Part shown: positions 1 through 55,596 of the stretch, in pieces | Numbering within the stretch: the stretch's first letter is position 1 | Layout of the letters: each line of letters opens with the position of its first letter | From: a virus | Virus record (IMG/VR): IMGVR_UViG_3300046011_007628 | Span: 1 to 55,596 of that record | Reading direction: 5' to 3' (one strand) | Length of the DNA: 55,596 nucleotides | Program-made: the position numbers and the translations under genes | Notes under the pieces: generated by a model | Seen by the model: the letters and a program-made list of their open reading frames with translations, nothing else | Told to the model about the DNA's origin: nothing | Database searches by the model: none

Positions 1-1852
1 GAATATTTAATAATGATTCATCATTTAGTGTTTTACCTGATCCTCTTAAGTAATTAATAATAGCTTGTATTTGCTCAGAGTTACTAACAGCCTTTCTATT
101 TCTATTAAAAAGTCTCCAATTATTATTACTACCAATATACACAGTTGGCATTATTAAATAAGAGTTAGTTCCACCATTTGTATTAATTGTAAAGAAATTT
201 GGGGCTTCATCACCTGGTATTGTTAATAATACAGCCGGGCCATTAGTCTCTTCTGTTGTGAATGTTCTTTCATTGTATGGTGTTGCATTAACAATTGATG
301 CTAAACCTTCCTTATTTATAGTTCCTGGAATATCTTCTTCATTTTTAAATATATTTAATGCTGATTCTTGAAATCCTTTATTATTTTCTTCTTGTGCAAA
401 TGCTGTTTGTACATCTTCGTCATTAAATGGAACTCTAGTTATTGTATCTCCTTCTATTTTATAAGAAAGAAATGAATTTGCATCTATTAAGATTTGTTTA
501 CCATCTATTTCTTTAACAACAATTGACGAATTTGGATTTGTTTTTGCTTGTTCTAAAACAGCACCTAATACACTTTTATCAACAACACCTTCAGATGCTA
601 AATCTATTAAGTTCTGAAAGGGGATTTTATCTAATTCAGGGTATTCTAATAAGTATTTGGATGTTCTTTTATTTAATTTAACATTAGGATAATCATCATC
701 TGCTTGATATAAACCCATTCTAATATTTTCACCTAAAGTTAATAATACAATTGTACTACCATCTTCAGTAATATATATTCTTTGATCACCATTAATATCC
801 CATTTCTTTAAAGTAGTTATTAATTTTTTAACATCAAATGAGAAAAAATCTTTTGGTAAATAATTTAAACTTATAGAATTTTGTAAATTTGCAGTAACTG
901 ATCTTCTATCATTACTTGAAAAGCTATCTAAATTTTTTAATAATTCATCACTATCAAAAATACCAGGAGTAATAGCAATAAAATTAGCTAATTGTGGAAA
1001 TTTAGGTAAGTATTTAGAAATAAACTCATTATTAGAAACATCATCAAACATTTCTTTACCTTTTCTAACAACAAGATATTGTTTTTTAGCTGAAAATTCT
1101 AATTTTAGCCATTCTCTTATATTTATTGGGTTGTCTTTATATAGTTGATTTAATTTTTCTGATGATTTTAAAGGAATGTATTTTAATATATTTTTAATAT
1201 TTGGAATATCTGCTAACCAAGGAATTTCACTCATTAGTTTACTAAAATCCATAGGTGATGATTCATTTGGACTATTATCTCTATTAGTATAAACATATCT
1301 ATTAGTTTCCTGAGGTGTATCTCTAACTTGTATAGCAACAAAACTTAATTTATTAGAGCTAGGTAAATTTTCATTTTTAGCTAAATAAAATGTTGGATAT
1401 CCTCTATCTCTACTATATCTATAATTACCATATGATCCTCTAGTAATACACCATCTTTCACCCCTACCATACAGTAGGCAATTACCTTCTTTAGAACCAT
1501 TATATATAGTTTTACCACCTTCATTATAAACAACATCTGGTGTGTTTTCTATCTCATCATCTCCACTATTAACACCTTCAGAAGATGTTATTAATTTTAT
1601 TAATTGAGATAAAGTGTAATTACGTAATTCTTTATCAGTAATTTTAGGTGAATTTTTTATTTGATCAAAACGCTCAATGTATTTTCTCAGTTGATTATCT
1701 GATATTGTTATATTTAAGTCATCTGCTTCTTCTTTAAATTTTTCAATGTATTTTAATATTACATTTTCTGCATATTCAAGTAATGGATATAAATTACTTG
1801 CAACGTGTGTTATAAATTTGTATATTGGGGATGTTGTTTGTTTTAAACTCAT
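1..1852 (-). CDS. Large virion-associated protein of unknown function (3' end missing)
   Basis: An open frame of 617 codons starts at the ATG at 1852 and runs off the left edge, so the C-terminus is not seen. The first 65 residues are helical and charged. Around residues 129-141 there is a segment with the order YGRGERWCITRG, followed by aromatic, Arg-rich sequence. The rest is mixed alpha/beta without a motif I recognise. It follows gene 1858-2184 by 5 bases and is probably the distal gene of a late operon. Its position beside tagged head-type proteins suggests a virion role, but that is inference. Confidence 0.75.
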   Translation of the reverse strand, partial: MSLKQTTSPIYKFITHVASNLYPLLEYAENVILKYIEKFKEEADDLNITISDNQLRKYIERFDQIKNSPKITDKELRNYTLSQLIKLITSSEGVNSGDDEIENTPDVVYNEGGKTIYNGSKEGNCLLYGRGERWCITRGSYGNYRYSRDRGYPTFYLAKNENLPSSNKLSFVAIQVRDTPQETNRYVYTNRDNSPNESSPMDFSKLMSEIPWLADIPNIKNILKYIPLKSSEKLNQLYKDNPINIREWLKLEFSAKKQYLVVRKGKEMFDDVSNNEFISKYLPKFPQLANFIAITPGIFDSDELLKNLDSFSSNDRRSVTANLQNSISLNYLPKDFFSFDVKKLITTLKKWDINGDQRIYITEDGSTIVLLTLGENIRMGLYQADDDYPNVKLNKRTSKYLLEYPELDKIPFQNLIDLASEGVVDKSVLGAVLEQAKTNPNSSIVVKEIDGKQILIDANSFLSYKIEGDTITRVPFNDEDVQTAFAQEENNKGFQESALNIFKNEEDIPGTINKEGLASIVNATPYNERTFTTEETNGPAVLLTIPGDEAPNFFTINTNGGTNSYLIMPTVYIGSNNNWRLFNRNRKAVSNSEQIQAIINYLRGSGKTLNDESLLNI

Positions 1853-1857
1853 TTTTA

Positions 1858-2184
1858 TTATACTGTTGTTGGAGTTGATGTAAATTTGGCTGTGTATATA
1901 GATGGTATTCTTTTGATACCTGCTAATATTTTTGAATAAGATTTTCCATCAAATGGTTCAAATGGAGATGGATCAATTTTTAAGCTAAGATCAACAACGT
2001 GTCTTATACCGTGTGTTTCATCATCAGCATCTACTATATCTACAATAGTAACACCAGGAATAGCTCTAATATCCGATAATATTTCTTGCATGGGTCTTGC
2101 ATCACTGTTAACAACAATTCTACAATATACTAAATATATGTTAGGATTTGTTGATTCACGAATGATGTCTATAAACTTGATCAT
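1858..2184 (-). CDS. Small tagged protein, ferredoxin-like fold likely
   Basis: A 108-residue protein of unknown function. The N-terminus MIKFIDIIRES is a short amphipathic helix ending in IxE, like several other genes here, and resembles a T4 capsid-targeting tag. Residues 15-105 alternate strand-helix-strand-strand-helix-strand, which suggests an ACT or ferredoxin-like fold (inference). A late-type motif lies 2 bases before the ATG. Confidence 0.72.
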   Translation of the reverse strand: MIKFIDIIRESTNPNIYLVYCRIVVNSDARPMQEILSDIRAIPGVTIVDIVDADDETHGIRHVVDLSLKIDPSPFEPFDGKSYSKILAGIKRIPSIYTAKFTSTPTTV

Positions 2185-2186
2185 GC

Positions 2187-2198
2187 TTATAAATATTA
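2187..2198 (-). promoter_or_regulatory. Late-type motif
   Basis: On the minus strand this reads TAATATTTATAA and ends 2 bases before the ATG at 2184. It is one of about 14 copies placed just before virion genes. Confidence 0.5.
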
Positions 2199-2222
2199 CA
2201 AAAATTTTGATTATTATCTTTT

Positions 2223-2840
2223 TTATACAGTTTCATTTATATCGTAATAATAAGAATCTGTGTCTTCAGTTATCCATTTATCTGCTACTGATTCTACTGA
2301 GAGTAAATATTTATCTACTTTTATGTCTTTAACATTTAATGGAAATTCAGATGTAACCCAATTTGAATCTCTCCAATAAATTCTATTATTAGGCATACAT
2401 AAAAGATAACCACCATCTGCTACTAAAACATGACCTGCTTTATAATCAGTAGGTTCGTCAGAATATGGATTATCGTACCAATCTACAGTAAATAAATAAG
2501 TAGCCCAAACTTTAGTTTTATTTCTTAAAATAACCTGGCATCTTTTTTCTAGTAAAAATGAATATTTTGTAACAGATACATTTTCACTAAAACAATCCCA
2601 TAATTGTTTATAATAGAAAGGAATATCTTTAGTTGGTTCTTTTATAAAAAGTTCTGAAATGGGGACTCTACTTCTTACCATTCCAAAATCTGTCATAATA
2701 TGAAAGGTTAGTATTTTACCTGTAATAGATTGTATTCCAAAAACATAGGCATTATCAAAAATGTTATTATCTTTAGAATTATGAGTATAATGAGAGCGTC
2801 TTATTAAACATTTAAAATAAGGAATATTTTCATTTAACAT
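2223..2840 (-). CDS. Conserved phage protein of unknown function
   Basis: A 205-residue protein rich in beta strands and aromatic residues, starting MLNENIPYFKCLIRR. It resembles hypothetical proteins I know from marine tailed phages, but I cannot give a function. Its ATG abuts the stop codon of the upstream gene (2840), so the two are probably translationally coupled. There is no signal peptide or membrane segment. Confidence 0.75.
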   Translation of the reverse strand: MLNENIPYFKCLIRRSHYTHNSKDNNIFDNAYVFGIQSITGKILTFHIMTDFGMVRSRVPISELFIKEPTKDIPFYYKQLWDCFSENVSVTKYSFLLEKRCQVILRNKTKVWATYLFTVDWYDNPYSDEPTDYKAGHVLVADGGYLLCMPNNRIYWRDSNWVTSEFPLNVKDIKVDKYLLSVESVADKWITEDTDSYYYDINETV

Positions 2841-3166
2841 TATTTTTCTCTTATTAGTAATTCACCTAATACCTCTAAACGACCAACTTCTCTTTGAAAT
2901 TCAATTGGTGTCATGTTTAAAGATATTTTTTTAAGTGTTTGTTCAAATTCTTTTGTAGCAACTTCTTTATCAAATTTACCGTTAGTTGCTTTTTTATAAT
3001 AAGGAGCTTTAACTTTAAAGTGGTGCCAAGTTAATAATGCTAAACCACCTTTTTCTTCAGCATTTGAAGCTATTTTAGCAGCACCTTCACCACGTTTTTT
3101 AGCAAATTCCTCAAAAGTTTCTTTAAGTTTTTTAGCTTCTTTTAATATATCTAATAATTTTATCAT
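2840..3166 (-). CDS. Tagged small basic protein
   Basis: I start this gene at 3166 rather than at an in-frame ATG 15 bases upstream, because the ATGA at 3163-3166 gives a 4-base overlap with the preceding stop and the protein then begins MIKLLDILKEAKK, the same tag as its neighbour. The protein is 108 residues, charged and mostly helical; a segment around residues 40-50 reads GGLALLTWHHF. The tag ends in IxE followed by A, like the gp21 cleavage context in T4. Function is unknown; a head-internal role is inferred from the tag only. Confidence 0.75.
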   Translation of the reverse strand: MIKLLDILKEAKKLKETFEEFAKKRGEGAAKIASNAEEKGGLALLTWHHFKVKAPYYKKATNGKFDKEVATKEFEQTLKKISLNMTPIEFQREVGRLEVLGELLIREK

Positions 3167-4185
3167 TTTATTTTTACACAATTTGGATATTTTTTACCAA
3201 ACATTGTTTTCATACCTTTTTGAGTATATCCTTTCCAACATTTTTCAGTAAGTATATCTTCTTCTAACATTTCATTTAACCATTTAGCATTTAAACCAAT
3301 ATAAACATTAGGTTGAATAAAACCTTCAGGATACATTTTAAATGCTTGTGTAGTTCTATGCCAGCCTTCTCCTAATTCATATTTACCATCTTTAGTTTTA
3401 AATATAATAATAGGTTCTTTAGATATTCCTTGACTTTTTAATAATTTTTGTTGTGTATTGTGTCTTTCAATATCCTTACCTACATCTTGTCTAATTTCCC
3501 CTCCAATTCTTGATTTTAATTCTTGTTGAGTTTTATTACCAAAAATATCCATTGTTATAGGAAAGTTTGTCTTAGTCTCCCATTTTAAATCTTTAAGTTG
3601 ACTATCAATCCAATCCTGAATACCTTCGGCTGTGTTGATATTATCATCTTTTTTAATCATTTTATAAATCCAATCCTTTATAACATAATCAGGGAAATTT
3701 GGAAGTTGTTGTTTTAAATAATCTAAAAGACCTTGTCTTAACTCATTTATATTTTTATTTTTAACAGGAGCATAACCAGAACCATATGGTGCTGCTTTAC
3801 CTGATTGTGGGTCTGCTGTTTCTTTTACTTTATTTAAACGTTGTGTTTTAGCTTTAGATGATTCTTTACGTTTTTCAATATAATCTAAAGCACGTTTTAA
3901 TCTAGATTTTACTTCAGGATCTTTTGCTTTACCATATGCTGCTCTTACTCGTTGATGAATTAAATTAATAATTTGTGATTGACGAGCATGTGGTTTAGAT
4001 TTAAATGAATCTTTATTTAATGTATCAACTATATCTTCTTTAGTTTTAAATTTAATAGATACAGTATCTTTTGGATTTTCATCTGTGTATAAACGACGAC
4101 CTGATCCTTTAGGTTTTTTACCTGTTCCTTTTTTAGGATCATTTTCAGATAAAACCTCATTTAATATATCTAATAGTTTTATCAT
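3163..4185 (-). CDS. Tagged multidomain protein with ParB-like and Cys modules
   Basis: A 340-residue protein built from short modules. Residues 1-15 are the tag MIKLLDILNEVLSEN. The next 130 residues are very basic. A linker reading DPQSGKAAPYGSGYA (about residues 124-138) also occurs in the next gene upstream. A segment around residue 275 (YELGEGWHRTTQAF) resembles the substrate loop of ParB/sulfiredoxin-type domains. The C-terminus (CWKGYTQKGMKTMFGKK, then PNC) is a small two-cysteine module that I recall at the ends of many marine virus proteins. It overlaps both neighbours by 4 bases. Function is unknown. Confidence 0.78.
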   Translation of the reverse strand: MIKLLDILNEVLSENDPKKGTGKKPKGSGRRLYTDENPKDTVSIKFKTKEDIVDTLNKDSFKSKPHARQSQIINLIHQRVRAAYGKAKDPEVKSRLKRALDYIEKRKESSKAKTQRLNKVKETADPQSGKAAPYGSGYAPVKNKNINELRQGLLDYLKQQLPNFPDYVIKDWIYKMIKKDDNINTAEGIQDWIDSQLKDLKWETKTNFPITMDIFGNKTQQELKSRIGGEIRQDVGKDIERHNTQQKLLKSQGISKEPIIIFKTKDGKYELGEGWHRTTQAFKMYPEGFIQPNVYIGLNAKWLNEMLEEDILTEKCWKGYTQKGMKTMFGKKYPNCVKIK

Positions 4186-4655
4186 TTTGTTTTACCCCAT
4201 TTAGTACCTTTACCTTTTGCTTTACATCCTGCTGGAGTTGGTCTGCAAGCTGGATATGCTCGTTTTTCGCCTTTTTGTCTTCCACAAGGTTTGTAACCAG
4301 TTATTTTACCATCTTTTCTAATTGGAGCATTACAATCAACCCACCCACCTGTTTTACCAGGAGCACCTTTACGAGAAAACCAAGTTCTAAGTGTTTCTTT
4401 TACTTTTTCAAGAATTAATTCTTCTTCAACCTTAGCATATCCTGATCCATATGGTGCTGCTTTACCTGATTGAGGATCGTCTGTTTCTTTTATATCTTTC
4501 CAAATTTTTCCAGCGCGACATCTTACAACAGCTCCTGATTTGTAAGCTGATGGTTTATCAAACTTACGATCAGCAATACGAAGACATCTGTCTCGTTTTA
4601 CTTTTTTTTCAGAAAGTATTTCTCTAATAAGTTGTTGTAATTCAGATGTATTCAT
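4182..4655 (-). CDS. Tagged Cys-rich modular protein
   Basis: The start at 4655 sits right after the upstream stop (TAATATG) and gives the tag MNTSELQQLIREILSEKK. An upstream in-frame ATG at 4739 would lie inside the neighbouring gene and is rejected. The 157-residue protein has a first module RDRCLRIADRKFDKPSAYKS followed by a short Cys/Arg tail, the shared linker DPQSGKAAPYGSGYA, then a second module with GGWVDCNAP, KPCGR and YPACRPTPAGCK. Both modules are widespread in phage and large-virus proteins. The cysteine spacing could bind zinc or form disulfides (inference). Confidence 0.75.
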   Translation of the reverse strand: MNTSELQQLIREILSEKKVKRDRCLRIADRKFDKPSAYKSGAVVRCRAGKIWKDIKETDDPQSGKAAPYGSGYAKVEEELILEKVKETLRTWFSRKGAPGKTGGWVDCNAPIRKDGKITGYKPCGRQKGEKRAYPACRPTPAGCKAKGKGTKWGKTK

Positions 4656-4656
4656 A

Positions 4657-5301
4657 TTACCATTTTTTACAAGACCAGTAACGAGCTTTCCATCTTGGAC
4701 CTGGGTTTTTGCAATTGTGTCTTGCTCTAAAGGCTGCACGTCTTTTAGGATTTTTATCCTTAATTACCATTCTTTTACCTTTAGCTGATTTACCACCAAA
4801 TCCAAAGTTAACTTTTACTACATTACCTTTATCATTTTTAACATATACTTTGAATTTCTTAACATCACCCTGCATTGGTTTACCTAAAGTTACTTTACGA
4901 CCTTGGTATTCTGCCTCGGTTAATATATCATTATCAGGCATTGGTAAGTCTAAAGGTACTTTTTTACCTTCATATATTCCATATTCACCCAAGTTAGTTT
5001 CAGTAATTTTTTCTTTATCAATACCTTCAACATTTAAAGCACCACGAGAATATAAGTATCTTGCTTCAGCCCATAAATTTAAATATTCTTTTGAACCGTA
5101 TGGTAAAGTTGTTTCAAATAGCGGTGTTTTAGCGTCTATATGGTATTGCATATTTTCAGTCATAACAATACGCGCTTTTAAACTTTCATTTAATATAGGT
5201 GCATCAAAACACTTAGCAGTACCCTTACAACCACAACCACAATCTGGTTTTTTAGAGGTCTCTGATAGCACTTTTCTTATTAATTCTTTTAAATTATGCA
5301 T
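4657..5301 (-). CDS. Tagged protein ending in an RARHNC module
   Basis: A 214-residue protein. It begins with a tag (MHNLKELIRKVLSET) followed by a cysteine cluster CGCGCKGTAKC at about residues 21-31. The middle contains a mixed domain and a basic Gly-rich segment. The C-terminus has FRARHNCKNPGPRWKARYW, then SCKKW, a short module common at the ends of small virion-type phage proteins. A late motif lies 2 bases before the ATG, so it probably begins an operon running down to position 1. Confidence 0.78.
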   Translation of the reverse strand: MHNLKELIRKVLSETSKKPDCGCGCKGTAKCFDAPILNESLKARIVMTENMQYHIDAKTPLFETTLPYGSKEYLNLWAEARYLYSRGALNVEGIDKEKITETNLGEYGIYEGKKVPLDLPMPDNDILTEAEYQGRKVTLGKPMQGDVKKFKVYVKNDKGNVVKVNFGFGGKSAKGKRMVIKDKNPKRRAAFRARHNCKNPGPRWKARYWSCKKW

Positions 5302-5303
5302 GA

Positions 5304-5315
5304 TTATAAATATTA
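5304..5315 (-). promoter_or_regulatory. Late-type motif
   Basis: Reads TAATATTTATAA on the minus strand and ends 2 bases before the ATG at 5301. It overlaps the stop region of the upstream gene. Confidence 0.5.
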
Positions 5316-6218
5316 TATTTTTAATCTAGGAAATAAATCAGAAGGATATGAAATTTTTATTTCTTGTTTATTTATTGCTTCTACAAAATCTTCATTTTTA
5401 AAAAATTTAAAATGTCCTATATAGTTAGCGAATATTATTCCTTTAAAAGTAGAAGTTTGGATATATTCAGTAGATGATAATTGAGTTAAATATAAATTAA
5501 AAGCTTCATAATTAAATGTATCTGTTATAAATGGTGTAATGTTTATACCAAATGTAGGATACATTATTTTAAGAACATTATTAAATTCTTGTATAAATAA
5601 ATCTTTATCCCCACTATATTCTAAATATTGTTTATAGATATTATTTATTTTAATTAACCAACTGTGTCCTCCACTAACATTAAATTTTTCTAATTGGTAA
5701 GTATGTTCCGTAGATAATCTAAGATTATTAATTAATGTTGAGATGTGAGGTTTTACAGATGTTGAAAAACTACCTCGAGTATAATATTTGGATACAAATA
5801 AAGAACCATGATTTCCTGTTCTTGATTTTAATTCTACTTCTCCTATTTCTTTTATATATAAATCCCCTTTAATACTATTTTGAGTAACATTTTCAAAGAA
5901 AATAATAAGAAAAAGTTCACCTGGTCCTAAAGATACATTACCTTTAGTTGAATCTTTCATAGACACAAAAATATATTCTAATTCATCTGGTATAAAACCG
6001 GGGATTTGTGTAAATATATTATTTTTAGTTATATCGAAAGATACTGGTTGTTTTATTAAATTATAAAATACTTTTGTTTTATTTATTGAATTTAATAAAT
6101 GTAAAAAGTAAATACTTTCTTTAGTATTTATGTTTTTTCTTAACAAATAATTAAATATTTTTTTATAAAAAAATAGATTATAAGTATAATTTGTTATTTT
6201 TTTGAAGATATTCTTCAT
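5313..6218 (-). CDS. Unknown protein with a possible nuclease-like core
   Basis: A 301-residue protein, not recognised. The first 55 residues are basic and helical. Around residues 95-130 there is GPGELFLIIFF, then GDLYI and EVELKS. The order Asp ... Glu-x-Lys is the pattern of a PD-(D/E)XK nuclease core, but the match is short and unproven. It is very AT-rich and carries no tag. Confidence 0.7.
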   Translation of the reverse strand: MKNIFKKITNYTYNLFFYKKIFNYLLRKNINTKESIYFLHLLNSINKTKVFYNLIKQPVSFDITKNNIFTQIPGFIPDELEYIFVSMKDSTKGNVSLGPGELFLIIFFENVTQNSIKGDLYIKEIGEVELKSRTGNHGSLFVSKYYTRGSFSTSVKPHISTLINNLRLSTEHTYQLEKFNVSGGHSWLIKINNIYKQYLEYSGDKDLFIQEFNNVLKIMYPTFGINITPFITDTFNYEAFNLYLTQLSSTEYIQTSTFKGIIFANYIGHFKFFKNEDFVEAINKQEIKISYPSDLFPRLKI

Positions 6219-6259
6219 ATATTCTATTTTATTAAAAATAAGAATTTTAAATCTAAAGG

Positions 6260-6784
6260 TTATGCTGTTGGTGCTTCTTCAGGTGCTTCCTCTTCAGGTA
6301 CTTCCTCTTCAGGTGTTTCTGTATCAGGCATAGAAAAATCTTCTGGATTTACTTCTGGGATTTCATCTTTGAAATTTCCAGTTGGATCTTCTTCTTCTTT
6401 AGGAGCACCGTATGATAATATTCTAGATATTGATTCGGCTGCTGATTCTTCTTCACTTAAATTTAATAAATAATATTTTTTACCTTCAACTTTAGCTATC
6501 CAACTTCTTTCAGTATAAATTAAATAAAATGTTTCTTTATTTCCTAATATAATACGAAAAGTAGTAGGACGAGGTGCTACCCATTGAATATCAGTCATAA
6601 AAACCTCATACTGTTTAGTAAGTAAACTTACAATTACTTTTTTAAGATCAGGAAATTTACCTAAAACAGGAAATTTTAATGCATCAAGAGACACATCGTT
6701 TCCTTTATCTAAATCAACTGATTTAGGTATTAGAGCTTGTTTAGCTAATGTTTTTATTTTATCTCTTAATTCTGACTTAGTCAT
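6260..6784 (-). CDS. Protein with acidic Pro/Glu tail
   Basis: A 174-residue protein. Residues 1-110 are a mixed domain beginning MTKSELRDKIKTLAKQAL, a helix similar in style to the neighbouring tags but without a clear (I/L)xE site. The last 45 residues are strongly acidic and end in repeats of PEEE/APEE. Its ATG overlaps the preceding stop at 6784. Acidic tails of this type occur in phage head core proteins, so a scaffold or core role is possible but not shown. Confidence 0.72.
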   Translation of the reverse strand: MTKSELRDKIKTLAKQALIPKSVDLDKGNDVSLDALKFPVLGKFPDLKKVIVSLLTKQYEVFMTDIQWVAPRPTTFRIILGNKETFYLIYTERSWIAKVEGKKYYLLNLSEEESAAESISRILSYGAPKEEEDPTGNFKDEIPEVNPEDFSMPDTETPEEEVPEEEAPEEAPTA

Positions 6785-7857
6785 TATTTAATGTCTTCTG
6801 GTTTTTTAACACCTATTTTAGTAGATTTACCCCAAACAGCTGTTCTAGTTTTACCGCCTTTTTCTAATGTAACATCAACTTTTCCACCTGGAGTATATGC
6901 ACCCGATGATACAGAAACTACTGTTTCTCCACTACCTATAACGTCTCCTTTTTTTAAATATTGAGCTTCTTTTGAATTTGAAGGTGCTTTATAACTAGAT
7001 TCTTTTAATTTTTTAGCAATAGTTTTTGCTAATCCTTTTGCGTTTTTAATAGCTTTATCTTTTACTCCTTTGTATTCTTCTTCAGGTGATTCTATTTTAT
7101 TATCCCCATCATAATCTTTTTTTGCTTTTTTCTCGTAAAGTTCTTCAACTTCACCTTCTTCACCTGTTAAATAATCACTAACAGATTGTAAATAATCTTG
7201 TGCTTTAGTTAATTTAGATTGTACCCAAGCATCTAATTGCTCATTGTTATCAATCATATTCATTAATTTAGAAGCATTTGATTGAATTGATTTTAATTGT
7301 GAATCAGCCATATCAGACTCATCATCCGCTTGTTTCCAATCATCTTCATTTAATGATTCCATTTCACCAATAATAGTTTCATAGTCATCCATAGTTAATG
7401 TTTTATCTTCACTACTTAAACCGATTGCTTTTTTAGCAACATCGTGTAAATCAACATCAGTACTAGCATCTTCACGAGCATATTCTAACATACGAATAAA
7501 TAAAGGAACATCCATAGTAATTTTATCTTCTGGATTTTCTTCTCTTTCTGAGATGTATTGTTTAGAGTTTATTGACTCTGATTCAGCTGTTAATTGTTTT
7601 CTTACTAATTCTTTTATGTCTTGTTGTTTCATGTCTTCTATATATTTTTTAGCGTCTTTAATTGCTCTACCTACTAATACTTTTTCAGCATCTTTACCAT
7701 AACGTTTTACTAAATTCTTTTTATTTTTTAATAACGCATTGATATATTCTTGGCGTTTATTTAAAAATGTGTTTTTGTACTTATCATCAATAACAGGAGA
7801 GCCCTTATCTTCAGATAAGAACTCTCTAATTACTGTTTTAAGTTGGGTTTTGTTCAT
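6784..7857 (-). CDS. Tagged acidic protein with EF-hand-like loop
   Basis: A 357-residue acidic protein beginning with the tag MNKTQLKTVIREFLSEDKG. Residues 105-170 contain VPLFIRMLEYAREDAS and further helical sequence that I recall from marine phage proteins. Near residue 248 the sequence KKDYDGDNKIESPEEE matches the order of acidic ligands in an EF-hand calcium loop. The C-terminal 60 residues look like a small beta domain. It overlaps the next upstream gene through TAATG. A head-core function is inferred from the tag and acidity. Confidence 0.75.
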   Translation of the reverse strand: MNKTQLKTVIREFLSEDKGSPVIDDKYKNTFLNKRQEYINALLKNKKNLVKRYGKDAEKVLVGRAIKDAKKYIEDMKQQDIKELVRKQLTAESESINSKQYISEREENPEDKITMDVPLFIRMLEYAREDASTDVDLHDVAKKAIGLSSEDKTLTMDDYETIIGEMESLNEDDWKQADDESDMADSQLKSIQSNASKLMNMIDNNEQLDAWVQSKLTKAQDYLQSVSDYLTGEEGEVEELYEKKAKKDYDGDNKIESPEEEYKGVKDKAIKNAKGLAKTIAKKLKESSYKAPSNSKEAQYLKKGDVIGSGETVVSVSSGAYTPGGKVDVTLEKGGKTRTAVWGKSTKIGVKKPEDIK

Positions 7858-8030
7858 TAATTTGCTTTGTCTTCAGCAATTGAAGCTTTTCTATAGTCGT
7901 TAGCTAAAGCTTTAACTTCACCTGCAATTTTACGTGCGCGACCATGAGCAGCTTTAGTAGTTTTAGCGTTTTCCACTTTTAATTCTACTAATAATGACTC
8001 GATTTTTTCTAATAACTCTGTTGTGTTCAT
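7857..8030 (-). CDS. Histone H1-like (Hc1-type) small protein
   Basis: A 57-residue protein. After an acidic N-terminus (MNTTELLEKIESLL) it has KTTKAAHGRARKIAGEVKAL and a short tail. That Lys/Ala/Arg-rich helix resembles the Bacteroidota and chlamydial Hc1-like histone family, which bind DNA. The stop TAA overlaps the next ATG (TAATG). It may help pack or organise phage DNA. The family match is from memory of the pattern, and the protein is short. Confidence 0.6.
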   Translation of the reverse strand: MNTTELLEKIESLLVELKVENAKTTKAAHGRARKIAGEVKALANDYRKASIAEDKAN

Positions 8031-8059
8031 ATTGTTTGTTTTTTATTGTTTATTTTATA

Positions 8060-8776
8060 TTAACGAATTGGTTCTTTATTAGCAATGTGAGTACGAGTAA
8101 ACATTGTAATTGTATTACCAATTTGTTGTGTTAATTTTTCATCTTGAATTTTTTCAGCTGCGGCTTGTGCTTGTGTTAAAGCATCTTGAACAGCTTTAAT
8201 ATTAGGATCTACAGCACTTGTATCAATATTGAAATTATCTGTAGGTTCTGCATTATCTCCACTAAAATTAATATCTAAATTTTCTTCACCTTCTGGTGTT
8301 TCTTCACCTAAATCAAGATTTATATCTTCTTCAGGAGTATCTTCTTTTTTCTTTTTTTTAGCTTCTCTAATTTTAAGAGCACTTAATGCATCTCTAGTTC
8401 CTTCAAAACCAGGTATATCATATGATAATTCTTCTTCATCATCCATCATTTCATCATCCATCATTTCATCATCATTAAAGAAGTCTTTGAAATCAAGTTT
8501 TTCATCATTTGGATTAATACCGTATTCTACTTCACGACCTGCTTTTTCATAATCTTCATCATCTGGTCCTTCTGTTATTGCAGCACCATCTAACTCAGCA
8601 ATAATCATTTCTTTGATTTTTTGCTTAAATTCTTCTTTGGTCATTTTTTGTTTTTCTTCGGCTTTACCTTCAGCTTTACCTTCTTCATATTCATAAGCAC
8701 CAAAACCTTCTCTTAATATTGAGGCCTTGGTTAATTTATTTTCAGTTAAGAATTTTTTGTAATCAAATTTTTCCAT
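8060..8776 (-). CDS. Acidic head-core-like protein
   Basis: A 238-residue, highly acidic protein. It starts MEKFDYKKFLTENKLTKAS; the LTE inside could be a processing site like those of the neighbouring tags. Residues 35-50 are alternating Glu/Lys, and a run near residue 100 repeats DDEMMDDE. The C-terminal 50 residues form a helical, Gln/Ala-rich segment. Composition and neighbourhood fit a prohead core or scaffold role, as inference. A late motif lies 16 bases upstream. Confidence 0.74.
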   Translation of the reverse strand: MEKFDYKKFLTENKLTKASILREGFGAYEYEEGKAEGKAEEKQKMTKEEFKQKIKEMIIAELDGAAITEGPDDEDYEKAGREVEYGINPNDEKLDFKDFFNDDEMMDDEMMDDEEELSYDIPGFEGTRDALSALKIREAKKKKKEDTPEEDINLDLGEETPEGEENLDINFSGDNAEPTDNFNIDTSAVDPNIKAVQDALTQAQAAAEKIQDEKLTQQIGNTITMFTRTHIANKEPIR

Positions 8777-8792
8777 TATTTTGTGTGTTTTG

Positions 8793-8804
8793 TTATAAAT
8801 ATTA
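8793..8804 (-). promoter_or_regulatory. Late-type motif
   Basis: Reads TAATATTTATAA on the minus strand, 16 bases before the ATG at 8776, leaving room for a short leader. Confidence 0.52.
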
Positions 8805-8806
8805 TA

Positions 8807-9418
8807 TTATCTTTTCTTATTTAAATATTCTGTAAGTAATGAACCAATTGCTCCTACTTTCTGACGTATAAATATCCATTCTTCTTTAGATAATTTATGT
8901 TCTGTATTAAATGCAATTCCTATTACTCCAATAAAATGACTGTCTAAATCATCGATTGCTAACATATAAAATGATTTTGTTCCATAATCACAAGCAAATG
9001 AATGTAAATCATAATTTTCATGTTCATTATAATTTAAAATACCTAATTCACCATCTTTATATAATTTAGCTAATGCTTTTGGAAATAAACTTACTGGAAT
9101 ATTTTGGAATATGTGTTGTATTGATTGTGTATTTGGAGATACTTTTTCGTAAAATAATGAAAATTTTTGTATTGATTTTCCTGTAGGATAAAAATGACCT
9201 CCATTATGAAATTGGGCAATCCATATTCTATCACATTCTAAAATTTCCATCATACCATCTAACTGATGATCAACCAATTCATTTAAATCAATTGCCTCTT
9301 TCATTAGGGATTCTTTGTTAGATTGTTTATTAAATTTAAGTTTAATCCATTCTAGTACTGCAGGGCCAATTACCGCTGTTATTAATGCAACGGTTATAGT
9401 AGTAATCATAGTTATCAT
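8807..9418 (-). CDS. Membrane-anchored GAF-like protein
   Basis: A 203-residue protein. Residues 3-25 form one hydrophobic segment, followed by a short coiled region. Residues 55-200 look like a GAF-type sensory fold, with DRIWIAQFHNGGHFYPTGKS and a terminal helix. Similar proteins are known from marine phages, but the ligand is unknown. The start overlaps the stop of the upstream gene by 4 bases. It may act at the host inner membrane during infection (inference). Confidence 0.72.
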   Translation of the reverse strand: MITMITTITVALITAVIGPAVLEWIKLKFNKQSNKESLMKEAIDLNELVDHQLDGMMEILECDRIWIAQFHNGGHFYPTGKSIQKFSLFYEKVSPNTQSIQHIFQNIPVSLFPKALAKLYKDGELGILNYNEHENYDLHSFACDYGTKSFYMLAIDDLDSHFIGVIGIAFNTEHKLSKEEWIFIRQKVGAIGSLLTEYLNKKR

Positions 9419-9981
9419 TTTTTCAAACTGTGTAAATATTTAAGTGCTTCTTCTTTATTTTTTAATAATTGTTGTTTACCAGAACCATCCCATTTTTCAA
9501 CATCACCAGCCTCAGTTATAAATTGGTCTTTTTGATTTATTAACTCTTCAAACCAAACTTCAAAATCATTAGTCATTCCATCAACATAATCATTTGTTAT
9601 TTGTTTTTCGACTTCTTCTAATTTACCTTGTTTACGTAATTCAGCCTCAGCATTTACCTGACAATTAAAACAATGTCCATACATTATATACCACTGTTTG
9701 TCTAAATGGGGTTTTAATGCTTTAGTACAACAAGGACAAAATAAAGGTAAAATTATACCTTCTTTTGCTTTATCTAATTTAGTAACATTTTGTTTAATTC
9801 CATTCTTAATAGTCCATGTACGACTATCTTCTTCCCACACATCTCCCTCACTATGGAATTCTTTTGCTTTTTCATAACCTATCCCCATCGTGGTGCTATC
9901 CCCGTATTTACCTTGAACAAGGTTACGAAGACGTTCTACATCACGTTGCTTAAATTCTTTTTTTAAAACCGTATTTTTCAT
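9415..9981 (-). CDS. Conserved phage protein with zinc-binding cysteines
   Basis: A 188-residue protein. Residues 1-60 include RDVERLRNLVQGKYGD and WEEDSRTWTIKNGIKQ, a pattern I recall from marine phage proteins. Residues 82-107 carry CPCC and CFNC, four cysteines in pairs that fit a zinc ribbon. The C-terminal part is helical and acidic. Function is unknown; nucleic-acid binding is a reasonable guess. Confidence 0.76.
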   Translation of the reverse strand: MKNTVLKKEFKQRDVERLRNLVQGKYGDSTTMGIGYEKAKEFHSEGDVWEEDSRTWTIKNGIKQNVTKLDKAKEGIILPLFCPCCTKALKPHLDKQWYIMYGHCFNCQVNAEAELRKQGKLEEVEKQITNDYVDGMTNDFEVWFEELINQKDQFITEAGDVEKWDGSGKQQLLKNKEEALKYLHSLKK

Positions 9982-9987
9982 TATATT

Positions 9988-10521
9988 TTATTTATTTATA
10001 ATGTTTTTGATTTCTTCTCTAATAAACTGGCGGATTTGTTTTATTTTTCTACCTTCTTCTATAGAACTACCACTTTCTTTTTTAATTAATTTATATTTAG
10101 TAATGCCAGCACTTTTCATAACAGTATCAATTATTCTTTTTATATTTTCTTTTGTTTCATTTGATTCTTTAGGAAATATAATAGTATTACCTTCTACTTT
10201 ATAATCTAATAAATTAGGTTTACTGGTTAGTGATTTGATAAAATCATCTACTGATTGTTTTGTTCTAAGAGGAAATGGTTCTCCTCCTCTTGCTTTTAAT
10301 GCTGTTTTCTTTTTTGAAGGATTTGATGGACCAAAATAATCTTCTATTGCTTTATTAGTATTTGGTTTTCTAATATTTGATAAATATATTCCATAATTAT
10401 CAATATTTTCTAAGGCATCTACGACTTTTTGAATATTTTCTGTTGTTGTTAAAATAAGATCTTGATCTAAGCGTATTGATGATGATTGATTATCTTCGTC
10501 TTCTCTAATATTGTAATTCAT
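9988..10521 (-). CDS. Unknown protein with tag-like C-terminus
   Basis: A 177-residue protein without a recognised domain. The C-terminal helix KQIRQFIREEIKNIINK looks like the N-terminal tags of neighbouring genes but sits at the opposite end. The middle holds alternating charged and hydrophobic stretches. It is separated by 6-7 bases from both neighbours and is probably cotranscribed with them. Confidence 0.68.
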   Translation of the reverse strand: MNYNIREDEDNQSSSIRLDQDLILTTTENIQKVVDALENIDNYGIYLSNIRKPNTNKAIEDYFGPSNPSKKKTALKARGGEPFPLRTKQSVDDFIKSLTSKPNLLDYKVEGNTIIFPKESNETKENIKRIIDTVMKSAGITKYKLIKKESGSSIEEGRKIKQIRQFIREEIKNIINK

Positions 10522-10528
10522 ATTGTTA

Positions 10529-11617
10529 TTAATTTTTTATACTATCTTCCCAATTACGTAACATCATATTACCTTTTTCATATGCTTCTTTTTCTAATTC
10601 AGGTAAATCACCATCTTCGTTTGTATTAGTAGTTTGAATATTATTTAATCTACCTTCTAAATTTTGAATGTGGTGAATCATTTCATGAGAAAATGAACGT
10701 AAAATATCTTTTGGATGTCTGTTTAAAGTAAATAAAGTAATTGATTTTTCTGATGGATTGTAATACGCTGTTTTACCTAAAATATTATTTGCATTTTCAT
10801 TATCATTGCTTATAAATTTTATTTTAGGTAGAGGTTTAATATTTAATCCGTTATCGAGCATGTATTTCGATAAACGTACGATTCCTTCTTTAAGATCCAA
10901 AGTTTTAGTTTGATTTTCTTTTACAGGAAATACGTTAGTTGGTATTAAATATAATGCTTTAGGTGTTGATGAAAATTTATATTTTTTATGAAATCGATCT
11001 AAATTTTTAACAATATATTCTTTATATAATTTACCTCTTTTAGAATTAGCATCATTGCCAATACCATCATCTGCTTTGGGGTGAAATTGAATTTCTTTAA
11101 TAATTACATCGTCTATATTATCATCTACTGTGTTTACAAAATTAGATATAATATCTAACATAGTAGCCATTATTCTATATTGTTCTTGATAGTTAGTTAT
11201 TTCCTCTCCTCCACTTTTTAAACCAAAACCAAAAGCCATATACATTTGGTGTTTACCATTAGTTGTTGTAGGTGGTATAGTTTTAATAAAAACATTTACA
11301 ACATAATCAGCATTATCTGATTTAAAGGCGTATTGATATGTACCATCACCATATTCGGGTGCCATTTCTTTTAATTTATCAACATAAGTTTCTATGCTAT
11401 AATTACCTAAAGTACGCCACTCAAATGGTTTAACATTTCCTTCTCCTAATTCATTTAAAGTATCAGAAGTATTATCATACCCACACTTATGGCAAAGATA
11501 TAAATCATCCCCACCATCTTCTTTAGACCACTTCCAATTACAATTATTACATATTATATCAGTAGCTGTAATAAGTTCGGTAAGGTGTTCAACTAATGAG
11601 GAAACTAGGATATTCAT
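10529..11617 (-). CDS. Zinc-ribbon protein with HExxH metallopeptidase-like domain
   Basis: A 362-residue protein in three parts. Residues 23-45 form a zinc ribbon (Cys23, Cys26, Cys42, Cys45). The middle 200 residues are unrecognised alpha/beta. Residues about 305-362 contain SHEMIHHIQNLEGRL, an HExxH motif, followed about 25 residues later by LEKEAYEKGN, which could supply the third ligand as in gluzincins. This suggests a zinc peptidase that processes a virion or host protein. A late motif lies 3 bases before the ATG. Confidence 0.78.
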   Translation of the reverse strand: MNILVSSLVEHLTELITATDIICNNCNWKWSKEDGGDDLYLCHKCGYDNTSDTLNELGEGNVKPFEWRTLGNYSIETYVDKLKEMAPEYGDGTYQYAFKSDNADYVVNVFIKTIPPTTTNGKHQMYMAFGFGLKSGGEEITNYQEQYRIMATMLDIISNFVNTVDDNIDDVIIKEIQFHPKADDGIGNDANSKRGKLYKEYIVKNLDRFHKKYKFSSTPKALYLIPTNVFPVKENQTKTLDLKEGIVRLSKYMLDNGLNIKPLPKIKFISNDNENANNILGKTAYYNPSEKSITLFTLNRHPKDILRSFSHEMIHHIQNLEGRLNNIQTTNTNEDGDLPELEKEAYEKGNMMLRNWEDSIKN

Positions 11618-11620
11618 TAA

Positions 11621-11632
11621 TTATAAATATTA
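11621..11632 (-). promoter_or_regulatory. Late-type motif
   Basis: Reads TAATATTTATAA on the minus strand, 3 bases before the ATG at 11617. Confidence 0.5.
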
Positions 11633-11646
11633 ATGAAAAAAATAAA

Positions 11647-12426
11647 TTATGATATTTTAATAGTAGTTGGGAGTGTTTGAGTTAATGGTTTGTAGTCAGG
11701 ATTTTCCATTTTAAAAATATCATATATTTTAGTAAACATATTAAAATTATGTTCTATATTACCTATTTGTTTTAATTGCCATCCACTACCTTGAATTTTA
11801 TCTTTAGCAGGACCTCGTGTAGCTGCTTTTAACCATACTATACCTGTATCTGTTACTTTTTCACTATGTGTTTCATTCCATGCTTGAGCATAGGCTGCTA
11901 GTTGTAAATTATATGAATTATGAATTGAATTTGATGTTTTAATATCTAATAAATATAATACTCCTGCTATTCTACATATAATATCTGCAGTACCTGCGAA
12001 TTTATATTCATCTGAAAATAAATGATATTCTGTTGCTATTAGTTCTGGTTTATGTGTATTCCAAAAATCAGCAAATTTTAATATCATTTTCCAAATTTCT
12101 AAACCGTATAAAGCATTTCCATCCTCATCAATCCAACTTAATTCATTTCCATTAAGAAAATGTTCAATAGCATTGTGTACTTGTGTACCTTCCCATGCTG
12201 CTTTTTGAGCAATAATTTCACTATTATGACCTACATCTTTAAGCCAATCGTGAAAAAATTTATTTTTAGGAAAATAGTTTAATATACTAGATACTGAAGG
12301 ATAATATTCCTCGTTTCGTCTGTAAAAACGTTGATCTAATACGTTAATTTGTTTATTATCAGAACTATATTGTATAATTCGTTTAATTTTAGGATCATGG
12401 ATAATATTTGAGTTTTTGTCTATCAT
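11647..12426 (-). CDS. PD-(D/E)XK nuclease, RecB/Cas4-like
   Basis: A 259-residue protein. The core is GTADIICRIAGVLYLLDIKTS, giving the Asp ... Asp-x-Lys order of the RecB/Cas4-type PD-(D/E)XK fold, followed by the QLAAYA helix (Gln and Tyr) typical of that superfamily. An upstream helix with EGTQVHNAIEHFL fits motif I. It overlaps the primase stop by 4 bases, so the two are coupled. Likely role: DNA end processing in replication or recombination. Confidence 0.85.
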   Translation of the reverse strand: MIDKNSNIIHDPKIKRIIQYSSDNKQINVLDQRFYRRNEEYYPSVSSILNYFPKNKFFHDWLKDVGHNSEIIAQKAAWEGTQVHNAIEHFLNGNELSWIDEDGNALYGLEIWKMILKFADFWNTHKPELIATEYHLFSDEYKFAGTADIICRIAGVLYLLDIKTSNSIHNSYNLQLAAYAQAWNETHSEKVTDTGIVWLKAATRGPAKDKIQGSGWQLKQIGNIEHNFNMFTKIYDIFKMENPDYKPLTQTLPTTIKIS

Positions 12427-13352
12427 AATGTTAGTTTTTTTCCTAGTAAACTAGAAAAGGTTAATGGATAAGTGTCTTGAATTAATTTTGTAAAGTTTTC
12501 AAAACCCATTTCGCTTGGGTCTTTATCTTGCATATCTACTAGATAAACTTCTTTACCTTCAGACATTAGCTTTTCACAAAAACTCAAGGCTTGTTTTTGA
12601 GCATCCCTGTCTAAGGCGATATATATTTTGTCAACACTAGATTTTACAATTTTCTTCATTAAATTAGATTGTATATTTTTACCTAGTAGTGGGATAGTAT
12701 TTCTTTTAATTGTTGTTGCATCAAATGGTCCTTCACACAATATAATTGGTAATTCCCAATTTATATATAATTCAAAAGGAATTATATCACGTGATACTGT
12801 TGGGTTTTTATATTTTATAAATGAATCTTTTTTAAATGAACGTCCTGTAAAATAATTTAATTTACCATTTGCATCGTATGAAGGAATAATTATCATATTA
12901 GCATATGGTCCTGAATCGCAATAACCCATATTATATTTAATTATATCTTCTTCTAATATATTTCTAGATTTTAAGTATGATAATGCATGTCTACCTATAA
13001 TATTTAATTGACTAATATTCAATAGTGATTTATATTCTTTAGGTAGTTCTACTTTTTCCTCTACTGTTATTTGTTTTTCTGAGAATCCTCCTTTAGTAAG
13101 TGATTTTAATTCTGATATTATTTCAGGTGATAATGGGGATAGTTTTAAAACTTGATATGCTTTTTTACCTTTTTTATCACATGCCCAACAATGCCAAGGA
13201 TTTTCACCCTTTTCATTTTCGTTAAAATTAATTTCTAGTTTTGGTTTATGGTGATTACAAAAAGGACAATGATATGCATAATTTCCTCTAGAAGTAGATT
13301 TACCTGTTCCTAATACAGAATTAACCAAAGCTATTAAAGGTTGATTTAACAT
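12423..13352 (-). CDS. DNA primase (CHC2 zinc finger plus TOPRIM)
   Basis: A 309-residue primase. An N-terminal zinc finger is shown by YHCPFCNHHKP and later WHCWACDKKG. The TOPRIM domain (residues about 200-290) has the conserved Glu in IILCEGPFDATT and the acidic pair in IALDRDA. Length and order fit the T4 gp61-type compact phage primases, which make RNA primers for lagging-strand synthesis. It starts a two-gene unit with the nuclease and has a private promoter fused to the terminator of the gene before it. This replication pair sits inside a late structural block. Confidence 0.9.
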   Translation of the reverse strand: MLNQPLIALVNSVLGTGKSTSRGNYAYHCPFCNHHKPKLEINFNENEKGENPWHCWACDKKGKKAYQVLKLSPLSPEIISELKSLTKGGFSEKQITVEEKVELPKEYKSLLNISQLNIIGRHALSYLKSRNILEEDIIKYNMGYCDSGPYANMIIIPSYDANGKLNYFTGRSFKKDSFIKYKNPTVSRDIIPFELYINWELPIILCEGPFDATTIKRNTIPLLGKNIQSNLMKKIVKSSVDKIYIALDRDAQKQALSFCEKLMSEGKEVYLVDMQDKDPSEMGFENFTKLIQDTYPLTFSSLLGKKLTL

Positions 13353-13355
13353 AAC

Positions 13356-13388
13356 CTTAATATAATAAAAAAAGCTTGGTTTTCCAAG
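13356..13388 (-). promoter_or_regulatory. Promoter of primase/nuclease operon
   Basis: Minus strand: CTTGG box, 19 bases, TATATTAAG, just before the primase ATG at 13352. The CTTGG lies inside the terminator hairpin of gene 13401-13757. Confidence 0.6.
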
Positions 13389-13391
13389 CTT
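13367..13391 (-). terminator. Rho-independent terminator
   Basis: Minus strand: AAGCTTGG, AAAA loop, CCAAGCTT, then seven Ts. It ends transcription of gene 13401-13757 and doubles as the -33 region of the primase promoter. Confidence 0.85.
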
Positions 13392-13400
13392 AATTTAAAA

Positions 13401-13757
13401 TTATTTTATTTTTTTGATTTTTGCTTTTGTTTCCTCAGCTTTTTCTTTAATAGCTTTTTGAGCACTTCTATATTCTTCCATTGATGTTTCAACTTCTTTA
13501 AGTTGATCTTCAAATGATTTTAATGCTTCACCAGCTAAACGATTTGCTTCAGATTTATTTTTATAAACACCCAATGTTTCTTCTGCTTTAATATCATCAA
13601 AAACAGTAGCTTCTTGAACCATATTTTCTTTAGTCATACCTTTTTTAGGTTTTTTAACTACAAAAAATTTACCAATTTCATCTACTGGGATGTGTGCTTC
13701 TTCTTGGATATTTGCTAATTCTTCTAGAATTAGTTTTCTTAAATCTGTTAGTTTCAT
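13401..13757 (-). CDS. Tagged coiled-coil protein
   Basis: A 118-residue protein beginning MKLTDLRKLILEELANIQEE, a tag of the type seen in the head-associated genes (LILE as a possible cleavage point). Residues 70-118 are a Lys/Glu coiled coil. It stands alone between a late motif and a strong terminator, so it is a single-gene late unit. A head or core role is inferred from the tag only. Confidence 0.74.
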   Translation of the reverse strand: MKLTDLRKLILEELANIQEEAHIPVDEIGKFFVVKKPKKGMTKENMVQEATVFDDIKAEETLGVYKNKSEANRLAGEALKSFEDQLKEVETSMEEYRSAQKAIKEKAEETKAKIKKIK

Positions 13758-13760
13758 TTG

Positions 13761-13772
13761 TTATAAATATTA
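13761..13772 (-). promoter_or_regulatory. Late-type motif
   Basis: Reads TAATATTTATAA on the minus strand and ends 3 bases before the ATG at 13757. No TTTGG box precedes it, unlike the other promoter class. Confidence 0.52.
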
Positions 13773-14219
13773 TAAAAAGTCTTTACTGTAGAATTTTCCT
13801 AAAATATTGTCGTTAAACCATTTATCAGGATTTTCTAACACACCATGAGTAAACATATATTTACACTCATAGTATGTTAGTAATTTTTTATTGGGTACCA
13901 ACTGTAGTATCTGACGGGTAAATTCCTCTTGTTTACCGTCCTTTATCAGTGCTAAGATTGGTTTTGCGGACCCAAAATATGTTTTCCAATCGGATTCTTT
14001 TTTAACAATTTCTGTTAATACTTTTCGTCCTCTTGTTACGGGCATTTCTGCTAATTCTTTTTTGGTTAATTTGCGCTTTACGTTGTGATATAGCGATTTT
14101 TTCCCTAAATACGATACTTCGCTCGGAGTATGAGTTACCATGTATATATACCCAAAAGTGTCGGTTGGGAAATCATCCAGTGATATTATTTCTTTATTTT
14201 CGTATAACCAATTATTCAT
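13770..14219 (-). CDS. GIY-YIG-like putative endonuclease
   Basis: A 149-residue protein. FGYIYMVTH followed by SYLGKKSLY resembles the two halves of a GIY-YIG nuclease motif, and DWKTYFGS and YYECKYMF further on also occur in phage proteins of this type. The usual catalytic Arg and Glu cannot be placed with certainty. It may be a homing or DNA-processing nuclease. It has somewhat more G+C than its neighbours. Confidence 0.65.
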   Translation of the reverse strand: MNNWLYENKEIISLDDFPTDTFGYIYMVTHTPSEVSYLGKKSLYHNVKRKLTKKELAEMPVTRGRKVLTEIVKKESDWKTYFGSAKPILALIKDGKQEEFTRQILQLVPNKKLLTYYECKYMFTHGVLENPDKWFNDNILGKFYSKDFL

Positions 14220-14222
14220 AAT

Positions 14223-15203
14223 TTATCTATCTATATTAATAAGTATTGTAGTATCTGTTGTAGGCGATGAAGGTAATGGTTGTGATAATTTTCCTATTGC
14301 TAATAAATTTTGATCTTCATCATATAATCCTACTGTTGTTACATATGGTGAGAATAAAGATGATGTTACATAACTATATGGTATACCTTCAGAACCTGAA
14401 ATTATAGATGGATTTAAACTAAAATTAAATTCATTTTCTCTTGCTGTACATTTATATTGTGTTTCATAAATTGTTAGAGAGGATGAAAATGAACAAGTTA
14501 CGTTAGATGATGTTATAAAATTTTCAATTACTATACTATCAGATAATCCATAAACAGAAGAACCAAATATTCCAGTTCCATAAGTATCAGCTAATGGCAT
14601 TGAATCACTAGTTAATACAGCAATCCCATGAGAATAAAATATTTGACCACAAATTTGTTGAGTAGAAGAAAATATTAAATTTCCTTCTCCATCATCATTA
14701 ATCGAACCACTGTCTGCACTCCATCTAAATGAACCAGGTTGTATATAATTTCCAAATAATTTTGCTGGAATTGATAAAACACCAATATATAAATTAGGTG
14801 CTGTAGGAAGATAATGTTCAAAAGTTAAAGTTGTTTGAGGATAATTAAAATATCTACCTGCAGAAGATGTAGGACCTACTAAAACATCTCCTTCTGAGTT
14901 TGCTCCAGGTATTAAACTTGCTGTTGTTACTGGAGATCCTAAACTTGCTGTTGAATTTAAAAAATTTGAGTAATACAGTTCTTTAATAGAACTATAAACT
15001 AATCTTTGGTATTGAGTAGATATTTGTCCTGTTGTTGGATCGCTTAGTGGATTAAATAAAGAACCTGTATTTAAACCTAAAAATCTATCAATACCAACAT
15101 TAGAACCTGTGAATGAAGCAGCACCATTAAAAGTAAATGATTTATTTACCTCGAATGGAGAAACAATTATATCAGATGCTTGAAATTGTTTGTATACGCT
15201 CAT
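14223..15203 (-). CDS. Tail structural protein, paralogue A
   Basis: A 326-residue protein rich in Ser, Thr, Gly and Tyr and likely all beta. It starts MSVYKQFQASDIIVSPFEVN and ends with YVTTVGLYDEDQNLLAIGKL. Both ends resemble those of the adjacent gene 15209-16255, so the two are diverged paralogues. Position before the fibre genes suggests a tail or baseplate appendage protein. No enzymatic motif is visible. Confidence 0.8.
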   Translation of the reverse strand: MSVYKQFQASDIIVSPFEVNKSFTFNGAASFTGSNVGIDRFLGLNTGSLFNPLSDPTTGQISTQYQRLVYSSIKELYYSNFLNSTASLGSPVTTASLIPGANSEGDVLVGPTSSAGRYFNYPQTTLTFEHYLPTAPNLYIGVLSIPAKLFGNYIQPGSFRWSADSGSINDDGEGNLIFSSTQQICGQIFYSHGIAVLTSDSMPLADTYGTGIFGSSVYGLSDSIVIENFITSSNVTCSFSSSLTIYETQYKCTARENEFNFSLNPSIISGSEGIPYSYVTSSLFSPYVTTVGLYDEDQNLLAIGKLSQPLPSSPTTDTTILINIDR

Positions 15204-15208
15204 TCATT

Positions 15209-16255
15209 TTAAAAATCTAATTTAACACGTATAAGAGCTTCTGATGTGAAATTTTTAGATAATGGTCTTGATAATTTAGCTACAGCTAATAACTCATTAT
15301 TATTATTATATAAACCTACAGTTGTAATATATGTTTGTGGATTATTAATAAAATCACTATATATTACTTCACCTGTAGAACCTGCAATAAAACTTGGATT
15401 TTCAGAATAATTAAATTCAGAACTTTGTGGTCTTACAAATATATAATCTGATGTAATAGTTTCTTGTGAATTAATTAAAAATGAAGCTCCTCCACTAATT
15501 GCTGTGTAAATATCTCTTAGTGGTGGTGCTATTGGAGCTACTGATGCTGTTGCAGAACCACTAAATAAAAATCCTATACCTCCGTCAGCTGGTACTGCTC
15601 TTAATGCACTCGGATTTAATAATATAGTTCCAATATCTGGTAAGAACCAACCATAAGAACCTGTTTTTGAAAATCCATCTGCTGTTGTTGCTGAACCTGT
15701 AAATCTAATACCTTGAGACCCCGACATTAATTGAAATACTCTCATTCCGCCATTCGTATAAACAACAGAACTTACATATTTACTATTATCTGTTAAAGTA
15801 ACAGAACCTGAAGATGCTGCTTGTCCTTTAAGTGTTAATGCTAATGAACCTAAAAATAATGATTCTTTATATCTAGATCTATCAAAAGAAATTGCAATAA
15901 ATTCAGATGAAGTAATTGCTCCAAAAATAAAATTAGAATTTTCATCTCCTAAAACTAAATCTTGATATTGACCATAGATTGTAGAAGTTGGAGAATAACC
16001 ATCTACTAAGTTATTAAAATTTAAACTACCACTTCCATTAGTATTACCATAAGCTATAGCAAATTGTACTTCAGCACCTATTTGTGTTGATGCTGTTTGA
16101 AAAATATTATAATAATAATTACCTGCTGTACTTGCTATCTGTGTAGAAGAGGTAAAAAATGTTGTTAATGAAGGTGTATTAGTAGACCACAATGTAGCTG
16201 TAATTGAATCACTACTTACTACAATATCTGTTGGTTGAAATGCTTTAAATGCCAT
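15209..16255 (-). CDS. Tail structural protein, paralogue B
   Basis: A 348-residue beta-rich protein. It starts MAFKAFQPTDIVVSSDSI and ends with ITTVGLYNNNNELLAVAKLS plus a short basic strand, the same framework as gene 14223-15203. Proteins with this ending are known from marine myovirus virions. It lies 5 bases after its paralogue's start region and 10 bases from gene 16266-16928, so they form one operon. Confidence 0.8.
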   Translation of the reverse strand: MAFKAFQPTDIVVSSDSITATLWSTNTPSLTTFFTSSTQIASTAGNYYYNIFQTASTQIGAEVQFAIAYGNTNGSGSLNFNNLVDGYSPTSTIYGQYQDLVLGDENSNFIFGAITSSEFIAISFDRSRYKESLFLGSLALTLKGQAASSGSVTLTDNSKYVSSVVYTNGGMRVFQLMSGSQGIRFTGSATTADGFSKTGSYGWFLPDIGTILLNPSALRAVPADGGIGFLFSGSATASVAPIAPPLRDIYTAISGGASFLINSQETITSDYIFVRPQSSEFNYSENPSFIAGSTGEVIYSDFINNPQTYITTVGLYNNNNELLAVAKLSRPLSKNFTSEALIRVKLDF

Positions 16256-16265
16256 GTCTTATATT

Positions 16266-16928
16266 TTATACTTTTGTTAATTGGAATGGTATTGTTGCTG
16301 TAGCTCCACTATCTCTACCTACAATATTTAATGTAGCTTGTAAAATTGATCCTGCATTAGCAGTAGCAGGGAATATAGCATTTACAGTAGTACCTCTTAT
16401 ATTTAAAGAAGTACCTATTACTGTTTTAGATACTACAGTACCTGTTGTTTGAGTTGAAGTATTTAGTGCTTGTGCATTTGGAGTATTAATACCAACACCC
16501 TCAAATGTAGATGTTAATCTAACATCAGAAATTGTAAATGTATAACCTGATTGTTCAGATGTATTTCCTCCAAAATAGTTTAGAGTTTCAGGTCGAATTA
16601 TTTGTGATTGACCTTGTTTTAAAGGAACACTTGGAGGAATAGCTAAAATAGGTAACTTAGCTGTACCACGAGGTAATGTTGTTAATTTATATTTCATTAC
16701 TTGAGTTTCATTAGGAAAAGCTTCAAGTAAAGGCATATTAATTAATGCCTCACCATAATAAGCAGATCCTGATGGGTGATTAGGATTATACAAAGTATAA
16801 TCAATTTCATCATCAGCTAAAGCAAATTGTGTTATACGAAACGAACCATCATTTTGAGCTAATAATTGACGGCCTTTAGTAGTTAAAATAGCATCTACTG
16901 TAACTACGGTATTATTTAAATATCCCAT
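16266..16928 (-). CDS. Virion structural protein, tail or fibre connector
   Basis: A 220-residue protein. The N-terminal half (TKGRQLLAQNDGSFRITQFA, ADDEIDYTLYNPNHPSG) is a pattern I recognise from marine T4-like phage structural proteins. The C-terminal half is Ser/Thr/Ala rich and may form a beta domain. Function within the particle is not known. A late motif lies 15 bases upstream of the ATG and appears to begin this operon. Confidence 0.8.
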   Translation of the reverse strand: MGYLNNTVVTVDAILTTKGRQLLAQNDGSFRITQFALADDEIDYTLYNPNHPSGSAYYGEALINMPLLEAFPNETQVMKYKLTTLPRGTAKLPILAIPPSVPLKQGQSQIIRPETLNYFGGNTSEQSGYTFTISDVRLTSTFEGVGINTPNAQALNTSTQTTGTVVSKTVIGTSLNIRGTTVNAIFPATANAGSILQATLNIVGRDSGATATIPFQLTKV

Positions 16929-16943
16929 GTGTTTTTATTTTTA

Positions 16944-16955
16944 TTATAAATATAT
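16944..16955 (-). promoter_or_regulatory. Late-type motif
   Basis: Reads ATATATTTATAA on the minus strand, 15 bases before the ATG at 16928. Confidence 0.52.
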
Positions 16956-16965
16956 AATTTTTTAA

Positions 16966-17175
16966 TTATTTTACTTCATTTTGAAAATTTTGTTGTAAAA
17001 ATTCTAAAGGGTAAAAATATGTTTTTTTATTATACGGAATTGGAGAATTAGGACTTATTGGATTTCCAATCTTAAATGGAGTTGTATTTTCTTTTGCTAA
17101 GTTAAAAATTTTTAATTCTAATTCTTGATCAGGTTGATAATTTAAAAAATCATATGTTGAAATCCAGTTAATCAT
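16966..17175 (-). CDS. Small protein of unknown function
   Basis: About 69 residues starting MINWISTYDFLNYQPDQELE. An alternative ATG at 17190 lies inside the upstream gene; I prefer 17175, just after that gene's stop. It is rich in Asn, Pro and aromatic residues. It is probably translated with the fibre gene before it. Confidence 0.55.
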   Translation of the reverse strand: MINWISTYDFLNYQPDQELELKIFNLAKENTTPFKIGNPISPNSPIPYNKKTYFYPLEFLQQNFQNEVK

Positions 17176-17179
17176 ATTA

Positions 17180-17863
17180 TTAATATACATCTAAAACAAA
17201 TTCAAAACCATCACCCCCCGTAATAGCTCCTATATCTACTGTACCATAAGTAGTAGAATTAAAAACTGTATTAGTAGGACTAGCATTTACAACAACTCCT
17301 GTAAAAATAGTAGTTCCATTAATTGTTAAATCGGCAAAACTAGCAGGAAAAGGACTTCCGGGAACAAGGGTTAATTCCCAATAAGCTGTATTAATTAATG
17401 GGGTAGTTGTTGTACTAATATCAGTATTTATATTTCCTCCTCCCGGTGAGACAAATCCTGTTCCTGCATTAATATAATTATAAGTTAATGAATTATCAAA
17501 AAACTGCAAAATAGGATTAAATTCATTAGCTGTAGGTGGTGGGGGTGGAAAAGGTGGGGGTGCGGCCACATTATTTGTTACATCTAAAATAATTTTATAA
17601 TTTGTATTATCATAGAAATAATCTAAATTTGAAAAATCACCTACACCAAAAGAAGAAGTTTGAGCAGTAAGATTATATATTCTGTCGGCTCCTGAAAATT
17701 CTCCTCTTCCCCAATTATTATCTGAAACTGTATTTGATCCATTAGGTCCTGAAAAATAAGAGAAATTTGACATTTTAAATAAACTAAGTTCTCCTGAACT
17801 ATAAGTTCCATTTGCTTCTTCCCATATATCAATAAATGAAATGCTTGAACTAGGTATTGTCAT
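17180..17863 (-). CDS. Tail-fibre-like protein with polyproline hinge
   Basis: A 227-residue Gly/Ser/Asn-rich protein, likely beta-structured. Residues 1-95 hold SGPNGSN and NNWGRGEFSGADRIYNL. A proline hinge (APPPFPPPPPTANEF) near residue 105 separates two halves. It overlaps the S74 fibre gene upstream by 14 bases. It is probably an appendage or fibre-tip partner, by position only. Confidence 0.72.
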   Translation of the reverse strand: MTIPSSSISFIDIWEEANGTYSSGELSLFKMSNFSYFSGPNGSNTVSDNNWGRGEFSGADRIYNLTAQTSSFGVGDFSNLDYFYDNTNYKIILDVTNNVAAPPPFPPPPPTANEFNPILQFFDNSLTYNYINAGTGFVSPGGGNINTDISTTTTPLINTAYWELTLVPGSPFPASFADLTINGTTIFTGVVVNASPTNTVFNSTTYGTVDIGAITGGDGFEFVLDVY

Positions 17864-18788
17864 TTTTATTGATTTTTTCTTCTAAAATTTCAATTTTATT
17901 ATTTAGTTCTTTAACTGCTTCAATTAAAACTGCTATTATTTTTTCATATTTAACAGCTTTATATCCATTATCACGAGTAACTACAATTTCAGGTAAGACT
18001 TTTTCAACTTCTTGAGCTATAATTCCTATATCTTTTCCTTTATTTTCATGAATACCTTTTTTTGGAATCCAAGTAAACTTATATCCATTAAGTTGTTGTA
18101 TTATTTCTACAGGATTGGAAATAATTTTTTTATTTGTTTTTAATCTTTCATCTGATGAATAAAAAGCAATAACGTCATTAGTTGCTCGAATTAAACCTAT
18201 TGTTGTTGGAGTACTTGTTCCTACACCTAAAGCACCACTTATATATGCACTACCTGTTACTCCTAAGCTACCAGTTATTTGTGCTGATCCAGTAAATGGA
18301 AATCCACTACCTCCTGATGCTAGGTTTGTTCCCACACCTGCACCACCTGCGGTGATATCTAAAAAATATCCTCGTGCAGTGCCCCCTTGCTCAAAAAATC
18401 TTAATCTATTTTGCCAAACATCGATAGTAACACCTCCTGTAATAGATGTGTTTGTAACGGCTTTACTAAGAAAGATTTCCCCTCCTTCATCTCCTGATGA
18501 ATTTAGTGATCTTAGGTATTGTGCGGCAGTAACATCTCCATTTGAGTATAAAGATGATCCACTAATTGTACCATTTACTGTTACGTTTTGATTTAATGTA
18601 TTAATAAATGAAGCTGTTGATGTAAATGATGAACTTAATGCTTGAGTAGCAAATGATGCTGTTATTGCTCTTGATGATGATACAGCCCATGAAGCGGTAC
18701 CATTTAAAGGTCCAATAAATGAGGTAGCACTGACTGTATTTAAAACAGCATCCGAACCTGACGTTATAATTCGCTTCCAACTAGACAT
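17850..18788 (-). CDS. Tail fibre with C-terminal S74 autochaperone
   Basis: A 312-residue fibre. It starts MSSWKRIITSGSDAVLNTVS, the same start as gene 19271-20533. Residues 30-60 are repeats of the TASFA/SSSF type typical of trimeric fibre shafts. Residues about 205-300 form an S74 intramolecular chaperone: SSDERLKTNKKII, then YKFTWIPKKG, IGIIAQEVEKVLPEIV and a terminal helix. In this family the domain trimerises the fibre and then cuts itself off at the Ser in SSDERLK. Confidence 0.88.
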   Translation of the reverse strand: MSSWKRIITSGSDAVLNTVSATSFIGPLNGTASWAVSSSRAITASFATQALSSSFTSTASFINTLNQNVTVNGTISGSSLYSNGDVTAAQYLRSLNSSGDEGGEIFLSKAVTNTSITGGVTIDVWQNRLRFFEQGGTARGYFLDITAGGAGVGTNLASGGSGFPFTGSAQITGSLGVTGSAYISGALGVGTSTPTTIGLIRATNDVIAFYSSDERLKTNKKIISNPVEIIQQLNGYKFTWIPKKGIHENKGKDIGIIAQEVEKVLPEIVVTRDNGYKAVKYEKIIAVLIEAVKELNNKIEILEEKINKNDNT

Positions 18789-18817
18789 ATTTTATTTTAT
18801 TATAATTATATAATAAG

Positions 18818-19057
18818 TTAAGATTTTTTTCTTGCTGATTGCTTCATTGTCTCATTATTTACAATTTGTTGAAGACCTAACATTTTAGCTTCTTCTTCAT
18901 TTTTAATAAATTGTATTATTTGTTCTAACTCTTGTTCAATTTTAATTTGAATAGAAGCACAAAATTTAGCATCTCGTCCTTGAATTGGAACAGTTTCTAA
19001 GGCTTGTCTAATAAAATTTAGTTCAGCATGGGAAAAATCGATTGAAAATATATTCAT
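18818..19057 (-). CDS. Small helical protein, paralogue 1
   Basis: A 79-residue helical protein with FSHAELNFIRQALETVPIQG and IQIKIEQELEQII. It resembles the next gene (19077-19265) in layout and is probably a paralogue. Small proteins of this type sit between fibre genes in flavobacterial phages; they could be fibre assembly factors, but that is inference. Confidence 0.68.
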   Translation of the reverse strand: MNIFSIDFSHAELNFIRQALETVPIQGRDAKFCASIQIKIEQELEQIIQFIKNEEEAKMLGLQQIVNNETMKQSARKKS

Positions 19058-19076
19058 AACTGTTTGTTTTATTTAT

Positions 19077-19265
19077 TTATGTTTGATTTGAATTTAAATA
19101 TTGTTCTTGTAATTTAACAACTAAAGTATACAAAAACTCTATGTCTTCTCCAAGAAATGTTGTACGCTTAATCATAGAAAGTAAAATTTCTATTTCTTTT
19201 TGATTAAGATTATTAATACCTAATTGTGGGTTTGTTTGTTTATTAAGTTTATCTAAAATCCCCAT
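19077..19265 (-). CDS. Small helical protein, paralogue 2
   Basis: A 62-residue protein with LNQKEIEILLSMIKRTTFLG and a C-terminal VVKLQEQYLN helix. It aligns by eye with gene 18818-19057. It starts 5 bases after the fibre gene stop at 19271. Function is unknown. Confidence 0.66.
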   Translation of the reverse strand: MGILDKLNKQTNPQLGINNLNQKEIEILLSMIKRTTFLGEDIEFLYTLVVKLQEQYLNSNQT

Positions 19266-19270
19266 AATTT

Positions 19271-20533
19271 TTATGAATATATAAAAATATCTTCTGAAGT
19301 TGAATTAACCCAAATATTACCTAATCCATTTGTAACACCACCATAAATTGGAGCTGCTGTAGGATTAGATGCCGCTATTTGTGTTGTAGTTACAAAAGCG
19401 GCTGCTGTATATGAAGGACTAGAAGCATTAAAAGATGATGTGAATCCCCAACGATTAACTGAATTTTCATAACCAAATAATTCTCCTATATTTTGAGTTG
19501 CTTGTTGAACAATAATACCACCATCTCCTGCTGAGTTTGAACCTGAAGCAAATAATACAAATCGGTCAGCAACTTCTAAATTGGTTGTTTGTTGAAATGA
19601 AGCTGTACCTTGTACTATTAAATTTCCTGTTAATACTTGATTTCCTGTTACACTTAATGTAGTACCATCAAACGTTAAATTGGCTTCACCATTTATTGTA
19701 CCAGCACCGGTTGCTGTTAATATTCTATTATCAGCATTATTAGTAACATTATTAGCTATACTTCCTACAGTTGAAGCAAATGACGCACTTGTAACAAATG
19801 ATGCTGTTGTAGCAAATGAAGCAGTTGTAGCAAATGAAGATGATGTTGAGGATAAAGCTGTTGTAGCAAAAGATGAACTTAAAGCTTGAGTTGCATTTGA
19901 AGAAGTTACTGTTAAAGTATTTGTAGTAGCATTAAAAGTAAGAGCAGCAGAATCTACTCTTGGTAACTGAGCTCCTGATGTACCATCTGTAAATACTACA
20001 TAATATGGTCCTGTACCTGTTGTTGTGTCAGTAACTGTAAATCTAGAAGATGTTAATGCATTTGTAGCCCAACTTGAAGTACCAATTAATGAACCAGTAA
20101 AACCAGTAGAAGTTATTGATGTAATACCTGTAATAGTAGTAGCTAATGTTAAACTATCTGTACCTTCAACTGCTAAATTAGTACCTGCTAAATCAGTTAA
20201 TAAATTACCATAGGTAATAAATTTACTAGCACCATCACTAATAAAAAATTGATCAGTAGATGCTAAATCTGTTTTAGCAACTATAGGAAAATTAGCAGCT
20301 ACACCACTTAATCCAGAACCATCACCAAAATAAGAACCACTAAATGAACCGGATATTGAAACCCCTGTTGCTCCTGTTGTAGCTAGTATACTTCCTGTTC
20401 CATTGATGGTTCTAACAGATAAATTATTAGAACCTCCACCAATTACTACACTACCTGATGTTAAATTATCTACTTGAAGTGCTGCTAAATTAGCTGTACT
20501 TCCCGAGGTTATTACTTTTTTCCAAGTTGCCAT
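19271..20533 (-). CDS. Tail fibre shaft protein
   Basis: A 420-residue fibre-like protein with the shared start ATWKKVITSGSTANLAALQV. Residues 70-80 hold GSYFGDGSGLSG. Between about residues 205 and 245 there are repeats of the type SSFATTALSS and TASFATTASF. The C-terminus lacks an S74 domain and ends in a small beta head. It is one of three Ser/Thr-rich fibre genes in a row. A late motif lies about 20 bases upstream. Confidence 0.8.
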   Translation of the reverse strand: MATWKKVITSGSTANLAALQVDNLTSGSVVIGGGSNNLSVRTINGTGSILATTGATGVSISGSFSGSYFGDGSGLSGVAANFPIVAKTDLASTDQFFISDGASKFITYGNLLTDLAGTNLAVEGTDSLTLATTITGITSITSTGFTGSLIGTSSWATNALTSSRFTVTDTTTGTGPYYVVFTDGTSGAQLPRVDSAALTFNATTNTLTVTSSNATQALSSSFATTALSSTSSSFATTASFATTASFVTSASFASTVGSIANNVTNNADNRILTATGAGTINGEANLTFDGTTLSVTGNQVLTGNLIVQGTASFQQTTNLEVADRFVLFASGSNSAGDGGIIVQQATQNIGELFGYENSVNRWGFTSSFNASSPSYTAAAFVTTTQIAASNPTAAPIYGGVTNGLGNIWVNSTSEDIFIYS

Positions 20534-20553
20534 TTTATTTTATTTTATTTTAT

Positions 20554-20565
20554 TTATAAATATAT
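20554..20565 (-). promoter_or_regulatory. Late-type motif
   Basis: Reads ATATATTTATAA on the minus strand, 20 bases before the ATG at 20533. The spacer is a repeated TAAAA run. Confidence 0.5.
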
Positions 20566-20578
20566 GAAGAATTTAAGA

Positions 20579-21313
20579 TTAATCAAGACCTACGAAAAAA
20601 GAACCAGAAGTAAAATAAATTCCACCGTTTGGTGCTGAGTTTGTTAATTCTTGTGATTGAGTTGCTAATATAATTACACCACTTTGAGATACTGTAAATA
20701 AGGGAATATTATTATTAGTAATAATAAAAATGTTAGGTCCTGTATTTACACTAGCAGAAATACTACCTGTAGTTATTCTAAAAGGATTAGAATCTGAATT
20801 TAAAGCATAAGATGCTGTTGCTGCATATGAAGAACTTAGAGCTTGTTCAGCAAATAAAGCATAAGAAGCTGTTGATACTGAACCTGACTGTGCTACTGTT
20901 ATTGGAAATGTTGTTCCGTCTCCTTTTGTAAAAGTTATTGTTGTATTAGATACAGATGCTGTTGTTATACCTTGTAAAGATAAAGAAGAGGTTATTGAAA
21001 AGGAAGATGTTAAAGCATAAGATGCGCTTGTGGGTACTAAAGTAGATAAATTTATAAAAAATGTACTTCCATCCCCTTTTATAAATGTTAAATTAGGATT
21101 TGAAAACGATGCCGTTGATAATAATGAACCTGTATTAACAGTTATTCCTCCGCCTCCTCCACCTACAGTAATAATTAAATTATTAAATTCACCAACAGAT
21201 GCTGTTACACCTGATCCTGTAAAATTAATTAAATTAACATTAGATGTAATTAGATCATTTCCGTTAAATATCTTTAAAGGAATTAACCCAGGTACTGTAT
21301 TAAACATTGGCAT
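20579..21313 (-). CDS. Short tail-fibre-like protein
   Basis: A 244-residue Ser/Thr-rich protein. It contains two copies of a pattern like FIKGDGSTFFINL / FTKGDGTTFPITV and repeats of SASYALTSSF and ATASYAL. These mark it as a fibre-shaft type protein. It has a Gly-rich hinge GGGGGG near residue 52. A late motif lies 3 bases upstream. Confidence 0.76.
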   Translation of the reverse strand: MPMFNTVPGLIPLKIFNGNDLITSNVNLINFTGSGVTASVGEFNNLIITVGGGGGGITVNTGSLLSTASFSNPNLTFIKGDGSTFFINLSTLVPTSASYALTSSFSITSSLSLQGITTASVSNTTITFTKGDGTTFPITVAQSGSVSTASYALFAEQALSSSYAATASYALNSDSNPFRITTGSISASVNTGPNIFIITNNNIPLFTVSQSGVIILATQSQELTNSAPNGGIYFTSGSFFVGLD

Positions 21314-21316
21314 TTA

Positions 21317-21328
21317 TTATAAATACAT
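21317..21328 (-). promoter_or_regulatory. Late-type motif (variant)
   Basis: Reads ATGTATTTATAA on the minus strand, 3 bases before the ATG at 21313. One base differs from the main form. Confidence 0.42.
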
Positions 21329-21341
21329 TAAAGCTTCAATT

Positions 21342-24300
21342 TTATTGAATTAATCCTGCTTTTCTAGCTAAATCATATGGATCAAAATTTGGATTAAAAT
21401 TTTCAGGAATTAAAAATCCTCCATCTTTATATGATGGTATAATATTAACTAGTACAAAGGTCTCATTTGGTACTCTTCTCATTATTCTAAATGATTGATT
21501 TGAAGTTAATTGAGGATAACTATGTGCTGATGGTACTATTTGAAGACTACTTGATATTCCAGAAAGAATATCTGATGTATTAGTATCTAATATTTGATAT
21601 AAAAATCCATTATTCCATTTATAGTCTAATGAACCTGATTGAATAGGATCAGGAGAATTAGATGTTCCAAATCTAATAAAATCTCCATATTGTATAGGGA
21701 AAAGGGTATTTTCTACTGGTATTACTCCCTCACCTAACCCATTATTTGATTTATTAAATATTTTAAATAATCCAGGTGTTCCTCTAGTTGTATAAGAAGT
21801 TACATTATTAAAATTAGTACCTGGTATGAAAAAATCTAAAAAGTTAGGGTTTGGTGAAACTGGATTATTTAATAATAATGAACTTGTAATACTTGAACCT
21901 GAAATAAAAAATACTGATGGGAAATTATTTATTACATCAGCATTTACTGTAAATCCAGCATCTGATATAGTTCCTGATCCTGATTTAACTACAATTGTTT
22001 CATATATAGCCCCTCCTTCTACAATAGTAACGGGGATATTAGGTTCACCAGGTGAATAAACTACTGGTAAAATATAAGCTGTTTGGTTTTTTACAAATAT
22101 ATTTGATACTGTTTCTAACCATTTATTATTTCCAGTTAATGGAATAGCATTACCTTCTGTATCTACTAAATAAGTTAAATGGATGTTTCCGCCTCCTGGA
22201 TAATGTGGAGATGATGTACCTCTAAAATCCCAATAAGCAAAATAGTTTACATAGTTATCTATAGCTGCTGTTTTACCATATGATGAATCTCCAATAGTAT
22301 AAGTATTATATTTAGCACTTGTATTTTTAGATCCAACATAACGTGGATTAATATTTGAAGCTAAAGTATAATTTGAATCTTGTATTTGAGCATAAGTAGC
22401 GGATTGTGACAAAATTACTTGTTGATTTACAGGTAATACACCTTGTTGTGAATAATCAACATCAAAATATTTTTCAGATAATCTATTACTATAGACATTG
22501 TTTAAAACAGCATTATATTCAGGATATAATTCTAAATTACCGGGAAATGTTGATTGTTGATAAATGTTAGGATCATTAGGATAACCTATAGTTTGAGGAT
22601 TAACAACATTAACAGTCCAATTAGTAGCAGAATTAAGTGAACCTGTTGAATCGTCTATACCAGTATTATAAAAATTATACCCAACAACATATATAGAACC
22701 ACTTTTTAATGAAATATTATTTATATTTACATTTGTGTTTATATTTACATTACCTACCTGATTTGTAATTTCAAAATCACTACTTAAATATTTATAATTT
22801 CCATTTGTATTTTCAAAAGCATAAATATATAATATATCAGCAGAATCGCCAAAATAAAATGATCCTGTTATATAAATATTAAAATCAGCTACAGTATTAT
22901 ATTTAGGACTATATTCATATGTAGAAATATTATAATAATCTATATATCTATTTAATATATTAAATGGAAAAAATGCAGGAAAAGAACTACTTATTACAGT
23001 ATTATTAGTTACACTAACATTTAAATTTTGATAATCACCTATTGTAGGATAAAATGATTGATTATTTAATAATATATTATCTGGATTTAGACTTTGAGTA
23101 GTAACAGTTATTACAGAACCACTTAATTCTCCATCAAAAAATTCTGTTTGATATGAATCAGTAAATGGAACTATTCCTAAAGGTCCTGAGTTGCTTCCAC
23201 CCCAAATTTGGGTTACAGTTGTATTATAATTACCAGGTAATATAACAGATGATGTTTGTCCATTTAAATCAGGTAATGTACCTCCATTACTTCCAGTAAT
23301 TGTTCCTACTGGAATTGAACCTGTAAATAATATATTTTCTTGGTAAAAAGGAATATTAGTTGAACCACTAGCCACATTAGCTATTGATGTAGAAATTTCT
23401 GCTTGTGGTACAGGGTATTTATTTCTTTCTAGTAAATGTTGTTTAATTATAATACCTGATGCTAAACTTGCTCTAGCAGGAATCCAATCAGCTACTGTTT
23501 TAAATAATGAATTATCAAAAAACTGAATTAATCTTATATAATCCCATTCTTGATAATCTGTTAAATACTTTTTAAAATAAGAGTCTCTTAAACCATCTAA
23601 ATCAGGATATGATAAAGATGGAGATGTTTGTTGTCTAGGATCTCCTATAAATTCTCCAATATTAAAATAACCTAATTGATTATTTATATCTTCATTTATT
23701 TCGTTTTGTGGTGAAAAACCTACTTCTACATAATCAACATCTCTAGTATAACTTTGACTTATTGGTGATGATTGTTGGACTGAAATAAAAGGAGACAGTA
23801 CTTTAGGATTAGGAGTATTATTTTTATTATTACTATAAGGTAAAACTATATTTTGTTGTTGTATTTTTTGAGATATTGCATTCTGAATACCTGCTGGAAC
23901 TTGATCATAATAATGAATCTCAGTATTTGGAATATATTTTCCTTCTAAACTTATATAAAAATCACTATTTGATGTAAATGAAGAAGTTGATATCCAAGAA
24001 CCTGTGATTTTAGGATGAATAGAAATAGATGAAGTATATAATTCTCCTCCTAAAGATGCTCTAAAAGCTAAATATTCACTTGATTCTATTGATGATGGAT
24101 TCATTATATAATCATTAAAATAATCTTCCAATAGTGGTTGAGTATAATATCTGATTTCTTGAAATGATCCTGTAAATATTTTTAATGACGATGAGCCAAA
24201 AGTAGATATTAAACTACTATTCCACACATTACTTCCAGTTACTGATGATGATTCTTTAAAATTTATTGAATTTGGTGATTCATTATTTTTATTTCCAGCA

Positions 24301-26474
24301 TATAAAGTAAATCCATTACTTCCACTATTGATTAAAACTGACCACCATTCTTCATTATAAAATGGTAAATAAATACTAGCAGATACTGAAGCAGATGATG
24401 TATTAGGTATAAATTCTAATAAAGCATATTGATAATAAGGATTTAAGGGACCACCACTATAAGAAGCAGTAATATAACCTGAGCCTGTGTATCTTAATCT
24501 TAATGTAACTCCATTGTCTGTTGACCATAAGTTTTGTAAAGCTATACTAGCTGTATTTTGTGGTAAAGTATTAGTTTTAAATCTAAATTCTACTGCTTGA
24601 GGTCTATCATTTAAAGAACCCCATGATGAATTTAAAACAAAAGATGATGATATAAAAGCAGAGCCACTAGTATAAAAAGCATAATTATATTCATTTTGTC
24701 CGTAATCCCATGTATTTGGATTTTTATCTTTACCTCCAAATTCATTTATTCTTAAAATAGTATCTGGGACTCCAAAAGTAGTAATTAAATCTTTTAAACC
24801 TTGAGTACTACCTTTTTTCTTTAATAATAAAGGTAAATTATGGTATATTCGTTTATATTGTTCTTTATTTATATCACTAGTGGGTGTCAATGAAGATGTA
24901 GAAGAAGCAGTTATATACGTTGTTATATAATCTAAAAACGAACCTGATGGTACAGGATATTGTGTTGTTGTATATGGTAAATTATATAAACTTCCTGATG
25001 GTGTAAAACCTATTAATGCAGAATATAAATCGTTTGATGAAAAATTATTTTGGTATATTTTTATACCCATATCTCTTAGTATATCTGCTACTAAGTCTTT
25101 AGATACACCATAATTTAATCTATTATCAGCATTATATTTGTTAGTAATATCTTGTAAATATACAAATGTATTATCAAAACTTTGACCAATCATTTCAATA
25201 AATAAATTAAATTGAAAATTACTAGGGTCATCAGTAATATATGAAGGAATAGCTAAAGTTAAAGCATTATTATTTTCTAAATCATAGTTTTCAGCTACTA
25301 AAGATTGACTTATTAACCAATTTTGACCATTTAATGAAGTAGTTAAAACATTTACATATGGTGGAGTATCATTACTTTTAGGCCAACAAGTTGAACCTGA
25401 TTCGTAATATAAAAAATATTCATATCCATCAAATCCTGTAATAATTTCATCAATTTTATTTTGATATACTATATTACTTGATGAAACATAATAATTTGTT
25501 GGTGTTCCACTAGACAAACTAGCACTATAATTATATTGTTCTATTAATGATAATTTATAGTAAAAATTTTCTAAACGAGTTTGTGCTGAAGAGAAATGTA
25601 TAAAATTTGAATAATCGGAATAATCTATATTGATTTCTATTCCTGTTTCAGCTAATAAACTATTTAGTTGATATTGAGAGCTACCTGATCCTTGTGATGT
25701 TGATGTATTATTAAGATTAGCTAAATTAATATAATTAGTAGAATTATTTATTTGATCCTTAATATTAATGTTAGTATTAGGACCTTTTAAATAAATAAAC
25801 TCATCTTCTATATCAAATGTATTTATAATACTAATATTATAAGCAACAGAATCAGATGCTTTAACTACAACCCATAATTCATCTTTGATTGAAAATTGAG
25901 AAGGTAAAGCATCATATAATTTTATTAATACTGTTGGATTAGTTTCAATAGAATTATCTAGTAATACGTTATTAGCTATTATTAATTGATTGTTACCAAA
26001 ATCTAAATAAAAATCATAATAACTACCTACTGTTGTACTAATTTCATTAGATAATTCATTAGCAGAAGAAACCACAACTTCGTTTGGAATAGCAGTTGTA
26101 TCTAATCTAATTTCTGTTCTATCGGAACTTATTTCTGATATAAAGTAACGATTAAGTGAATTTGAACCTAGTCTTGGGGTTAAAAAATTATATAAAGTAT
26201 TATAATTTCCTTCTGTAAAACCAGCATTTTTTAAATTTTCTTCTGGTGTTAAAGTTATTATATTATTATTTATATAATAACTAGAATAACCATCTACATT
26301 TTCGAATAATATATTTGAATTTAAATCATAGATAAAATATTCTATAATATCCGTAGAAGAATTAAAAATACGATCTATTGTTGTTGAATTTATAAGAGCA
26401 CTATCTTCTGGAGAATAGGTTTGTAGTTCAAATGTTGTTGGGTTTATATTTTGTATATTAACTATTTCAGCCAT
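21342..26474 (-). CDS. Giant baseplate/tail protein (1710 residues)
   Basis: The largest gene in the window. Residues about 1-450 are Asn/Ser/Tyr-rich beta sequence. Near residue 570 the segment YKRIYHNLPLLLKKKGSTQG followed by LKDLITTFGVPDTILRI resembles the core helix pair of the P2 gpI-type tail protein family, which attaches to baseplate wedges. Residues about 600-800 look like a concanavalin/LamG-type sandwich. The rest is unrecognised and may form a fibre-network arm. Position between fibre genes and the gp6 homologue fits a wedge or arm protein like T4 gp7 or gp10, but that is inference. Confidence 0.82.
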   Translation of the reverse strand: MAEIVNIQNINPTTFELQTYSPEDSALINSTTIDRIFNSSTDIIEYFIYDLNSNILFENVDGYSSYYINNNIITLTPEENLKNAGFTEGNYNTLYNFLTPRLGSNSLNRYFISEISSDRTEIRLDTTAIPNEVVVSSANELSNEISTTVGSYYDFYLDFGNNQLIIANNVLLDNSIETNPTVLIKLYDALPSQFSIKDELWVVVKASDSVAYNISIINTFDIEDEFIYLKGPNTNINIKDQINNSTNYINLANLNNTSTSQGSGSSQYQLNSLLAETGIEINIDYSDYSNFIHFSSAQTRLENFYYKLSLIEQYNYSASLSSGTPTNYYVSSSNIVYQNKIDEIITGFDGYEYFLYYESGSTCWPKSNDTPPYVNVLTTSLNGQNWLISQSLVAENYDLENNNALTLAIPSYITDDPSNFQFNLFIEMIGQSFDNTFVYLQDITNKYNADNRLNYGVSKDLVADILRDMGIKIYQNNFSSNDLYSALIGFTPSGSLYNLPYTTTQYPVPSGSFLDYITTYITASSTSSLTPTSDINKEQYKRIYHNLPLLLKKKGSTQGLKDLITTFGVPDTILRINEFGGKDKNPNTWDYGQNEYNYAFYTSGSAFISSSFVLNSSWGSLNDRPQAVEFRFKTNTLPQNTASIALQNLWSTDNGVTLRLRYTGSGYITASYSGGPLNPYYQYALLEFIPNTSSASVSASIYLPFYNEEWWSVLINSGSNGFTLYAGNKNNESPNSINFKESSSVTGSNVWNSSLISTFGSSSLKIFTGSFQEIRYYTQPLLEDYFNDYIMNPSSIESSEYLAFRASLGGELYTSSISIHPKITGSWISTSSFTSNSDFYISLEGKYIPNTEIHYYDQVPAGIQNAISQKIQQQNIVLPYSNNKNNTPNPKVLSPFISVQQSSPISQSYTRDVDYVEVGFSPQNEINEDINNQLGYFNIGEFIGDPRQQTSPSLSYPDLDGLRDSYFKKYLTDYQEWDYIRLIQFFDNSLFKTVADWIPARASLASGIIIKQHLLERNKYPVPQAEISTSIANVASGSTNIPFYQENILFTGSIPVGTITGSNGGTLPDLNGQTSSVILPGNYNTTVTQIWGGSNSGPLGIVPFTDSYQTEFFDGELSGSVITVTTQSLNPDNILLNNQSFYPTIGDYQNLNVSVTNNTVISSSFPAFFPFNILNRYIDYYNISTYEYSPKYNTVADFNIYITGSFYFGDSADILYIYAFENTNGNYKYLSSDFEITNQVGNVNINTNVNINNISLKSGSIYVVGYNFYNTGIDDSTGSLNSATNWTVNVVNPQTIGYPNDPNIYQQSTFPGNLELYPEYNAVLNNVYSNRLSEKYFDVDYSQQGVLPVNQQVILSQSATYAQIQDSNYTLASNINPRYVGSKNTSAKYNTYTIGDSSYGKTAAIDNYVNYFAYWDFRGTSSPHYPGGGNIHLTYLVDTEGNAIPLTGNNKWLETVSNIFVKNQTAYILPVVYSPGEPNIPVTIVEGGAIYETIVVKSGSGTISDAGFTVNADVINNFPSVFFISGSSITSSLLLNNPVSPNPNFLDFFIPGTNFNNVTSYTTRGTPGLFKIFNKSNNGLGEGVIPVENTLFPIQYGDFIRFGTSNSPDPIQSGSLDYKWNNGFLYQILDTNTSDILSGISSSLQIVPSAHSYPQLTSNQSFRIMRRVPNETFVLVNIIPSYKDGGFLIPENFNPNFDPYDLARKAGLIQ

Positions 26475-26479
26475 TTATT

Positions 26480-26818
26480 TTATTGTGTTATATTTCCTAA
26501 TATACTTTGTTGTAATTCAAGATTTTCTTGTCTTAATTGATTTGTTTCTTCTAATAATGCTTGAATTAAATCATCATTTAAATTTGTTGAACCAACATAT
26601 TCACTACTCGTTTTAATAAGATATTCATGAGAATTTGTATCTCCAAATTTAGGTATTGAAAAAAATAATGTTTGATAATTTTGAAAAAATTCAGCTACAG
26701 AAATGGTTGGTAAAGAACCTGTTGGTTGTGGTTGTACCAATTGAGTAAAAGAAGTATCTATTACTCTTTTATATTGATTTTTATCAAATATTGTTTTATT
26801 TGGTGTAATATTTTCCAT
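26480..26818 (-). CDS. Small baseplate-associated protein
   Basis: A 112-residue protein with FDKNQYKRVIDTSFTQL and VAEFFQNYQTLFF, a pattern I recall next to baseplate genes of marine myoviruses. The C-terminal 30 residues form a coiled coil (EETNQLRQENLELQQS). Its ATG overlaps the stop of the upstream gene at 26818. It is probably an assembly component of the wedge. Confidence 0.74.
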   Translation of the reverse strand: MENITPNKTIFDKNQYKRVIDTSFTQLVQPQPTGSLPTISVAEFFQNYQTLFFSIPKFGDTNSHEYLIKTSSEYVGSTNLNDDLIQALLEETNQLRQENLELQQSILGNITQ

Positions 26819-28011
26819 TATCCATTAACAATTTTAAATGAGTATTGATTATCGAAAACAATTGTTGTTCCGTCAATTATTGTTTTTATTATAATAGTAT
26901 AATATCTTTCTGGTTCTAATCCATTCATGTATACTTCAAAGTAACTTGACGTAGAATCCGCGCTTATCTGTGTATATAAATCATCAAAATCTATAACATA
27001 TTCATTCGTGTATACATCTTTAATAGCATAATATGACGTAGTAGGTAAATAAAAATTATTAGTATAAACTGATGATGTTTGCCATACTTGAATTGGAAAT
27101 TCTGGTCTAGCATTTACTCTAAATTTATTTATACTATTTGGAAAAAATGTGCCTGGGTTATTAGCTACTGTAATAGTAGCTGGTAAGGTATTTAATATTG
27201 TTTGTGTAGAAGATCCTGTATTAAAAGTATAATCTCTCCAGCTAAATTGTAATTGCGGAGGATAAATAGTATTAGTATCTACTGAATAATATTTTAATTC
27301 TGGTTGGTAATTAATATTATCTATAAATTCAGGTTCTTGTTTTATTATAAATCCATCAAATGTATTATTAGGTATAGCTCCTGTATACCATGCTCTAATC
27401 ATATTAGATACATTAAAATTAGTATCTTTAGTAGATTTATAATTAAATGATTGAGAAGCTGTTATAGGATATATATTAGAATTTAATCTAGAAGGTATTA
27501 CAGATCCAGTATACCATGTTCCTCCACCAGCTGGTGCATAATTTGTATTATAAGATCCTGTTGAACAAGTATTATAGTTTGATGTTGCCCAAGTGTTAGA
27601 ACCTGAATATCCTTGCCATATCCAACTTGTTCCATCTGTGGTTTGAGGATCATCCAAATATTGTCCTGTTCCCATACTCCAAGCCCCAGATACAGGATAA
27701 CATTCTAAAGTAGTACCTGTTGGTAATATTTCTAATCCAGTTGCTGTTGCTATAAAACAGTTTAATGTTGCTTTCCAACTAGATGTACTTAATAATTGTG
27801 CTGAGCTACTTATGCCTATTTTATTTTCTAATACATCTTCAATTTCTGTTTCATCAAATGAAATTAAAAATCTACTTGTTTGAGGATTTGGGGTAGAATA
27901 AGCAAATGTTGTAAGAGTAGCTTCCATAATAGGATCTAATCCTGTATTCATTGTTGGAAATAATGAATATAACGTTGCGTCTTTAGTCGGAAATAATTTA
28001 TATACTGCCAT
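26818..28011 (-). CDS. Baseplate structural protein
   Basis: A 397-residue beta-rich protein starting MAVYKLFPTKDATLYSLFP, with a Trp/Tyr/Gly-rich middle (SWIWQGYSGSNTW). The opening resembles carbohydrate-binding sandwich domains (DNRLRE-type), and the C-terminus looks like a fibronectin-type strand set. It sits between the giant protein and the gp6 homologue. It probably decorates or connects wedge parts; the exact role is unknown. Confidence 0.76.
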   Translation of the reverse strand: MAVYKLFPTKDATLYSLFPTMNTGLDPIMEATLTTFAYSTPNPQTSRFLISFDETEIEDVLENKIGISSSAQLLSTSSWKATLNCFIATATGLEILPTGTTLECYPVSGAWSMGTGQYLDDPQTTDGTSWIWQGYSGSNTWATSNYNTCSTGSYNTNYAPAGGGTWYTGSVIPSRLNSNIYPITASQSFNYKSTKDTNFNVSNMIRAWYTGAIPNNTFDGFIIKQEPEFIDNINYQPELKYYSVDTNTIYPPQLQFSWRDYTFNTGSSTQTILNTLPATITVANNPGTFFPNSINKFRVNARPEFPIQVWQTSSVYTNNFYLPTTSYYAIKDVYTNEYVIDFDDLYTQISADSTSSYFEVYMNGLEPERYYTIIIKTIIDGTTIVFDNQYSFKIVNG

Positions 28012-28017
28012 TTTTTA

Positions 28018-29877
28018 TTATAAGTTTACTACTCTTCCTTGAATATCTTGTGTTGGATATTTTACCTCAAAAATTGAAGGATCTAATGATGGATAAACAA
28101 CATTACTAATTGTTGCTCCTGCTATATCATAAGCATAAGGTGAATATCCTAAATTTTCTCCAACTAAATTTGTTATTTCTACGTTTTTAACTGTTTGAAC
28201 TCCTTCAATTCTATCTAATAAAATATAAATATCTCTTAATAAAATTGGTTGATTTATTTGCCATTTATCTATTAGAAAATAATCTTGTAAAGCAGTAATA
28301 CAATTTGATAAAATTTGATTACTATTATAATTAGGTAATATAATAATATCAAAATTCAATCCAATATTAATAATAAAACCATCTTTAATATTTACAGCAT
28401 CATTTACCATTTTATATTGTGATAAATAATTTACAACATTTTGTTTTATTGATGGTGAAGCTATAGTTAATCTATTATTTACATCGTATGATAAAACGTA
28501 TAGATCTAATATTGAATTAGATTCACCAGAAGATATGGATTGTGCTTTTGTAGGTTCAATATACGCTTTAGATACAACACCATATTTAGCAGGTAAAGAT
28601 AATGTTCTAACTAAATAATCATCTTGAGTTACGTTACGTAATTGAGATGAAAAATTTGAGGATGCATTTTGTCTAATTTCTTCTATTGTATCTCCATCTC
28701 CACCACCACTTGCTGCTGTTGGATTTGTAATAGCTAATGAATTAAATATAGTATCTGATGTTACTGAATTTAAATTTGATTTTAAAAATGTAGTATTTGC
28801 AATTAAATTAGTTAAGCTATTAGCAGGTACATTTGCTGTAACTCCTCCACCGGTTAAATATCTTACTGTTAAAGTAGTATTAGAAGGAGCAATACCATAT
28901 GTTTTAGTAAACATAAAGTTTGTAGGTGAATATGCTGCTGTTAATTTTGATTTTTCAAAAGGTAAACCAATACCTACGTTATTTGGATTAGGTATAATTT
29001 CTTCATCAGTATCATTAGCTGTTCCTGCTCCAAATTGTAATTGTAAAGTTTGAGAATCTAAAAATCTTGATGTAAATCTTCTTTGAACTTGTCTTAATTT
29101 TAAAATATAAGGAGTATCTCCACTATACTGTGATAAGTTAGGATTATTTATATTTGTATTTTTAATAGAATCATATACAGTATCTTGAGCTAAATAATCT
29201 ACTTCATACCATTTATTTCCATCAGTATCAATTACATCTAAAATTCCTACAATTCGTGGTGTATTAATAGTTACAGTTGAAAATTGTACTGGAGAACCAA
29301 AACTAAAAGTAGTAGTACTAATAGTTGAAGATATTGCTTTTCTTGTTTTCTTTAGTAAAAAATAAGTTGGGTTACCTCCTGAAGTAGAAAATACAGTTAC
29401 TTCTGTAGGATCACCTGAACTTGATACTGAAAAATCAATCGGATCTTCTATTAAGAATGATGTATTTTGAATATTGGGTGATGCTGCTCTAGCATTTTGG
29501 TTAATAAATAAAGCATAATCAAAATCAGGAATATATGTTGAACCAGATAATTTAGCAGGTACTTGTTGATAAAAATCAATTTCAGTTGTTGCAACTTGAG
29601 TTACATTTGGTTTATAACCAAACATATAAGCTAATTCATACAAATTATTTGTTTGACGAGCATATTGTAAATAAGTTTCTTGTAATTGATTATCAAGATA
29701 AAATGATAAAACATCTCCAACATACGCTGCCATTTCCATAAACATCATTCCAGGTGATGCTTCTGTAAAGTCATTATAGGTTGTTGGAAAATAAGTTCTA
29801 GCATAGTCAATTAAGTTTGCTCTTAATTCACTAAAATCTTTATTTATATATTGTATATTTCTTTTTTTAGTAGCCAT
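28018..29877 (-). CDS. gp6: Baseplate wedge protein, T4 gp6-like (baseplate J)
   Basis: A 619-residue homologue of T4 gp6. The N-terminus (INKDFSELRANLIDYARTYF, then NDFTEASPGMMFMEMAAYVG) and DVLSFYLDNQLQETYL are hallmarks of the family. The C-terminal third carries the segment with LRNVTQDDYL and a beta domain like baseplate J proteins. In T4, gp6 dimers form the inner ring of the wedge. The stop of gp25 overlaps this start (29877). The gp25-gp6 gene order matches T4-like phages. Confidence 0.93.
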   Translation of the reverse strand: MATKKRNIQYINKDFSELRANLIDYARTYFPTTYNDFTEASPGMMFMEMAAYVGDVLSFYLDNQLQETYLQYARQTNNLYELAYMFGYKPNVTQVATTEIDFYQQVPAKLSGSTYIPDFDYALFINQNARAASPNIQNTSFLIEDPIDFSVSSSGDPTEVTVFSTSGGNPTYFLLKKTRKAISSTISTTTFSFGSPVQFSTVTINTPRIVGILDVIDTDGNKWYEVDYLAQDTVYDSIKNTNINNPNLSQYSGDTPYILKLRQVQRRFTSRFLDSQTLQLQFGAGTANDTDEEIIPNPNNVGIGLPFEKSKLTAAYSPTNFMFTKTYGIAPSNTTLTVRYLTGGGVTANVPANSLTNLIANTTFLKSNLNSVTSDTIFNSLAITNPTAASGGGDGDTIEEIRQNASSNFSSQLRNVTQDDYLVRTLSLPAKYGVVSKAYIEPTKAQSISSGESNSILDLYVLSYDVNNRLTIASPSIKQNVVNYLSQYKMVNDAVNIKDGFIINIGLNFDIIILPNYNSNQILSNCITALQDYFLIDKWQINQPILLRDIYILLDRIEGVQTVKNVEITNLVGENLGYSPYAYDIAGATISNVVYPSLDPSIFEVKYPTQDIQGRVVNL

Positions 29878-30284
29878 TATGTAAATGCTAATTGTATTGT
29901 ATCTGTTAAACCTGTATCTTTAATATTATATTTTAAAGTTACTGATATTTGATTTATATCTGGGAACGAATCTATTTCTAGACTCCCTATAATAACATTT
30001 GGAAAAAATAATCCAATTTGATTTTGAATATCTTCTTTTAAATAATTTACATTACCTTCATCTATTTGTTGAAATATAAATGCTCTTAAATTTCCACCAA
30101 AAGTTGGATTTAAATATCTTTCATCTTTATTTGTTAAAAAATAGTTAATTAAATTATTTTTGATAGCATCTTTTGTAGTATAAGTAATAGGAAAAACAGC
30201 CGGAGCATTAAAAGGTAAACCAATTCCTACACCCGTTCCAGGGCGTGTATCTATAGGAAATATTTTTTTCGCTCCAAAAGCCAT
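29877..30284 (-). CDS. gp25: Baseplate wedge protein, T4 gp25-like
   Basis: A 135-residue protein of the GPW/gp25 family. After GIGLPF it has FLTNKDERYLNPTFGGNLRA and a helix-strand ending, matching the conserved lysozyme-like fold of gp25. In T4 it joins gp6 and gp53 in the wedge core and links to the sheath. It overlaps both neighbours by one or more bases. Confidence 0.92.
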   Translation of the reverse strand: MAFGAKKIFPIDTRPGTGVGIGLPFNAPAVFPITYTTKDAIKNNLINYFLTNKDERYLNPTFGGNLRAFIFQQIDEGNVNYLKEDIQNQIGLFFPNVIIGSLEIDSFPDINQISVTLKYNIKDTGLTDTIQLAFT

Positions 30285-30628
30285 TATTTATTCATTAAAC
30301 CCATTATCATATCTAATCCTACTTCGCCTTCAGGTAAAGCTCCATTAACTGGGTCTACTGGACCTGTTGAGTTAAAAGGAATATTATTAGTATTAGCTAC
30401 TCCTCCATTTTGCATTTCACCTAAAATCCCTCCAAACATTGCATGTCTTTCTGCAGGTGTTAATTTTTTAGGATTGTTTATTTGTGGTTGAGCATATGTA
30501 TTTTTAACTTGTTCGGTAACAATTGTTTTAGGGGTACGAATAGCCTCTAAAAGAATTTCTTTTAATTCTTCTTGAATAGCTTCTTTTACTGATTCTTTGA
30601 TGATGTTTTTAAAATCTGACGGTTTCAT
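30284..30628 (-). CDS. Tagged protein between baseplate genes
   Basis: A 114-residue protein starting MKPSDFKNIIKESVKEAIQE, a tag-like helix with IIKE followed by S. The rest has LTPAERHAMFGGILGEM and a Gly/Asn/Pro-rich end. It has its own late motif and then overlaps gp25. A tag in a baseplate operon is notable because the others lie among head-type genes. Function is unknown. Confidence 0.7.
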   Translation of the reverse strand: MKPSDFKNIIKESVKEAIQEELKEILLEAIRTPKTIVTEQVKNTYAQPQINNPKKLTPAERHAMFGGILGEMQNGGVANTNNIPFNSTGPVDPVNGALPEGEVGLDMIMGLMNK

Positions 30629-30631
30629 TGT

Positions 30632-30643
30632 TTATAAATATTA
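30632..30643 (-). promoter_or_regulatory. Late-type motif
   Basis: Reads TAATATTTATAA on the minus strand, 3 bases before the ATG at 30628. It heads the gp25-gp6 unit. Confidence 0.52.
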
Positions 30644-30645
30644 AA

Positions 30646-31500
30646 TTAATAGGCTTTTAAATTATCTCTATCAATTATTAATTTTAATTCATTGATGAGA
30701 ATTTGTGAGTTTGTTGTAAATGATAATTCAGTTTCAATTAATGGGATTCCTTGTACATTTTTACCAACTGCTTTTCTACGAATTATTGTATCGTTAAATG
30801 GTACTTCTTGAATTTCAATAATAAAACCTTTATAAGTAATATCATTTATTGTTTGTGTTGATCTTAATTGAGCTTCTGTTATATTTACTAGGTTTTGAGA
30901 TATTGGGGAAATAGTTGAATTGGGTGAGCATTTTTTTAATATTACATCTATAAGACCTAATGCTGTAACAGCGTTAGATATAAATCGTGATGTTAAAGAT
31001 ATAGGAACTGCTGTTCTATCAATTATTAGTTTTATCTTATTTAATTTTGAATTTCCTAAAATATCAAATGTTAAATTATTTGATACTTCATTGGCTTGTA
31101 ATACTAAACTTGCAAAAGGACCTGGAACTGGACTTGCGGCTGTTGCCGCTATTGCTGCTGGTTTGAGTCCTTTTAATGTTCTTGCTGTGGATATTAAAGT
31201 ATCTAATATAGTTGATGTTATTCCTATAGTACCAGTAGTTAAATCTAAATATTTATTAATTTGATTTAAGGTATTTACTATATTATTTCTTTGAGTTATA
31301 AACTCGTTTAATTGAGCTTCAGGTAAACATAAACCATCAGGTGTTGTTAAATTAGATAAAAGTAAATCTAATTGAGGTTGAACAATGTCATTTATTTGTA
31401 TTCCTTTTTCTAAAATAAGTTGCCCTAATTTTTCTGAGCCTGTTGATTTTAGACTATCAGGTAATGAATTTTCGAATAATTGTAAATCTATAGTAGCCAT
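30646..31500 (-). CDS. Baseplate/tail-tube-end protein, unknown
   Basis: A 284-residue protein, mostly helical, with an Ala/Pro-rich central segment (GLKPAAIAATAASPVPGPF) and a C-terminal beta motif (YKGFIIEIQEVPFNDTIIRR). The endings resemble virion proteins near gp25 and gp6 in marine phages. It overlaps the start of the upstream gene by one base and was probably made together with it. Confidence 0.76.
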   Translation of the reverse strand: MATIDLQLFENSLPDSLKSTGSEKLGQLILEKGIQINDIVQPQLDLLLSNLTTPDGLCLPEAQLNEFITQRNNIVNTLNQINKYLDLTTGTIGITSTILDTLISTARTLKGLKPAAIAATAASPVPGPFASLVLQANEVSNNLTFDILGNSKLNKIKLIIDRTAVPISLTSRFISNAVTALGLIDVILKKCSPNSTISPISQNLVNITEAQLRSTQTINDITYKGFIIEIQEVPFNDTIIRRKAVGKNVQGIPLIETELSFTTNSQILINELKLIIDRDNLKAY

Positions 31501-32708
31501 TATATTAATTTATTTACATTAGATTTTGTTTTTTCTAAATCAGCAGATATTTTAGGTAATTCAGATAATACTAACTGTGCGGCTGATGCTGCTTGAGGAA
31601 CCGATTGTAATGCAGTTGATAATAACTGTATTTGAATTAATAACTTTTGTAATTCAGCTATTAATAAATCTCCTTTAATCATTGATTCAGTAGCATCTTT
31701 AGATCCTAAATAAACATTTGAACTTTGAACTATAAACTGAGAAGTATCAATATTAACTCCTGAATTAGAGCTTAGACTAATACTTTTTGCTGAACTTAGT
31801 AAAATATGATCTTCCGAAGAATCAAAAACTAATCTACCTGAACTTATCATTACTTGTTTGCCTGAGTATTTGTTTGGTGAGGTTGGTGCTGTTTTATAGC
31901 TAGTATAATTAGTACTAGCTGCTTCTAAAGGAATATTTTGTGTACTTGTTAAATAAATAGAAGATTCATTATTATTAATATCTTCTTCTATTGGTAACCA
32001 ACCTTCTTCGGTTTGTTTACCTTGTCCATTTCTTAATATTAAAATAGGATCTCCTGAAGTACTTGGACGTTTAGACCAATTATTTAAAGGACTATCAATT
32101 GGTGGTTTTGTAGTAACAGTTGATCCTAATCTTATACTATTCCCCCATCTTCCTTCATATATAACATCACCTTCAAAAGGTAATAATGGATGTATATTAG
32201 AACGTTCTTCAAAAGTGTTACCTAAATTTACTTTTAATGTTTGGTTAGTTATTTTGCTAGTATTTCCTAATTCTGTTTGATTATATCCTTTTTGTTGTGT
32301 TGGTGGTTTTTCATTAGAATTAGAAGGATAAGCATTGTGGTGTGGATGATTCCAAAGAGCAACAGTACTAACATAATATGAAATTGTATTTGATGTTAGT
32401 TGTCCTATTAATGTACTTGGAAGAGATAATATATAAACAATTTCATTAATTAATGGATAATTTTTTATATTACCATATAATGGTTTTGCTGTTGGAAGAG
32501 GATTTATAATATTTGGTTTTATTACATTTTCGTATTCTATAGTACCTAAAGCATCCCACTCTCCAAGATCTTTAAATCTAGGATGAGTTTCATCTAAAAC
32601 TATACTTTTAACACGTACTACAGTTAATAATTCATTGTTAATTCCTGTATTTGGAATTTGATTATTAGTAATAATATTATTAACTTTCTTAAAACCATAG
32701 GTACTCAT
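31500..32708 (-). CDS. Baseplate hub/spike-like protein
   Basis: A 402-residue protein. Residues 25-110 could form an OB-type beta barrel. Near residue 185 the sequence PFEGDVIYEGRWGNSIRLGS is a motif I know from gp5-like hub proteins of marine phages. A beta-repeat stretch with GRLVFDSSEDHILLSSAKSI resembles the triple-stranded spike needle, and the C-terminus is a coiled coil. Lysozyme residues of T4 gp5 are absent. The spike assignment is moderately supported. Confidence 0.75.
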   Translation of the reverse strand: MSTYGFKKVNNIITNNQIPNTGINNELLTVVRVKSIVLDETHPRFKDLGEWDALGTIEYENVIKPNIINPLPTAKPLYGNIKNYPLINEIVYILSLPSTLIGQLTSNTISYYVSTVALWNHPHHNAYPSNSNEKPPTQQKGYNQTELGNTSKITNQTLKVNLGNTFEERSNIHPLLPFEGDVIYEGRWGNSIRLGSTVTTKPPIDSPLNNWSKRPSTSGDPILILRNGQGKQTEEGWLPIEEDINNNESSIYLTSTQNIPLEAASTNYTSYKTAPTSPNKYSGKQVMISSGRLVFDSSEDHILLSSAKSISLSSNSGVNIDTSQFIVQSSNVYLGSKDATESMIKGDLLIAELQKLLIQIQLLSTALQSVPQAASAAQLVLSELPKISADLEKTKSNVNKLI

Positions 32709-33043
32709 TATTTACCTCCTTTTAATTCATTTACAGCTGAAAGTAATTGTTCTTTTTCTTCATCTGAAATTGTTAATGTCCCATCTACTGATTGTGTTTG
32801 CATAGCACGTTGTGCTAATGCTGCCATTTTAATTAATAAATCATCATTTTTAACACTTATTTCTAAGTATTCTTTTATTAAAGGAACAATCAATGTAGCA
32901 TCTCCTATCTCAGATATTAATGGTTTTAATTCATTTATAAGAGCTACTAATTGAGTGTCTTTTTTCTTTTGATTATTATAGATTTCTTCTAACAGATGTG
33001 AAAATTTCTTTTTACCAAAAACAATATTATCAAATTGTGACAT
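32708..33043 (-). CDS. Tail-assembly-associated small protein
   Basis: A 111-residue helical protein with FDNIVFGKKKFSHLLEEIYN and QLVALINELKPLI, a pattern I recall beside baseplate hub genes. It overlaps the start of the spike-like gene. A chaperone or hub role is possible. It is preceded by two late-type motifs. Confidence 0.74.
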   Translation of the reverse strand: MSQFDNIVFGKKKFSHLLEEIYNNQKKKDTQLVALINELKPLISEIGDATLIVPLIKEYLEISVKNDDLLIKMAALAQRAMQTQSVDGTLTISDEEKEQLLSAVNELKGGK

Positions 33044-33072
33044 AAATATATAATTTTTTATTATAAATATTA
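33042..33072 (-). promoter_or_regulatory. Two late-type motifs in tandem
   Basis: Minus strand: TAATATTTATAA at 33061-33072, then a second TATATATTTATG touching the ATG at 33043. The first lies 17 bases from the start. Two copies make this the strongest late site in the window. Confidence 0.52.
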
Positions 33073-33075
33073 ATG

Positions 33076-33786
33076 TTAGAATTTTATATATTCATTTTCT
33101 AAATAAAACGAGTATCCTTTTCTAAATACATCGTATAGTTGATTTGTTATTTTTGTAATTTTAGGTGTTTTAGCATCTATTATTTCACGAATATAGATGT
33201 AAAGTGCTTTTTTATTAAAAATATCTAAATGTTCTCTTTTACGAAATAATTCTAATACAGCATCAGCTATTTGAGCATCTTCTGATTTAGGAAACATTAT
33301 AAATATATTTTCGGTACAATATTTAACATATTCATCTATATAATAAGATAAACGTTCTATTGGTTGAGTATCTTCAAGTTCATATGAGTGATTTTCATCT
33401 TCTTCTAATACTTCTATATCAATATTATCAACTCTTTTTTTATAGTTTTTCTGATTATATAAAATTAGCCATCTTTTGGTAATAGTTCCAAAATAGGAAT
33501 ATGCTTTAGCTCCATTTTCAGGATTAAATCTGTGTATTTTAGATAATAAAAATGTTATAATTTCGTGTTGTAAATCTTCTATATTTTCTACTTCAGTATA
33601 ATAAAATTTAAAAGTATGAATAATGTTTTCTGTTAATTTAAAGAAAGCATAATGGATTTCATCTCTATAGATATTCGAACGTTCCTCAGGATCCTCAGTA
33701 TTATTATATCTTACAATAGCATCTTCTGTTTCTTTAGTAAAATATTGAACACTTTTTTTCTTTTTCTTTACTACTAATTCTTCCAT
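33076..33786 (-). CDS. gp55: Late sigma factor, T4 gp55-like
   Basis: A 236-residue protein. Residues 14-135 (YFTKETEDAIVRYNNTED, FFKLTENIIHTFKFY, then EDLQHEIITFLLSKIHRF and YFGTITKRWLILYNQKNYKK) follow the region 2 layout of divergent phage sigma factors, with an acidic linker at 140-155. In T4, gp55 directs host polymerase to TATAAATA late promoters. The window has a recurrent ATATTTATAA element before virion genes that could be its target. The C-terminal part is not recognised. Confidence 0.78.
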   Translation of the reverse strand: MEELVVKKKKKSVQYFTKETEDAIVRYNNTEDPEERSNIYRDEIHYAFFKLTENIIHTFKFYYTEVENIEDLQHEIITFLLSKIHRFNPENGAKAYSYFGTITKRWLILYNQKNYKKRVDNIDIEVLEEDENHSYELEDTQPIERLSYYIDEYVKYCTENIFIMFPKSEDAQIADAVLELFRKREHLDIFNKKALYIYIREIIDAKTPKITKITNQLYDVFRKGYSFYLENEYIKF

Positions 33787-33787
33787 A

Positions 33788-34063
33788 TTAGATATTTTTT
33801 ACGTTAAATGAATTTAGTATATCTTGAAGAGCTTTAATTTGCTCAAAGAAAAAACCAACCTCATCATCACTTTTAAAGGAACCTTTTTCATCTACTTCTT
33901 TCATTTTTTTATCTGAAAATTCAATTATATCTGACATTTTATTTAAGTATGTCATATAACTGGATAATATATCTTCTTGGGCTTCGTTTTTCTTTAGAAG
34001 ATTATAAGTAGTAAATCCTAGTACAGCACATAATATTACTAGAAAAATAAGTAAGAATATCAT
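33788..34063 (-). CDS. Small membrane protein
   Basis: A 91-residue protein with one hydrophobic segment at residues 2-22 and a charged, helical cytoplasmic or periplasmic part. No family recognised. It overlaps the stop of the HD-domain gene by 4 bases and is 1-2 bases from gp55. Confidence 0.68.
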   Translation of the reverse strand: MIFLLIFLVILCAVLGFTTYNLLKKNEAQEDILSSYMTYLNKMSDIIEFSDKKMKEVDEKGSFKSDDEVGFFFEQIKALQDILNSFNVKNI

Positions 34064-34830
34064 AGACTATCTAATAAATTTTTTAATCCTTCACTTTTAA
34101 CTGTACCTAGTGCTTTTTGTTTAACATTAGTTTTAGTTTCTGAAGTAGATATTTTTTTAGGAGCTTCTGTAATTTCACCATTAAATTTAGGTAACCATTC
34201 TTTTTCAAATTCAATACGAGCAGCCATTAAATCAGCTTGATGAACAATAAAAGGTAATGAAGTACGTGGTTTTTGTTCTGGAGAATAAGACATTAAATAT
34301 TTTTTATTACCTTCATCATATAAACCATCATGAGTCTGAATAGTAATCATTTCATTAAATGTATATTTTATATCATGATCTTGTAATAAGAATAATCCTC
34401 TATCAGGTACAGATGCAAATGCTAATTTATTATTAAATTTATAATCTTCACCTAATTTTTCGCGTCTCCATTTATCATCTTGTTCAATATAAGATTCATG
34501 TTCTTCATCCCCCATTTTACCTAAATCATGATTTAGAGCAGAAAATACTAATTCTTCTTTAGTATAAGTATTCAAATCAGCTCCCATTTGACCCCACAAA
34601 TCATGTAAATTAAGAGCACATGTAATAACACGATTAACATGATCTACATAACCTCCAGGGAATGAATTGTGGTATTCTTTTTTATGTGCAGCAGGCATCA
34701 TAATAATTCGCTCTTGAAATTTATTATAAAATTCCATTAACTTAGTTCTACGTGGTTCAGAAATGTGGTCTTCAATAAAACCCATCATTCGAACCCAATT
34801 TTGTTGGATTTCTTTAGCTTCTAACTGCAT
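34060..34830 (-). CDS. HD-domain phosphohydrolase-like protein
   Basis: A 256-residue protein. YHNSFPGGYVDHVNRVITCA followed by NHDLGKMGDEE gives the His and His-Asp order of an HD domain, which binds two metals and usually hydrolyses nucleotides or phosphate esters. A later His (QTHDG) and Asp (VHQADLMAARIEFE) supply the remaining ligands. The C-terminal 50 residues are low complexity. It is a frequent gene in marine phages, and the substrate is unknown. Confidence 0.84.
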   Translation of the reverse strand: MQLEAKEIQQNWVRMMGFIEDHISEPRRTKLMEFYNKFQERIIMMPAAHKKEYHNSFPGGYVDHVNRVITCALNLHDLWGQMGADLNTYTKEELVFSALNHDLGKMGDEEHESYIEQDDKWRREKLGEDYKFNNKLAFASVPDRGLFLLQDHDIKYTFNEMITIQTHDGLYDEGNKKYLMSYSPEQKPRTSLPFIVHQADLMAARIEFEKEWLPKFNGEITEAPKKISTSETKTNVKQKALGTVKSEGLKNLLDSL

Positions 34831-34835
34831 AACTA

Positions 34836-35033
34836 TTAATATTGATTAATTTCTCCCGGTGATAGTGGTTCTTGTTGAACAAACGCTTTAGCTTCATTAA
34901 CTTTATCTTTAACATCGGCTATTACATCTTCAAATTCTTCTCTACTACCCTGTCTTTTTAGGATAAAGTCTAATTTAGACATATTAGATTCTATTGTTTC
35001 TAATCTCCTCATTATTATTTCTCTGTTTTTCAT
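34836..35033 (-). CDS. Small coiled-coil protein
   Basis: About 65 residues, MKNREIIMRRLETIESNMSK onward, mostly helical. I use the ATG at 35033 rather than one at 35087, whose first 18 residues are unlike related phage proteins. Either is possible. No function known. Confidence 0.62.
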   Translation of the reverse strand: MKNREIIMRRLETIESNMSKLDFILKRQGSREEFEDVIADVKDKVNEAKAFVQQEPLSPGEINQY

Positions 35034-35094
35034 AATTACATTTTTTAATATGATTAAGAAGATACAAGAGAAATCCTGGGTATCCAAGCTAAAG

Positions 35095-35511
35095 TTAATC
35101 TTTTTTTAAAGCTTCTACTATTTTAAAAATATGAGCACATTTTTCATATTCTTCATTGTCCTGAAGATGTAAAAGTATTTTGTTTAGATTTTTAATTAAT
35201 GTATGATCTCTGAGTTGTAATAATGATGATAAATGAAGTGGTATTGTAATATCTAATTTACTAATATACTCCCAGGCTCTTTCATACACAAAATGTTCAC
35301 CTGCTTTTTCAACATCAGCCATATTTACTTTAGAACCATCTTCACGAAATAATGAAATAAATTTTTTACTAAATAAATCATAATTTAACATAATTTTTTT
35401 AAACATCCCTACCCAGTAATAAGGATGATCTTTAAAATCTACCAATACAATATTTTCAGGAGCTGGTTTAACTTCTGGTTCAAACATATTGAAAATTTTG
35501 TCTATATTCAT
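35095..35511 (-). CDS. Conserved phage protein of unknown function
   Basis: A 138-residue protein, acidic and mostly helical, with DHPYYWVGMFKKIMLNYD and a C-terminal HLQDNEEYEKCAHIFKIVEA. It is in the sigma factor group of genes. A role as a late transcription coactivator can be imagined, but nothing in the sequence shows it. Upstream there is only a weak promoter-like stretch. Confidence 0.7.
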   Translation of the reverse strand: MNIDKIFNMFEPEVKPAPENIVLVDFKDHPYYWVGMFKKIMLNYDLFSKKFISLFREDGSKVNMADVEKAGEHFVYERAWEYISKLDITIPLHLSSLLQLRDHTLIKNLNKILLHLQDNEEYEKCAHIFKIVEALKKD

Positions 35512-35577
35512 ATTTATAGTGTATATAACGTATTATCTTATAATAATCAATAAGTACATCGATTATATATAAAAATA

Positions 35578-36102
35578 TTATTTAAACAAAGGATACGAGG
35601 TTCCAGGTTGTTTTTTAATTGTTTGTAGTTGTTTAATTGTTTTACCAAAGGTTTTTTGAAAATGAGGAAAATCCCATCTTTTACCTTTTTTATCTATAAG
35701 ATATTTCCAACCGTATTTTAAAAATATTATAGTAATTTCATTCCAATCTGCTACACCGTCTTTATCAAAATCACCATTTACATCCCAAGATGCTGATTCA
35801 TAAGTACCATTTCCATCTCTATCTACTAATAAAACAATATCAATAGCTAAACCATAGTTGTGATAACTTTGACCACCTTTAGCATTAGTTACAATACCTA
35901 ATCTTTTACCTTTACTATCAAATAATTTTGTTCTTCCTTGAGCATAAAGTTGATTTTGTTCTTCATTAGTTCTAAGAGTATGAGCAAATCTACAAATTAC
36001 ATTTTTAGGTAACACAGAACATATTTCAGTGTACATCTGTAAAGCCTCAGTTCTTATATCTGGGTGAAGTGTTTTAATTCTTTCTAAAGTTAAATTATCC
36101 AT
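35578..36102 (-). CDS. Endolysin, M15 L-Ala-D-Glu peptidase type
   Basis: A 174-residue peptidase. RFAHTLRTNEEQNQLYAQGR leads into NAKGGQSYHNYGLAIDI, which gives the His and Asp zinc ligands of the M15 (VanY/T5 Lys-like) family; WDFPHFQ near residue 143 supplies the last His. These enzymes cut peptide cross-links in peptidoglycan. It lacks a signal peptide, so it needs a holin to reach the cell wall. It follows the probable holin by 2 bases. Confidence 0.9.
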   Translation of the reverse strand: MDNLTLERIKTLHPDIRTEALQMYTEICSVLPKNVICRFAHTLRTNEEQNQLYAQGRTKLFDSKGKRLGIVTNAKGGQSYHNYGLAIDIVLLVDRDGNGTYESASWDVNGDFDKDGVADWNEITIIFLKYGWKYLIDKKGKRWDFPHFQKTFGKTIKQLQTIKKQPGTSYPLFK

Positions 36103-36104
36103 AA

Positions 36105-36344
36105 TTATTCTTGTATTTGTTCTATAACGGGTTCTTCGGTTTCTTTTTTATTTCTTCTACTAAATTTTTCAGCTACAGTTCCTAAACCGTAAGCTATAGT
36201 TGTATATTCTACAGCTTCTACTGAGATATCTGTTTGATATATAAACATATAAACTATTAAGGAAATAAATCCTATAGCTCCTAGTACTCTTTTATGAGAT
36301 ACTCCCTCTTTAGAGGAAAACATATCTGTTATAAACTTTTTCAT
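36105..36344 (-). CDS. Probable holin
   Basis: A 79-residue protein with two hydrophobic stretches (about residues 21-38 and 43-58) and a basic, then acidic tail (KFSRRNKKETEEPV). Size, topology and its place between an endolysin and a lipase fit a holin. No sequence family is recognised. It overlaps the stop of the patatin gene by 4 bases. Confidence 0.66.
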   Translation of the reverse strand: MKKFITDMFSSKEGVSHKRVLGAIGFISLIVYMFIYQTDISVEAVEYTTIAYGLGTVAEKFSRRNKKETEEPVIEQIQE

Positions 36345-37237
36345 ATATAATCTGTGTAATATTTTTTATCTTCTATATTATAACTTCTTACATATAATTC
36401 TTTTAACCTATCAGGATCTGTATCATATAATGATTTTAATACCTTAGGACTAAATACTTGTAAATTTTTTATTTTATATTGTTTACACAATTCTTTTTCT
36501 ATCTTTTGATCATTAAGACTTGTAAAAGATGTTGTAATATATTCATATTGTTTTAATACTTGAGTTATATCAATTTGACTAAATAGCTCGTAAGAAGTGT
36601 CGATTGTTTTTGGTCTAGAAAATACTGTAATACAATGTGTTATTTTATCTTTGTATTTTCTTATTAATTCATTAGTACATGTGTGGTGTAATACACCTCC
36701 GTCAAAATATATATCACCATTAATTTCAACACCCTCAACAGCAAAAGGAATTGATGCAGAAGCCATTGTATAATCTAAATATTGATCATAAGTACAACTA
36801 CTAATATCAATTAATTCAAATCCACCTGTGTTAAAATTAACTACTCCAACATATATTTTAGGATAATCGCCATTCACATATTTATAGAAATCTTTTTCAG
36901 TGACTAAACTAGACAGTTTTAAATATAAATTATTTTGAGTTCCTAACGAAGGTTTACCTAATAACAATCTCCATACACCTTTGAAAGTTATTTGTCCTTT
37001 TTTATTTACAGGTTTATTATCAAATATATCATCTGGAGTAATACTAAGTACTAAACTCTTTAATTGATCCCACTTACCTAAGGCAATAGGTAAAGATAAT
37101 AAAGCACCTGAAGATACACCAGTAATAATGTCTGGCCTATATCCAAATTCTTTTATAATTCGCTCTGATTTAGCAAATAATGCTCCAATTTTAGTGGCTC
37201 CTCCTGATAAATTATAGACTTTCATAAGTTTGTCCAT
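36341..37237 (-). CDS. Patatin-like phospholipase
   Basis: A 298-residue protein with all patatin signatures: the oxyanion-hole loop SGGATKIGA (residues 11-19), the nucleophile elbow GVSSG with Ser42, and the catalytic Asp in DGG at 179-181. Patatins cut acyl chains from phospholipids. It heads a three-gene lysis unit and may attack host membranes late in infection; that use is inference. A TATTTATTATG motif touches the ATG, so a later ATG at 37225 is also possible. No signal peptide is visible. Confidence 0.88.
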   Translation of the reverse strand: MDKLMKVYNLSGGATKIGALFAKSERIIKEFGYRPDIITGVSSGALLSLPIALGKWDQLKSLVLSITPDDIFDNKPVNKKGQITFKGVWRLLLGKPSLGTQNNLYLKLSSLVTEKDFYKYVNGDYPKIYVGVVNFNTGGFELIDISSCTYDQYLDYTMASASIPFAVEGVEINGDIYFDGGVLHHTCTNELIRKYKDKITHCITVFSRPKTIDTSYELFSQIDITQVLKQYEYITTSFTSLNDQKIEKELCKQYKIKNLQVFSPKVLKSLYDTDPDRLKELYVRSYNIEDKKYYTDYI

Positions 37238-37309
37238 AATAAATATGGATAAACAAATAAAATATTAGATTAATTTTTTAATAACAAAGCGTATTAATTA
37301 TAGCATATT

Positions 37310-37383
37310 TGGCAGGCCTATAAGGATTCGAACCCTAAACAATGAGGTTGGAGCTCATTATGATACCATTTCACCATAGACCT
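37310..37383 (-). tRNA. tRNA-Trp (CCA anticodon)
   Basis: Cloverleaf on the minus strand: acceptor AGGTCTA/TAGGCCT, anticodon stem ATGAG/CTCAT with loop CTCCAAC (anticodon CCA) and T arm with GGTTCGAATCC. The 3' end carries an encoded GCCA. It is the last tRNA of the cluster. Confidence 0.9.
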
Positions 37384-37389
37384 ATTTGT

Positions 37390-37458
37390 TGCGGTCGCCG
37401 GATTCGAACCGTGACTCGGGCTTATGAGGCCTGAATGTTACCATTACACTACCACCGC
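37390..37458 (-). tRNA. tRNA-Met or tRNA-Ile2 (CAT anticodon)
   Basis: Acceptor GCGGTGG/CGACCGC with one mismatch, short D arm, anticodon loop CTCATAA (CAT) with one A-C mismatch in the stem, and T loop TTCGAAT. CAT could read Met or, if modified, an Ile codon. The CCA end is not encoded. The next tRNA begins 6 bases on. Confidence 0.85.
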
Positions 37459-37465
37459 AATTTTT

Positions 37466-37538
37466 GCTTCTTCGTTCACACCGCTCCTTAGAGACTACAG
37501 TGACTGGTTGTTTATACTAATATATCTACCAAAGAAGC
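37466..37538 (-). ncRNA. Structured RNA of tRNA size, unidentified
   Basis: A 73-base segment between two tRNAs, closed by a 9-bp stem GCTTCTTTG/CGAAGAAGC (one G-U). It has tRNA length and a T after seven paired bases but no T-arm consensus and no clear anticodon arm. It could be a decayed tRNA or a separate small RNA processed with the cluster. Confidence 0.38.
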
Positions 37539-37563
37539 GTTTCTCGATATATTAATATCCGGG

Positions 37564-37636
37564 AGCCACTTGTCGGGATCGAACCAACGACCTACTGATT
37601 ACAAATCAGTTACTCTACCAGCTGAGCTAAAGTGGC
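37564..37636 (-). tRNA. tRNA-Thr (TGT anticodon)
   Basis: Complete cloverleaf on the minus strand: acceptor GCCACTT/AAGTGGC, D arm AGCTCAGCTGGTAGAG, anticodon stem ACTGA/TCAGT with loop TTTGTAA (TGT), T arm GTTGG/CCGAC. The CCA end is not encoded. It is the first tRNA after the cluster promoter. Confidence 0.92.
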
Positions 37637-37783
37637 CAAATCCTAAACAGTGTCTATTGATCAAGTAGTCTTATTTAGGGGTGTCAATTTAGCTTATGCC
37701 TTGGGCTATTCACTTGTTTGACGAAAAGACCACTGAAGTGTGCTGTTCTTACGGGAAGCATCGTGGTACTGCATTGTTATGTT
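37637..37783 (-). other. Leader of the tRNA cluster
   Basis: About 147 bases between the promoter and tRNA-Thr. I see no convincing gene; a 22-codon frame from 37774 has no support. A hairpin with CCTAAA/TTTAGG ends (37642-37679) lies just before the tRNA and may help processing. Confidence 0.4.
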
Positions 37784-37816
37784 ATAAATATAGCGCCTTT
37801 TTTTCTTATTGCCAAA
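37784..37816 (-). promoter_or_regulatory. Promoter of the tRNA cluster
   Basis: Minus strand: TTTGG, 19 bases, TATATTTAT. It has the spacing of the whole promoter class, while the -7 box resembles the late motif, so it may be read by both systems. Confidence 0.7.
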
Positions 37817-37822
37817 CTAAAA

Positions 37823-37848
37823 TAAAAAAAGCCCCTGAAAAGGGGCTT
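37823..37848 (-). terminator. Rho-independent terminator
   Basis: Minus strand hairpin AAGCCCCT/AGGGGCTT with a 4-base loop, then seven Ts. It ends gene 37874-38107 and lies 7 bases before the tRNA promoter. Confidence 0.88.
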
Positions 37849-37873
37849 GAAAATAAATAAAATGGATTTGATG

Positions 37874-38107
37874 TTACCACTCAAAAACAAAGACAGTGAT
37901 TTCTTTTTCACTATTCTTCATTCTGCGTTTTGAAATTTTGTACATTTCATTAGCAAGTAATTGTGGAACGTTGCGTCTACCTGCCATCACGTTATTAACG
38001 TGAGAAACAGAGTAGCCTGTTTTTTCTGATAAGCGAACAGCGTCGCCTTTTCTTTGGCGAGCTGAGAAGAACGCTTGTTTTGCTGTGCGGTTTAGTTTTT
38101 GACTCAT
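37874..38107 (-). CDS. Small helix-turn-helix DNA-binding protein
   Basis: A 77-residue basic protein. The middle (RQRKGDAVRLSEKTGYSVSH, then VNNVMAGRRNV) reads as a helix-turn-helix of the XRE type. It has its own promoter and strong terminator, so it is a single-gene unit next to the tRNA cluster, and it is a candidate regulator of the early/late switch or of the cluster. Targets are not known. Confidence 0.78.
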   Translation of the reverse strand: MSQKLNRTAKQAFFSARQRKGDAVRLSEKTGYSVSHVNNVMAGRRNVPQLLANEMYKISKRRMKNSEKEITVFVFEW

Positions 38108-38119
38108 AACTTTTAAAAT

Positions 38120-38152
38120 ATCAATATACTATAAAATTATTTAATATCCAAG
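38120..38152 (-). promoter_or_regulatory. Promoter of the HTH gene (variant)
   Basis: Minus strand: CTTGG, 19 bases, TATATTGAT, 12 bases before the ATG at 38107. The -7 box differs from the main form. Confidence 0.5.
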
Positions 38153-38259
38153 CTATAGTGGAAGATTCTTTATAAACAGCAGTTGACCCTACTCAATCCA
38201 TCAATCCATATATACGATCCCTTATATGTCTATAAGTGTATATTACGTTAGGCGATGCC

Positions 38260-38460
38260 TTATGTATTTTGCGGTTGATCTTGCGTTATAGACCCTACAA
38301 ATCGGTAATATAACACGGCTTCCCACCCATTGTCATTAAATGGTATACAAGTGTAGTGAGTAATATCATTTACATTACTTACACCCCAAACGTACGTTTT
38401 TGGTTTCATTTGGATGTAATCAGGATTATTTAGAATTTCTTCTGGTTTTAGATACTTCAT
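38260..38460 (-). CDS. Small protein of unknown function
   Basis: A 66-residue protein with aromatic residues in the middle (TYVWGVSNVNDITHYTCIPF). Its start overlaps the previous gene's end by 35 bases in another frame. No family recognised. The 107 bases between it and the HTH promoter show nothing further. Confidence 0.58.
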   Translation of the reverse strand: MKYLKPEEILNNPDYIQMKPKTYVWGVSNVNDITHYTCIPFNDNGWEAVLYYRFVGSITQDQPQNT

Positions 38461-38623
38461 TTTTCTTGTGTTTATATTCGGTTAATATATAATTCCAAAC
38501 AAATAGGAACAGTTCATAAGCGTCTTGCTTTGATTTACCATAGCCTATTATTTTTAGTTTTTGACTATAGCACATCCAGTAGTCACCTTCTCTAAAATAT
38601 GTAAATAATTTTTTGTTTTTCAT
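38426..38623 (-). CDS. Small protein after tRNA-like element 1
   Basis: A 65-residue protein with FREGDYWMCYSQKLKIIGYG and KQDAYELFLFVW, a short strand-strand-helix shape. The ATG is 6 bases after the 3' end of tRNA-like element 1, so it could be released by tRNA-type processing. No function known. Confidence 0.6.
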   Translation of the reverse strand: MKNKKLFTYFREGDYWMCYSQKLKIIGYGKSKQDAYELFLFVWNYILTEYKHKKNEVSKTRRNSK

Positions 38624-38628
38624 CTTTG

Positions 38629-38738
38629 TAGTCAGGACAGGATTCGAACCTGTATGTTTACTAATTTAGGTAATCAGACGACCAACTCTGAACCACTTAA
38701 CTTTCAACGGCCTACGTCTACCATTCCGCCACCTGACT
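38629..38738 (-). tRNA. tRNA-like element 1, no assignable anticodon
   Basis: 110 bases. Acceptor AGTCAGG/CCTGACT, D arm GCGGAATGGTAGACGT like tRNA-Leu, T arm ACAGG/CCTGT with TTCGAAT, and a long variable arm (TTACCTA ... TAGTAA). The anticodon stem GGCCG/TGGTC closes a 23-base loop containing its own TTGAA/TTCAG hairpin instead of seven bases. Shares both ends with four other elements here. CCA is not encoded. The 3' end of gene 38704-38925 overlaps it. Confidence 0.6.
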
Positions 38739-38925
38739 GTTTTTCAAACACTTTACTAAACTTGGTTTTAGGGTAACATTTAGTATTACCATTAGGTAAT
38801 AAAATTACAACCCAACCAATACCATAAGGTTGTGTATCATAAGCAACAACAAGGTAATCCTTCATATTATGAAGAGTATAATCACATTCAGAAGCATTTT
38901 TACATGTTACATATTTTTGTTTCAT
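38704..38925 (-). CDS. Small protein whose end runs into a tRNA-like element
   Basis: A 73-residue protein (MKQKYVTCKNASECDYTLHN, then IGWVVILLPNGNTKCYPK). The last 12 codons are read from the first 35 bases of tRNA-like element 1, so processing there would cut the message. The body has a beta-rich look with two cysteines. It begins 17 bases after the 3' end of tRNA-like element 2. Function unknown. Confidence 0.58.
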   Translation of the reverse strand: MKQKYVTCKNASECDYTLHNMKDYLVVAYDTQPYGIGWVVILLPNGNTKCYPKTKFSKVFEKQSGGGMVDVGR

Positions 38926-38941
38926 AACTTTTTTATGTTAG

Positions 38942-39068
38942 CAGTCAGGACAGGACTCGAACCTGTACGAACACACGCCCTATTTTAATAACGGTTGTGT
39001 TCTACGTATAGCGTCTACCACGATATTTAGTTGCAACTGCATTATCAATATCTTTTCGCCACCTGACT
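38942..39068 (-). tRNA. tRNA-like element 2, no assignable anticodon
   Basis: 127 bases. Same acceptor (AGTCAGG/CCTGACT) and T arm (ACAGG, TTCGAGT, CCTGT) as the others. The D stem GCG/CGC is kept, but the D loop has about 33 extra bases with GATATT/AATATC pairing. The anticodon stem ATACG/CGTGT closes a 27-base loop. The discriminator is G where the other four have A. CCA is not encoded. Confidence 0.55.
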
Positions 39069-39075
39069 ATATTAT

Positions 39076-39216
39076 TTATTTTATCATTTCAATTACAATG
39101 GATATAATCAATGACCACCCAATTATTCCAAAAAATATATATGGTAATCTGTAATCATCCCATGTTGGTTTTTTGAATAATAAAATAACTTTCAATGCTT
39201 CTTTCATAGTTTTCAT
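39076..39216 (-). CDS. Very small membrane protein
   Basis: 46 residues: MKTMKEALKVILLFKKPTW, then a hydrophobic segment with FFGIIGWSLIISIVIEMI. It fits exactly between tRNA-like elements 2 and 3, starting 7 bases after one 3' end and stopping 7 bases before the other 5' end. The second ATG (39207) is an alternative start. Confidence 0.55.
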   Translation of the reverse strand: MKTMKEALKVILLFKKPTWDDYRLPYIFFGIIGWSLIISIVIEMIK

Positions 39217-39223
39217 ATTTTAG

Positions 39224-39300
39224 TAGTCAGGACAGGATTCGAACCTGTGGCCTCTCAGCAGTTTCCCACCGAGCGAAGTACCAAACTCTTCCACCTGACT
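39224..39300 (-). tRNA. tRNA-like element 3, abnormal anticodon loop
   Basis: 77 bases, the most tRNA-like of the five. Shared acceptor and T arm, D stem GAAG/CTTC, anticodon stem CTCGG/CTGAG with a G-U pair, and a loop TGGGAAACTG of ten bases lacking a T33 in register. GGG is the only plausible anticodon reading, but the geometry is wrong. The promoter just upstream would start the RNA only a few bases before it. Confidence 0.62.
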
Positions 39301-39312
39301 ATATTTTATGTA

Positions 39313-39345
39313 GTAAATATACGTATATCCTTTCATATAGCCAAA
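39313..39345 (-). promoter_or_regulatory. Promoter of tRNA-like cluster 1
   Basis: Minus strand: TTTGG, 19 bases, TATATTTAC. The predicted transcript start is within about 10 bases of tRNA-like element 3. Confidence 0.7.
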
Positions 39346-39665
39346 TTTTTATTAAAGAAATCTTTTTTTGATTTTGCGATTTTTGAGAAAAAATGCCTAT
39401 ATGGAATCAATAATCCAATTATGGCTTATTTGGATTTTGGGATTATGTTTTGTCGCGGTTGGTATATTTGTATATATTTGTCGGCGGGTTATACCTATAT
39501 TCGATCTATAAATTAATCACACTTTTTTTGACATATATGCATACGGTATATGGACAACGGCATGCGTGGGGCTCTACTATTTATGTATACCGTACGGCGT
39601 ACGTACGGCCAACAGATAGACCCCCCCCTCTTTCTAGGGGCCAGAGCCCCAGACCCGCTAGAGAC
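39346..39665. other. Stretch without a gene
   Basis: No open frame on either strand looks real. The left half is AT-rich. From about 39540 it becomes G+C-rich and palindromic (ATACGGTATA at 39541-39550, then CGTACGGCGTACGTACGGCC) and has a GGGGC/GCCCC hairpin near 39637-39651. A TATATTTG box at about 39463 on the plus strand could be promoter-like, but nothing follows it. Confidence 0.45.
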
Positions 39666-39696
39666 AAAAAGGCCGGAACCCATTGGTCCCGGCCTT
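39666..39696 (-). terminator. Strong terminator
   Basis: Minus strand: AAGGCCGGGACC, AATG loop, GGTTCCGGCCTT with one mismatch, then TTTTTG. It ends gene 39721-40098. Confidence 0.85.
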
Positions 39697-39720
39697 CATG
39701 TTTTGTGGGGCGTGATCCTA

Positions 39721-40098
39721 TTATCCGAAAATCACTTCACCGTACATTATGGTCTGAAGGATCACATCTGCTGTTCCTGCATCGTCGGTTTCGTTCTTCA
39801 TTTCTAGTAGGCGCTCTGGATCTACACTGGACATTTTAGTGTGTACATCCTCTAGGGTGATCTGCTTGCTGTACTCTCCATCGCACTCAACATCTTCGAA
39901 CCCGAATGTGTTTCCGTCTCTCAGGATTTGCATCAACACGTCTTCAAAGCATGGGCTTGTGAGTTTTGATTTTGCTTGAGCATAATGGTCTTTGTTGTAA
40001 TTGAATTCTAAGCCGTAGCCATTCATTTCAGATAAACCATTACATAGGGCATTGTAAAAAAATTCTTCGCTTTCTTGTGGTGTTAAAATTATTTGCAT
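39721..40098 (-). CDS. Conserved phage protein of unknown function
   Basis: I use the ATG at 40098; the longer frame reads the promoter as MYVHP. The 125-residue acidic protein holds FFYNALCNGLSEMNGYGLEF and SPCFEDVLMQILRDG, a pattern I recall from gut and marine phages. No function known. Its codons are richer in G and C than the late genes. It lies between its own promoter and a strong terminator. Confidence 0.75.
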   Translation of the reverse strand: MQIILTPQESEEFFYNALCNGLSEMNGYGLEFNYNKDHYAQAKSKLTSPCFEDVLMQILRDGNTFGFEDVECDGEYSKQITLEDVHTKMSSVDPERLLEMKNETDDAGTADVILQTIMYGEVIFG

Positions 40099-40116
40099 AC
40101 TGTTATTTATTATGGG

Positions 40117-40149
40117 GTGAACATACAAATAAAATATTGTGTATCCAAA
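40117..40149 (-). promoter_or_regulatory. Promoter
   Basis: Minus strand: TTTGG, 19 bases, TATGTTCAC, 18 bases before the ATG at 40098. Confidence 0.72.
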
Positions 40150-40155
40150 TATTAT

Positions 40156-40848
40156 TTAGGCATACTCAAACACACCAAAATTAATTAGTCTTAATGCTGT
40201 AGTGGGACCTATATCATCTCCTATTTCACGGCACTCTAGATAGATTTTGGGTTTAGATGGATCAATTCCTGGGGCAAATCCTGTTACAGTATAAACATCA
40301 CCCACATCAATATATGATAATCTGTTACCTCTAGGTTCTACAGCATTAGCTTCTTCAGCAGTATTGAAATAAAGGCTAGGGCTACGAGGATTCTCTGGAT
40401 CGGAAACCCGATACACTTCTTTCTTTACTCGGAGCTTATCTCCTACTTTTAACCTACGTGGGTCTACTTTTATTGGATTACCTATTTTTATCTCCTTTAC
40501 CTCAGACTTTCTAATATGTTTAAATGCTCCTAATCTTGATATTGAGATAATTGTTGCAATTAATATTGTATTACCTACAGAATATGGATCATTACTTTGA
40601 ATACATGTTGCCACTAAAATATTATCTTTTTTTAATTCCCACACATCATCCTTATATGTAAATACCCCATATTCTCCTTGTTGGGGTGTTAATGTTGGTT
40701 TATCTCCTTCTTCATCCCAGTATACTGTTTTAATTACTATCAGTTTATCTCCTGTTTCAAGACGTTTAATATTAACTGTAAGTGGATTATCCACTTTCAT
40801 CTCCTTTATGCCTGCTAGTTCCTGTAGACGTCTAAATTCATCATTCAT
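40156..40848 (-). CDS. Tagged protein with two SH3-like repeats
   Basis: I start at 40848 so that a late motif precedes the ATG at the same distance as in related genes. The 230-residue protein begins MNDEFRRLQELAGIKEMK, the LAGI(K/V)E tag also found at 40874-41173 and 51391-51747. It holds two copies of a module (VDNPLTVNIKRLETGDKL and IGNPIKVDPRRLKVGDKLRV) each followed by a beta-rich stretch that fits a KOW/SH3 barrel. The tag could be a head-targeting signal. Function unknown. Confidence 0.72.
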   Translation of the reverse strand: MNDEFRRLQELAGIKEMKVDNPLTVNIKRLETGDKLIVIKTVYWDEEGDKPTLTPQQGEYGVFTYKDDVWELKKDNILVATCIQSNDPYSVGNTILIATIISISRLGAFKHIRKSEVKEIKIGNPIKVDPRRLKVGDKLRVKKEVYRVSDPENPRSPSLYFNTAEEANAVEPRGNRLSYIDVGDVYTVTGFAPGIDPSKPKIYLECREIGDDIGPTTALRLINFGVFEYA

Positions 40849-40850
40849 AA

Positions 40851-40862
40851 TCATAAATATAG
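40851..40862 (-). promoter_or_regulatory. Late-type motif (variant)
   Basis: Reads CTATATTTATGA on the minus strand, just before the ATG at 40848. Confidence 0.42.
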
Positions 40863-40873
40863 AACCGGATTAA

Positions 40874-41173
40874 CTATTCTTGTACATACCTAAATGCTGC
40901 ATAATCTAGCATTCTTTGAATATGGTAACTGCCCATCATAGTACGTGCCTTTCCTTGACCTTGAACAAAATTTAATTGACCAAACTGGCCAAGACGTTCT
41001 ACTTTCCACACATCACCACTCATAACATATGGAGGATGATCTTTAGTTGCTCGTAGTTTATCCCCTATCTTAAGTTCATCATATGTTGGGATTGGATTTC
41101 TTACTGTTATCTCCTTTATGCCTGCAAGTTTTTGCATGCGTTTAAATTCTTCATTTAATATTTGCTTTTTCAT
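40874..41173 (-). CDS. Tagged single SH3-like module protein
   Basis: A 99-residue protein starting MKKQILNEEFKRMQKLAGIK, then the same module (VRNPIPTYDELKIGDKLRAT) as the gene after it. An ATG at 41179 is also possible, but 41173 matches the spacing to the late motif. It looks like a single-copy relative of gene 40156-40848. Confidence 0.7.
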   Translation of the reverse strand: MKKQILNEEFKRMQKLAGIKEITVRNPIPTYDELKIGDKLRATKDHPPYVMSGDVWKVERLGQFGQLNFVQGQGKARTMMGSYHIQRMLDYAAFRYVQE

Positions 41174-41175
41174 AA

Positions 41176-41187
41176 TCATAAATATTG
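41176..41187 (-). promoter_or_regulatory. Late-type motif (variant)
   Basis: Reads CAATATTTATGA on the minus strand, 2 bases before the ATG at 41173. Confidence 0.42.
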
Positions 41188-41199
41188 TTCGTAATAGAA

Positions 41200-41220
41200 G
41201 GGATGCTCTATGAGCACCCC
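41200..41220 (-). terminator. Hairpin, probable terminator
   Basis: Minus strand: GGGGTGCTC, ATA loop, GAGCATCCC, 9 bp with one G-U. The following T-run is weak. It separates the small early genes from the late gene at 41173. Confidence 0.5.
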
Positions 41221-41241
41221 AACCTTAATAATAAAACAGCA

Positions 41242-41337
41242 CTAAAGATTATTTGTACTTAACAGTGTAATAAACACTATTAATGCAACTGTGAATGTGG
41301 TGATAATCCCCACTTTGATCCTGTCTGTTGGGTTCAT
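41242..41337 (-). CDS. Very small membrane peptide
   Basis: 31 residues: MNPTDRIKVG then a hydrophobic helix IITTFTVALIVFITLL. It lies 10 bases after the previous gene. The size makes it uncertain, but it has the usual start context and a clean membrane segment. Confidence 0.45.
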   Translation of the reverse strand: MNPTDRIKVGIITTFTVALIVFITLLSTNNL

Positions 41338-41347
41338 TGTTATTGAT

Positions 41348-41506
41348 TTATTGTTCATATTGTTTGATTGATTTGAGAGCTACTCCTAAATAAATTGAAA
41401 TAATACACATTAAAAACATCCCCATGATGTCTCTAAATGCTAATAGTACAACAAATGTTATGCTTGTTAATACTAATAATGTTATGACTTTGGTTTTAAT
41501 ATTCAT
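41348..41506 (-). CDS. Small membrane protein
   Basis: 52 residues: MNIKTKVITLLVLTSITFVV, then a second hydrophobic stretch around GMFLMCIISIYLG. It starts 4 bases after the -7 box of its promoter, so the leader is very short. No family known. Confidence 0.52.
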   Translation of the reverse strand: MNIKTKVITLLVLTSITFVVLLAFRDIMGMFLMCIISIYLGVALKSIKQYEQ

Positions 41507-41509
41507 ACT

Positions 41510-41542
41510 GTGAACATACGATTTATGTTTTGTGGTTCCAAA
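41510..41542 (-). promoter_or_regulatory. Promoter
   Basis: Minus strand: TTTGG, 19 bases, TATGTTCAC. The TTTGG begins 4 bases after the 3' end of tRNA-like element 4. Confidence 0.7.
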
Positions 41543-41546
41543 TGAG

Positions 41547-41661
41547 TAGTCAGGACAGGAATCGAACCTGCATTTAATCCACCATGATTAATCATACCTT
41601 ACACATCCATATTTCTATGAATGTTTATCGGTATAGCGTCTACCAATTCCGCCACCTGACT
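41547..41661 (-). tRNA. tRNA-like element 4 (Leu-like) with an extra hairpin
   Basis: 115 bases. Acceptor AGTCAGG/CCTGACT; D arm GCGGAATTGGTAGACGC as in tRNA-Leu; anticodon stem ATACC/GGTAT; variable arm TTAATC/GATTAA; T arm GCAGG/CCTGT with TTCGATT. The anticodon loop has 31 bases and includes a perfect 9-bp hairpin, ACATTCATA/TATGGATGT, capped by GAAA. No 7-base loop can be drawn unless about 24 bases are removed. CCA is not encoded. Confidence 0.65.
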
Positions 41662-41665
41662 ATGT

Positions 41666-41827
41666 TTAAAGAGCTTCGTAATATTCTTTTAGAAAATAGT
41701 TTTTATCCCACTTACCATTGATTTTATCTTTTGTTTTATACTTACCCCAACTCTTACTAAATGTAAATATTGTACCTAATTTCTCTGAACCTGGGTATTG
41801 TTTTATTAATATGTATGCTTCTTTCAT
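41666..41827 (-). CDS. Small protein between two tRNA-like elements
   Basis: 53 residues: MKEAYILIKQYPGSEKLGTI then FTFSKSWGKYK and a charged end. It starts 18 bases after the 3' end of tRNA-like element 5 and stops 4 bases before the 5' end of element 4. No function known. Confidence 0.52.
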   Translation of the reverse strand: MKEAYILIKQYPGSEKLGTIFTFSKSWGKYKTKDKINGKWDKNYFLKEYYEAL

Positions 41828-41844
41828 AACTTTTTTTTATTTAG

Positions 41845-41924
41845 TAGTCAGGACAAGATTTGAACTTGCAATATCGGCTTGATTTTTATGTCTTGCTTCT
41901 GCGCTACCTTTCCGCCACCTGACT
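41845..41924 (-). tRNA. tRNA-like element 5, no anticodon arm
   Basis: 80 bases. Shared acceptor AGTCAGG/CCTGACT and D stem GCG/CGC; T arm GCAAG/CTTGT with TTCAAAT. The 31 bases between the D and T arms (GAAGCAAGACATAAAAATC and on) do not form a proper anticodon stem. CCA is not encoded. It lies 4 bases after the stop of gene 41929-42075. Confidence 0.55.
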
Positions 41925-41928
41925 ATTT

Positions 41929-42075
41929 TTATTTCCCCATATATTCTCTATAAGTCATTATACTTGCAATTACAGCTCCACCCATACAAATAATTCCAAA
42001 TAAATGTTTAGCTACTAACATTACTACAAACATCACCATGGATAAGATTATTATTATTTCTAATTTATTTTTCAT
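41929..42075 (-). CDS. Small membrane protein
   Basis: 48 residues with one long hydrophobic stretch (LEIIIILSMVMFVVMLVAKH) and a second weaker one. It is first in the transcript that also holds elements 5 and 4, and its ATG is 3 bases after the -7 box. Confidence 0.52.
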   Translation of the reverse strand: MKNKLEIIIILSMVMFVVMLVAKHLFGIICMGGAVIASIMTYREYMGK

Positions 42076-42078
42076 AAT

Positions 42079-42111
42079 GTGAACATACAATCTTATCCTT
42101 AATCAAACAAA
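42079..42111 (-). promoter_or_regulatory. Promoter of tRNA-like cluster 2
   Basis: Minus strand: TTTGT, 19 bases, TATGTTCAC. One base differs from TTTGG. Confidence 0.6.
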
Positions 42112-42647
42112 TATATTCTATAATTATTATATAGGGCTACTCGGTTTATATCACTTAGGACACCATATCTGTCCTTAATGGTCTCTTTCAGTTCACGCGC
42201 ACCCAGGCCCTCGTTAAGGCCTTCACTCATGAACTGGGCAAACGTGTCGTTCGACTCATCCACTTCATCCTGCTTCGTGCCCGACAACCCACACCATTCA
42301 GCCTCACTCACCTCAGATATAAACATGCCCGTGGAAAATCCCTTCAAGCTATATCTCCTAACAAATTGATCTGCATTGCACCATATGAATATGTTCTCTT
42401 TACCTTGAAGATAATAAACCTCATCTGGGCCTATAATTACTCCAGGCGAGGGGAACTGACCCACACTAAACAGGCCCCCTGGGTACCCATGCCCCATCAT
42501 AATGATTCGATCGTGTGCTTGGATCAGCTCATGTAGCTCTTTCCGGGTCGTACCCCCAGTAATCACTATCTTATCTGGGATCCCAGCGTAGATAGGCTTC
42601 AGGAAATCCGTCGACCTATCTTTAGGGTGTATTATTAATGTTTTCAT
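42099..42647 (-). CDS. Possible caspase-fold protein (His/Cys pair)
   Basis: A 182-residue protein. RIIMMGHGYPGGLFSVGQ gives His53 in a GHG turn, and NIFIWCNADQFV gives Cys90 at the end of a hydrophobic strand. This order and spacing are those of caspase-like (CHAT or C80 type) peptidases. The rest holds GMFISEVSEAEWCGLSG. Related proteins occur in Bacteroidota genomes as hypotheticals. The middle is much richer in G+C than the ends, unlike its neighbours. Activity is inference. Confidence 0.72.
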   Translation of the reverse strand: MKTLIIHPKDRSTDFLKPIYAGIPDKIVITGGTTRKELHELIQAHDRIIMMGHGYPGGLFSVGQFPSPGVIIGPDEVYYLQGKENIFIWCNADQFVRRYSLKGFSTGMFISEVSEAEWCGLSGTKQDEVDESNDTFAQFMSEGLNEGLGARELKETIKDRYGVLSDINRVALYNNYRIYLFD

Positions 42648-42829
42648 TATTCTATTATTTCGTATTCGTCTATACCGTCAATTATATTTAAACCTCTACC
42701 ATTATCCCATTTTACCTCAAGGATGTTTTGGCCCTGTACCACGTTTTCTTTAATAACGGTTCCTAATGTTCCTGGTTCTACTGGATCAAAATCATCCATT
42801 TTGATTAGTTTTATTCTTTTTGGTATCAT
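42647..42829 (-). CDS. DUF4314-like small protein
   Basis: 60 residues from the ATG at 42829 (the longer frame reads the promoter). IKLIKMDDFDPVEPGTLGTV and VKWDNGRGLNIIDGIDEYEI match the DUF4314 layout, a small beta barrel common on phages and plasmids. Its stop touches the next start. Confidence 0.74.
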   Translation of the reverse strand: MIPKRIKLIKMDDFDPVEPGTLGTVIKENVVQGQNILEVKWDNGRGLNIIDGIDEYEIIE

Positions 42830-42835
42830 AATATT

Positions 42836-42868
42836 GTGAACATACAAAAAGGGATCTGGTTATCCAAA
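42836..42868 (-). promoter_or_regulatory. Promoter, overlaps a terminator
   Basis: Minus strand: TTTGG, 19 bases, TATGTTCAC. TTTGG lies in the hairpin of the terminator at 42846-42872, and the T-run is in the spacer. Confidence 0.72.
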
Positions 42869-42872
42869 TCCC
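42846..42872 (-). terminator. Terminator fused to promoter
   Basis: Minus strand: GGGATTTGG, ATAA loop, CCAGATCCC, then TTTTTG. Ends gene 42915-43013. Confidence 0.8.
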
Positions 42873-42914
42873 TCTTTAAGCCTGTCGCCAATCTTCTATT
42901 GCTAGAAAATATCT

Positions 42915-43013
42915 TTAAAATATTAATGTTGCTAAAATATAAATTATTGAACCTAACATAGTGCAGAATAAACCTGCTTCAATTCCTTTTAATATTATTC
43001 TTTTTATATTCAT
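42915..43013 (-). CDS. Very small membrane peptide
   Basis: 32 residues: MNIKRIILKGIEAGLFCTML then SIIYILATLIF. One or two membrane passes. It starts 3 bases after the -7 box and has a promoter and terminator of its own, which supports expression. Confidence 0.48.
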   Translation of the reverse strand: MNIKRIILKGIEAGLFCTMLGSIIYILATLIF

Positions 43014-43016
43014 AAT

Positions 43017-43049
43017 GTGAATATACAATGTTAGTTTTATTTCTCCAAA
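43017..43049 (-). promoter_or_regulatory. Promoter
   Basis: Minus strand: TTTGG, 19 bases, TATATTCAC. The TTTGG lies inside the last codons of gene 43037-43189. Confidence 0.7.
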
Positions 43050-43189
43050 TCTATTCTTTTATCTCCAAAAGCACTTAATCCTGCATTCCAATTAATAATA
43101 TAATGTATACATTTACCTCCACGACCTAACCAAAATATTCTTTGTTCTTTGTTAAAGTTGTTTGTTTTGTTGTTGTTATTATTATTCAT
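43037..43189 (-). CDS. Small Asn-rich protein
   Basis: 50 residues: an Asn/Lys run then EQRIFWLGRGGKCIHYIINW and a charged tail. No family known. It starts 3 bases after the -7 box, and its 3' end contains the -33 box of the next promoter. Confidence 0.52.
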   Translation of the reverse strand: MNNNNNNKTNNFNKEQRIFWLGRGGKCIHYIINWNAGLSAFGDKRIDLEK

Positions 43190-43192
43190 AAT

Positions 43193-43225
43193 GTGAACAT
43201 ACAATTTTTATTTTGTTCCTCCAAA
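43193..43225 (-). promoter_or_regulatory. Promoter
   Basis: Minus strand: TTTGG, 19 bases, TATGTTCAC. The TTTGG is read as part of the end of gene 43208-43429. Confidence 0.7.
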
Positions 43226-43429
43226 AGGATTTAAATGTATTACATTTTCACCTACAATCATAACTTTATCTTTAACTCCATTATCATATCTAATGGTAAT
43301 AGTATTATCATCTTCCTCAATTATAAATGCCCCATTAACTTGTTCTTCAGCTTCTTCTAATTCATATTCATTACATAACCAATCAATTATTTGTTGATAT
43401 TCTTTATCTTTTTTATTTATTATTTTCAT
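43208..43429 (-). CDS. Small protein of unknown function
   Basis: 73 residues from the ATG at 43429: MKIINKKDKEYQQIIDWLCN, an acidic helix and then a beta hairpin (TITIRYDNGVKDKVMIVG). The upstream ATG is the promoter read as protein. No family known. Confidence 0.65.
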   Translation of the reverse strand: MKIINKKDKEYQQIIDWLCNEYELEEAEEQVNGAFIIEEDDNTITIRYDNGVKDKVMIVGENVIHLNPFGGTK

Positions 43430-43432
43430 ACT

Positions 43433-43464
43433 GTGAACATACAAAAAGAGAGTTATATTTCAAA
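43433..43464 (-). promoter_or_regulatory. Promoter, overlaps a terminator
   Basis: Minus strand: TTTG, 19 bases, TATGTTCAC; one base shorter than the others. TTTG lies in the loop side of the hairpin at 43443-43470. Confidence 0.62.
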
Positions 43465-43470
43465 CTCTCT
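43443..43470 (-). terminator. Terminator fused to promoter
   Basis: Minus strand: AGAGAGTT, 8-base loop, AACTCTCT, then TTTTG. Ends gene 43484-43675. Confidence 0.8.
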
Positions 43471-43483
43471 CCTTAATTGTTTT

Positions 43484-43675
43484 TTAAAACATTCCTCCGT
43501 CAATTACAAAACATTTTCTTTCTTCTTCATCATCTTCAAAATACACCTTTTCTACTCCACAACTGTCAATTTCATTATTATAAGTCCAATCTGTAGGATC
43601 TGTACCTCTAATGATTACTTCAACACTTTTGTCTTTAACTTTGTTTAGTCTGTTAATTAATTCTTGTACTGTCAT
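43484..43675 (-). CDS. Small protein of unknown function
   Basis: 63 residues from the ATG at 43675: MTVQELINRLNKVKDKSVEV, then IIRGTDPTDWTYNNEID and an acidic end. Proteins opening with this helix are frequent in gut and marine phages, but no function is known. Confidence 0.66.
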   Translation of the reverse strand: MTVQELINRLNKVKDKSVEVIIRGTDPTDWTYNNEIDSCGVEKVYFEDDEEERKCFVIDGGMF

Positions 43676-43696
43676 ATTATTATTTATTATTATACT

Positions 43697-43729
43697 GTGA
43701 ACATACAAAAAGAGACTTAGTTACCCAAG
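43697..43729 (-). promoter_or_regulatory. Promoter, overlaps a terminator
   Basis: Minus strand: CTTGG, 19 bases, TATGTTCAC. The CTTGG is in the hairpin at 43707-43734. Confidence 0.7.
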
Positions 43730-43734
43730 TCTCT
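43707..43734 (-). terminator. Terminator fused to promoter
   Basis: Minus strand: AGAGACTT, GGGTAACT loop, AAGTCTCT, then TTTTG. Ends gene 43757-44038. Confidence 0.82.
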
Positions 43735-43756
43735 TCTTTAAAACATAATAACCCAA

Positions 43757-44038
43757 TTACCAATTTTCTACTAATTCACCTTCTTCAAAAGTGTATATTT
43801 GTTTTTCTGATTTAATTTCTGTTACAGTCTGAGAATTAATCATTCTATAACCTTCACTTTTTAAATCATAAACAGGTATTAAACCTTTTTCAATAGGATC
43901 ATAAGCTAACTCTCCACCTTTAAGGTGTTTTGTTACTTTTCTTCTACCATTCAACACTCTTACTGTACCATCTTTCTTAATAAATGTAACTGTGAAGATT
44001 TTATCTCCTAACAATTCGATTACGTTTTCTACTTTCAT
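43757..44038 (-). CDS. WYL_2/DUF2693-like Sm-fold protein
   Basis: 93 residues from the ATG at 44038: MKVENVIELLGDKIFTVTFI, KKDGTVRVLNGRRKVTKHLK and GLIPVYDLKSEGYRMIN. This is the layout of the WYL_2 (DUF2693) Sm/SH3-like barrel found in many phages. Role unknown; RNA or protein binding is suspected for the fold. Confidence 0.75.
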   Translation of the reverse strand: MKVENVIELLGDKIFTVTFIKKDGTVRVLNGRRKVTKHLKGGELAYDPIEKGLIPVYDLKSEGYRMINSQTVTEIKSEKQIYTFEEGELVENW

Positions 44039-44056
44039 ATTAATTATTATTATGAT

Positions 44057-44089
44057 GTAAACATACAAAAAGGGATTCAGTTACCCAAA
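44057..44089 (-). promoter_or_regulatory. Promoter, overlaps a terminator
   Basis: Minus strand: TTTGG, 19 bases, TATGTTTAC. TTTGG is in the hairpin at 44067-44094. Confidence 0.72.
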
Positions 44090-44094
44090 TCCCT
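44067..44094 (-). terminator. Terminator fused to promoter
   Basis: Minus strand: AGGGATT, 10-base loop, AATCCCT, then TTTTG. Ends gene 44115-44393. Confidence 0.78.
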
Positions 44095-44114
44095 CTTCAT
44101 AATAATAATAAAAC

Positions 44115-44393
44115 TTATCTTTTATTTTCGTAAACGAATCTAATACCTTTTCTACTTGATCTCATATCAGCTGTACCTGTAGAATAATCTTGTTTTACCA
44201 TTTTGAAACCTTTTCGAGCCATACTTCGTTTAACACTAATTACGTTTTTACCATACAATCTTAAGTCATTAAACTTAACACTTGTACCTTCTTTAACTTG
44301 ACTAATTTTAAAGTTAAGTTCTTTGTTTGTTACATTTAACATTGATTCAGTTAATGCAATTACTACTGGGTTTGTTTTTGAATTTAATTTCAT
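44115..44393 (-). CDS. Small basic protein of unknown function
   Basis: 92 residues: MKLNSKTNPVVIALTESMLN, then FKISQVKEGTSVKFND and VKRSMARKGFKMVKQDYS. It is basic, mixed alpha/beta, and may bind nucleic acid. It has a private promoter and terminator. Confidence 0.66.
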   Translation of the reverse strand: MKLNSKTNPVVIALTESMLNVTNKELNFKISQVKEGTSVKFNDLRLYGKNVISVKRSMARKGFKMVKQDYSTGTADMRSSRKGIRFVYENKR

Positions 44394-44410
44394 TGTTATT
44401 TTATTATGCT

Positions 44411-44443
44411 GTAAACATACAATTTTATTCTTCAGTATCCAAA
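44411..44443 (-). promoter_or_regulatory. Promoter
   Basis: Minus strand: TTTGG, 19 bases, TATGTTTAC, 18 bases before the ATG at 44393. TTTGG is inside the end of the ATPase gene. Confidence 0.7.
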
Positions 44444-45300
44444 TCTTCTTCTACAGGTGTTTTTGTATCATCTTCTTTAACGTCTAATATTTGTCTATAA
44501 ATGATCTTATTAGCGTCTAGTTCATAGGGCAATCTAACCCCAACTTGTCCGTTTCTGTTCTTATTGAACTCCATGTAGCTACCACCTCCGGCTCTTGTCC
44601 CTTCTCTCCTCATCTCCATGAACGCGTCTACTAGATGTTTCAGGGCATTAGACCCTACGAACACACCTCCCTTTGTCACCTGCTGTATCAAAAGAAATGA
44701 CGTGAACTTATTATCATCGTTCTCACCCTTATTATTCTGCTGGCACACGTCTACGAGCCAAGACTCAGCAGTCTTCCTGTCCCACCCATTATCATCTCGC
44801 ACGCCGCCTATAATTTCGGCTATACTATCTATAAGCACCAGATCCCAACCCATGTTAAGAGACTGTTCAATGACATCCTTAGTATTGTAGTTAATATAAT
44901 CAGACACGAACAATGTTTTTAGTATCTGGAATTGAGGGAACCTTTGTGAGTACTTGAACATCTGCTTCTTGCCCATCTCACCTGATATGAATAGACACTT
45001 GCGCCCCGCGGTCTGGATCCCTGCCAGATAGTCTAGCAGAATAGTGGTCTTCCCTACCCCGGGATCCCCAATACACATAATGTTCGTGGCACACGGTATC
45101 CCACCTTCATGAGACATCAACTGGTCCATTCTCATTCCAGATGTCATTGTCTCCATCATTCGGGGATCAATCTCTAGATTACCTAGCTTGTCAATGCCTG
45201 TGAAATCAATAATAGAAGGAACAGGCATTACGTTCTGAATTTTTGGTCTACCACGACCTCTTTTGGTTTGTGCCTTGTCAAAATATAGATAATTACTCAT
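44425..45300 (-). CDS. RadA/RecA-like ATPase with AT-hook
   Basis: A 291-residue RecA-fold protein from the ATG at 45300. Residues 13-20 (KRGRGRPK) form an AT-hook. Walker A is GDPGVGKTT (78-86) and Walker B is DLVLIDSIAEI near 140-150; EMRREGTRAG follows as in RadA/Sms-type proteins. It probably binds ATP and DNA in repair, recombination or helicase loading. The coding body is about half G+C, far above the surrounding sequence, while both ends are AT-rich. Confidence 0.82.
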   Translation of the reverse strand: MSNYLYFDKAQTKRGRGRPKIQNVMPVPSIIDFTGIDKLGNLEIDPRMMETMTSGMRMDQLMSHEGGIPCATNIMCIGDPGVGKTTILLDYLAGIQTAGRKCLFISGEMGKKQMFKYSQRFPQFQILKTLFVSDYINYNTKDVIEQSLNMGWDLVLIDSIAEIIGGVRDDNGWDRKTAESWLVDVCQQNNKGENDDNKFTSFLLIQQVTKGGVFVGSNALKHLVDAFMEMRREGTRAGGGSYMEFNKNRNGQVGVRLPYELDANKIIYRQILDVKEDDTKTPVEEDLDTEE

Positions 45301-45303
45301 TCT

Positions 45304-45336
45304 GTAAACATACAAAAGGGGATCTAGTTACCCAAA
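45304..45336 (-). promoter_or_regulatory. Promoter, overlaps a terminator
   Basis: Minus strand: TTTGG, 19 bases, TATGTTTAC. TTTGG is in the hairpin at 45314-45341. Confidence 0.72.
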
Positions 45337-45341
45337 TCCCC
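45314..45341 (-). terminator. Terminator fused to promoter
   Basis: Minus strand: GGGGAT, 12-base loop, ATCCCC, then TTTTG. Ends gene 45358-46161. Confidence 0.8.
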
Positions 45342-45357
45342 TATCATAGTTATTTCT

Positions 45358-46161
45358 TTAAGCCGCGTATGACAATGCTAAATCATATAATTTTTCATTA
45401 ACGGCGATATCCTGTTTAAAGTTCTTTATCCGTCTAGCCTTGCGGGTCTTATCCCCATAAGTGTAGCTGAACATTCCGCCCACCAATTTCTCCTGAACCA
45501 CGTTAAACACGCTCCACAGATCTGATCCCCTATCCTCTGCTCTGGTCGGCTCTAGCAGTTGCGCTAGGTCCACTTCAATGTTCTCTAATTCATCGGCTGT
45601 AAATCTGGTTGCTAGTGCCCTCTGGGCAAACTCTAGCATCTGCTCCTGTCCCAATTCCACGGCACGGAACTTGTTAAGTGACTCAATTGTCAACGGTAAG
45701 CGCTCAATCATAGCCCTGATCGTGATCTGGAGCTCCTCAAATGAATACCCGTAGTGCCTGATTTTCATGCTCTCGAATTCCGTAGTGGAGATCACTAGCC
45801 CATTCTCACATATTATTCTAAATAGGCCAGCGGTAAAAGTAAACGCGTTCTTCCCGTCGTGAGAATTTGTTAAAAGGATCTGTGGGAACACATCGTCCCC
45901 ATCTTCAGCCGAGATCATTAGGTCCGGATTTCTAAACACCACTAGGTGCTTCTGGAATCCTACCCCTTTCCTAGCCTTAACCTCCTTAGCATCCACGACA
46001 CCCCACCCCAAGAGCTCCATATCAGAGATGATCCTATCAGTTTGGATGTGAGCGTAGCGTTCACTTGTTTCTGGAGACCCTTGGGTAGTGAATATTGACG
46101 GGGCCTTGGCTCGCACCTGAGCCCCTGTCAAAAATGTTTCTGAATTGATATTTAATGGCAT
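45358..46161 (-). CDS. DUF932-like phage/plasmid protein
   Basis: A 267-residue protein matching the DUF932 layout: SERYAHIQTDRIISDMELLG, FQKHLVVFRNPDL, then LLTNSHDGKNAFTFTAGLFR and IICENGLVIS. The family is common on phages and plasmids; its function is not settled. As with the ATPase next to it, the coding body is G+C-rich. It begins 2 bases after gene 46164-46598. Confidence 0.82.
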   Translation of the reverse strand: MPLNINSETFLTGAQVRAKAPSIFTTQGSPETSERYAHIQTDRIISDMELLGWGVVDAKEVKARKGVGFQKHLVVFRNPDLMISAEDGDDVFPQILLTNSHDGKNAFTFTAGLFRIICENGLVISTTEFESMKIRHYGYSFEELQITIRAMIERLPLTIESLNKFRAVELGQEQMLEFAQRALATRFTADELENIEVDLAQLLEPTRAEDRGSDLWSVFNVVQEKLVGGMFSYTYGDKTRKARRIKNFKQDIAVNEKLYDLALSYAA

Positions 46162-46163
46162 AA

Positions 46164-46598
46164 TTATTTACTAAATTTCTTTACCAAATCCCCTATCAAA
46201 GAATCTAAGTTATCTAATTTCAAGCCACTCAATATAATATGATTTCTAATTTGGGTCTTAACATCATAATCTAGTGATTGAACACTATAAAATTGTTCAC
46301 CAATATCATAATCATGATCATGTACTCTTTCAAAATCCCATTTATTCACATATAACCCTTTTTCCTTAGCAAATCCTAAGTGTTTATCCTGAATTTGGGA
46401 TTTGAGTTCATCATATTTTTCTCTTAACCCATCTATTTCTTTTTCTAGAGTTATTAAGTGAATCTTATCAGCTTTAGCTAATTTCTCCATCTTAACCACG
46501 TCAGAATCACTTGTCAAATCTTTCTTGTTGTTCTCAATTTCTGAAACTACTTGTCCCAAAATTGCATCAATTTCGTACTGTGTTAATCTTTTTGCCAT
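46164..46598 (-). CDS. Coiled-coil protein of unknown function
   Basis: A 144-residue protein. Residues 1-85 are helical and coiled (LEKEIDGLREKYDELKSQIQ). Residues 90-144 hold FERVHDHDYDIGEQFYSVQS and a helical end. It heads an operon with the DUF932 gene, 18 bases after a promoter. Confidence 0.7.
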   Translation of the reverse strand: MAKRLTQYEIDAILGQVVSEIENNKKDLTSDSDVVKMEKLAKADKIHLITLEKEIDGLREKYDELKSQIQDKHLGFAKEKGLYVNKWDFERVHDHDYDIGEQFYSVQSLDYDVKTQIRNHIILSGLKLDNLDSLIGDLVKKFSK

Positions 46599-46616
46599 AT
46601 TATTTATTTATTTGAT

Positions 46617-46649
46617 GTAAACATACGAAAGGTTTCCTACATTGCCAAA
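46617..46649 (-). promoter_or_regulatory. Promoter
   Basis: Minus strand: TTTGG, 19 bases, TATGTTTAC, 18 bases before the ATG at 46598. The noncoding repeat region begins just upstream. Confidence 0.72.
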
Positions 46650-47220
46650 ATTCCTTATCAGACTTTTAAAATCTTCCGCGGGTAAAATTCCTCCCCTCTC
46701 GCGATCCTCACCGCTCTTTGCGGGGCCGGCATCCCCTTCCGCCCGTAAAATTCCCCTTATCAAAAAAACTTGTCAAAGAACTTATAAAGCTATCAATCTA
46801 TTGATAGATTGTTATTCAATTTTTCCAAAATCACAAAAAAACGCGCTAAATTCCATATCAAAAGGGCCCTATTAAAGCAATCCCTCAATGGATTGATGGT
46901 TTTTAAATCTTCATCATGTAAAATTCCTTTTATCAAAGGGCCCTATCAAAGAGATGCGCGTTTTTGCGATTTGTTGTATATACTTTTAGTAGTAGTAAAA
47001 TGGGACGGGGCGATGACGTGGGTGGTTATATCCCTTAACCCACCACACCACATATCCATTTTCATGTTAGTCACATATCAATTTTCCTTATCAATTTCCA
47101 TATCCCCTTTCATATCAGTTTGTCACACGTTACTATTATTTATAGTTGTATTAACCGTAATAGAATCCTTATCATATCCCTTATCAGAGACCTTATCAGA
47201 CGTTGTTATATACCGTTATT
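46650..47220. repeat. Noncoding region with AAATTCC/TATCA repeats
   Basis: About 570 bases without a believable gene. GTAAAATTCC occurs three times (near 46682, 46745 and 46918), and AAATTCC is followed within a few bases by TATCA at four places. TATCAAAGGGCCC occurs twice (near 46855 and 46931). Further CTTATCA or CATATCA copies lie at 47075-47200. A G+C-rich core sits at 46690-46745. Candidate origin or regulator binding array. Confidence 0.6.
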
Positions 47221-47466
47221 TTAACTATTAAACGGATGATATTTAGGGTATTGTGTTTTTAATTTAAATTGCTCTATTCGTTCTTGTGCTTGTTCCATTG
47301 TTGATAATGGATTTCCCCAATCCTCACACTCATAATCCTCTACTTCCTCTAATTCATTAGTTATAGAATACCAATCCAAATCAATGAAACGTACTACCGT
47401 TGCTAATTGTCTTGTTTGAGCATAGTATTTGTTATCGTCCGTTTGTTTTATTCTATATTGTCTCAT
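47221..47466 (-). CDS. Small protein of unknown function
   Basis: 81 residues: MRQYRIKQTDDNKYYAQTRQ, an acidic centre (ITNELEEVEDYECEDWG) and a helix EQAQERIEQFKL. Small phage proteins of this layout are common. It ends exactly at the repeat region. Confidence 0.66.
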   Translation of the reverse strand: MRQYRIKQTDDNKYYAQTRQLATVVRFIDLDWYSITNELEEVEDYECEDWGNPLSTMEQAQERIEQFKLKTQYPKYHPFNS

Positions 47467-47488
47467 TTATGTTTCTGAATTATATTAT

Positions 47489-47668
47489 TTATTTTTCTCC
47501 TGTGTATTTTTCTACTACAATGTTTGGTAATATTATAAGCCATATTAATGCTAATATCACTCTTCCTGCTTTGCTCCATTCTCCTATATTTAATGTTCCT
47601 GCACATACACTCCCAAACAAGTACATTATAATTGTTACTACTGTTATTCCTATTAGTTGATGTTTCAT
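47489..47668 (-). CDS. Small membrane protein
   Basis: 59 residues with two hydrophobic segments (LIGITVVTIIMYLFG and VILALIWLIILPNIV). It begins 12 bases after the -7 box. No family known. Confidence 0.56.
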   Translation of the reverse strand: MKHQLIGITVVTIIMYLFGSVCAGTLNIGEWSKAGRVILALIWLIILPNIVVEKYTGEK

Positions 47669-47680
47669 TTTTATTATGCT

Positions 47681-47713
47681 GTGAATATACGAAATTGATT
47701 TTAATTAGCCAAA
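47681..47713 (-). promoter_or_regulatory. Promoter
   Basis: Minus strand: TTTGG, 19 bases, TATATTCAC. TTTGG is inside the last codons of gene 47701-48117. Confidence 0.72.
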
Positions 47714-48117
47714 TCAACATTTTCTTCAATGTAAGTAATTATTTCATCAACTATAGGATCTTTACTATGTAATTTATCTCCTGTAACTGAGTCAGATACG
47801 ATATAATCAATATCACTATCATTATAATATCTAATTTCAACACTATATTTTATTTCTTTATATGTTAAATAAATATTAACTGTAGTAAATGAAACTATAT
47901 TATGTACTTTTGTTTCATTTATTAACTCCAATTCCTCTTTTTCTCTAATCAATTCATTTACAACATCAATATCTGCTTTCATAACCAATTGTCTTAACAT
48001 TTGATCTTCCATCCCTAAATCTCTAATCAATGTTTCTAATTCTTCACCATTAATATTATAATCTGTTAATGCCATTACAACTAATTTAATTGGACTTAAT
48101 ACTTTATTTTCTTTCAT
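47701..48117 (-). CDS. Two-part protein sharing a C-terminal domain
   Basis: A 138-residue protein. The first half is helical (LETLIRDLGMEDQMLRQLVM). The second half (VNIYLTYKEIKYSVEIRYYN, then IVDEIITYIEENV) aligns by eye with the whole of gene 51085-51327, so these are paralogous domains. Function unknown. Confidence 0.7.
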   Translation of the reverse strand: MKENKVLSPIKLVVMALTDYNINGEELETLIRDLGMEDQMLRQLVMKADIDVVNELIREKEELELINETKVHNIVSFTTVNIYLTYKEIKYSVEIRYYNDSDIDYIVSDSVTGDKLHSKDPIVDEIITYIEENVDLAN

Positions 48118-48136
48118 TATTATTTTTTATTATGCT

Positions 48137-48169
48137 GTGAATATACGATTTCTGTTTTGCTTCTCCAAA
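48137..48169 (-). promoter_or_regulatory. Promoter
   Basis: Minus strand: TTTGG, 19 bases, TATATTCAC, 19 bases before the ATG at 48117. Confidence 0.72.
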
Positions 48170-48176
48170 TCTGTTT

Positions 48177-48422
48177 TTAAGCTAAAATATCTCCAAAATT
48201 ATATCCATATGAATAATCTTCACCCATATCTGTTCTATATTTTACCTCTTCTCCATTTGGTTGTAATATATTTAATTCCTCTGCTATTTGTTTCCACAAT
48301 ATTCTATACTGATTTAGTTTTATACTTTCTGAATGGTTTTTTAAAGAGTAAGCATAACGATGAGCAGCGCTTTCTATTGTTCTTAGTCTTTTATATTCTT
48401 TTCTAGTTAATACTTTTATCAT
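48177..48422 (-). CDS. Small protein of unknown function
   Basis: 81 residues: MIKVLTRKEYKRLRTIESAA, then a Tyr-rich end (YRTDMGEDYSYGYNFG). Basic helical first half. No family known. Confidence 0.64.
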   Translation of the reverse strand: MIKVLTRKEYKRLRTIESAAHRYAYSLKNHSESIKLNQYRILWKQIAEELNILQPNGEEVKYRTDMGEDYSYGYNFGDILA

Positions 48423-48428
48423 TATGTT

Positions 48429-48461
48429 GTGAATATATGGTTTTAATTTTGCTTAGCCAAT
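48429..48461 (-). promoter_or_regulatory. Promoter
   Basis: Minus strand: ATTGG, 19 bases, TATATTCAC, 6 bases before the ATG at 48422. Confidence 0.65.
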
Positions 48462-48688
48462 TCCTCTTTTAATTGTTTTATTTCTTGATTTTTGGCTTCT
48501 AATTCATCTTCATATTTCACTTCAAAATATATTTTAAATATTTTCATTAATTCAACTGAACTATCACTACTTAATCTACCACTTTCATTAAATATAGTAC
48601 CCCAACGGTCATTTTGTTCTATTGTAACATGAGTACCAACTAATTTTCTAATTAATATTTCTTTTGCTAATTCTTCTTTTGTTGTCAT
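48443..48688 (-). CDS. Small protein with coiled-coil end
   Basis: 81 residues: a helix (TTKEELAKEILIRKLVG), a beta part (HVTIEQNDRWGTIFNESG) and a coiled coil (AKNQEIKQLKEELAKQN). It is one of five genes read from the promoter at 49556. No family known. Confidence 0.63.
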   Translation of the reverse strand: MTTKEELAKEILIRKLVGTHVTIEQNDRWGTIFNESGRLSSDSSVELMKIFKIYFEVKYEDELEAKNQEIKQLKEELAKQN

Positions 48689-48689
48689 A

Positions 48690-48932
48690 TTAAGTTATTG
48701 TCTTTAAAACAGTTTCCAAATTAAATTTATCCGCTAAACATTGAGCAAGTTTTATATAGTGTTGTCCAATTGCATGAAATAATTCGGCTTCCATTAACTT
48801 ATTTTTGTTAGGTATTTTTGCTAAATTATGTTTAATATTTCCTTCTATACATTTAATAGATTCTTCTAATTTATTTAACTGTTTATTAATTAAATCAATC
48901 ATTAATTCTTTTTGTCTATCTGTACAATTCAT
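48690..48932 (-). CDS. Small helical protein
   Basis: 80 residues, all helical: LMIDLINKQLNKLEESIKCI and LFHAIGQHYIKLAQCLADKF. It starts 6 bases after the previous stop and ends one base before the next gene, so it is operonic. No function known. Confidence 0.63.
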   Translation of the reverse strand: MNCTDRQKELMIDLINKQLNKLEESIKCIEGNIKHNLAKIPNKNKLMEAELFHAIGQHYIKLAQCLADKFNLETVLKTIT

Positions 48933-48938
48933 ATTAAA

Positions 48939-49172
48939 TTATTGTTTTGTTATTAAATAAGGTAAATGCCAAAAAGTATTATTACAAGCACACAATGTTA
49001 TAAATAAAGTTGACATTAATAATATTCCCATTATAAGATGTATTAGACCTAAAAATTCTGAGGTTTCATATGCTTTTATTAATTGTTTATTGGTTTCAAA
49101 TACTGACCTACCAATACTCCATATTATTAAAGTAGTTATCATAATTGATATTATAAAAAATATTATTTCCAT
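48939..49172 (-). CDS. Small membrane protein
   Basis: 77 residues with two hydrophobic segments (IIFFIISIMITTLIIWSI and LGLIHLIMGILLMSTLFITL). No family known. It lies in a tight operon. Confidence 0.62.
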   Translation of the reverse strand: MEIIFFIISIMITTLIIWSIGRSVFETNKQLIKAYETSEFLGLIHLIMGILLMSTLFITLCACNNTFWHLPYLITKQ

Positions 49173-49174
49173 GC

Positions 49175-49549
49175 TTATATCAAATTATTGTCTTTAATGT
49201 AATCAAATGCTCCTGAATATGCTTCTTGCGGTAAATTAAATTGGTTGGTTACATGTTGAACTTTTGTTCTATCATATTTTTTATTTTTTATGTAAGCATC
49301 GTATTTATTAACATCTTGTTGAACACTAATCCAAATACCATGGTTAATCCTTAACCATTCAACAACTTGGTGTTGTTCTGGTTTTTCTATTTCGTGTTTA
49401 CCTCCTGTATCATCAGGAAATAGCTGACCTTTATAAGGGTCTAATTGAGCTATATACCATCCTTCTCTACAAGGTATATCAAATCCTTTTTCTTTTAGCC
49501 ATTTGGCTTGTTCAAAGGTTGTGTATGTTGGTTTAATCTCTTGTTTCAT
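49175..49549 (-). CDS. Conserved phage protein of unknown function
   Basis: A 124-residue protein with TFEQAKWLKEKGFDIPCREG and PEQHQVVEWLRINHGIWISV, a pattern I recall from Bacteroidota phages. It heads a run of small genes to 48443. Role unknown. Confidence 0.74.
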   Translation of the reverse strand: MKQEIKPTYTTFEQAKWLKEKGFDIPCREGWYIAQLDPYKGQLFPDDTGGKHEIEKPEQHQVVEWLRINHGIWISVQQDVNKYDAYIKNKKYDRTKVQHVTNQFNLPQEAYSGAFDYIKDNNLI

Positions 49550-49555
49550 TATGCT

Positions 49556-49588
49556 GTGAATATACGATTTTGATTTTGCTTAGCCAAA
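49556..49588 (-). promoter_or_regulatory. Promoter
   Basis: Minus strand: TTTGG, 19 bases, TATATTCAC, 6 bases before the ATG at 49549. The TTTGG is part of the last codons of gene 49580-49816. Confidence 0.72.
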
Positions 49589-49816
49589 TTTCTTTTTAAA
49601 TTGTTGAATATGAGATTTATCTAATTTATTTACTGAGTATTTTTGTGCAAATCTTAACATATCTTCCTCACTATACATTCTTTCTTGTTGCCATTTAGTA
49701 CCTTTAATAAATCCTAATTTAAAAGGTCTAATATCTTCTGTTGGTATAATAGGATTTTCTTTTTGAAAATTATTAAACAATCTTTCAGCAACTTCTTCTA
49801 TTGTTTCTTCTTTCAT
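49580..49816 (-). CDS. Small protein with shared KWQQERMYSEEDM module
   Basis: 78 residues from the ATG at 49816, just after the upstream stop (TAATATG). ETIEEVAERLFNNFQKENP leads to GTKWQQERMYSEEDMLRFAQ, a module also in the C-terminal half of the gene before it. Function unknown. Confidence 0.66.
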   Translation of the reverse strand: MKEETIEEVAERLFNNFQKENPIIPTEDIRPFKLGFIKGTKWQQERMYSEEDMLRFAQKYSVNKLDKSHIQQFKKKFG

Positions 49817-49817
49817 A

Positions 49818-50762
49818 TTATTTCTTTTTAAGTTGTTCAAACCATAGATTCAATATTTCCTTTGAGCTTAATTTCTGTTCTAATTCTTCTTGTTCTTCAT
49901 TTACCCAATAATCTTTACTTGGTAAATAAACCCAATCTTCATGAGAAATCCATTGAGAAAATTCAAACATATCTTCCTCACTATACATTCTTTCTGCTTG
50001 AGGTTCAGTAAAAGGTACAACATTGAATTCGAAATTTCCATTAGCAATTTTATACCCAATATAAGCAAATAATTTCCCATCTTCATTTGGTTTTATTGCA
50101 AATACTTCAATATCTACAGCATCAAAAGGTACTATTTTTTGGCTTCTCTCATCTTGCCATTTAGCACCATCTTTAAAAGATTGTTTATGATATGGTGTCC
50201 ATTGTGGATTTTTTGATTGAATATACATTTCAGCAGCTTCTTCAAGTGTTTCTTGTAAAGGTTCACAATCACAAGTTATAGTATGACCACAATAACATTT
50301 AATTTGTTTAGGTTCTTCTTGTGGAATGATGATTTTGTTATATGTAGAAGAAGATATTTGATATCTTACATCCCCACCAAAAGCAATATTACCATTCGTG
50401 TCCATCCAATCAGTAACATCAACCCACTCACAACTTGGATTATTTACAAACCATACTAAAAACTCATCATCAATTTCTTGAACACCATCTTTGATTAAGT
50501 CTCGGTCTGTTGTTAGGATTATTTTTTTCCAACATTTTAATGGTTCATCACCTTTGTATTTTTGTCCATCGTATCTAACAGGAATATTAGATGGTGGTAA
50601 AATCAAATCCCCTTCTTTAATTTCTTCATCAGAAGTAATGTAAATGTTTATGTTTTCACCTCTTGGTATATCATCATCCGTTCTTAAAACTAAATTGTCA
50701 GTATCAATAAATCTACCTAACCTACTTAATTTATCTGTTGGTATTAAATGTATGTTTTTCAT
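49818..50762 (-). CDS. Conserved phage protein, MKNIHLIPT family
   Basis: A 314-residue protein. It begins MKNIHLIPTDKLSRLGRFID with YITSDEEIKEGDLI, which I recall from many flavobacterial phages. A cysteine cluster (CYCGHTITCDCE) lies near residue 160. The second half has EEAAEMYIQSK, DGAKWQDERSQ and ERMYSEEDMFEFSQWISH. Function unknown. Confidence 0.78.
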   Translation of the reverse strand: MKNIHLIPTDKLSRLGRFIDTDNLVLRTDDDIPRGENINIYITSDEEIKEGDLILPPSNIPVRYDGQKYKGDEPLKCWKKIILTTDRDLIKDGVQEIDDEFLVWFVNNPSCEWVDVTDWMDTNGNIAFGGDVRYQISSSTYNKIIIPQEEPKQIKCYCGHTITCDCEPLQETLEEAAEMYIQSKNPQWTPYHKQSFKDGAKWQDERSQKIVPFDAVDIEVFAIKPNEDGKLFAYIGYKIANGNFEFNVVPFTEPQAERMYSEEDMFEFSQWISHEDWVYLPSKDYWVNEEQEELEQKLSSKEILNLWFEQLKKK

Positions 50763-50768
50763 TATTAT

Positions 50769-50915
50769 TTACGCTTGTTTTTTATCAACTACTAATTTCA
50801 TTAATGCTAATTTAATTTCATCAAACTCTTTCCAATACACTTTAACAGATGTAGTTTCAATTGCTTCCATTATTTCATTAATATCCTCGATTGTTAAATT
50901 TTTTATATTACTCAT
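50769..50915 (-). CDS. Small helical protein
   Basis: 48 residues: MSNIKNLTIEDINEIMEAIE, VYWKEFDEIKLALMKLV. Helical, acidic. It begins 17 bases after the -7 box of its promoter. Confidence 0.56.
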   Translation of the reverse strand: MSNIKNLTIEDINEIMEAIETTSVKVYWKEFDEIKLALMKLVVDKKQA

Positions 50916-50931
50916 ATTTTTTTATTATGAT

Positions 50932-50964
50932 GTGAATATACGAAATTTATCTCAGGTAACCAAA
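50932..50964 (-). promoter_or_regulatory. Promoter
   Basis: Minus strand: TTTGG, 19 bases, TATATTCAC, 17 bases before the ATG at 50915. Confidence 0.72.
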
Positions 50965-50971
50965 TATGTTT

Positions 50972-51088
50972 TTATTTAGTTAAATTTTTATTACCTTTAA
51001 CTGCTTTTGGAATGTAAGGACAATTCATACATTTTAATCCACAGCATGTTCCGTTTTTAATTAATTGTTCTCTTGTTAATGGTTTCAT
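50972..51088 (-). CDS. Tiny Cys-rich protein, DUF5522-like
   Basis: 38 residues: MKPLTREQLIKNGTCCGLKC, then MNCPYIPKAVK. The CCG-x-x-C-x-x-CPY pattern is that of the DUF5522 zinc-binding group. Its start overlaps the stop of gene 51085-51327 by 4 bases (ATGA). Confidence 0.6.
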   Translation of the reverse strand: MKPLTREQLIKNGTCCGLKCMNCPYIPKAVKGNKNLTK

Positions 51089-51327
51089 TTTATTACTTGA
51101 GATTCAACATACTCGATTATTTCATCAAAAATAGGATCTAAGGGATTAATCAATTTATTATCACTTAAATCATATATAACAGGAGCATTAATTTTTCCAC
51201 TATCAAACCCATCATATACTTTTATTTCTACATTATAATCTTCACCTTTGTATACTAAAGAAACATCAATTGCACTGTATGTTTCAACATTGTATATTTG
51301 TGTTGTTTTTTCTGATAATTTTTTCAT
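51085..51327 (-). CDS. Small protein, paralogous domain
   Basis: 80 residues from the ATG at 51327: MKKLSEKTTQIYNVETYSAI, then VSLVYKGEDYNVEIKVYDGF and DPIFDEIIEYVESQV. It matches the second half of gene 47701-48117. Function unknown. Confidence 0.68.
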   Translation of the reverse strand: MKKLSEKTTQIYNVETYSAIDVSLVYKGEDYNVEIKVYDGFDSGKINAPVIYDLSDNKLINPLDPIFDEIIEYVESQVIK

Positions 51328-51330
51328 ACG

Positions 51331-51363
51331 GTGAACATACAAAAAGAGGCTTAGTTTCCCAAG
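51331..51363 (-). promoter_or_regulatory. Promoter, overlaps a terminator
   Basis: Minus strand: CTTGG, 19 bases, TATGTTCAC. CTTGG lies in the hairpin at 51341-51368. Confidence 0.72.
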
Positions 51364-51368
51364 CCTCT
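51341..51368 (-). terminator. Terminator fused to promoter
   Basis: Minus strand: AGAGGCTT, 8-base loop, AAGCCTCT, then TTTTG. Ends gene 51391-51747. Confidence 0.82.
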
Positions 51369-51390
51369 CTTAAAATATTATATATTTTTA

Positions 51391-51747
51391 TTAATATGTT
51401 CCCATTAAAGTACCGTTTTGAACATCTTCCCATGTTTCGTCAAAAGCTTCCCAATCAGCTCCCACATCTCCAACTCCCCATTTTTCAACTACTTTTTCCC
51501 AAATTTTGTGAAAATCCTCTTTTGAAATAACTTCATTCTTATTAGCAAAATATTCGTCAACCATTTTATTATATTTGTTGATATCATCTGTTGCTTGTCC
51601 TTCATCACAAGTATACCAAATCCATTCTTTAATTACTTCAATTGCACGTTTATTTAATAATGGATTTTTTATTATAGGCATTTCATTAACAATACCTGCT
51701 AATTCTTGCATTCTAAGAAATTCTTCGTTTAATACTTCTTTTTTCAT
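51391..51747 (-). CDS. LAGI-tagged acidic protein
   Basis: A 118-residue protein beginning MKKEVLNEEFLRMQELAGIV, the same tag as genes 40156-40848 and 40874-41173. The rest is acidic and helical with many Trp and Asp residues (VVEKWGVGDVGADWEAFDET). A late motif precedes it, so the tag and late control go together. Role unknown; head targeting is proposed. Confidence 0.72.
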   Translation of the reverse strand: MKKEVLNEEFLRMQELAGIVNEMPIIKNPLLNKRAIEVIKEWIWYTCDEGQATDDINKYNKMVDEYFANKNEVISKEDFHKIWEKVVEKWGVGDVGADWEAFDETWEDVQNGTLMGTY

Positions 51748-51749
51748 GA

Positions 51750-51761
51750 TTATAAATATTT
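51750..51761 (-). promoter_or_regulatory. Late-type motif
   Basis: Reads AAATATTTATAA on the minus strand, 2 bases before the ATG at 51747. Confidence 0.5.
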
Positions 51762-51769
51762 AAATATTT

Positions 51770-52168
51770 TTAAGAGTTAGGTATTTTTAATGCTTGTAAT
51801 ATTTCATCTTTAGGTAGATTTTTTATATGTAATAATCTAACTACAGCGTATGGTGAATAAACTTTAGTTTGTCCTGCCATTGGTGAATCACTTTCTCTTC
51901 TAGCATATATTATTTTAGTTCCGTTTACTTCACCAAACACATAAATAGATGCACGACCATAAATATCTTCTACTTCTACTTTGGTTGGTTTTATTCCTAA
52001 AGTGTTGAATAAATTTTCAACATTGTTTTTAGTTACACTTTTAACTATTTTTTTACTAACAGCATCATCCCAAGTATATCTAGTTAGTTGTTTATTTGTT
52101 GATGTTGATGGATTAACTACGTACTTGCCTATTTTAATAAGAGCATTTACTGGATTATTTATTTTCAT
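51770..52168 (-). CDS. Late-type small protein, unknown
   Basis: A 132-residue basic protein: MKINNPVNALIKIGKYVVNP, then TWDDAVSKKIVKSVTKNNVE and IIYARRESDSPMAGQTK. The opening INNPVNALIK differs from the tagged genes. A late motif lies 16 bases before the ATG. Role unknown. Confidence 0.68.
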   Translation of the reverse strand: MKINNPVNALIKIGKYVVNPSTSTNKQLTRYTWDDAVSKKIVKSVTKNNVENLFNTLGIKPTKVEVEDIYGRASIYVFGEVNGTKIIYARRESDSPMAGQTKVYSPYAVVRLLHIKNLPKDEILQALKIPNS

Positions 52169-52184
52169 TTGATTTTTTATTATG

Positions 52185-52196
52185 TTATAAATATAT
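52185..52196 (-). promoter_or_regulatory. Late-type motif
   Basis: Reads ATATATTTATAA on the minus strand, 16 bases before the ATG at 52168 and directly after a terminator. Confidence 0.52.
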
Positions 52197-52223
52197 AAAA
52201 GAAGGCTTGGAAAATCAAGCCTT
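52197..52223 (-). terminator. Rho-independent terminator
   Basis: Minus strand: AAGGCTTG, 6-base loop, CAAGCCTT, then CTTTT. Ends gene 52250-52639 and is followed at once by a late motif. Confidence 0.8.
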
Positions 52224-52249
52224 TCTTAAATTGTTTTCAAGTGTTCTAA

Positions 52250-52639
52250 TTAATTTTCAACTACAGCTTCAACATTTACTACTTCAGCTTTAATCATTTT
52301 TGGTCTACCTCTTTTTACTTCAAAACCTTGAGCACGCAACGCTTCAAATCTCATTTGTTTTTGTTGGTTCTTTGATTCTGGGTTTGCATTACGACCTCTT
52401 TTAATTTCAACACCTTGAGCTTTTAATTCTGCAATTTTAGCTAATTTTTGTTGACGAACTGAATTAGGATTAACTTTACGGCCTAATTGTTTTGGTTCAG
52501 CAACTGCTTCTACTGCTGTTGCTACTTCTTCTACTGCAGGTGTTTCTACTACTGTTTCAACTACTGCTGTTTCTACTGTTGCTACTGTTTCTACTACTGT
52601 TTCTGCAACTTTTGCTGTTTTTGATGATTTTTTTGACAT
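52250..52639 (-). CDS. Low-complexity protein with two RGR DNA-binding repeats
   Basis: A 129-residue protein. Residues 8-48 are Val/Glu/Thr/Ala repeats. Residues 50-115 hold two copies of a motif (LGRKVNPNSVRQQKLAKIAE, then GRNANPESKNQQKQMRFEAL), each ending GVEIKRGR or GFEVKRGRP. The RGR and RGRP cores resemble AT-hooks, so minor-groove DNA binding is likely. It may organise phage DNA or act as a regulator. Confidence 0.72.
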   Translation of the reverse strand: MSKKSSKTAKVAETVVETVATVETAVVETVVETPAVEEVATAVEAVAEPKQLGRKVNPNSVRQQKLAKIAELKAQGVEIKRGRNANPESKNQQKQMRFEALRAQGFEVKRGRPKMIKAEVVNVEAVVEN

Positions 52640-52675
52640 AACCTTTATTTATTTATTTTTTATTTTTTTATTGAT

Positions 52676-52708
52676 GTAAACATACGAATCGAATCTCACT
52701 ACTCCAAA
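52676..52708 (-). promoter_or_regulatory. Promoter
   Basis: Minus strand: TTTGG, 19 bases, TATGTTTAC, 36 bases before the ATG at 52639. TTTGG lies inside the end of gene 52699-52899. Confidence 0.72.
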
Positions 52709-52899
52709 TCTTTTTCAAATTTTTCCCAACCTTCTTTTAAATAATCTTTACCTTCAACCCAATCATTGAAGAATATTTCACAACCATCTTCAAACACAAT
52801 CATATTACCGCGCATTGTCATATATTCATCAGATGTGAAATAACGATGTGTTACTTTAATTCCTTGTTGGGCTAGTATTTTTGCTTCTTCTAATAACAT
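52699..52899 (-). CDS. Small conserved phage protein
   Basis: 66 residues: MLLEEAKILAQQGIKVTHRY, FTSDEYMTMRGNMIVFEDG and an end with GWEKFEKDLE. I recall this pattern from T4-like and gut phages; function unknown. It starts 3 bases after the -7 box. Confidence 0.7.
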   Translation of the reverse strand: MLLEEAKILAQQGIKVTHRYFTSDEYMTMRGNMIVFEDGCEIFFNDWVEGKDYLKEGWEKFEKDLE

Positions 52900-52902
52900 A
52901 GT

Positions 52903-52935
52903 GTAAACATACGAATTGATTTTTATTGCTCCAAA
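52903..52935 (-). promoter_or_regulatory. Promoter
   Basis: Minus strand: TTTGG, 19 bases, TATGTTTAC, 3 bases before the ATG at 52899. Confidence 0.7.
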
Positions 52936-52941
52936 TTTTTT

Positions 52942-53205
52942 CTAAAATATTTTGATTAGTTTTCCTTCTTTGTTGTGAACTTTTGTAATATCTAAAGTGT
53001 GTTCAACTGTTTCAACAGATATTTTAACAGCTTGTTGAAGCATACCAGGACCAAATGGATTCATTGGGTTAATTATTTGATCAATCATAGCTTTAGTTAA
53101 TGCACCTTCTTTATCTATTAACTTGGTATATTCTTCCATTATTTCAATAGCTTCACCCAATGTAATTTGTTGGTTTGTATAATATTTTATTACTGTTTGT
53201 TTCAT
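52942..53205 (-). CDS. Small protein of unknown function
   Basis: 87 residues from the ATG at 53205 (a longer frame reads through the promoter). MKQTVIKYYTNQQITLGEAI, INPMNPFGPGMLQQAVKISV and an acidic/basic end. No family known. Confidence 0.66.
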   Translation of the reverse strand: MKQTVIKYYTNQQITLGEAIEIMEEYTKLIDKEGALTKAMIDQIINPMNPFGPGMLQQAVKISVETVEHTLDITKVHNKEGKLIKIF

Positions 53206-53209
53206 TGAT

Positions 53210-53242
53210 GTAAACATACAAAAAAGAGGGTTGGAAACCAAC
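53210..53242 (-). promoter_or_regulatory. Promoter, overlaps a terminator
   Basis: Minus strand: GTTGG, 19 bases, TATGTTTAC. GTTGG lies in the hairpin at 53220-53247. Confidence 0.7.
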
Positions 53243-53247
53243 CCTCT
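53220..53247 (-). terminator. Terminator fused to promoter
   Basis: Minus strand: AGAGGGTTGG, TTT loop, CCAACCCTCT, then TTTTTTG. Ends gene 53270-54361. Ten paired bases make it the strongest of the fused units. Confidence 0.86.
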
Positions 53248-53269
53248 AATCAATTATTTTTAAATTTAC

Positions 53270-54361
53270 TTAATTTATTTCCTCGTGTGTAATTGTTAAT
53301 TTAACTTTTTTACCTATAAATTTAGGATTATTATTCCAAGTACTTCTAGGATTATTAATATCAACATATCTAACTTCATCAACCTCAGCCCATATTCTCA
53401 TTATAATTATACCATTCCAACGAGAATTATTATCATAAATTTTCATTGCCTCACCTATCTCTAAATCACTGATATTAATTAATTGTTCATCACTACCAAA
53501 TATTTCATCAAATAATGTGTTTTGGTCTGAGGTACAAGCTTTTCTCATTTCTTGATAAAATTCCTCTGAGATTTCAGTGTCTTTGTTTAAGACAATATTT
53601 GTTGCCCATTTTTCAGCTAATTTTGGTTTCCAAGTTGAGCAAGCAATGGTAATAATTCGAGTTGCATTTTGTGGTGTTAATATTCTATTTTTCATATTTA
53701 TTTCTTTTATTTTTGATTCTACTAATTCTACGTTTTTTCTTTCTACTACAAAGTAATCTCGGTCCCAATAATCTTTATAATCTATACAAATAAGATCTCC
53801 TTCTATTTTAAAGATATATTGGATTTCTCTTGCTGTTTGTTTAAATGGACCACTTCTCCAATCATTCTCTACAGCTGTTCTATAACGAGCATCCGGTTTT
53901 ACCCTAACAGCATCACCAATATTAAGTTTCACTTCAGATGGTAACTCTGTTAATGTGTATCCTTCAGGAACATAACTTTCCTGAGTAATATATCCTTCAT
54001 CAGTAATATAATAAAAAGGATATGTTATACCATTTCCACTATATTTACCTGAATTATTTCCACCCAATCTTATTAATTCATTAATAATTTTAGTACCTGT
54101 TTTATCAGTTCCATCAGATTTAAAACACACTTTATTATTAATATTAAGTTTTACTTCAGATGGTAACTCTGTTAATGTATATCCTTCAGGAATAGCATAT
54201 TCCAAATCTACATTACCTTTATCATTGATATAATAATAACGGTTATTAGAAGTACCATAATAATCACTTGGGTTCTTTCCACCCAATCTTATTAATTCAT
54301 TAATAATTTTAACACCTGTTTCATCAGTTCCATCAGCTTTAAAACATACTCTATTATTCAT
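53270..54361 (-). CDS. Protein with tandem 74-residue repeats
   Basis: A 363-residue protein. Residues 2-74 and 75-148 are near copies, each with VCFK(A/S)DGTD, KIINELIRLGG and PEGYTLTELPSEVKLNI. The repeat resembles a small domain common in T4-like and gut phages. Residues 150-215 look like an SH3-type barrel (IGDAVRVKPDARYRTAVEND). The last 140 residues contain an acidic helical part and a beta end. Function unknown. Confidence 0.74.
   Translation of the reverse strand: MNNRVCFKADGTDETGVKIINELIRLGGKNPSDYYGTSNNRYYYINDKGNVDLEYAIPEGYTLTELPSEVKLNINNKVCFKSDGTDKTGTKIINELIRLGGNNSGKYSGNGITYPFYYITDEGYITQESYVPEGYTLTELPSEVKLNIGDAVRVKPDARYRTAVENDWRSGPFKQTAREIQYIFKIEGDLICIDYKDYWDRDYFVVERKNVELVESKIKEINMKNRILTPQNATRIITIACSTWKPKLAEKWATNIVLNKDTEISEEFYQEMRKACTSDQNTLFDEIFGSDEQLINISDLEIGEAMKIYDNNSRWNGIIIMRIWAEVDEVRYVDINNPRSTWNNNPKFIGKKVKLTITHEEIN
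53918..54139 (-). repeat. Tandem repeat unit 2 (222 bases)
   Basis: Second copy of the 74-codon unit in gene 53270-54361. Same length as unit 1, in frame, and more diverged in the middle than at the ends. Confidence 0.75.
54140..54361 (-). repeat. Tandem repeat unit 1 (222 bases)
   Basis: First copy of the unit, starting at the ATG. The shared endings are nearly identical in DNA, which points to recent duplication or gene conversion. Confidence 0.75.
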
Positions 54362-54381
54362 ATATTATTTTTTATTATGTT

Positions 54382-54414
54382 GTGAATGTACGAAATTGAT
54401 TTTAAGCAACCAAA
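54382..54414 (-). promoter_or_regulatory. Promoter
   Basis: Minus strand: TTTGG, 19 bases, TACATTCAC, 20 bases before the ATG at 54361. TTTGG overlaps the last codons of the aminotransferase. Confidence 0.68.
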
Positions 54415-55596
54415 TCTGTTTTTGAAGATTTTATAATTGCATTATGAATTATTTCTAATACATTGTGTATATTATTAGAATCAATACTACCAATTGATAT
54501 TCTAAACCAACCTTTATTTTCTTTTGAACCAAAATACTCAAAAGGTACAATTCCTAAACCACATTTTTCAATTAAAAAATTAATATATTCTTCAGTGGTT
54601 GGAAAATTATTAACATAACCTAAATAAACTGAAATATAAATACCACCATCTGAATTCTGACAATCAACATCATAATCTTTTACTTTCATTAAGTTAAATA
54701 AATTTATTATTTTAGAGGATATAAAATCATATTGTTGTTGTTTTTGTTGAATAAATTCACCAATATCTTCTCTATTATTTAAATAAAATGCTACAGCGTT
54801 TTGTTCCGGTTTAGCAGCCCAAGCCCCAATATGTGAAAATATTTCAGTCATTTTATCTATAATGTTTTGAGGCCCCATTAACCAACCTACTCTAACACCT
54901 GTTGCACATAACGATTTTGAAATACCATCAGCACATATTAAATATTCTCTAATTTCAGGACAAACATCTAATGGATGTGTAAATTCCTTACCAACTAAAT
55001 CAGAATAAATTTGGTCAAAGAATAAATAACAAGGTTTTTCATAACTACCTCTACGTTTATTTTCATTAACAATAACATCACATATACCTTTTAATACTTG
55101 TTTATCAATTATTCTACCTGTTGGGTTTTGAGGTGAACATAAACAAACCAATGTTGTGTAATGTATTCTTAATTCAATATCCTCAACTGTTGGAAAGAAA
55201 GCATTCTCAGGTGTACATTCAATTGGTTCTAAATCAGCATTGTGTAAAAATGAGTAGTGGTTATTATTCCAAGAAGGTACAGGATACACAACTACATCAC
55301 CTTCATCTACAATCGCTTTAAATACGGTATAAATCAATGGTCTGACGCCACATCCTACCAATATCTCGTTTTCATTATATTTAATACCTCTCCTATATTT
55401 AAAATAACTACTAACTGATTGTCTTAAAGATAATTCACCTGAAGATAATGGATAATTAGTTAAATCAATTGAATAAGCATTTATTATTTCCTCTTTTAAC
55501 GTTTCAGGAATTGGATTAACGTAAGGATCAAAATCACCCATTGTTAAATTTAAGACACGTTTTGTTTTTTGTACTTGCTTTATGTGTTGTGAGATT
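54402..55596 (-). CDS. Class I/II aminotransferase (5' end outside window)
   Basis: A fold type I PLP enzyme. Visible signatures: LTMGDFDP near the start, YPLSSGELSLRQSVSSYF, the SPQNPTGR loop that contacts PLP, the Asp/Tyr of YLFFDQIYSDL, the PLP lysine in ADGISKSLCATGVRVGW, and the substrate Arg in WFRISIGS. The frame stays open upstream of the ATG at 55541 to the window edge with aminotransferase-like sequence (VQKTKRVLNLTMGDFDP), so the real start lies beyond 55596. It would transfer an amino group between an amino acid and a keto acid. Rare in phages. Confidence 0.88.
   Translation of the reverse strand, partial: ISQHIKQVQKTKRVLNLTMGDFDPYVNPIPETLKEEIINAYSIDLTNYPLSSGELSLRQSVSSYFKYRRGIKYNENEILVGCGVRPLIYTVFKAIVDEGDVVVYPVPSWNNNHYSFLHNADLEPIECTPENAFFPTVEDIELRIHYTTLVCLCSPQNPTGRIIDKQVLKGICDVIVNENKRRGSYEKPCYLFFDQIYSDLVGKEFTHPLDVCPEIREYLICADGISKSLCATGVRVGWLMGPQNIIDKMTEIFSHIGAWAAKPEQNAVAFYLNNREDIGEFIQQKQQQYDFISSKIINLFNLMKVKDYDVDCQNSDGGIYISVYLGYVNNFPTTEEYINFLIEKCGLGIVPFEYFGSKENKGWFRISIGSIDSNNIHNVLEIIHNAIIKSSKTDLVA

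Follow-up and report, generated by a model that had tools for sequence, protein, structure and literature searches.

The usual view of phage tRNA genes is that they either assist codon usage or replace tRNAs that host defence has cleaved. The window analyzed here, a stretch of 55,596 nucleotides of viral DNA (IMG/VR record IMGVR_UViG_3300046011_007628), raises the question of what is served by elements that have the body of a tRNA and no usable anticodon loop. An earlier note on this DNA had proposed that five such elements punctuate very small genes in the manner of mitochondrial tRNAs. All five were found, all on the minus strand, in the following setting:

37310..37383, minus strand: canonical tRNA-Trp (ARAGORN, Rfam), the contrast case, with an acceptor of its own
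37388..37459, minus strand: canonical tRNA-Met (ARAGORN, Rfam)
37561..37637, minus strand: canonical tRNA-Thr (ARAGORN, Rfam)
38629..38738, minus strand: element 1, tRNA-like, 109 nt plus discriminator; Leu-type D arm, anticodon region extended; Rfam tRNA 37.4 bits
38704..38925, minus strand: 73-aa ORF, stop codon inside element 1
38942..39068, minus strand: element 2, tRNA-like, 126 nt plus discriminator; additional D-loop insert at about 39020-39053
39076..39216, minus strand: 46-aa ORF, between elements 3 and 2
39224..39300, minus strand: element 3, tRNA-like, 76 nt plus discriminator; anticodon-type loop of 10 nt, G15-C48; Rfam 47.9 bits
41547..41661, minus strand: element 4, tRNA-like, 114 nt plus discriminator; Rfam tRNA 38.5 bits
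41666..41827, minus strand: 53-aa ORF, between elements 5 and 4
41845..41924, minus strand: element 5, tRNA-like, 79 nt plus discriminator

As had been claimed, an identical 7-bp acceptor stem (AGTCAGG/CCTGACT) is present in 5/5 window elements, and the T arms are nearly identical: ACAGG/CCTGT in elements 1-3, GCAGG/CCTGT in element 4 and GCAAG/CTTGT in element 5, the T loop of which is TTCAAAT. A canonical anticodon arm was found in 0/5, in agreement with the statement that none has a usable anticodon loop. The tertiary pair 15-48 is A-U in elements 1, 2, 4, and 5, and G-C in element 3. This pair, the D-loop insert of element 2 and the three canonical tRNAs nearby (37310-37637), whose acceptors differ from AGTCAGG/CCTGACT, had gone without mention in the earlier note. 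With a simple shape rule, seven tRNA-shape structures were detected in the window (the five elements and two canonical tRNAs), compared with 0.16 on average and never more than 2 in 100 Markov surrogates of it, and the 3' module occurred 5 times against 0.03 expected when up to 3 mismatches were allowed. The Rfam tRNA gathering score was passed by elements 1, 3, and 4 and missed by elements 2 and 5, and ARAGORN reported element 3 alone of the five, labelled 'tRNA-???'. The region is also carried by two further viral contigs, L178 (99.96%, 8,192 nt), which holds the same element 2, and L292 (100%, 3,698 nt), which argues against an assembly error.

Altogether, at least 579 distinct elements (53-258 nt; median of 102 nt among the elements listed) were collected in at least 406 loci, totals that are lower bounds and come from four viral-contig scans, the window and six GTDB contigs. 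Since the four viral scans demanded the 3' strand of the acceptor, the common acceptor is partly a selection effect. The U8 of the 579 elements was imposed by a filter requiring T at position 8, and 36 of 726 3' modules were dropped because they lacked a 5' partner under the rule (contig end or a position 8 other than T). A scan with the D arm only also turned up structures that lack a canonical anticodon arm and have many other acceptors; "canonical" here required 4 or more anticodon-stem pairs and no more than 92 nt. At the newly found loci AGTCAGG was present in 8/44 such structures, a share biased downward because the tally omits loci already in hand; for 31 D-arm matches no 3' end was found. 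Among 50,697 records of cultured phages, full-length matches to the 3' module reached 87% at most; in the same set element 4 had no match, element 1 gave partial matches only and the insert family 1 described below was matched by two records only, at its T-arm end. Two loci with apparently isolate-like IMG record numbers, L507 and L531, had no near match there. In host chromosomes, the pattern of a Leu D arm plus a long insert was observed in 3/395 and 0/398 genomes, and the two-ended pattern gave 6 matches in GTDB contigs, all titled MAG. Regarding proteins, Pfam recognized only a RecA/KaiC-like ATPase and a patatin among ten window proteins, and no partner common to the loci emerged from the first 127, where the largest ORF cluster covers just 18/127.

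The acceptor stem, T arm, D arm and core interactions of the elements have the shape expected of a decoding tRNA, with A14, pair 15-48 and G18G19 retained in the core. By contrast, a canonical anticodon arm (5-bp stem, 7-nt loop, U33) was present in 10/579 elements listed vs. 92/114 control tRNAs. Pair 15-48 covaries (Fisher 1e-20, a statistic that ignores kinship), being A-U in 377, A-C in 16, G-U in 4 and G-C in 20 of the 468 elements listed. Among the single-step variants of the 5' acceptor listed, a G.U pair is retained in 53 and pairing is broken in 5. The flanks look processable, as those of canonical tRNAs do: the base at -1 is U in 81% of the 683 elements listed and 64% of 120 canonical tRNAs, and the discriminator is followed by C in 99% of the 158 elements listed and 100% of 122 canonical tRNAs. 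Among the D arms a Leu-like one is most frequent (GCGG in 84/153 elements listed), and a small number of elements, among them tRNA-Lys(UUU) in L018, L049, and L264, are normal tRNAs that share the ends. The acceptor/T-arm half of a tRNA is the part read by tRNA-processing enzymes. The earlier claim that this half is conserved and the adaptor part variable was borne out, which argues against a decoding function of the elements.

Inserts occupy the anticodon side, the D-loop or both, and usually exceed the length of the part that they replace. An insert closely akin to that of element 1 occurs in L063, L086, and L574, and one akin to that of element 5 in L026. Family 3 comprises 19 distinct elements listed, 18 of them recovered by an insert-motif scan that left the acceptor free and one (L479) by BLAST. 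Changes on both sides were observed at 9/12 pairs of its 17 aligned inserts and were matched in 0/500 shuffles, kinship being ignored, and in 2/19 elements the insert lies under wholly other acceptors (AGTGCAG/CTGCACT and AACAGAG/CTCTGTT). In family 1, also found by its insert motif, the exact acceptor is present in 17/21 elements listed, the remainder having one wobble, one compensatory AGTCAGA/TCTGACT and, in two cases, another stem; both-side change was seen at one pair only of this insert. Matches of the motif scans in unrelated DNA were excluded (12/38 distinct contexts for family 1, 1/8 for family 2 and 8/27 for family 3). Four D-loop modules, one of them a 9-base core only, were each paired with differing anticodon-side inserts, and one anticodon-side insert was seen both with and without a D-loop insert. 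Judging from their sequences, insert modules are recombined among phages, some forming families; inserts without a relative within the set belong to 204/579 elements listed. Taken together, inserts were only slightly more stable in folding (mean z -0.60, n = 330) than flanking DNA (-0.31, n = 315), and no more than 20/348 elements listed had complementarity where the anticodon stem usually lies; many inserts may therefore have little structure. An antisense role was also considered and rejected: an exact complement of at least 10 nt was found to the own locus in 116/200 sampled inserts and to another locus in 106/200.

The reading that we favor, and consider reasonably probable, is that the elements are a large phage gene family for tRNA-bodied non-coding RNAs, trimmed like tRNAs and acting as a natural scaffold that shows exchangeable modules, with processing and a module function that we infer. 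As their sequences show, the acceptor stem, T arm and core are kept, the anticodon arm is replaced by an insert module and the D-loop is sometimes lengthened by another. Host RNase P and RNase Z would excise the RNA from phage operons, as they would the neighboring canonical tRNAs, and the product would receive CCA and persist as a stable L-shaped body presenting the insert as its working part. The work of the insert might, at a guess, be to bind or decoy some factor of the host, such as a protein that handles tRNAs or serves in defence. The near-constant ends may double as short homologies for swapping modules and small neighboring genes. More tentatively, the whole could be a natural modular RNA-display system, in which effector RNAs can be exchanged at two sites of a host-matured tRNA body, the anticodon side and the D-loop, constant ends allow swaps and each genome possesses its own RNA inhibitors or decoys against hosts. 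The elements look like an unrecognised viral RNA class, rather than ordinary tRNAs or mere cut marks.

Integron attC sites also have conserved ends and a variable middle, and alternate with small genes. The elements resemble them in the conserved ends around a variable middle and, in places, in the alternation with small genes, and their constant ends might be DNA sites, attC-like or hotspots of homologous exchange, that shuffle small gene cassettes, the RNA role being secondary. Inter-phage homology ended in 844/1456 cases at elements (58%), 727/1871 at canonical tRNAs (39%) and 859/4017 at random spots (21%), a count in which constant ends help alignments extend into the elements and canonical tRNAs are a partial control. 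Moreover, a stretch homologous to the 46-aa ORF (39076..39216; 195-nt match, 85% identity) lies in L307 likewise between two elements, but with different inserts. However, the ends of the elements, unlike those of attC, are a tRNA acceptor and T arm, and the evidence favors RNA pairing: acceptor variants retain G.U pairs (53 vs. 5), pair 15-48 covaries and family 3 inserts covary as RNA helices. RNA-gene gaps below 140 nt are also common. We regard shuffling joints as an unlikely explanation.

In mitochondria, tRNA-like structures adjoin genes with tiny gaps, and the elements could likewise cut polycistronic phage RNA into small messages. The small ORFs of the window lie 4-17 nt from elements at seven places, close to the 4-18 bases claimed before, but 40 nt away upstream of element 4. 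U(-1) and the C after the discriminator suit tRNA end maturation, and ORFs run into elements in 19/690 cases listed vs. 1038/2070 random spots, which indicates avoidance. The overlap of a gene with an element was confirmed, ORF 38704-38925 ending with its stop codon within element 1; a cut there would, however, take this stop codon away. Among 530 neighboring RNA-gene gaps listed that involve an element, 207 are shorter than 140 nt and an ORF of at least 35 aa occurs in only 201, from which it follows that elements often stand in tandem or beside ordinary tRNAs; across these gaps they do not act as separators of successive genes. Gene-less short gaps are thus common and the elements are non-decoding, unlike in mitochondria, and the ordinary tRNAs of the same clusters would cut equally. 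Since a tRNA shape suffices for cutting, the covarying inserts of family 3 and the recurrent acceptor are left unexplained by it. Of the mitochondria-type proposal, the processable flanks and non-decoding elements stand, whereas the gap counts speak against a general purpose. Small messages may be released as a by-product of cutting; punctuation as the explanation of the elements we judge improbable.

A decay of tRNA genes or tRNA fragments within the phage clusters, in which neglect cost them their anticodon arms, would fit the ordinary tRNAs with the same ends and the common Leu-like D arm, and phage integration is known to leave tRNA fragments (PMC9897764, in the part available). Core positions still covary, however, and covariation already appears to leave this reading disfavoured. 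In addition, inserts are usually longer than the replaced part, some form families and covary, one occurs under different acceptors, and both acceptor strands are present, in which integration fragments differ; decay is very unlikely. Intron-bearing or edited tRNAs that decode once spliced are hardly credible, for although some elements (e.g., L085 and L097) read like a Leu anticodon arm whose loop has taken up a small insert, anticodon-stem complementarity is as rare as given above, and in the window and 14 loci Rfam gave tRNA only and no group I intron.

Returning to a tRNA-bodied RNA family, the tmRNA (SsrA) resembles a tRNA in its acceptor and T arm, while another RNA takes the place of the anticodon part. 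The elements share this plan, but they are 53-258 nt long, often several per locus and dissimilar in their interiors. ARAGORN found no tmRNA in the window and 30 loci, nor did Rfam in the window and 14 loci, where no family other than tRNA reached its gathering score. The genomic setting is shared with phage tRNAs annotated as undetermined, a label given to odd anticodon regions: Tenacibaculum phage pT24 has genes annotated tRNA-Undet, and a theta-ribozyme paper counts "Undet" tRNAs and leaves them out of isotype counts (PMC10879173). The available parts of these two sources describe no family, common ends or modules for them. No description of the element class was found in the available parts of the open-licence literature, bioRxiv being outside the scope; mentions of "no anticodon" there concern missing isotypes rather than such elements, and the accessible part of a phage sRNA review does not mention tRNA. 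If the elements are made, a part of the viral "tRNA" inventory would be a separate structured ncRNA class on a tRNA chassis, to which genes annotated as undetermined perhaps belong, and hundreds of natural insert RNAs would be at hand for target testing.

The engineered tRNA scaffold, of which the elements would then be a natural counterpart, keeps the acceptor stem, T arm and D arm, exchanges the anticodon stem-loop for an inserted RNA and depends on host tRNA processing and stability (PMC3753655, in the part available). The elements have the same construction, with tRNA ends and D arm kept and the anticodon arm replaced. That scaffold is man-made, whereas the phage elements are natural, are known from sequence alone and occur in hundreds of loci, and they differ from it also in having a second insertion site, the D-loop, and modules that reassort.

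Five tRNA-like elements, with the coordinates and the shared acceptor assigned to them in the earlier note, were recovered in the window, a virus record of 55,596 bases:

38629-38738, minus strand, element 1
38942-39068, minus strand, element 2, containing a D-loop insert
39224-39300, minus strand, element 3
41547-41661, minus strand, element 4
41845-41924, minus strand, element 5

The acceptor was identical in all five (AGTCAGG/CCTGACT, 7/7 pairs each), each carried a 5-bp T stem and a T-loop and, again as the note had described, a canonical anticodon arm was present in 0/5. A simple tRNA-shape rule returned seven structures in the window, the five elements and two canonical tRNAs; 100 Markov surrogates gave 0.16 on average and never more than 2. 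The Rfam tRNA gathering score was reached by elements 1, 3 and 4 (37.4, 47.9 and 38.5 bits) and by the window's ordinary tRNAs Trp, Met and Thr, whose acceptors differ from those of the elements; elements 2 and 5 fell below it. No Rfam family other than tRNA was named in the window and 14 loci. Since the region recurred nearly unchanged in two further viral contigs, L178 (99.96%, 8,192 nt) and L292 (100%, 3,698 nt), an assembly error is argued against. Nearby, the non-coding stretch 37690-37768, upstream of tRNA-Thr, had conserved counterparts in further phages (81% in L251 and L296; 71% over a longer piece in L283), and 39301-39720, which separates element 3 from the next large ORF on the minus strand, was partly palindrome-rich, with a sub-threshold Rfam match at the hairpin 39664-39701.

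Viral contigs were then scanned with the 23-base 3' module, and three more scans used split patterns; at least 120 stretches were matched in each of the four. With the window and six GTDB contigs added, these scans supplied at least 418 loci (3.77 Mb), in some cases several from one contig. At least 726 3' modules were present, at least 690 of them beside a matching 5' acceptor strand, and the 36 without a 5' partner were left out. The resulting set held at least 579 distinct elements in at least 406 loci, with lengths of 53-258 nt (median 102). U8 was a filter requirement. Canonical tRNAs were abundant in the same loci (1,058 ARAGORN calls outside elements), with diverse acceptors in the first 127 loci.

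A canonical anticodon arm, defined by a 5-bp stem, a 7-nt loop, U33 and correct spacing from the T arm, was found in 10/579 elements versus 92/114 control tRNAs from the first 127 loci, and the rare positives included genes for tRNA-Lys(UUU) whose ends are those of the elements (L018, L049, L264). The rest of the tRNA body was retained: A14 occurred in 512/579 elements and an early GG (18-19) in 514/579, and in the 468 with both, the 15-48 tertiary pair covaried (A-U 377, A-C 16, G-U 4, G-C 20); in the window it was G-C in element 3 and A-U in the other four. Single-step variants of the 5' acceptor strand kept a wobble pair in 53 cases and broke pairing in 5, which points to pairing in RNA rather than DNA. 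Directly 5' of the acceptor, 81% of elements (n=683) and 64% of canonical tRNAs (n=120) had a U; directly 3' of the discriminator, 99% of elements (n=158) and 100% of canonical tRNAs (n=122) had a C. Judged from their sequences, the elements are tRNA-shaped and are not decoding tRNAs.

The proposal that the elements punctuate successive small genes did not hold as a rule. Among 530 gaps between neighbouring RNA genes in which an element was involved, 201 held an ORF of at least 35 aa and 207 were shorter than 140 nt, two counts that can overlap. An upstream ORF ran into 19/690 elements, 68/1058 canonical tRNAs and 1038/2070 random spots. Genes respect the elements, yet the elements are not generally placed between genes. 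The reported overlap of a gene with an element was real: ORF 38704-38925 terminates within element 1 and would lose its stop codon if the transcript were cut at this element.

What replaces the anticodon side was diverse. No relative in the set was found for 204/579 inserts; the remainder were grouped, one group of 186 being loose and joined by a common D-arm sequence. Family 1, collected by an insert-only motif (38 distinct contexts, 12 of them unrelated DNA), gave 21 distinct elements among the motif matches. The acceptor was exact in 17, and the others had one wobble, one compensatory change (AGTCAGA/TCTGACT) and two another stem; the T stem varied with compensation. Its alignment had 36 invariant columns in 25 rows, four being relatives from the 3'-module scan, and both-side changes at 6/18 predicted pairs, just one within the insert. 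Family 2, from a second insert motif, comprised 7 elements among 8 distinct contexts, all with AGTCAGG or GGTCAGG as 5' acceptor strand.

The motif for family 3 left the acceptor free and met 27 distinct contexts, 8 of them unrelated DNA; 18 elements came from the scan and L479 from a BLAST match. The acceptor was exact in 15/19, AGTTAGG/CCTGACT once, AGTCAGG/TCTGGCT once and wholly different twice: AGTGCAG/CTGCACT (L479, podovirus record MW202828) and AACAGAG/CTCTGTT (L607). The alignment covered 17 elements and excluded two that have D-loop inserts; in it, the insert formed an 8-bp helix beginning one base past the D arm, together with an inner hairpin. Both-side changes occurred at 9/12 insert pairs versus a shuffle mean of 3.1 (0/500 shuffles as high), and at 15/27 pairs of the entire structure. 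The covariation clearly marks family 3 as a structured RNA. This verdict does not extend to most inserts: taken as a whole, inserts exceeded flanking DNA in stability only slightly (mean z -0.60, n=330, versus -0.31, n=315), and complementary strands where an anticodon stem would normally lie were rare (at most 20/348 non-redundant elements).

The D-loop was a second insertion site. Twenty elements had a long D-loop insert by rule, a few apparently parsing accidents, and four recurrent modules were each paired with differing anticodon-side inserts:

D-loop module shared by L027, L146 and L219; anticodon-side inserts differ
D-loop module shared by L081 and L144; anticodon-side inserts differ
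D-loop module shared by L201, L344 and L596; anticodon-side inserts differ
D-loop module shared by L065, L177 and L379, with a 9-base core alone in common; anticodon-side inserts differ

The anticodon-side insert of L219 recurred in L354 without a D-loop insert. Among phages that were not near-identical and shared flanking DNA up to the site, homology ended at elements in 844/1456 cases, at canonical tRNAs in 727/1871 and at random 100-nt spots in 859/4017. Homology to the window's 46-aa ORF was found in L307 (195 nt matched at 85%), likewise between two elements, with different inserts. These observations are compatible both with element ends aiding recombination and with selection for module swapping. 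The D-loops of L315 and L089/L417 had inserts of about 70 nt; that of L315 includes a hairpin resembling a T arm, which gives the look of one small tRNA-like piece nested within another's D-loop. Additionally, a conserved arrangement of about 170 nt, a small hairpin, a free-standing T-arm-like hairpin and then a tRNA-like body (TTGACTATGGTGTAATGGCGCACAGC...TTAGTCA), adjoined elements in L011, L395, L179, L017, L198, L176 and L418, coming after different elements or tRNAs depending on the phage.

The sequences thus demonstrate that tRNA ends and core are kept, that the anticodon side is replaced, that the inserts of at least one family covary and that modules reassort. The RNA would be matured by RNase P and RNase Z, receive CCA and be stable, and the insert may be its effector part; a decoy or inhibitor is a guess, made because accessory phage genes typically show such diversity and reassortment. 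In architecture the elements match the engineered tRNA scaffold, described in PMC3753655 as having the anticodon stem-loop replaced and the acceptor stem, T and D arms retained. No description of such elements was found in titles and abstracts of a library of open-licence papers. The elements are tRNA-like RNA, a known kind; should their modules turn out to act as effectors, the principle itself would be new.

Moreover, a scan with the D arm alone matched at least 120 rows and, in loci new to that scan, gave at least 80 complete structures, at least 36 with and at least 44 without a canonical-type anticodon arm, where canonical-type meant at least 4 pairs and a length of up to 92 nt. The 44 had many acceptors, so the class is wider than the shared one; AGTCAGG was on the 5' strand in 8/44, a count lowered by excluding loci already collected. 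The identical acceptor of the earlier note, true of the five elements, thus does not extend to the whole class and marks one abundant branch. Similar elements were found in a 735-kb phage genome (acceptor AGTTAAG/CTTAACT) and in crAssphage cr4_1. A strict matching pattern hit 3/395 and 0/398 bacterial genomes, so that, as far as this pattern can tell, the class appears to be mainly viral. The element in cr4_1 (L476, a complete crAss-like genome), at about 1440-1526, is unannotated and can be read with an apparent 9-nt anticodon-type loop. The cultured Tenacibaculum phage pT24 (L477) has two nearly identical genes annotated "tRNA-Undet", which possibly belong to the class; "Undet" tRNAs were left out of isotype counts in a theta-ribozyme study (PMC10879173). 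In two bacterial genomes, G179 and G042, Leu-type tRNA-like genes (L618, L619) had a T arm and acceptor, the anticodon arm being apparently replaced by one long hairpin.
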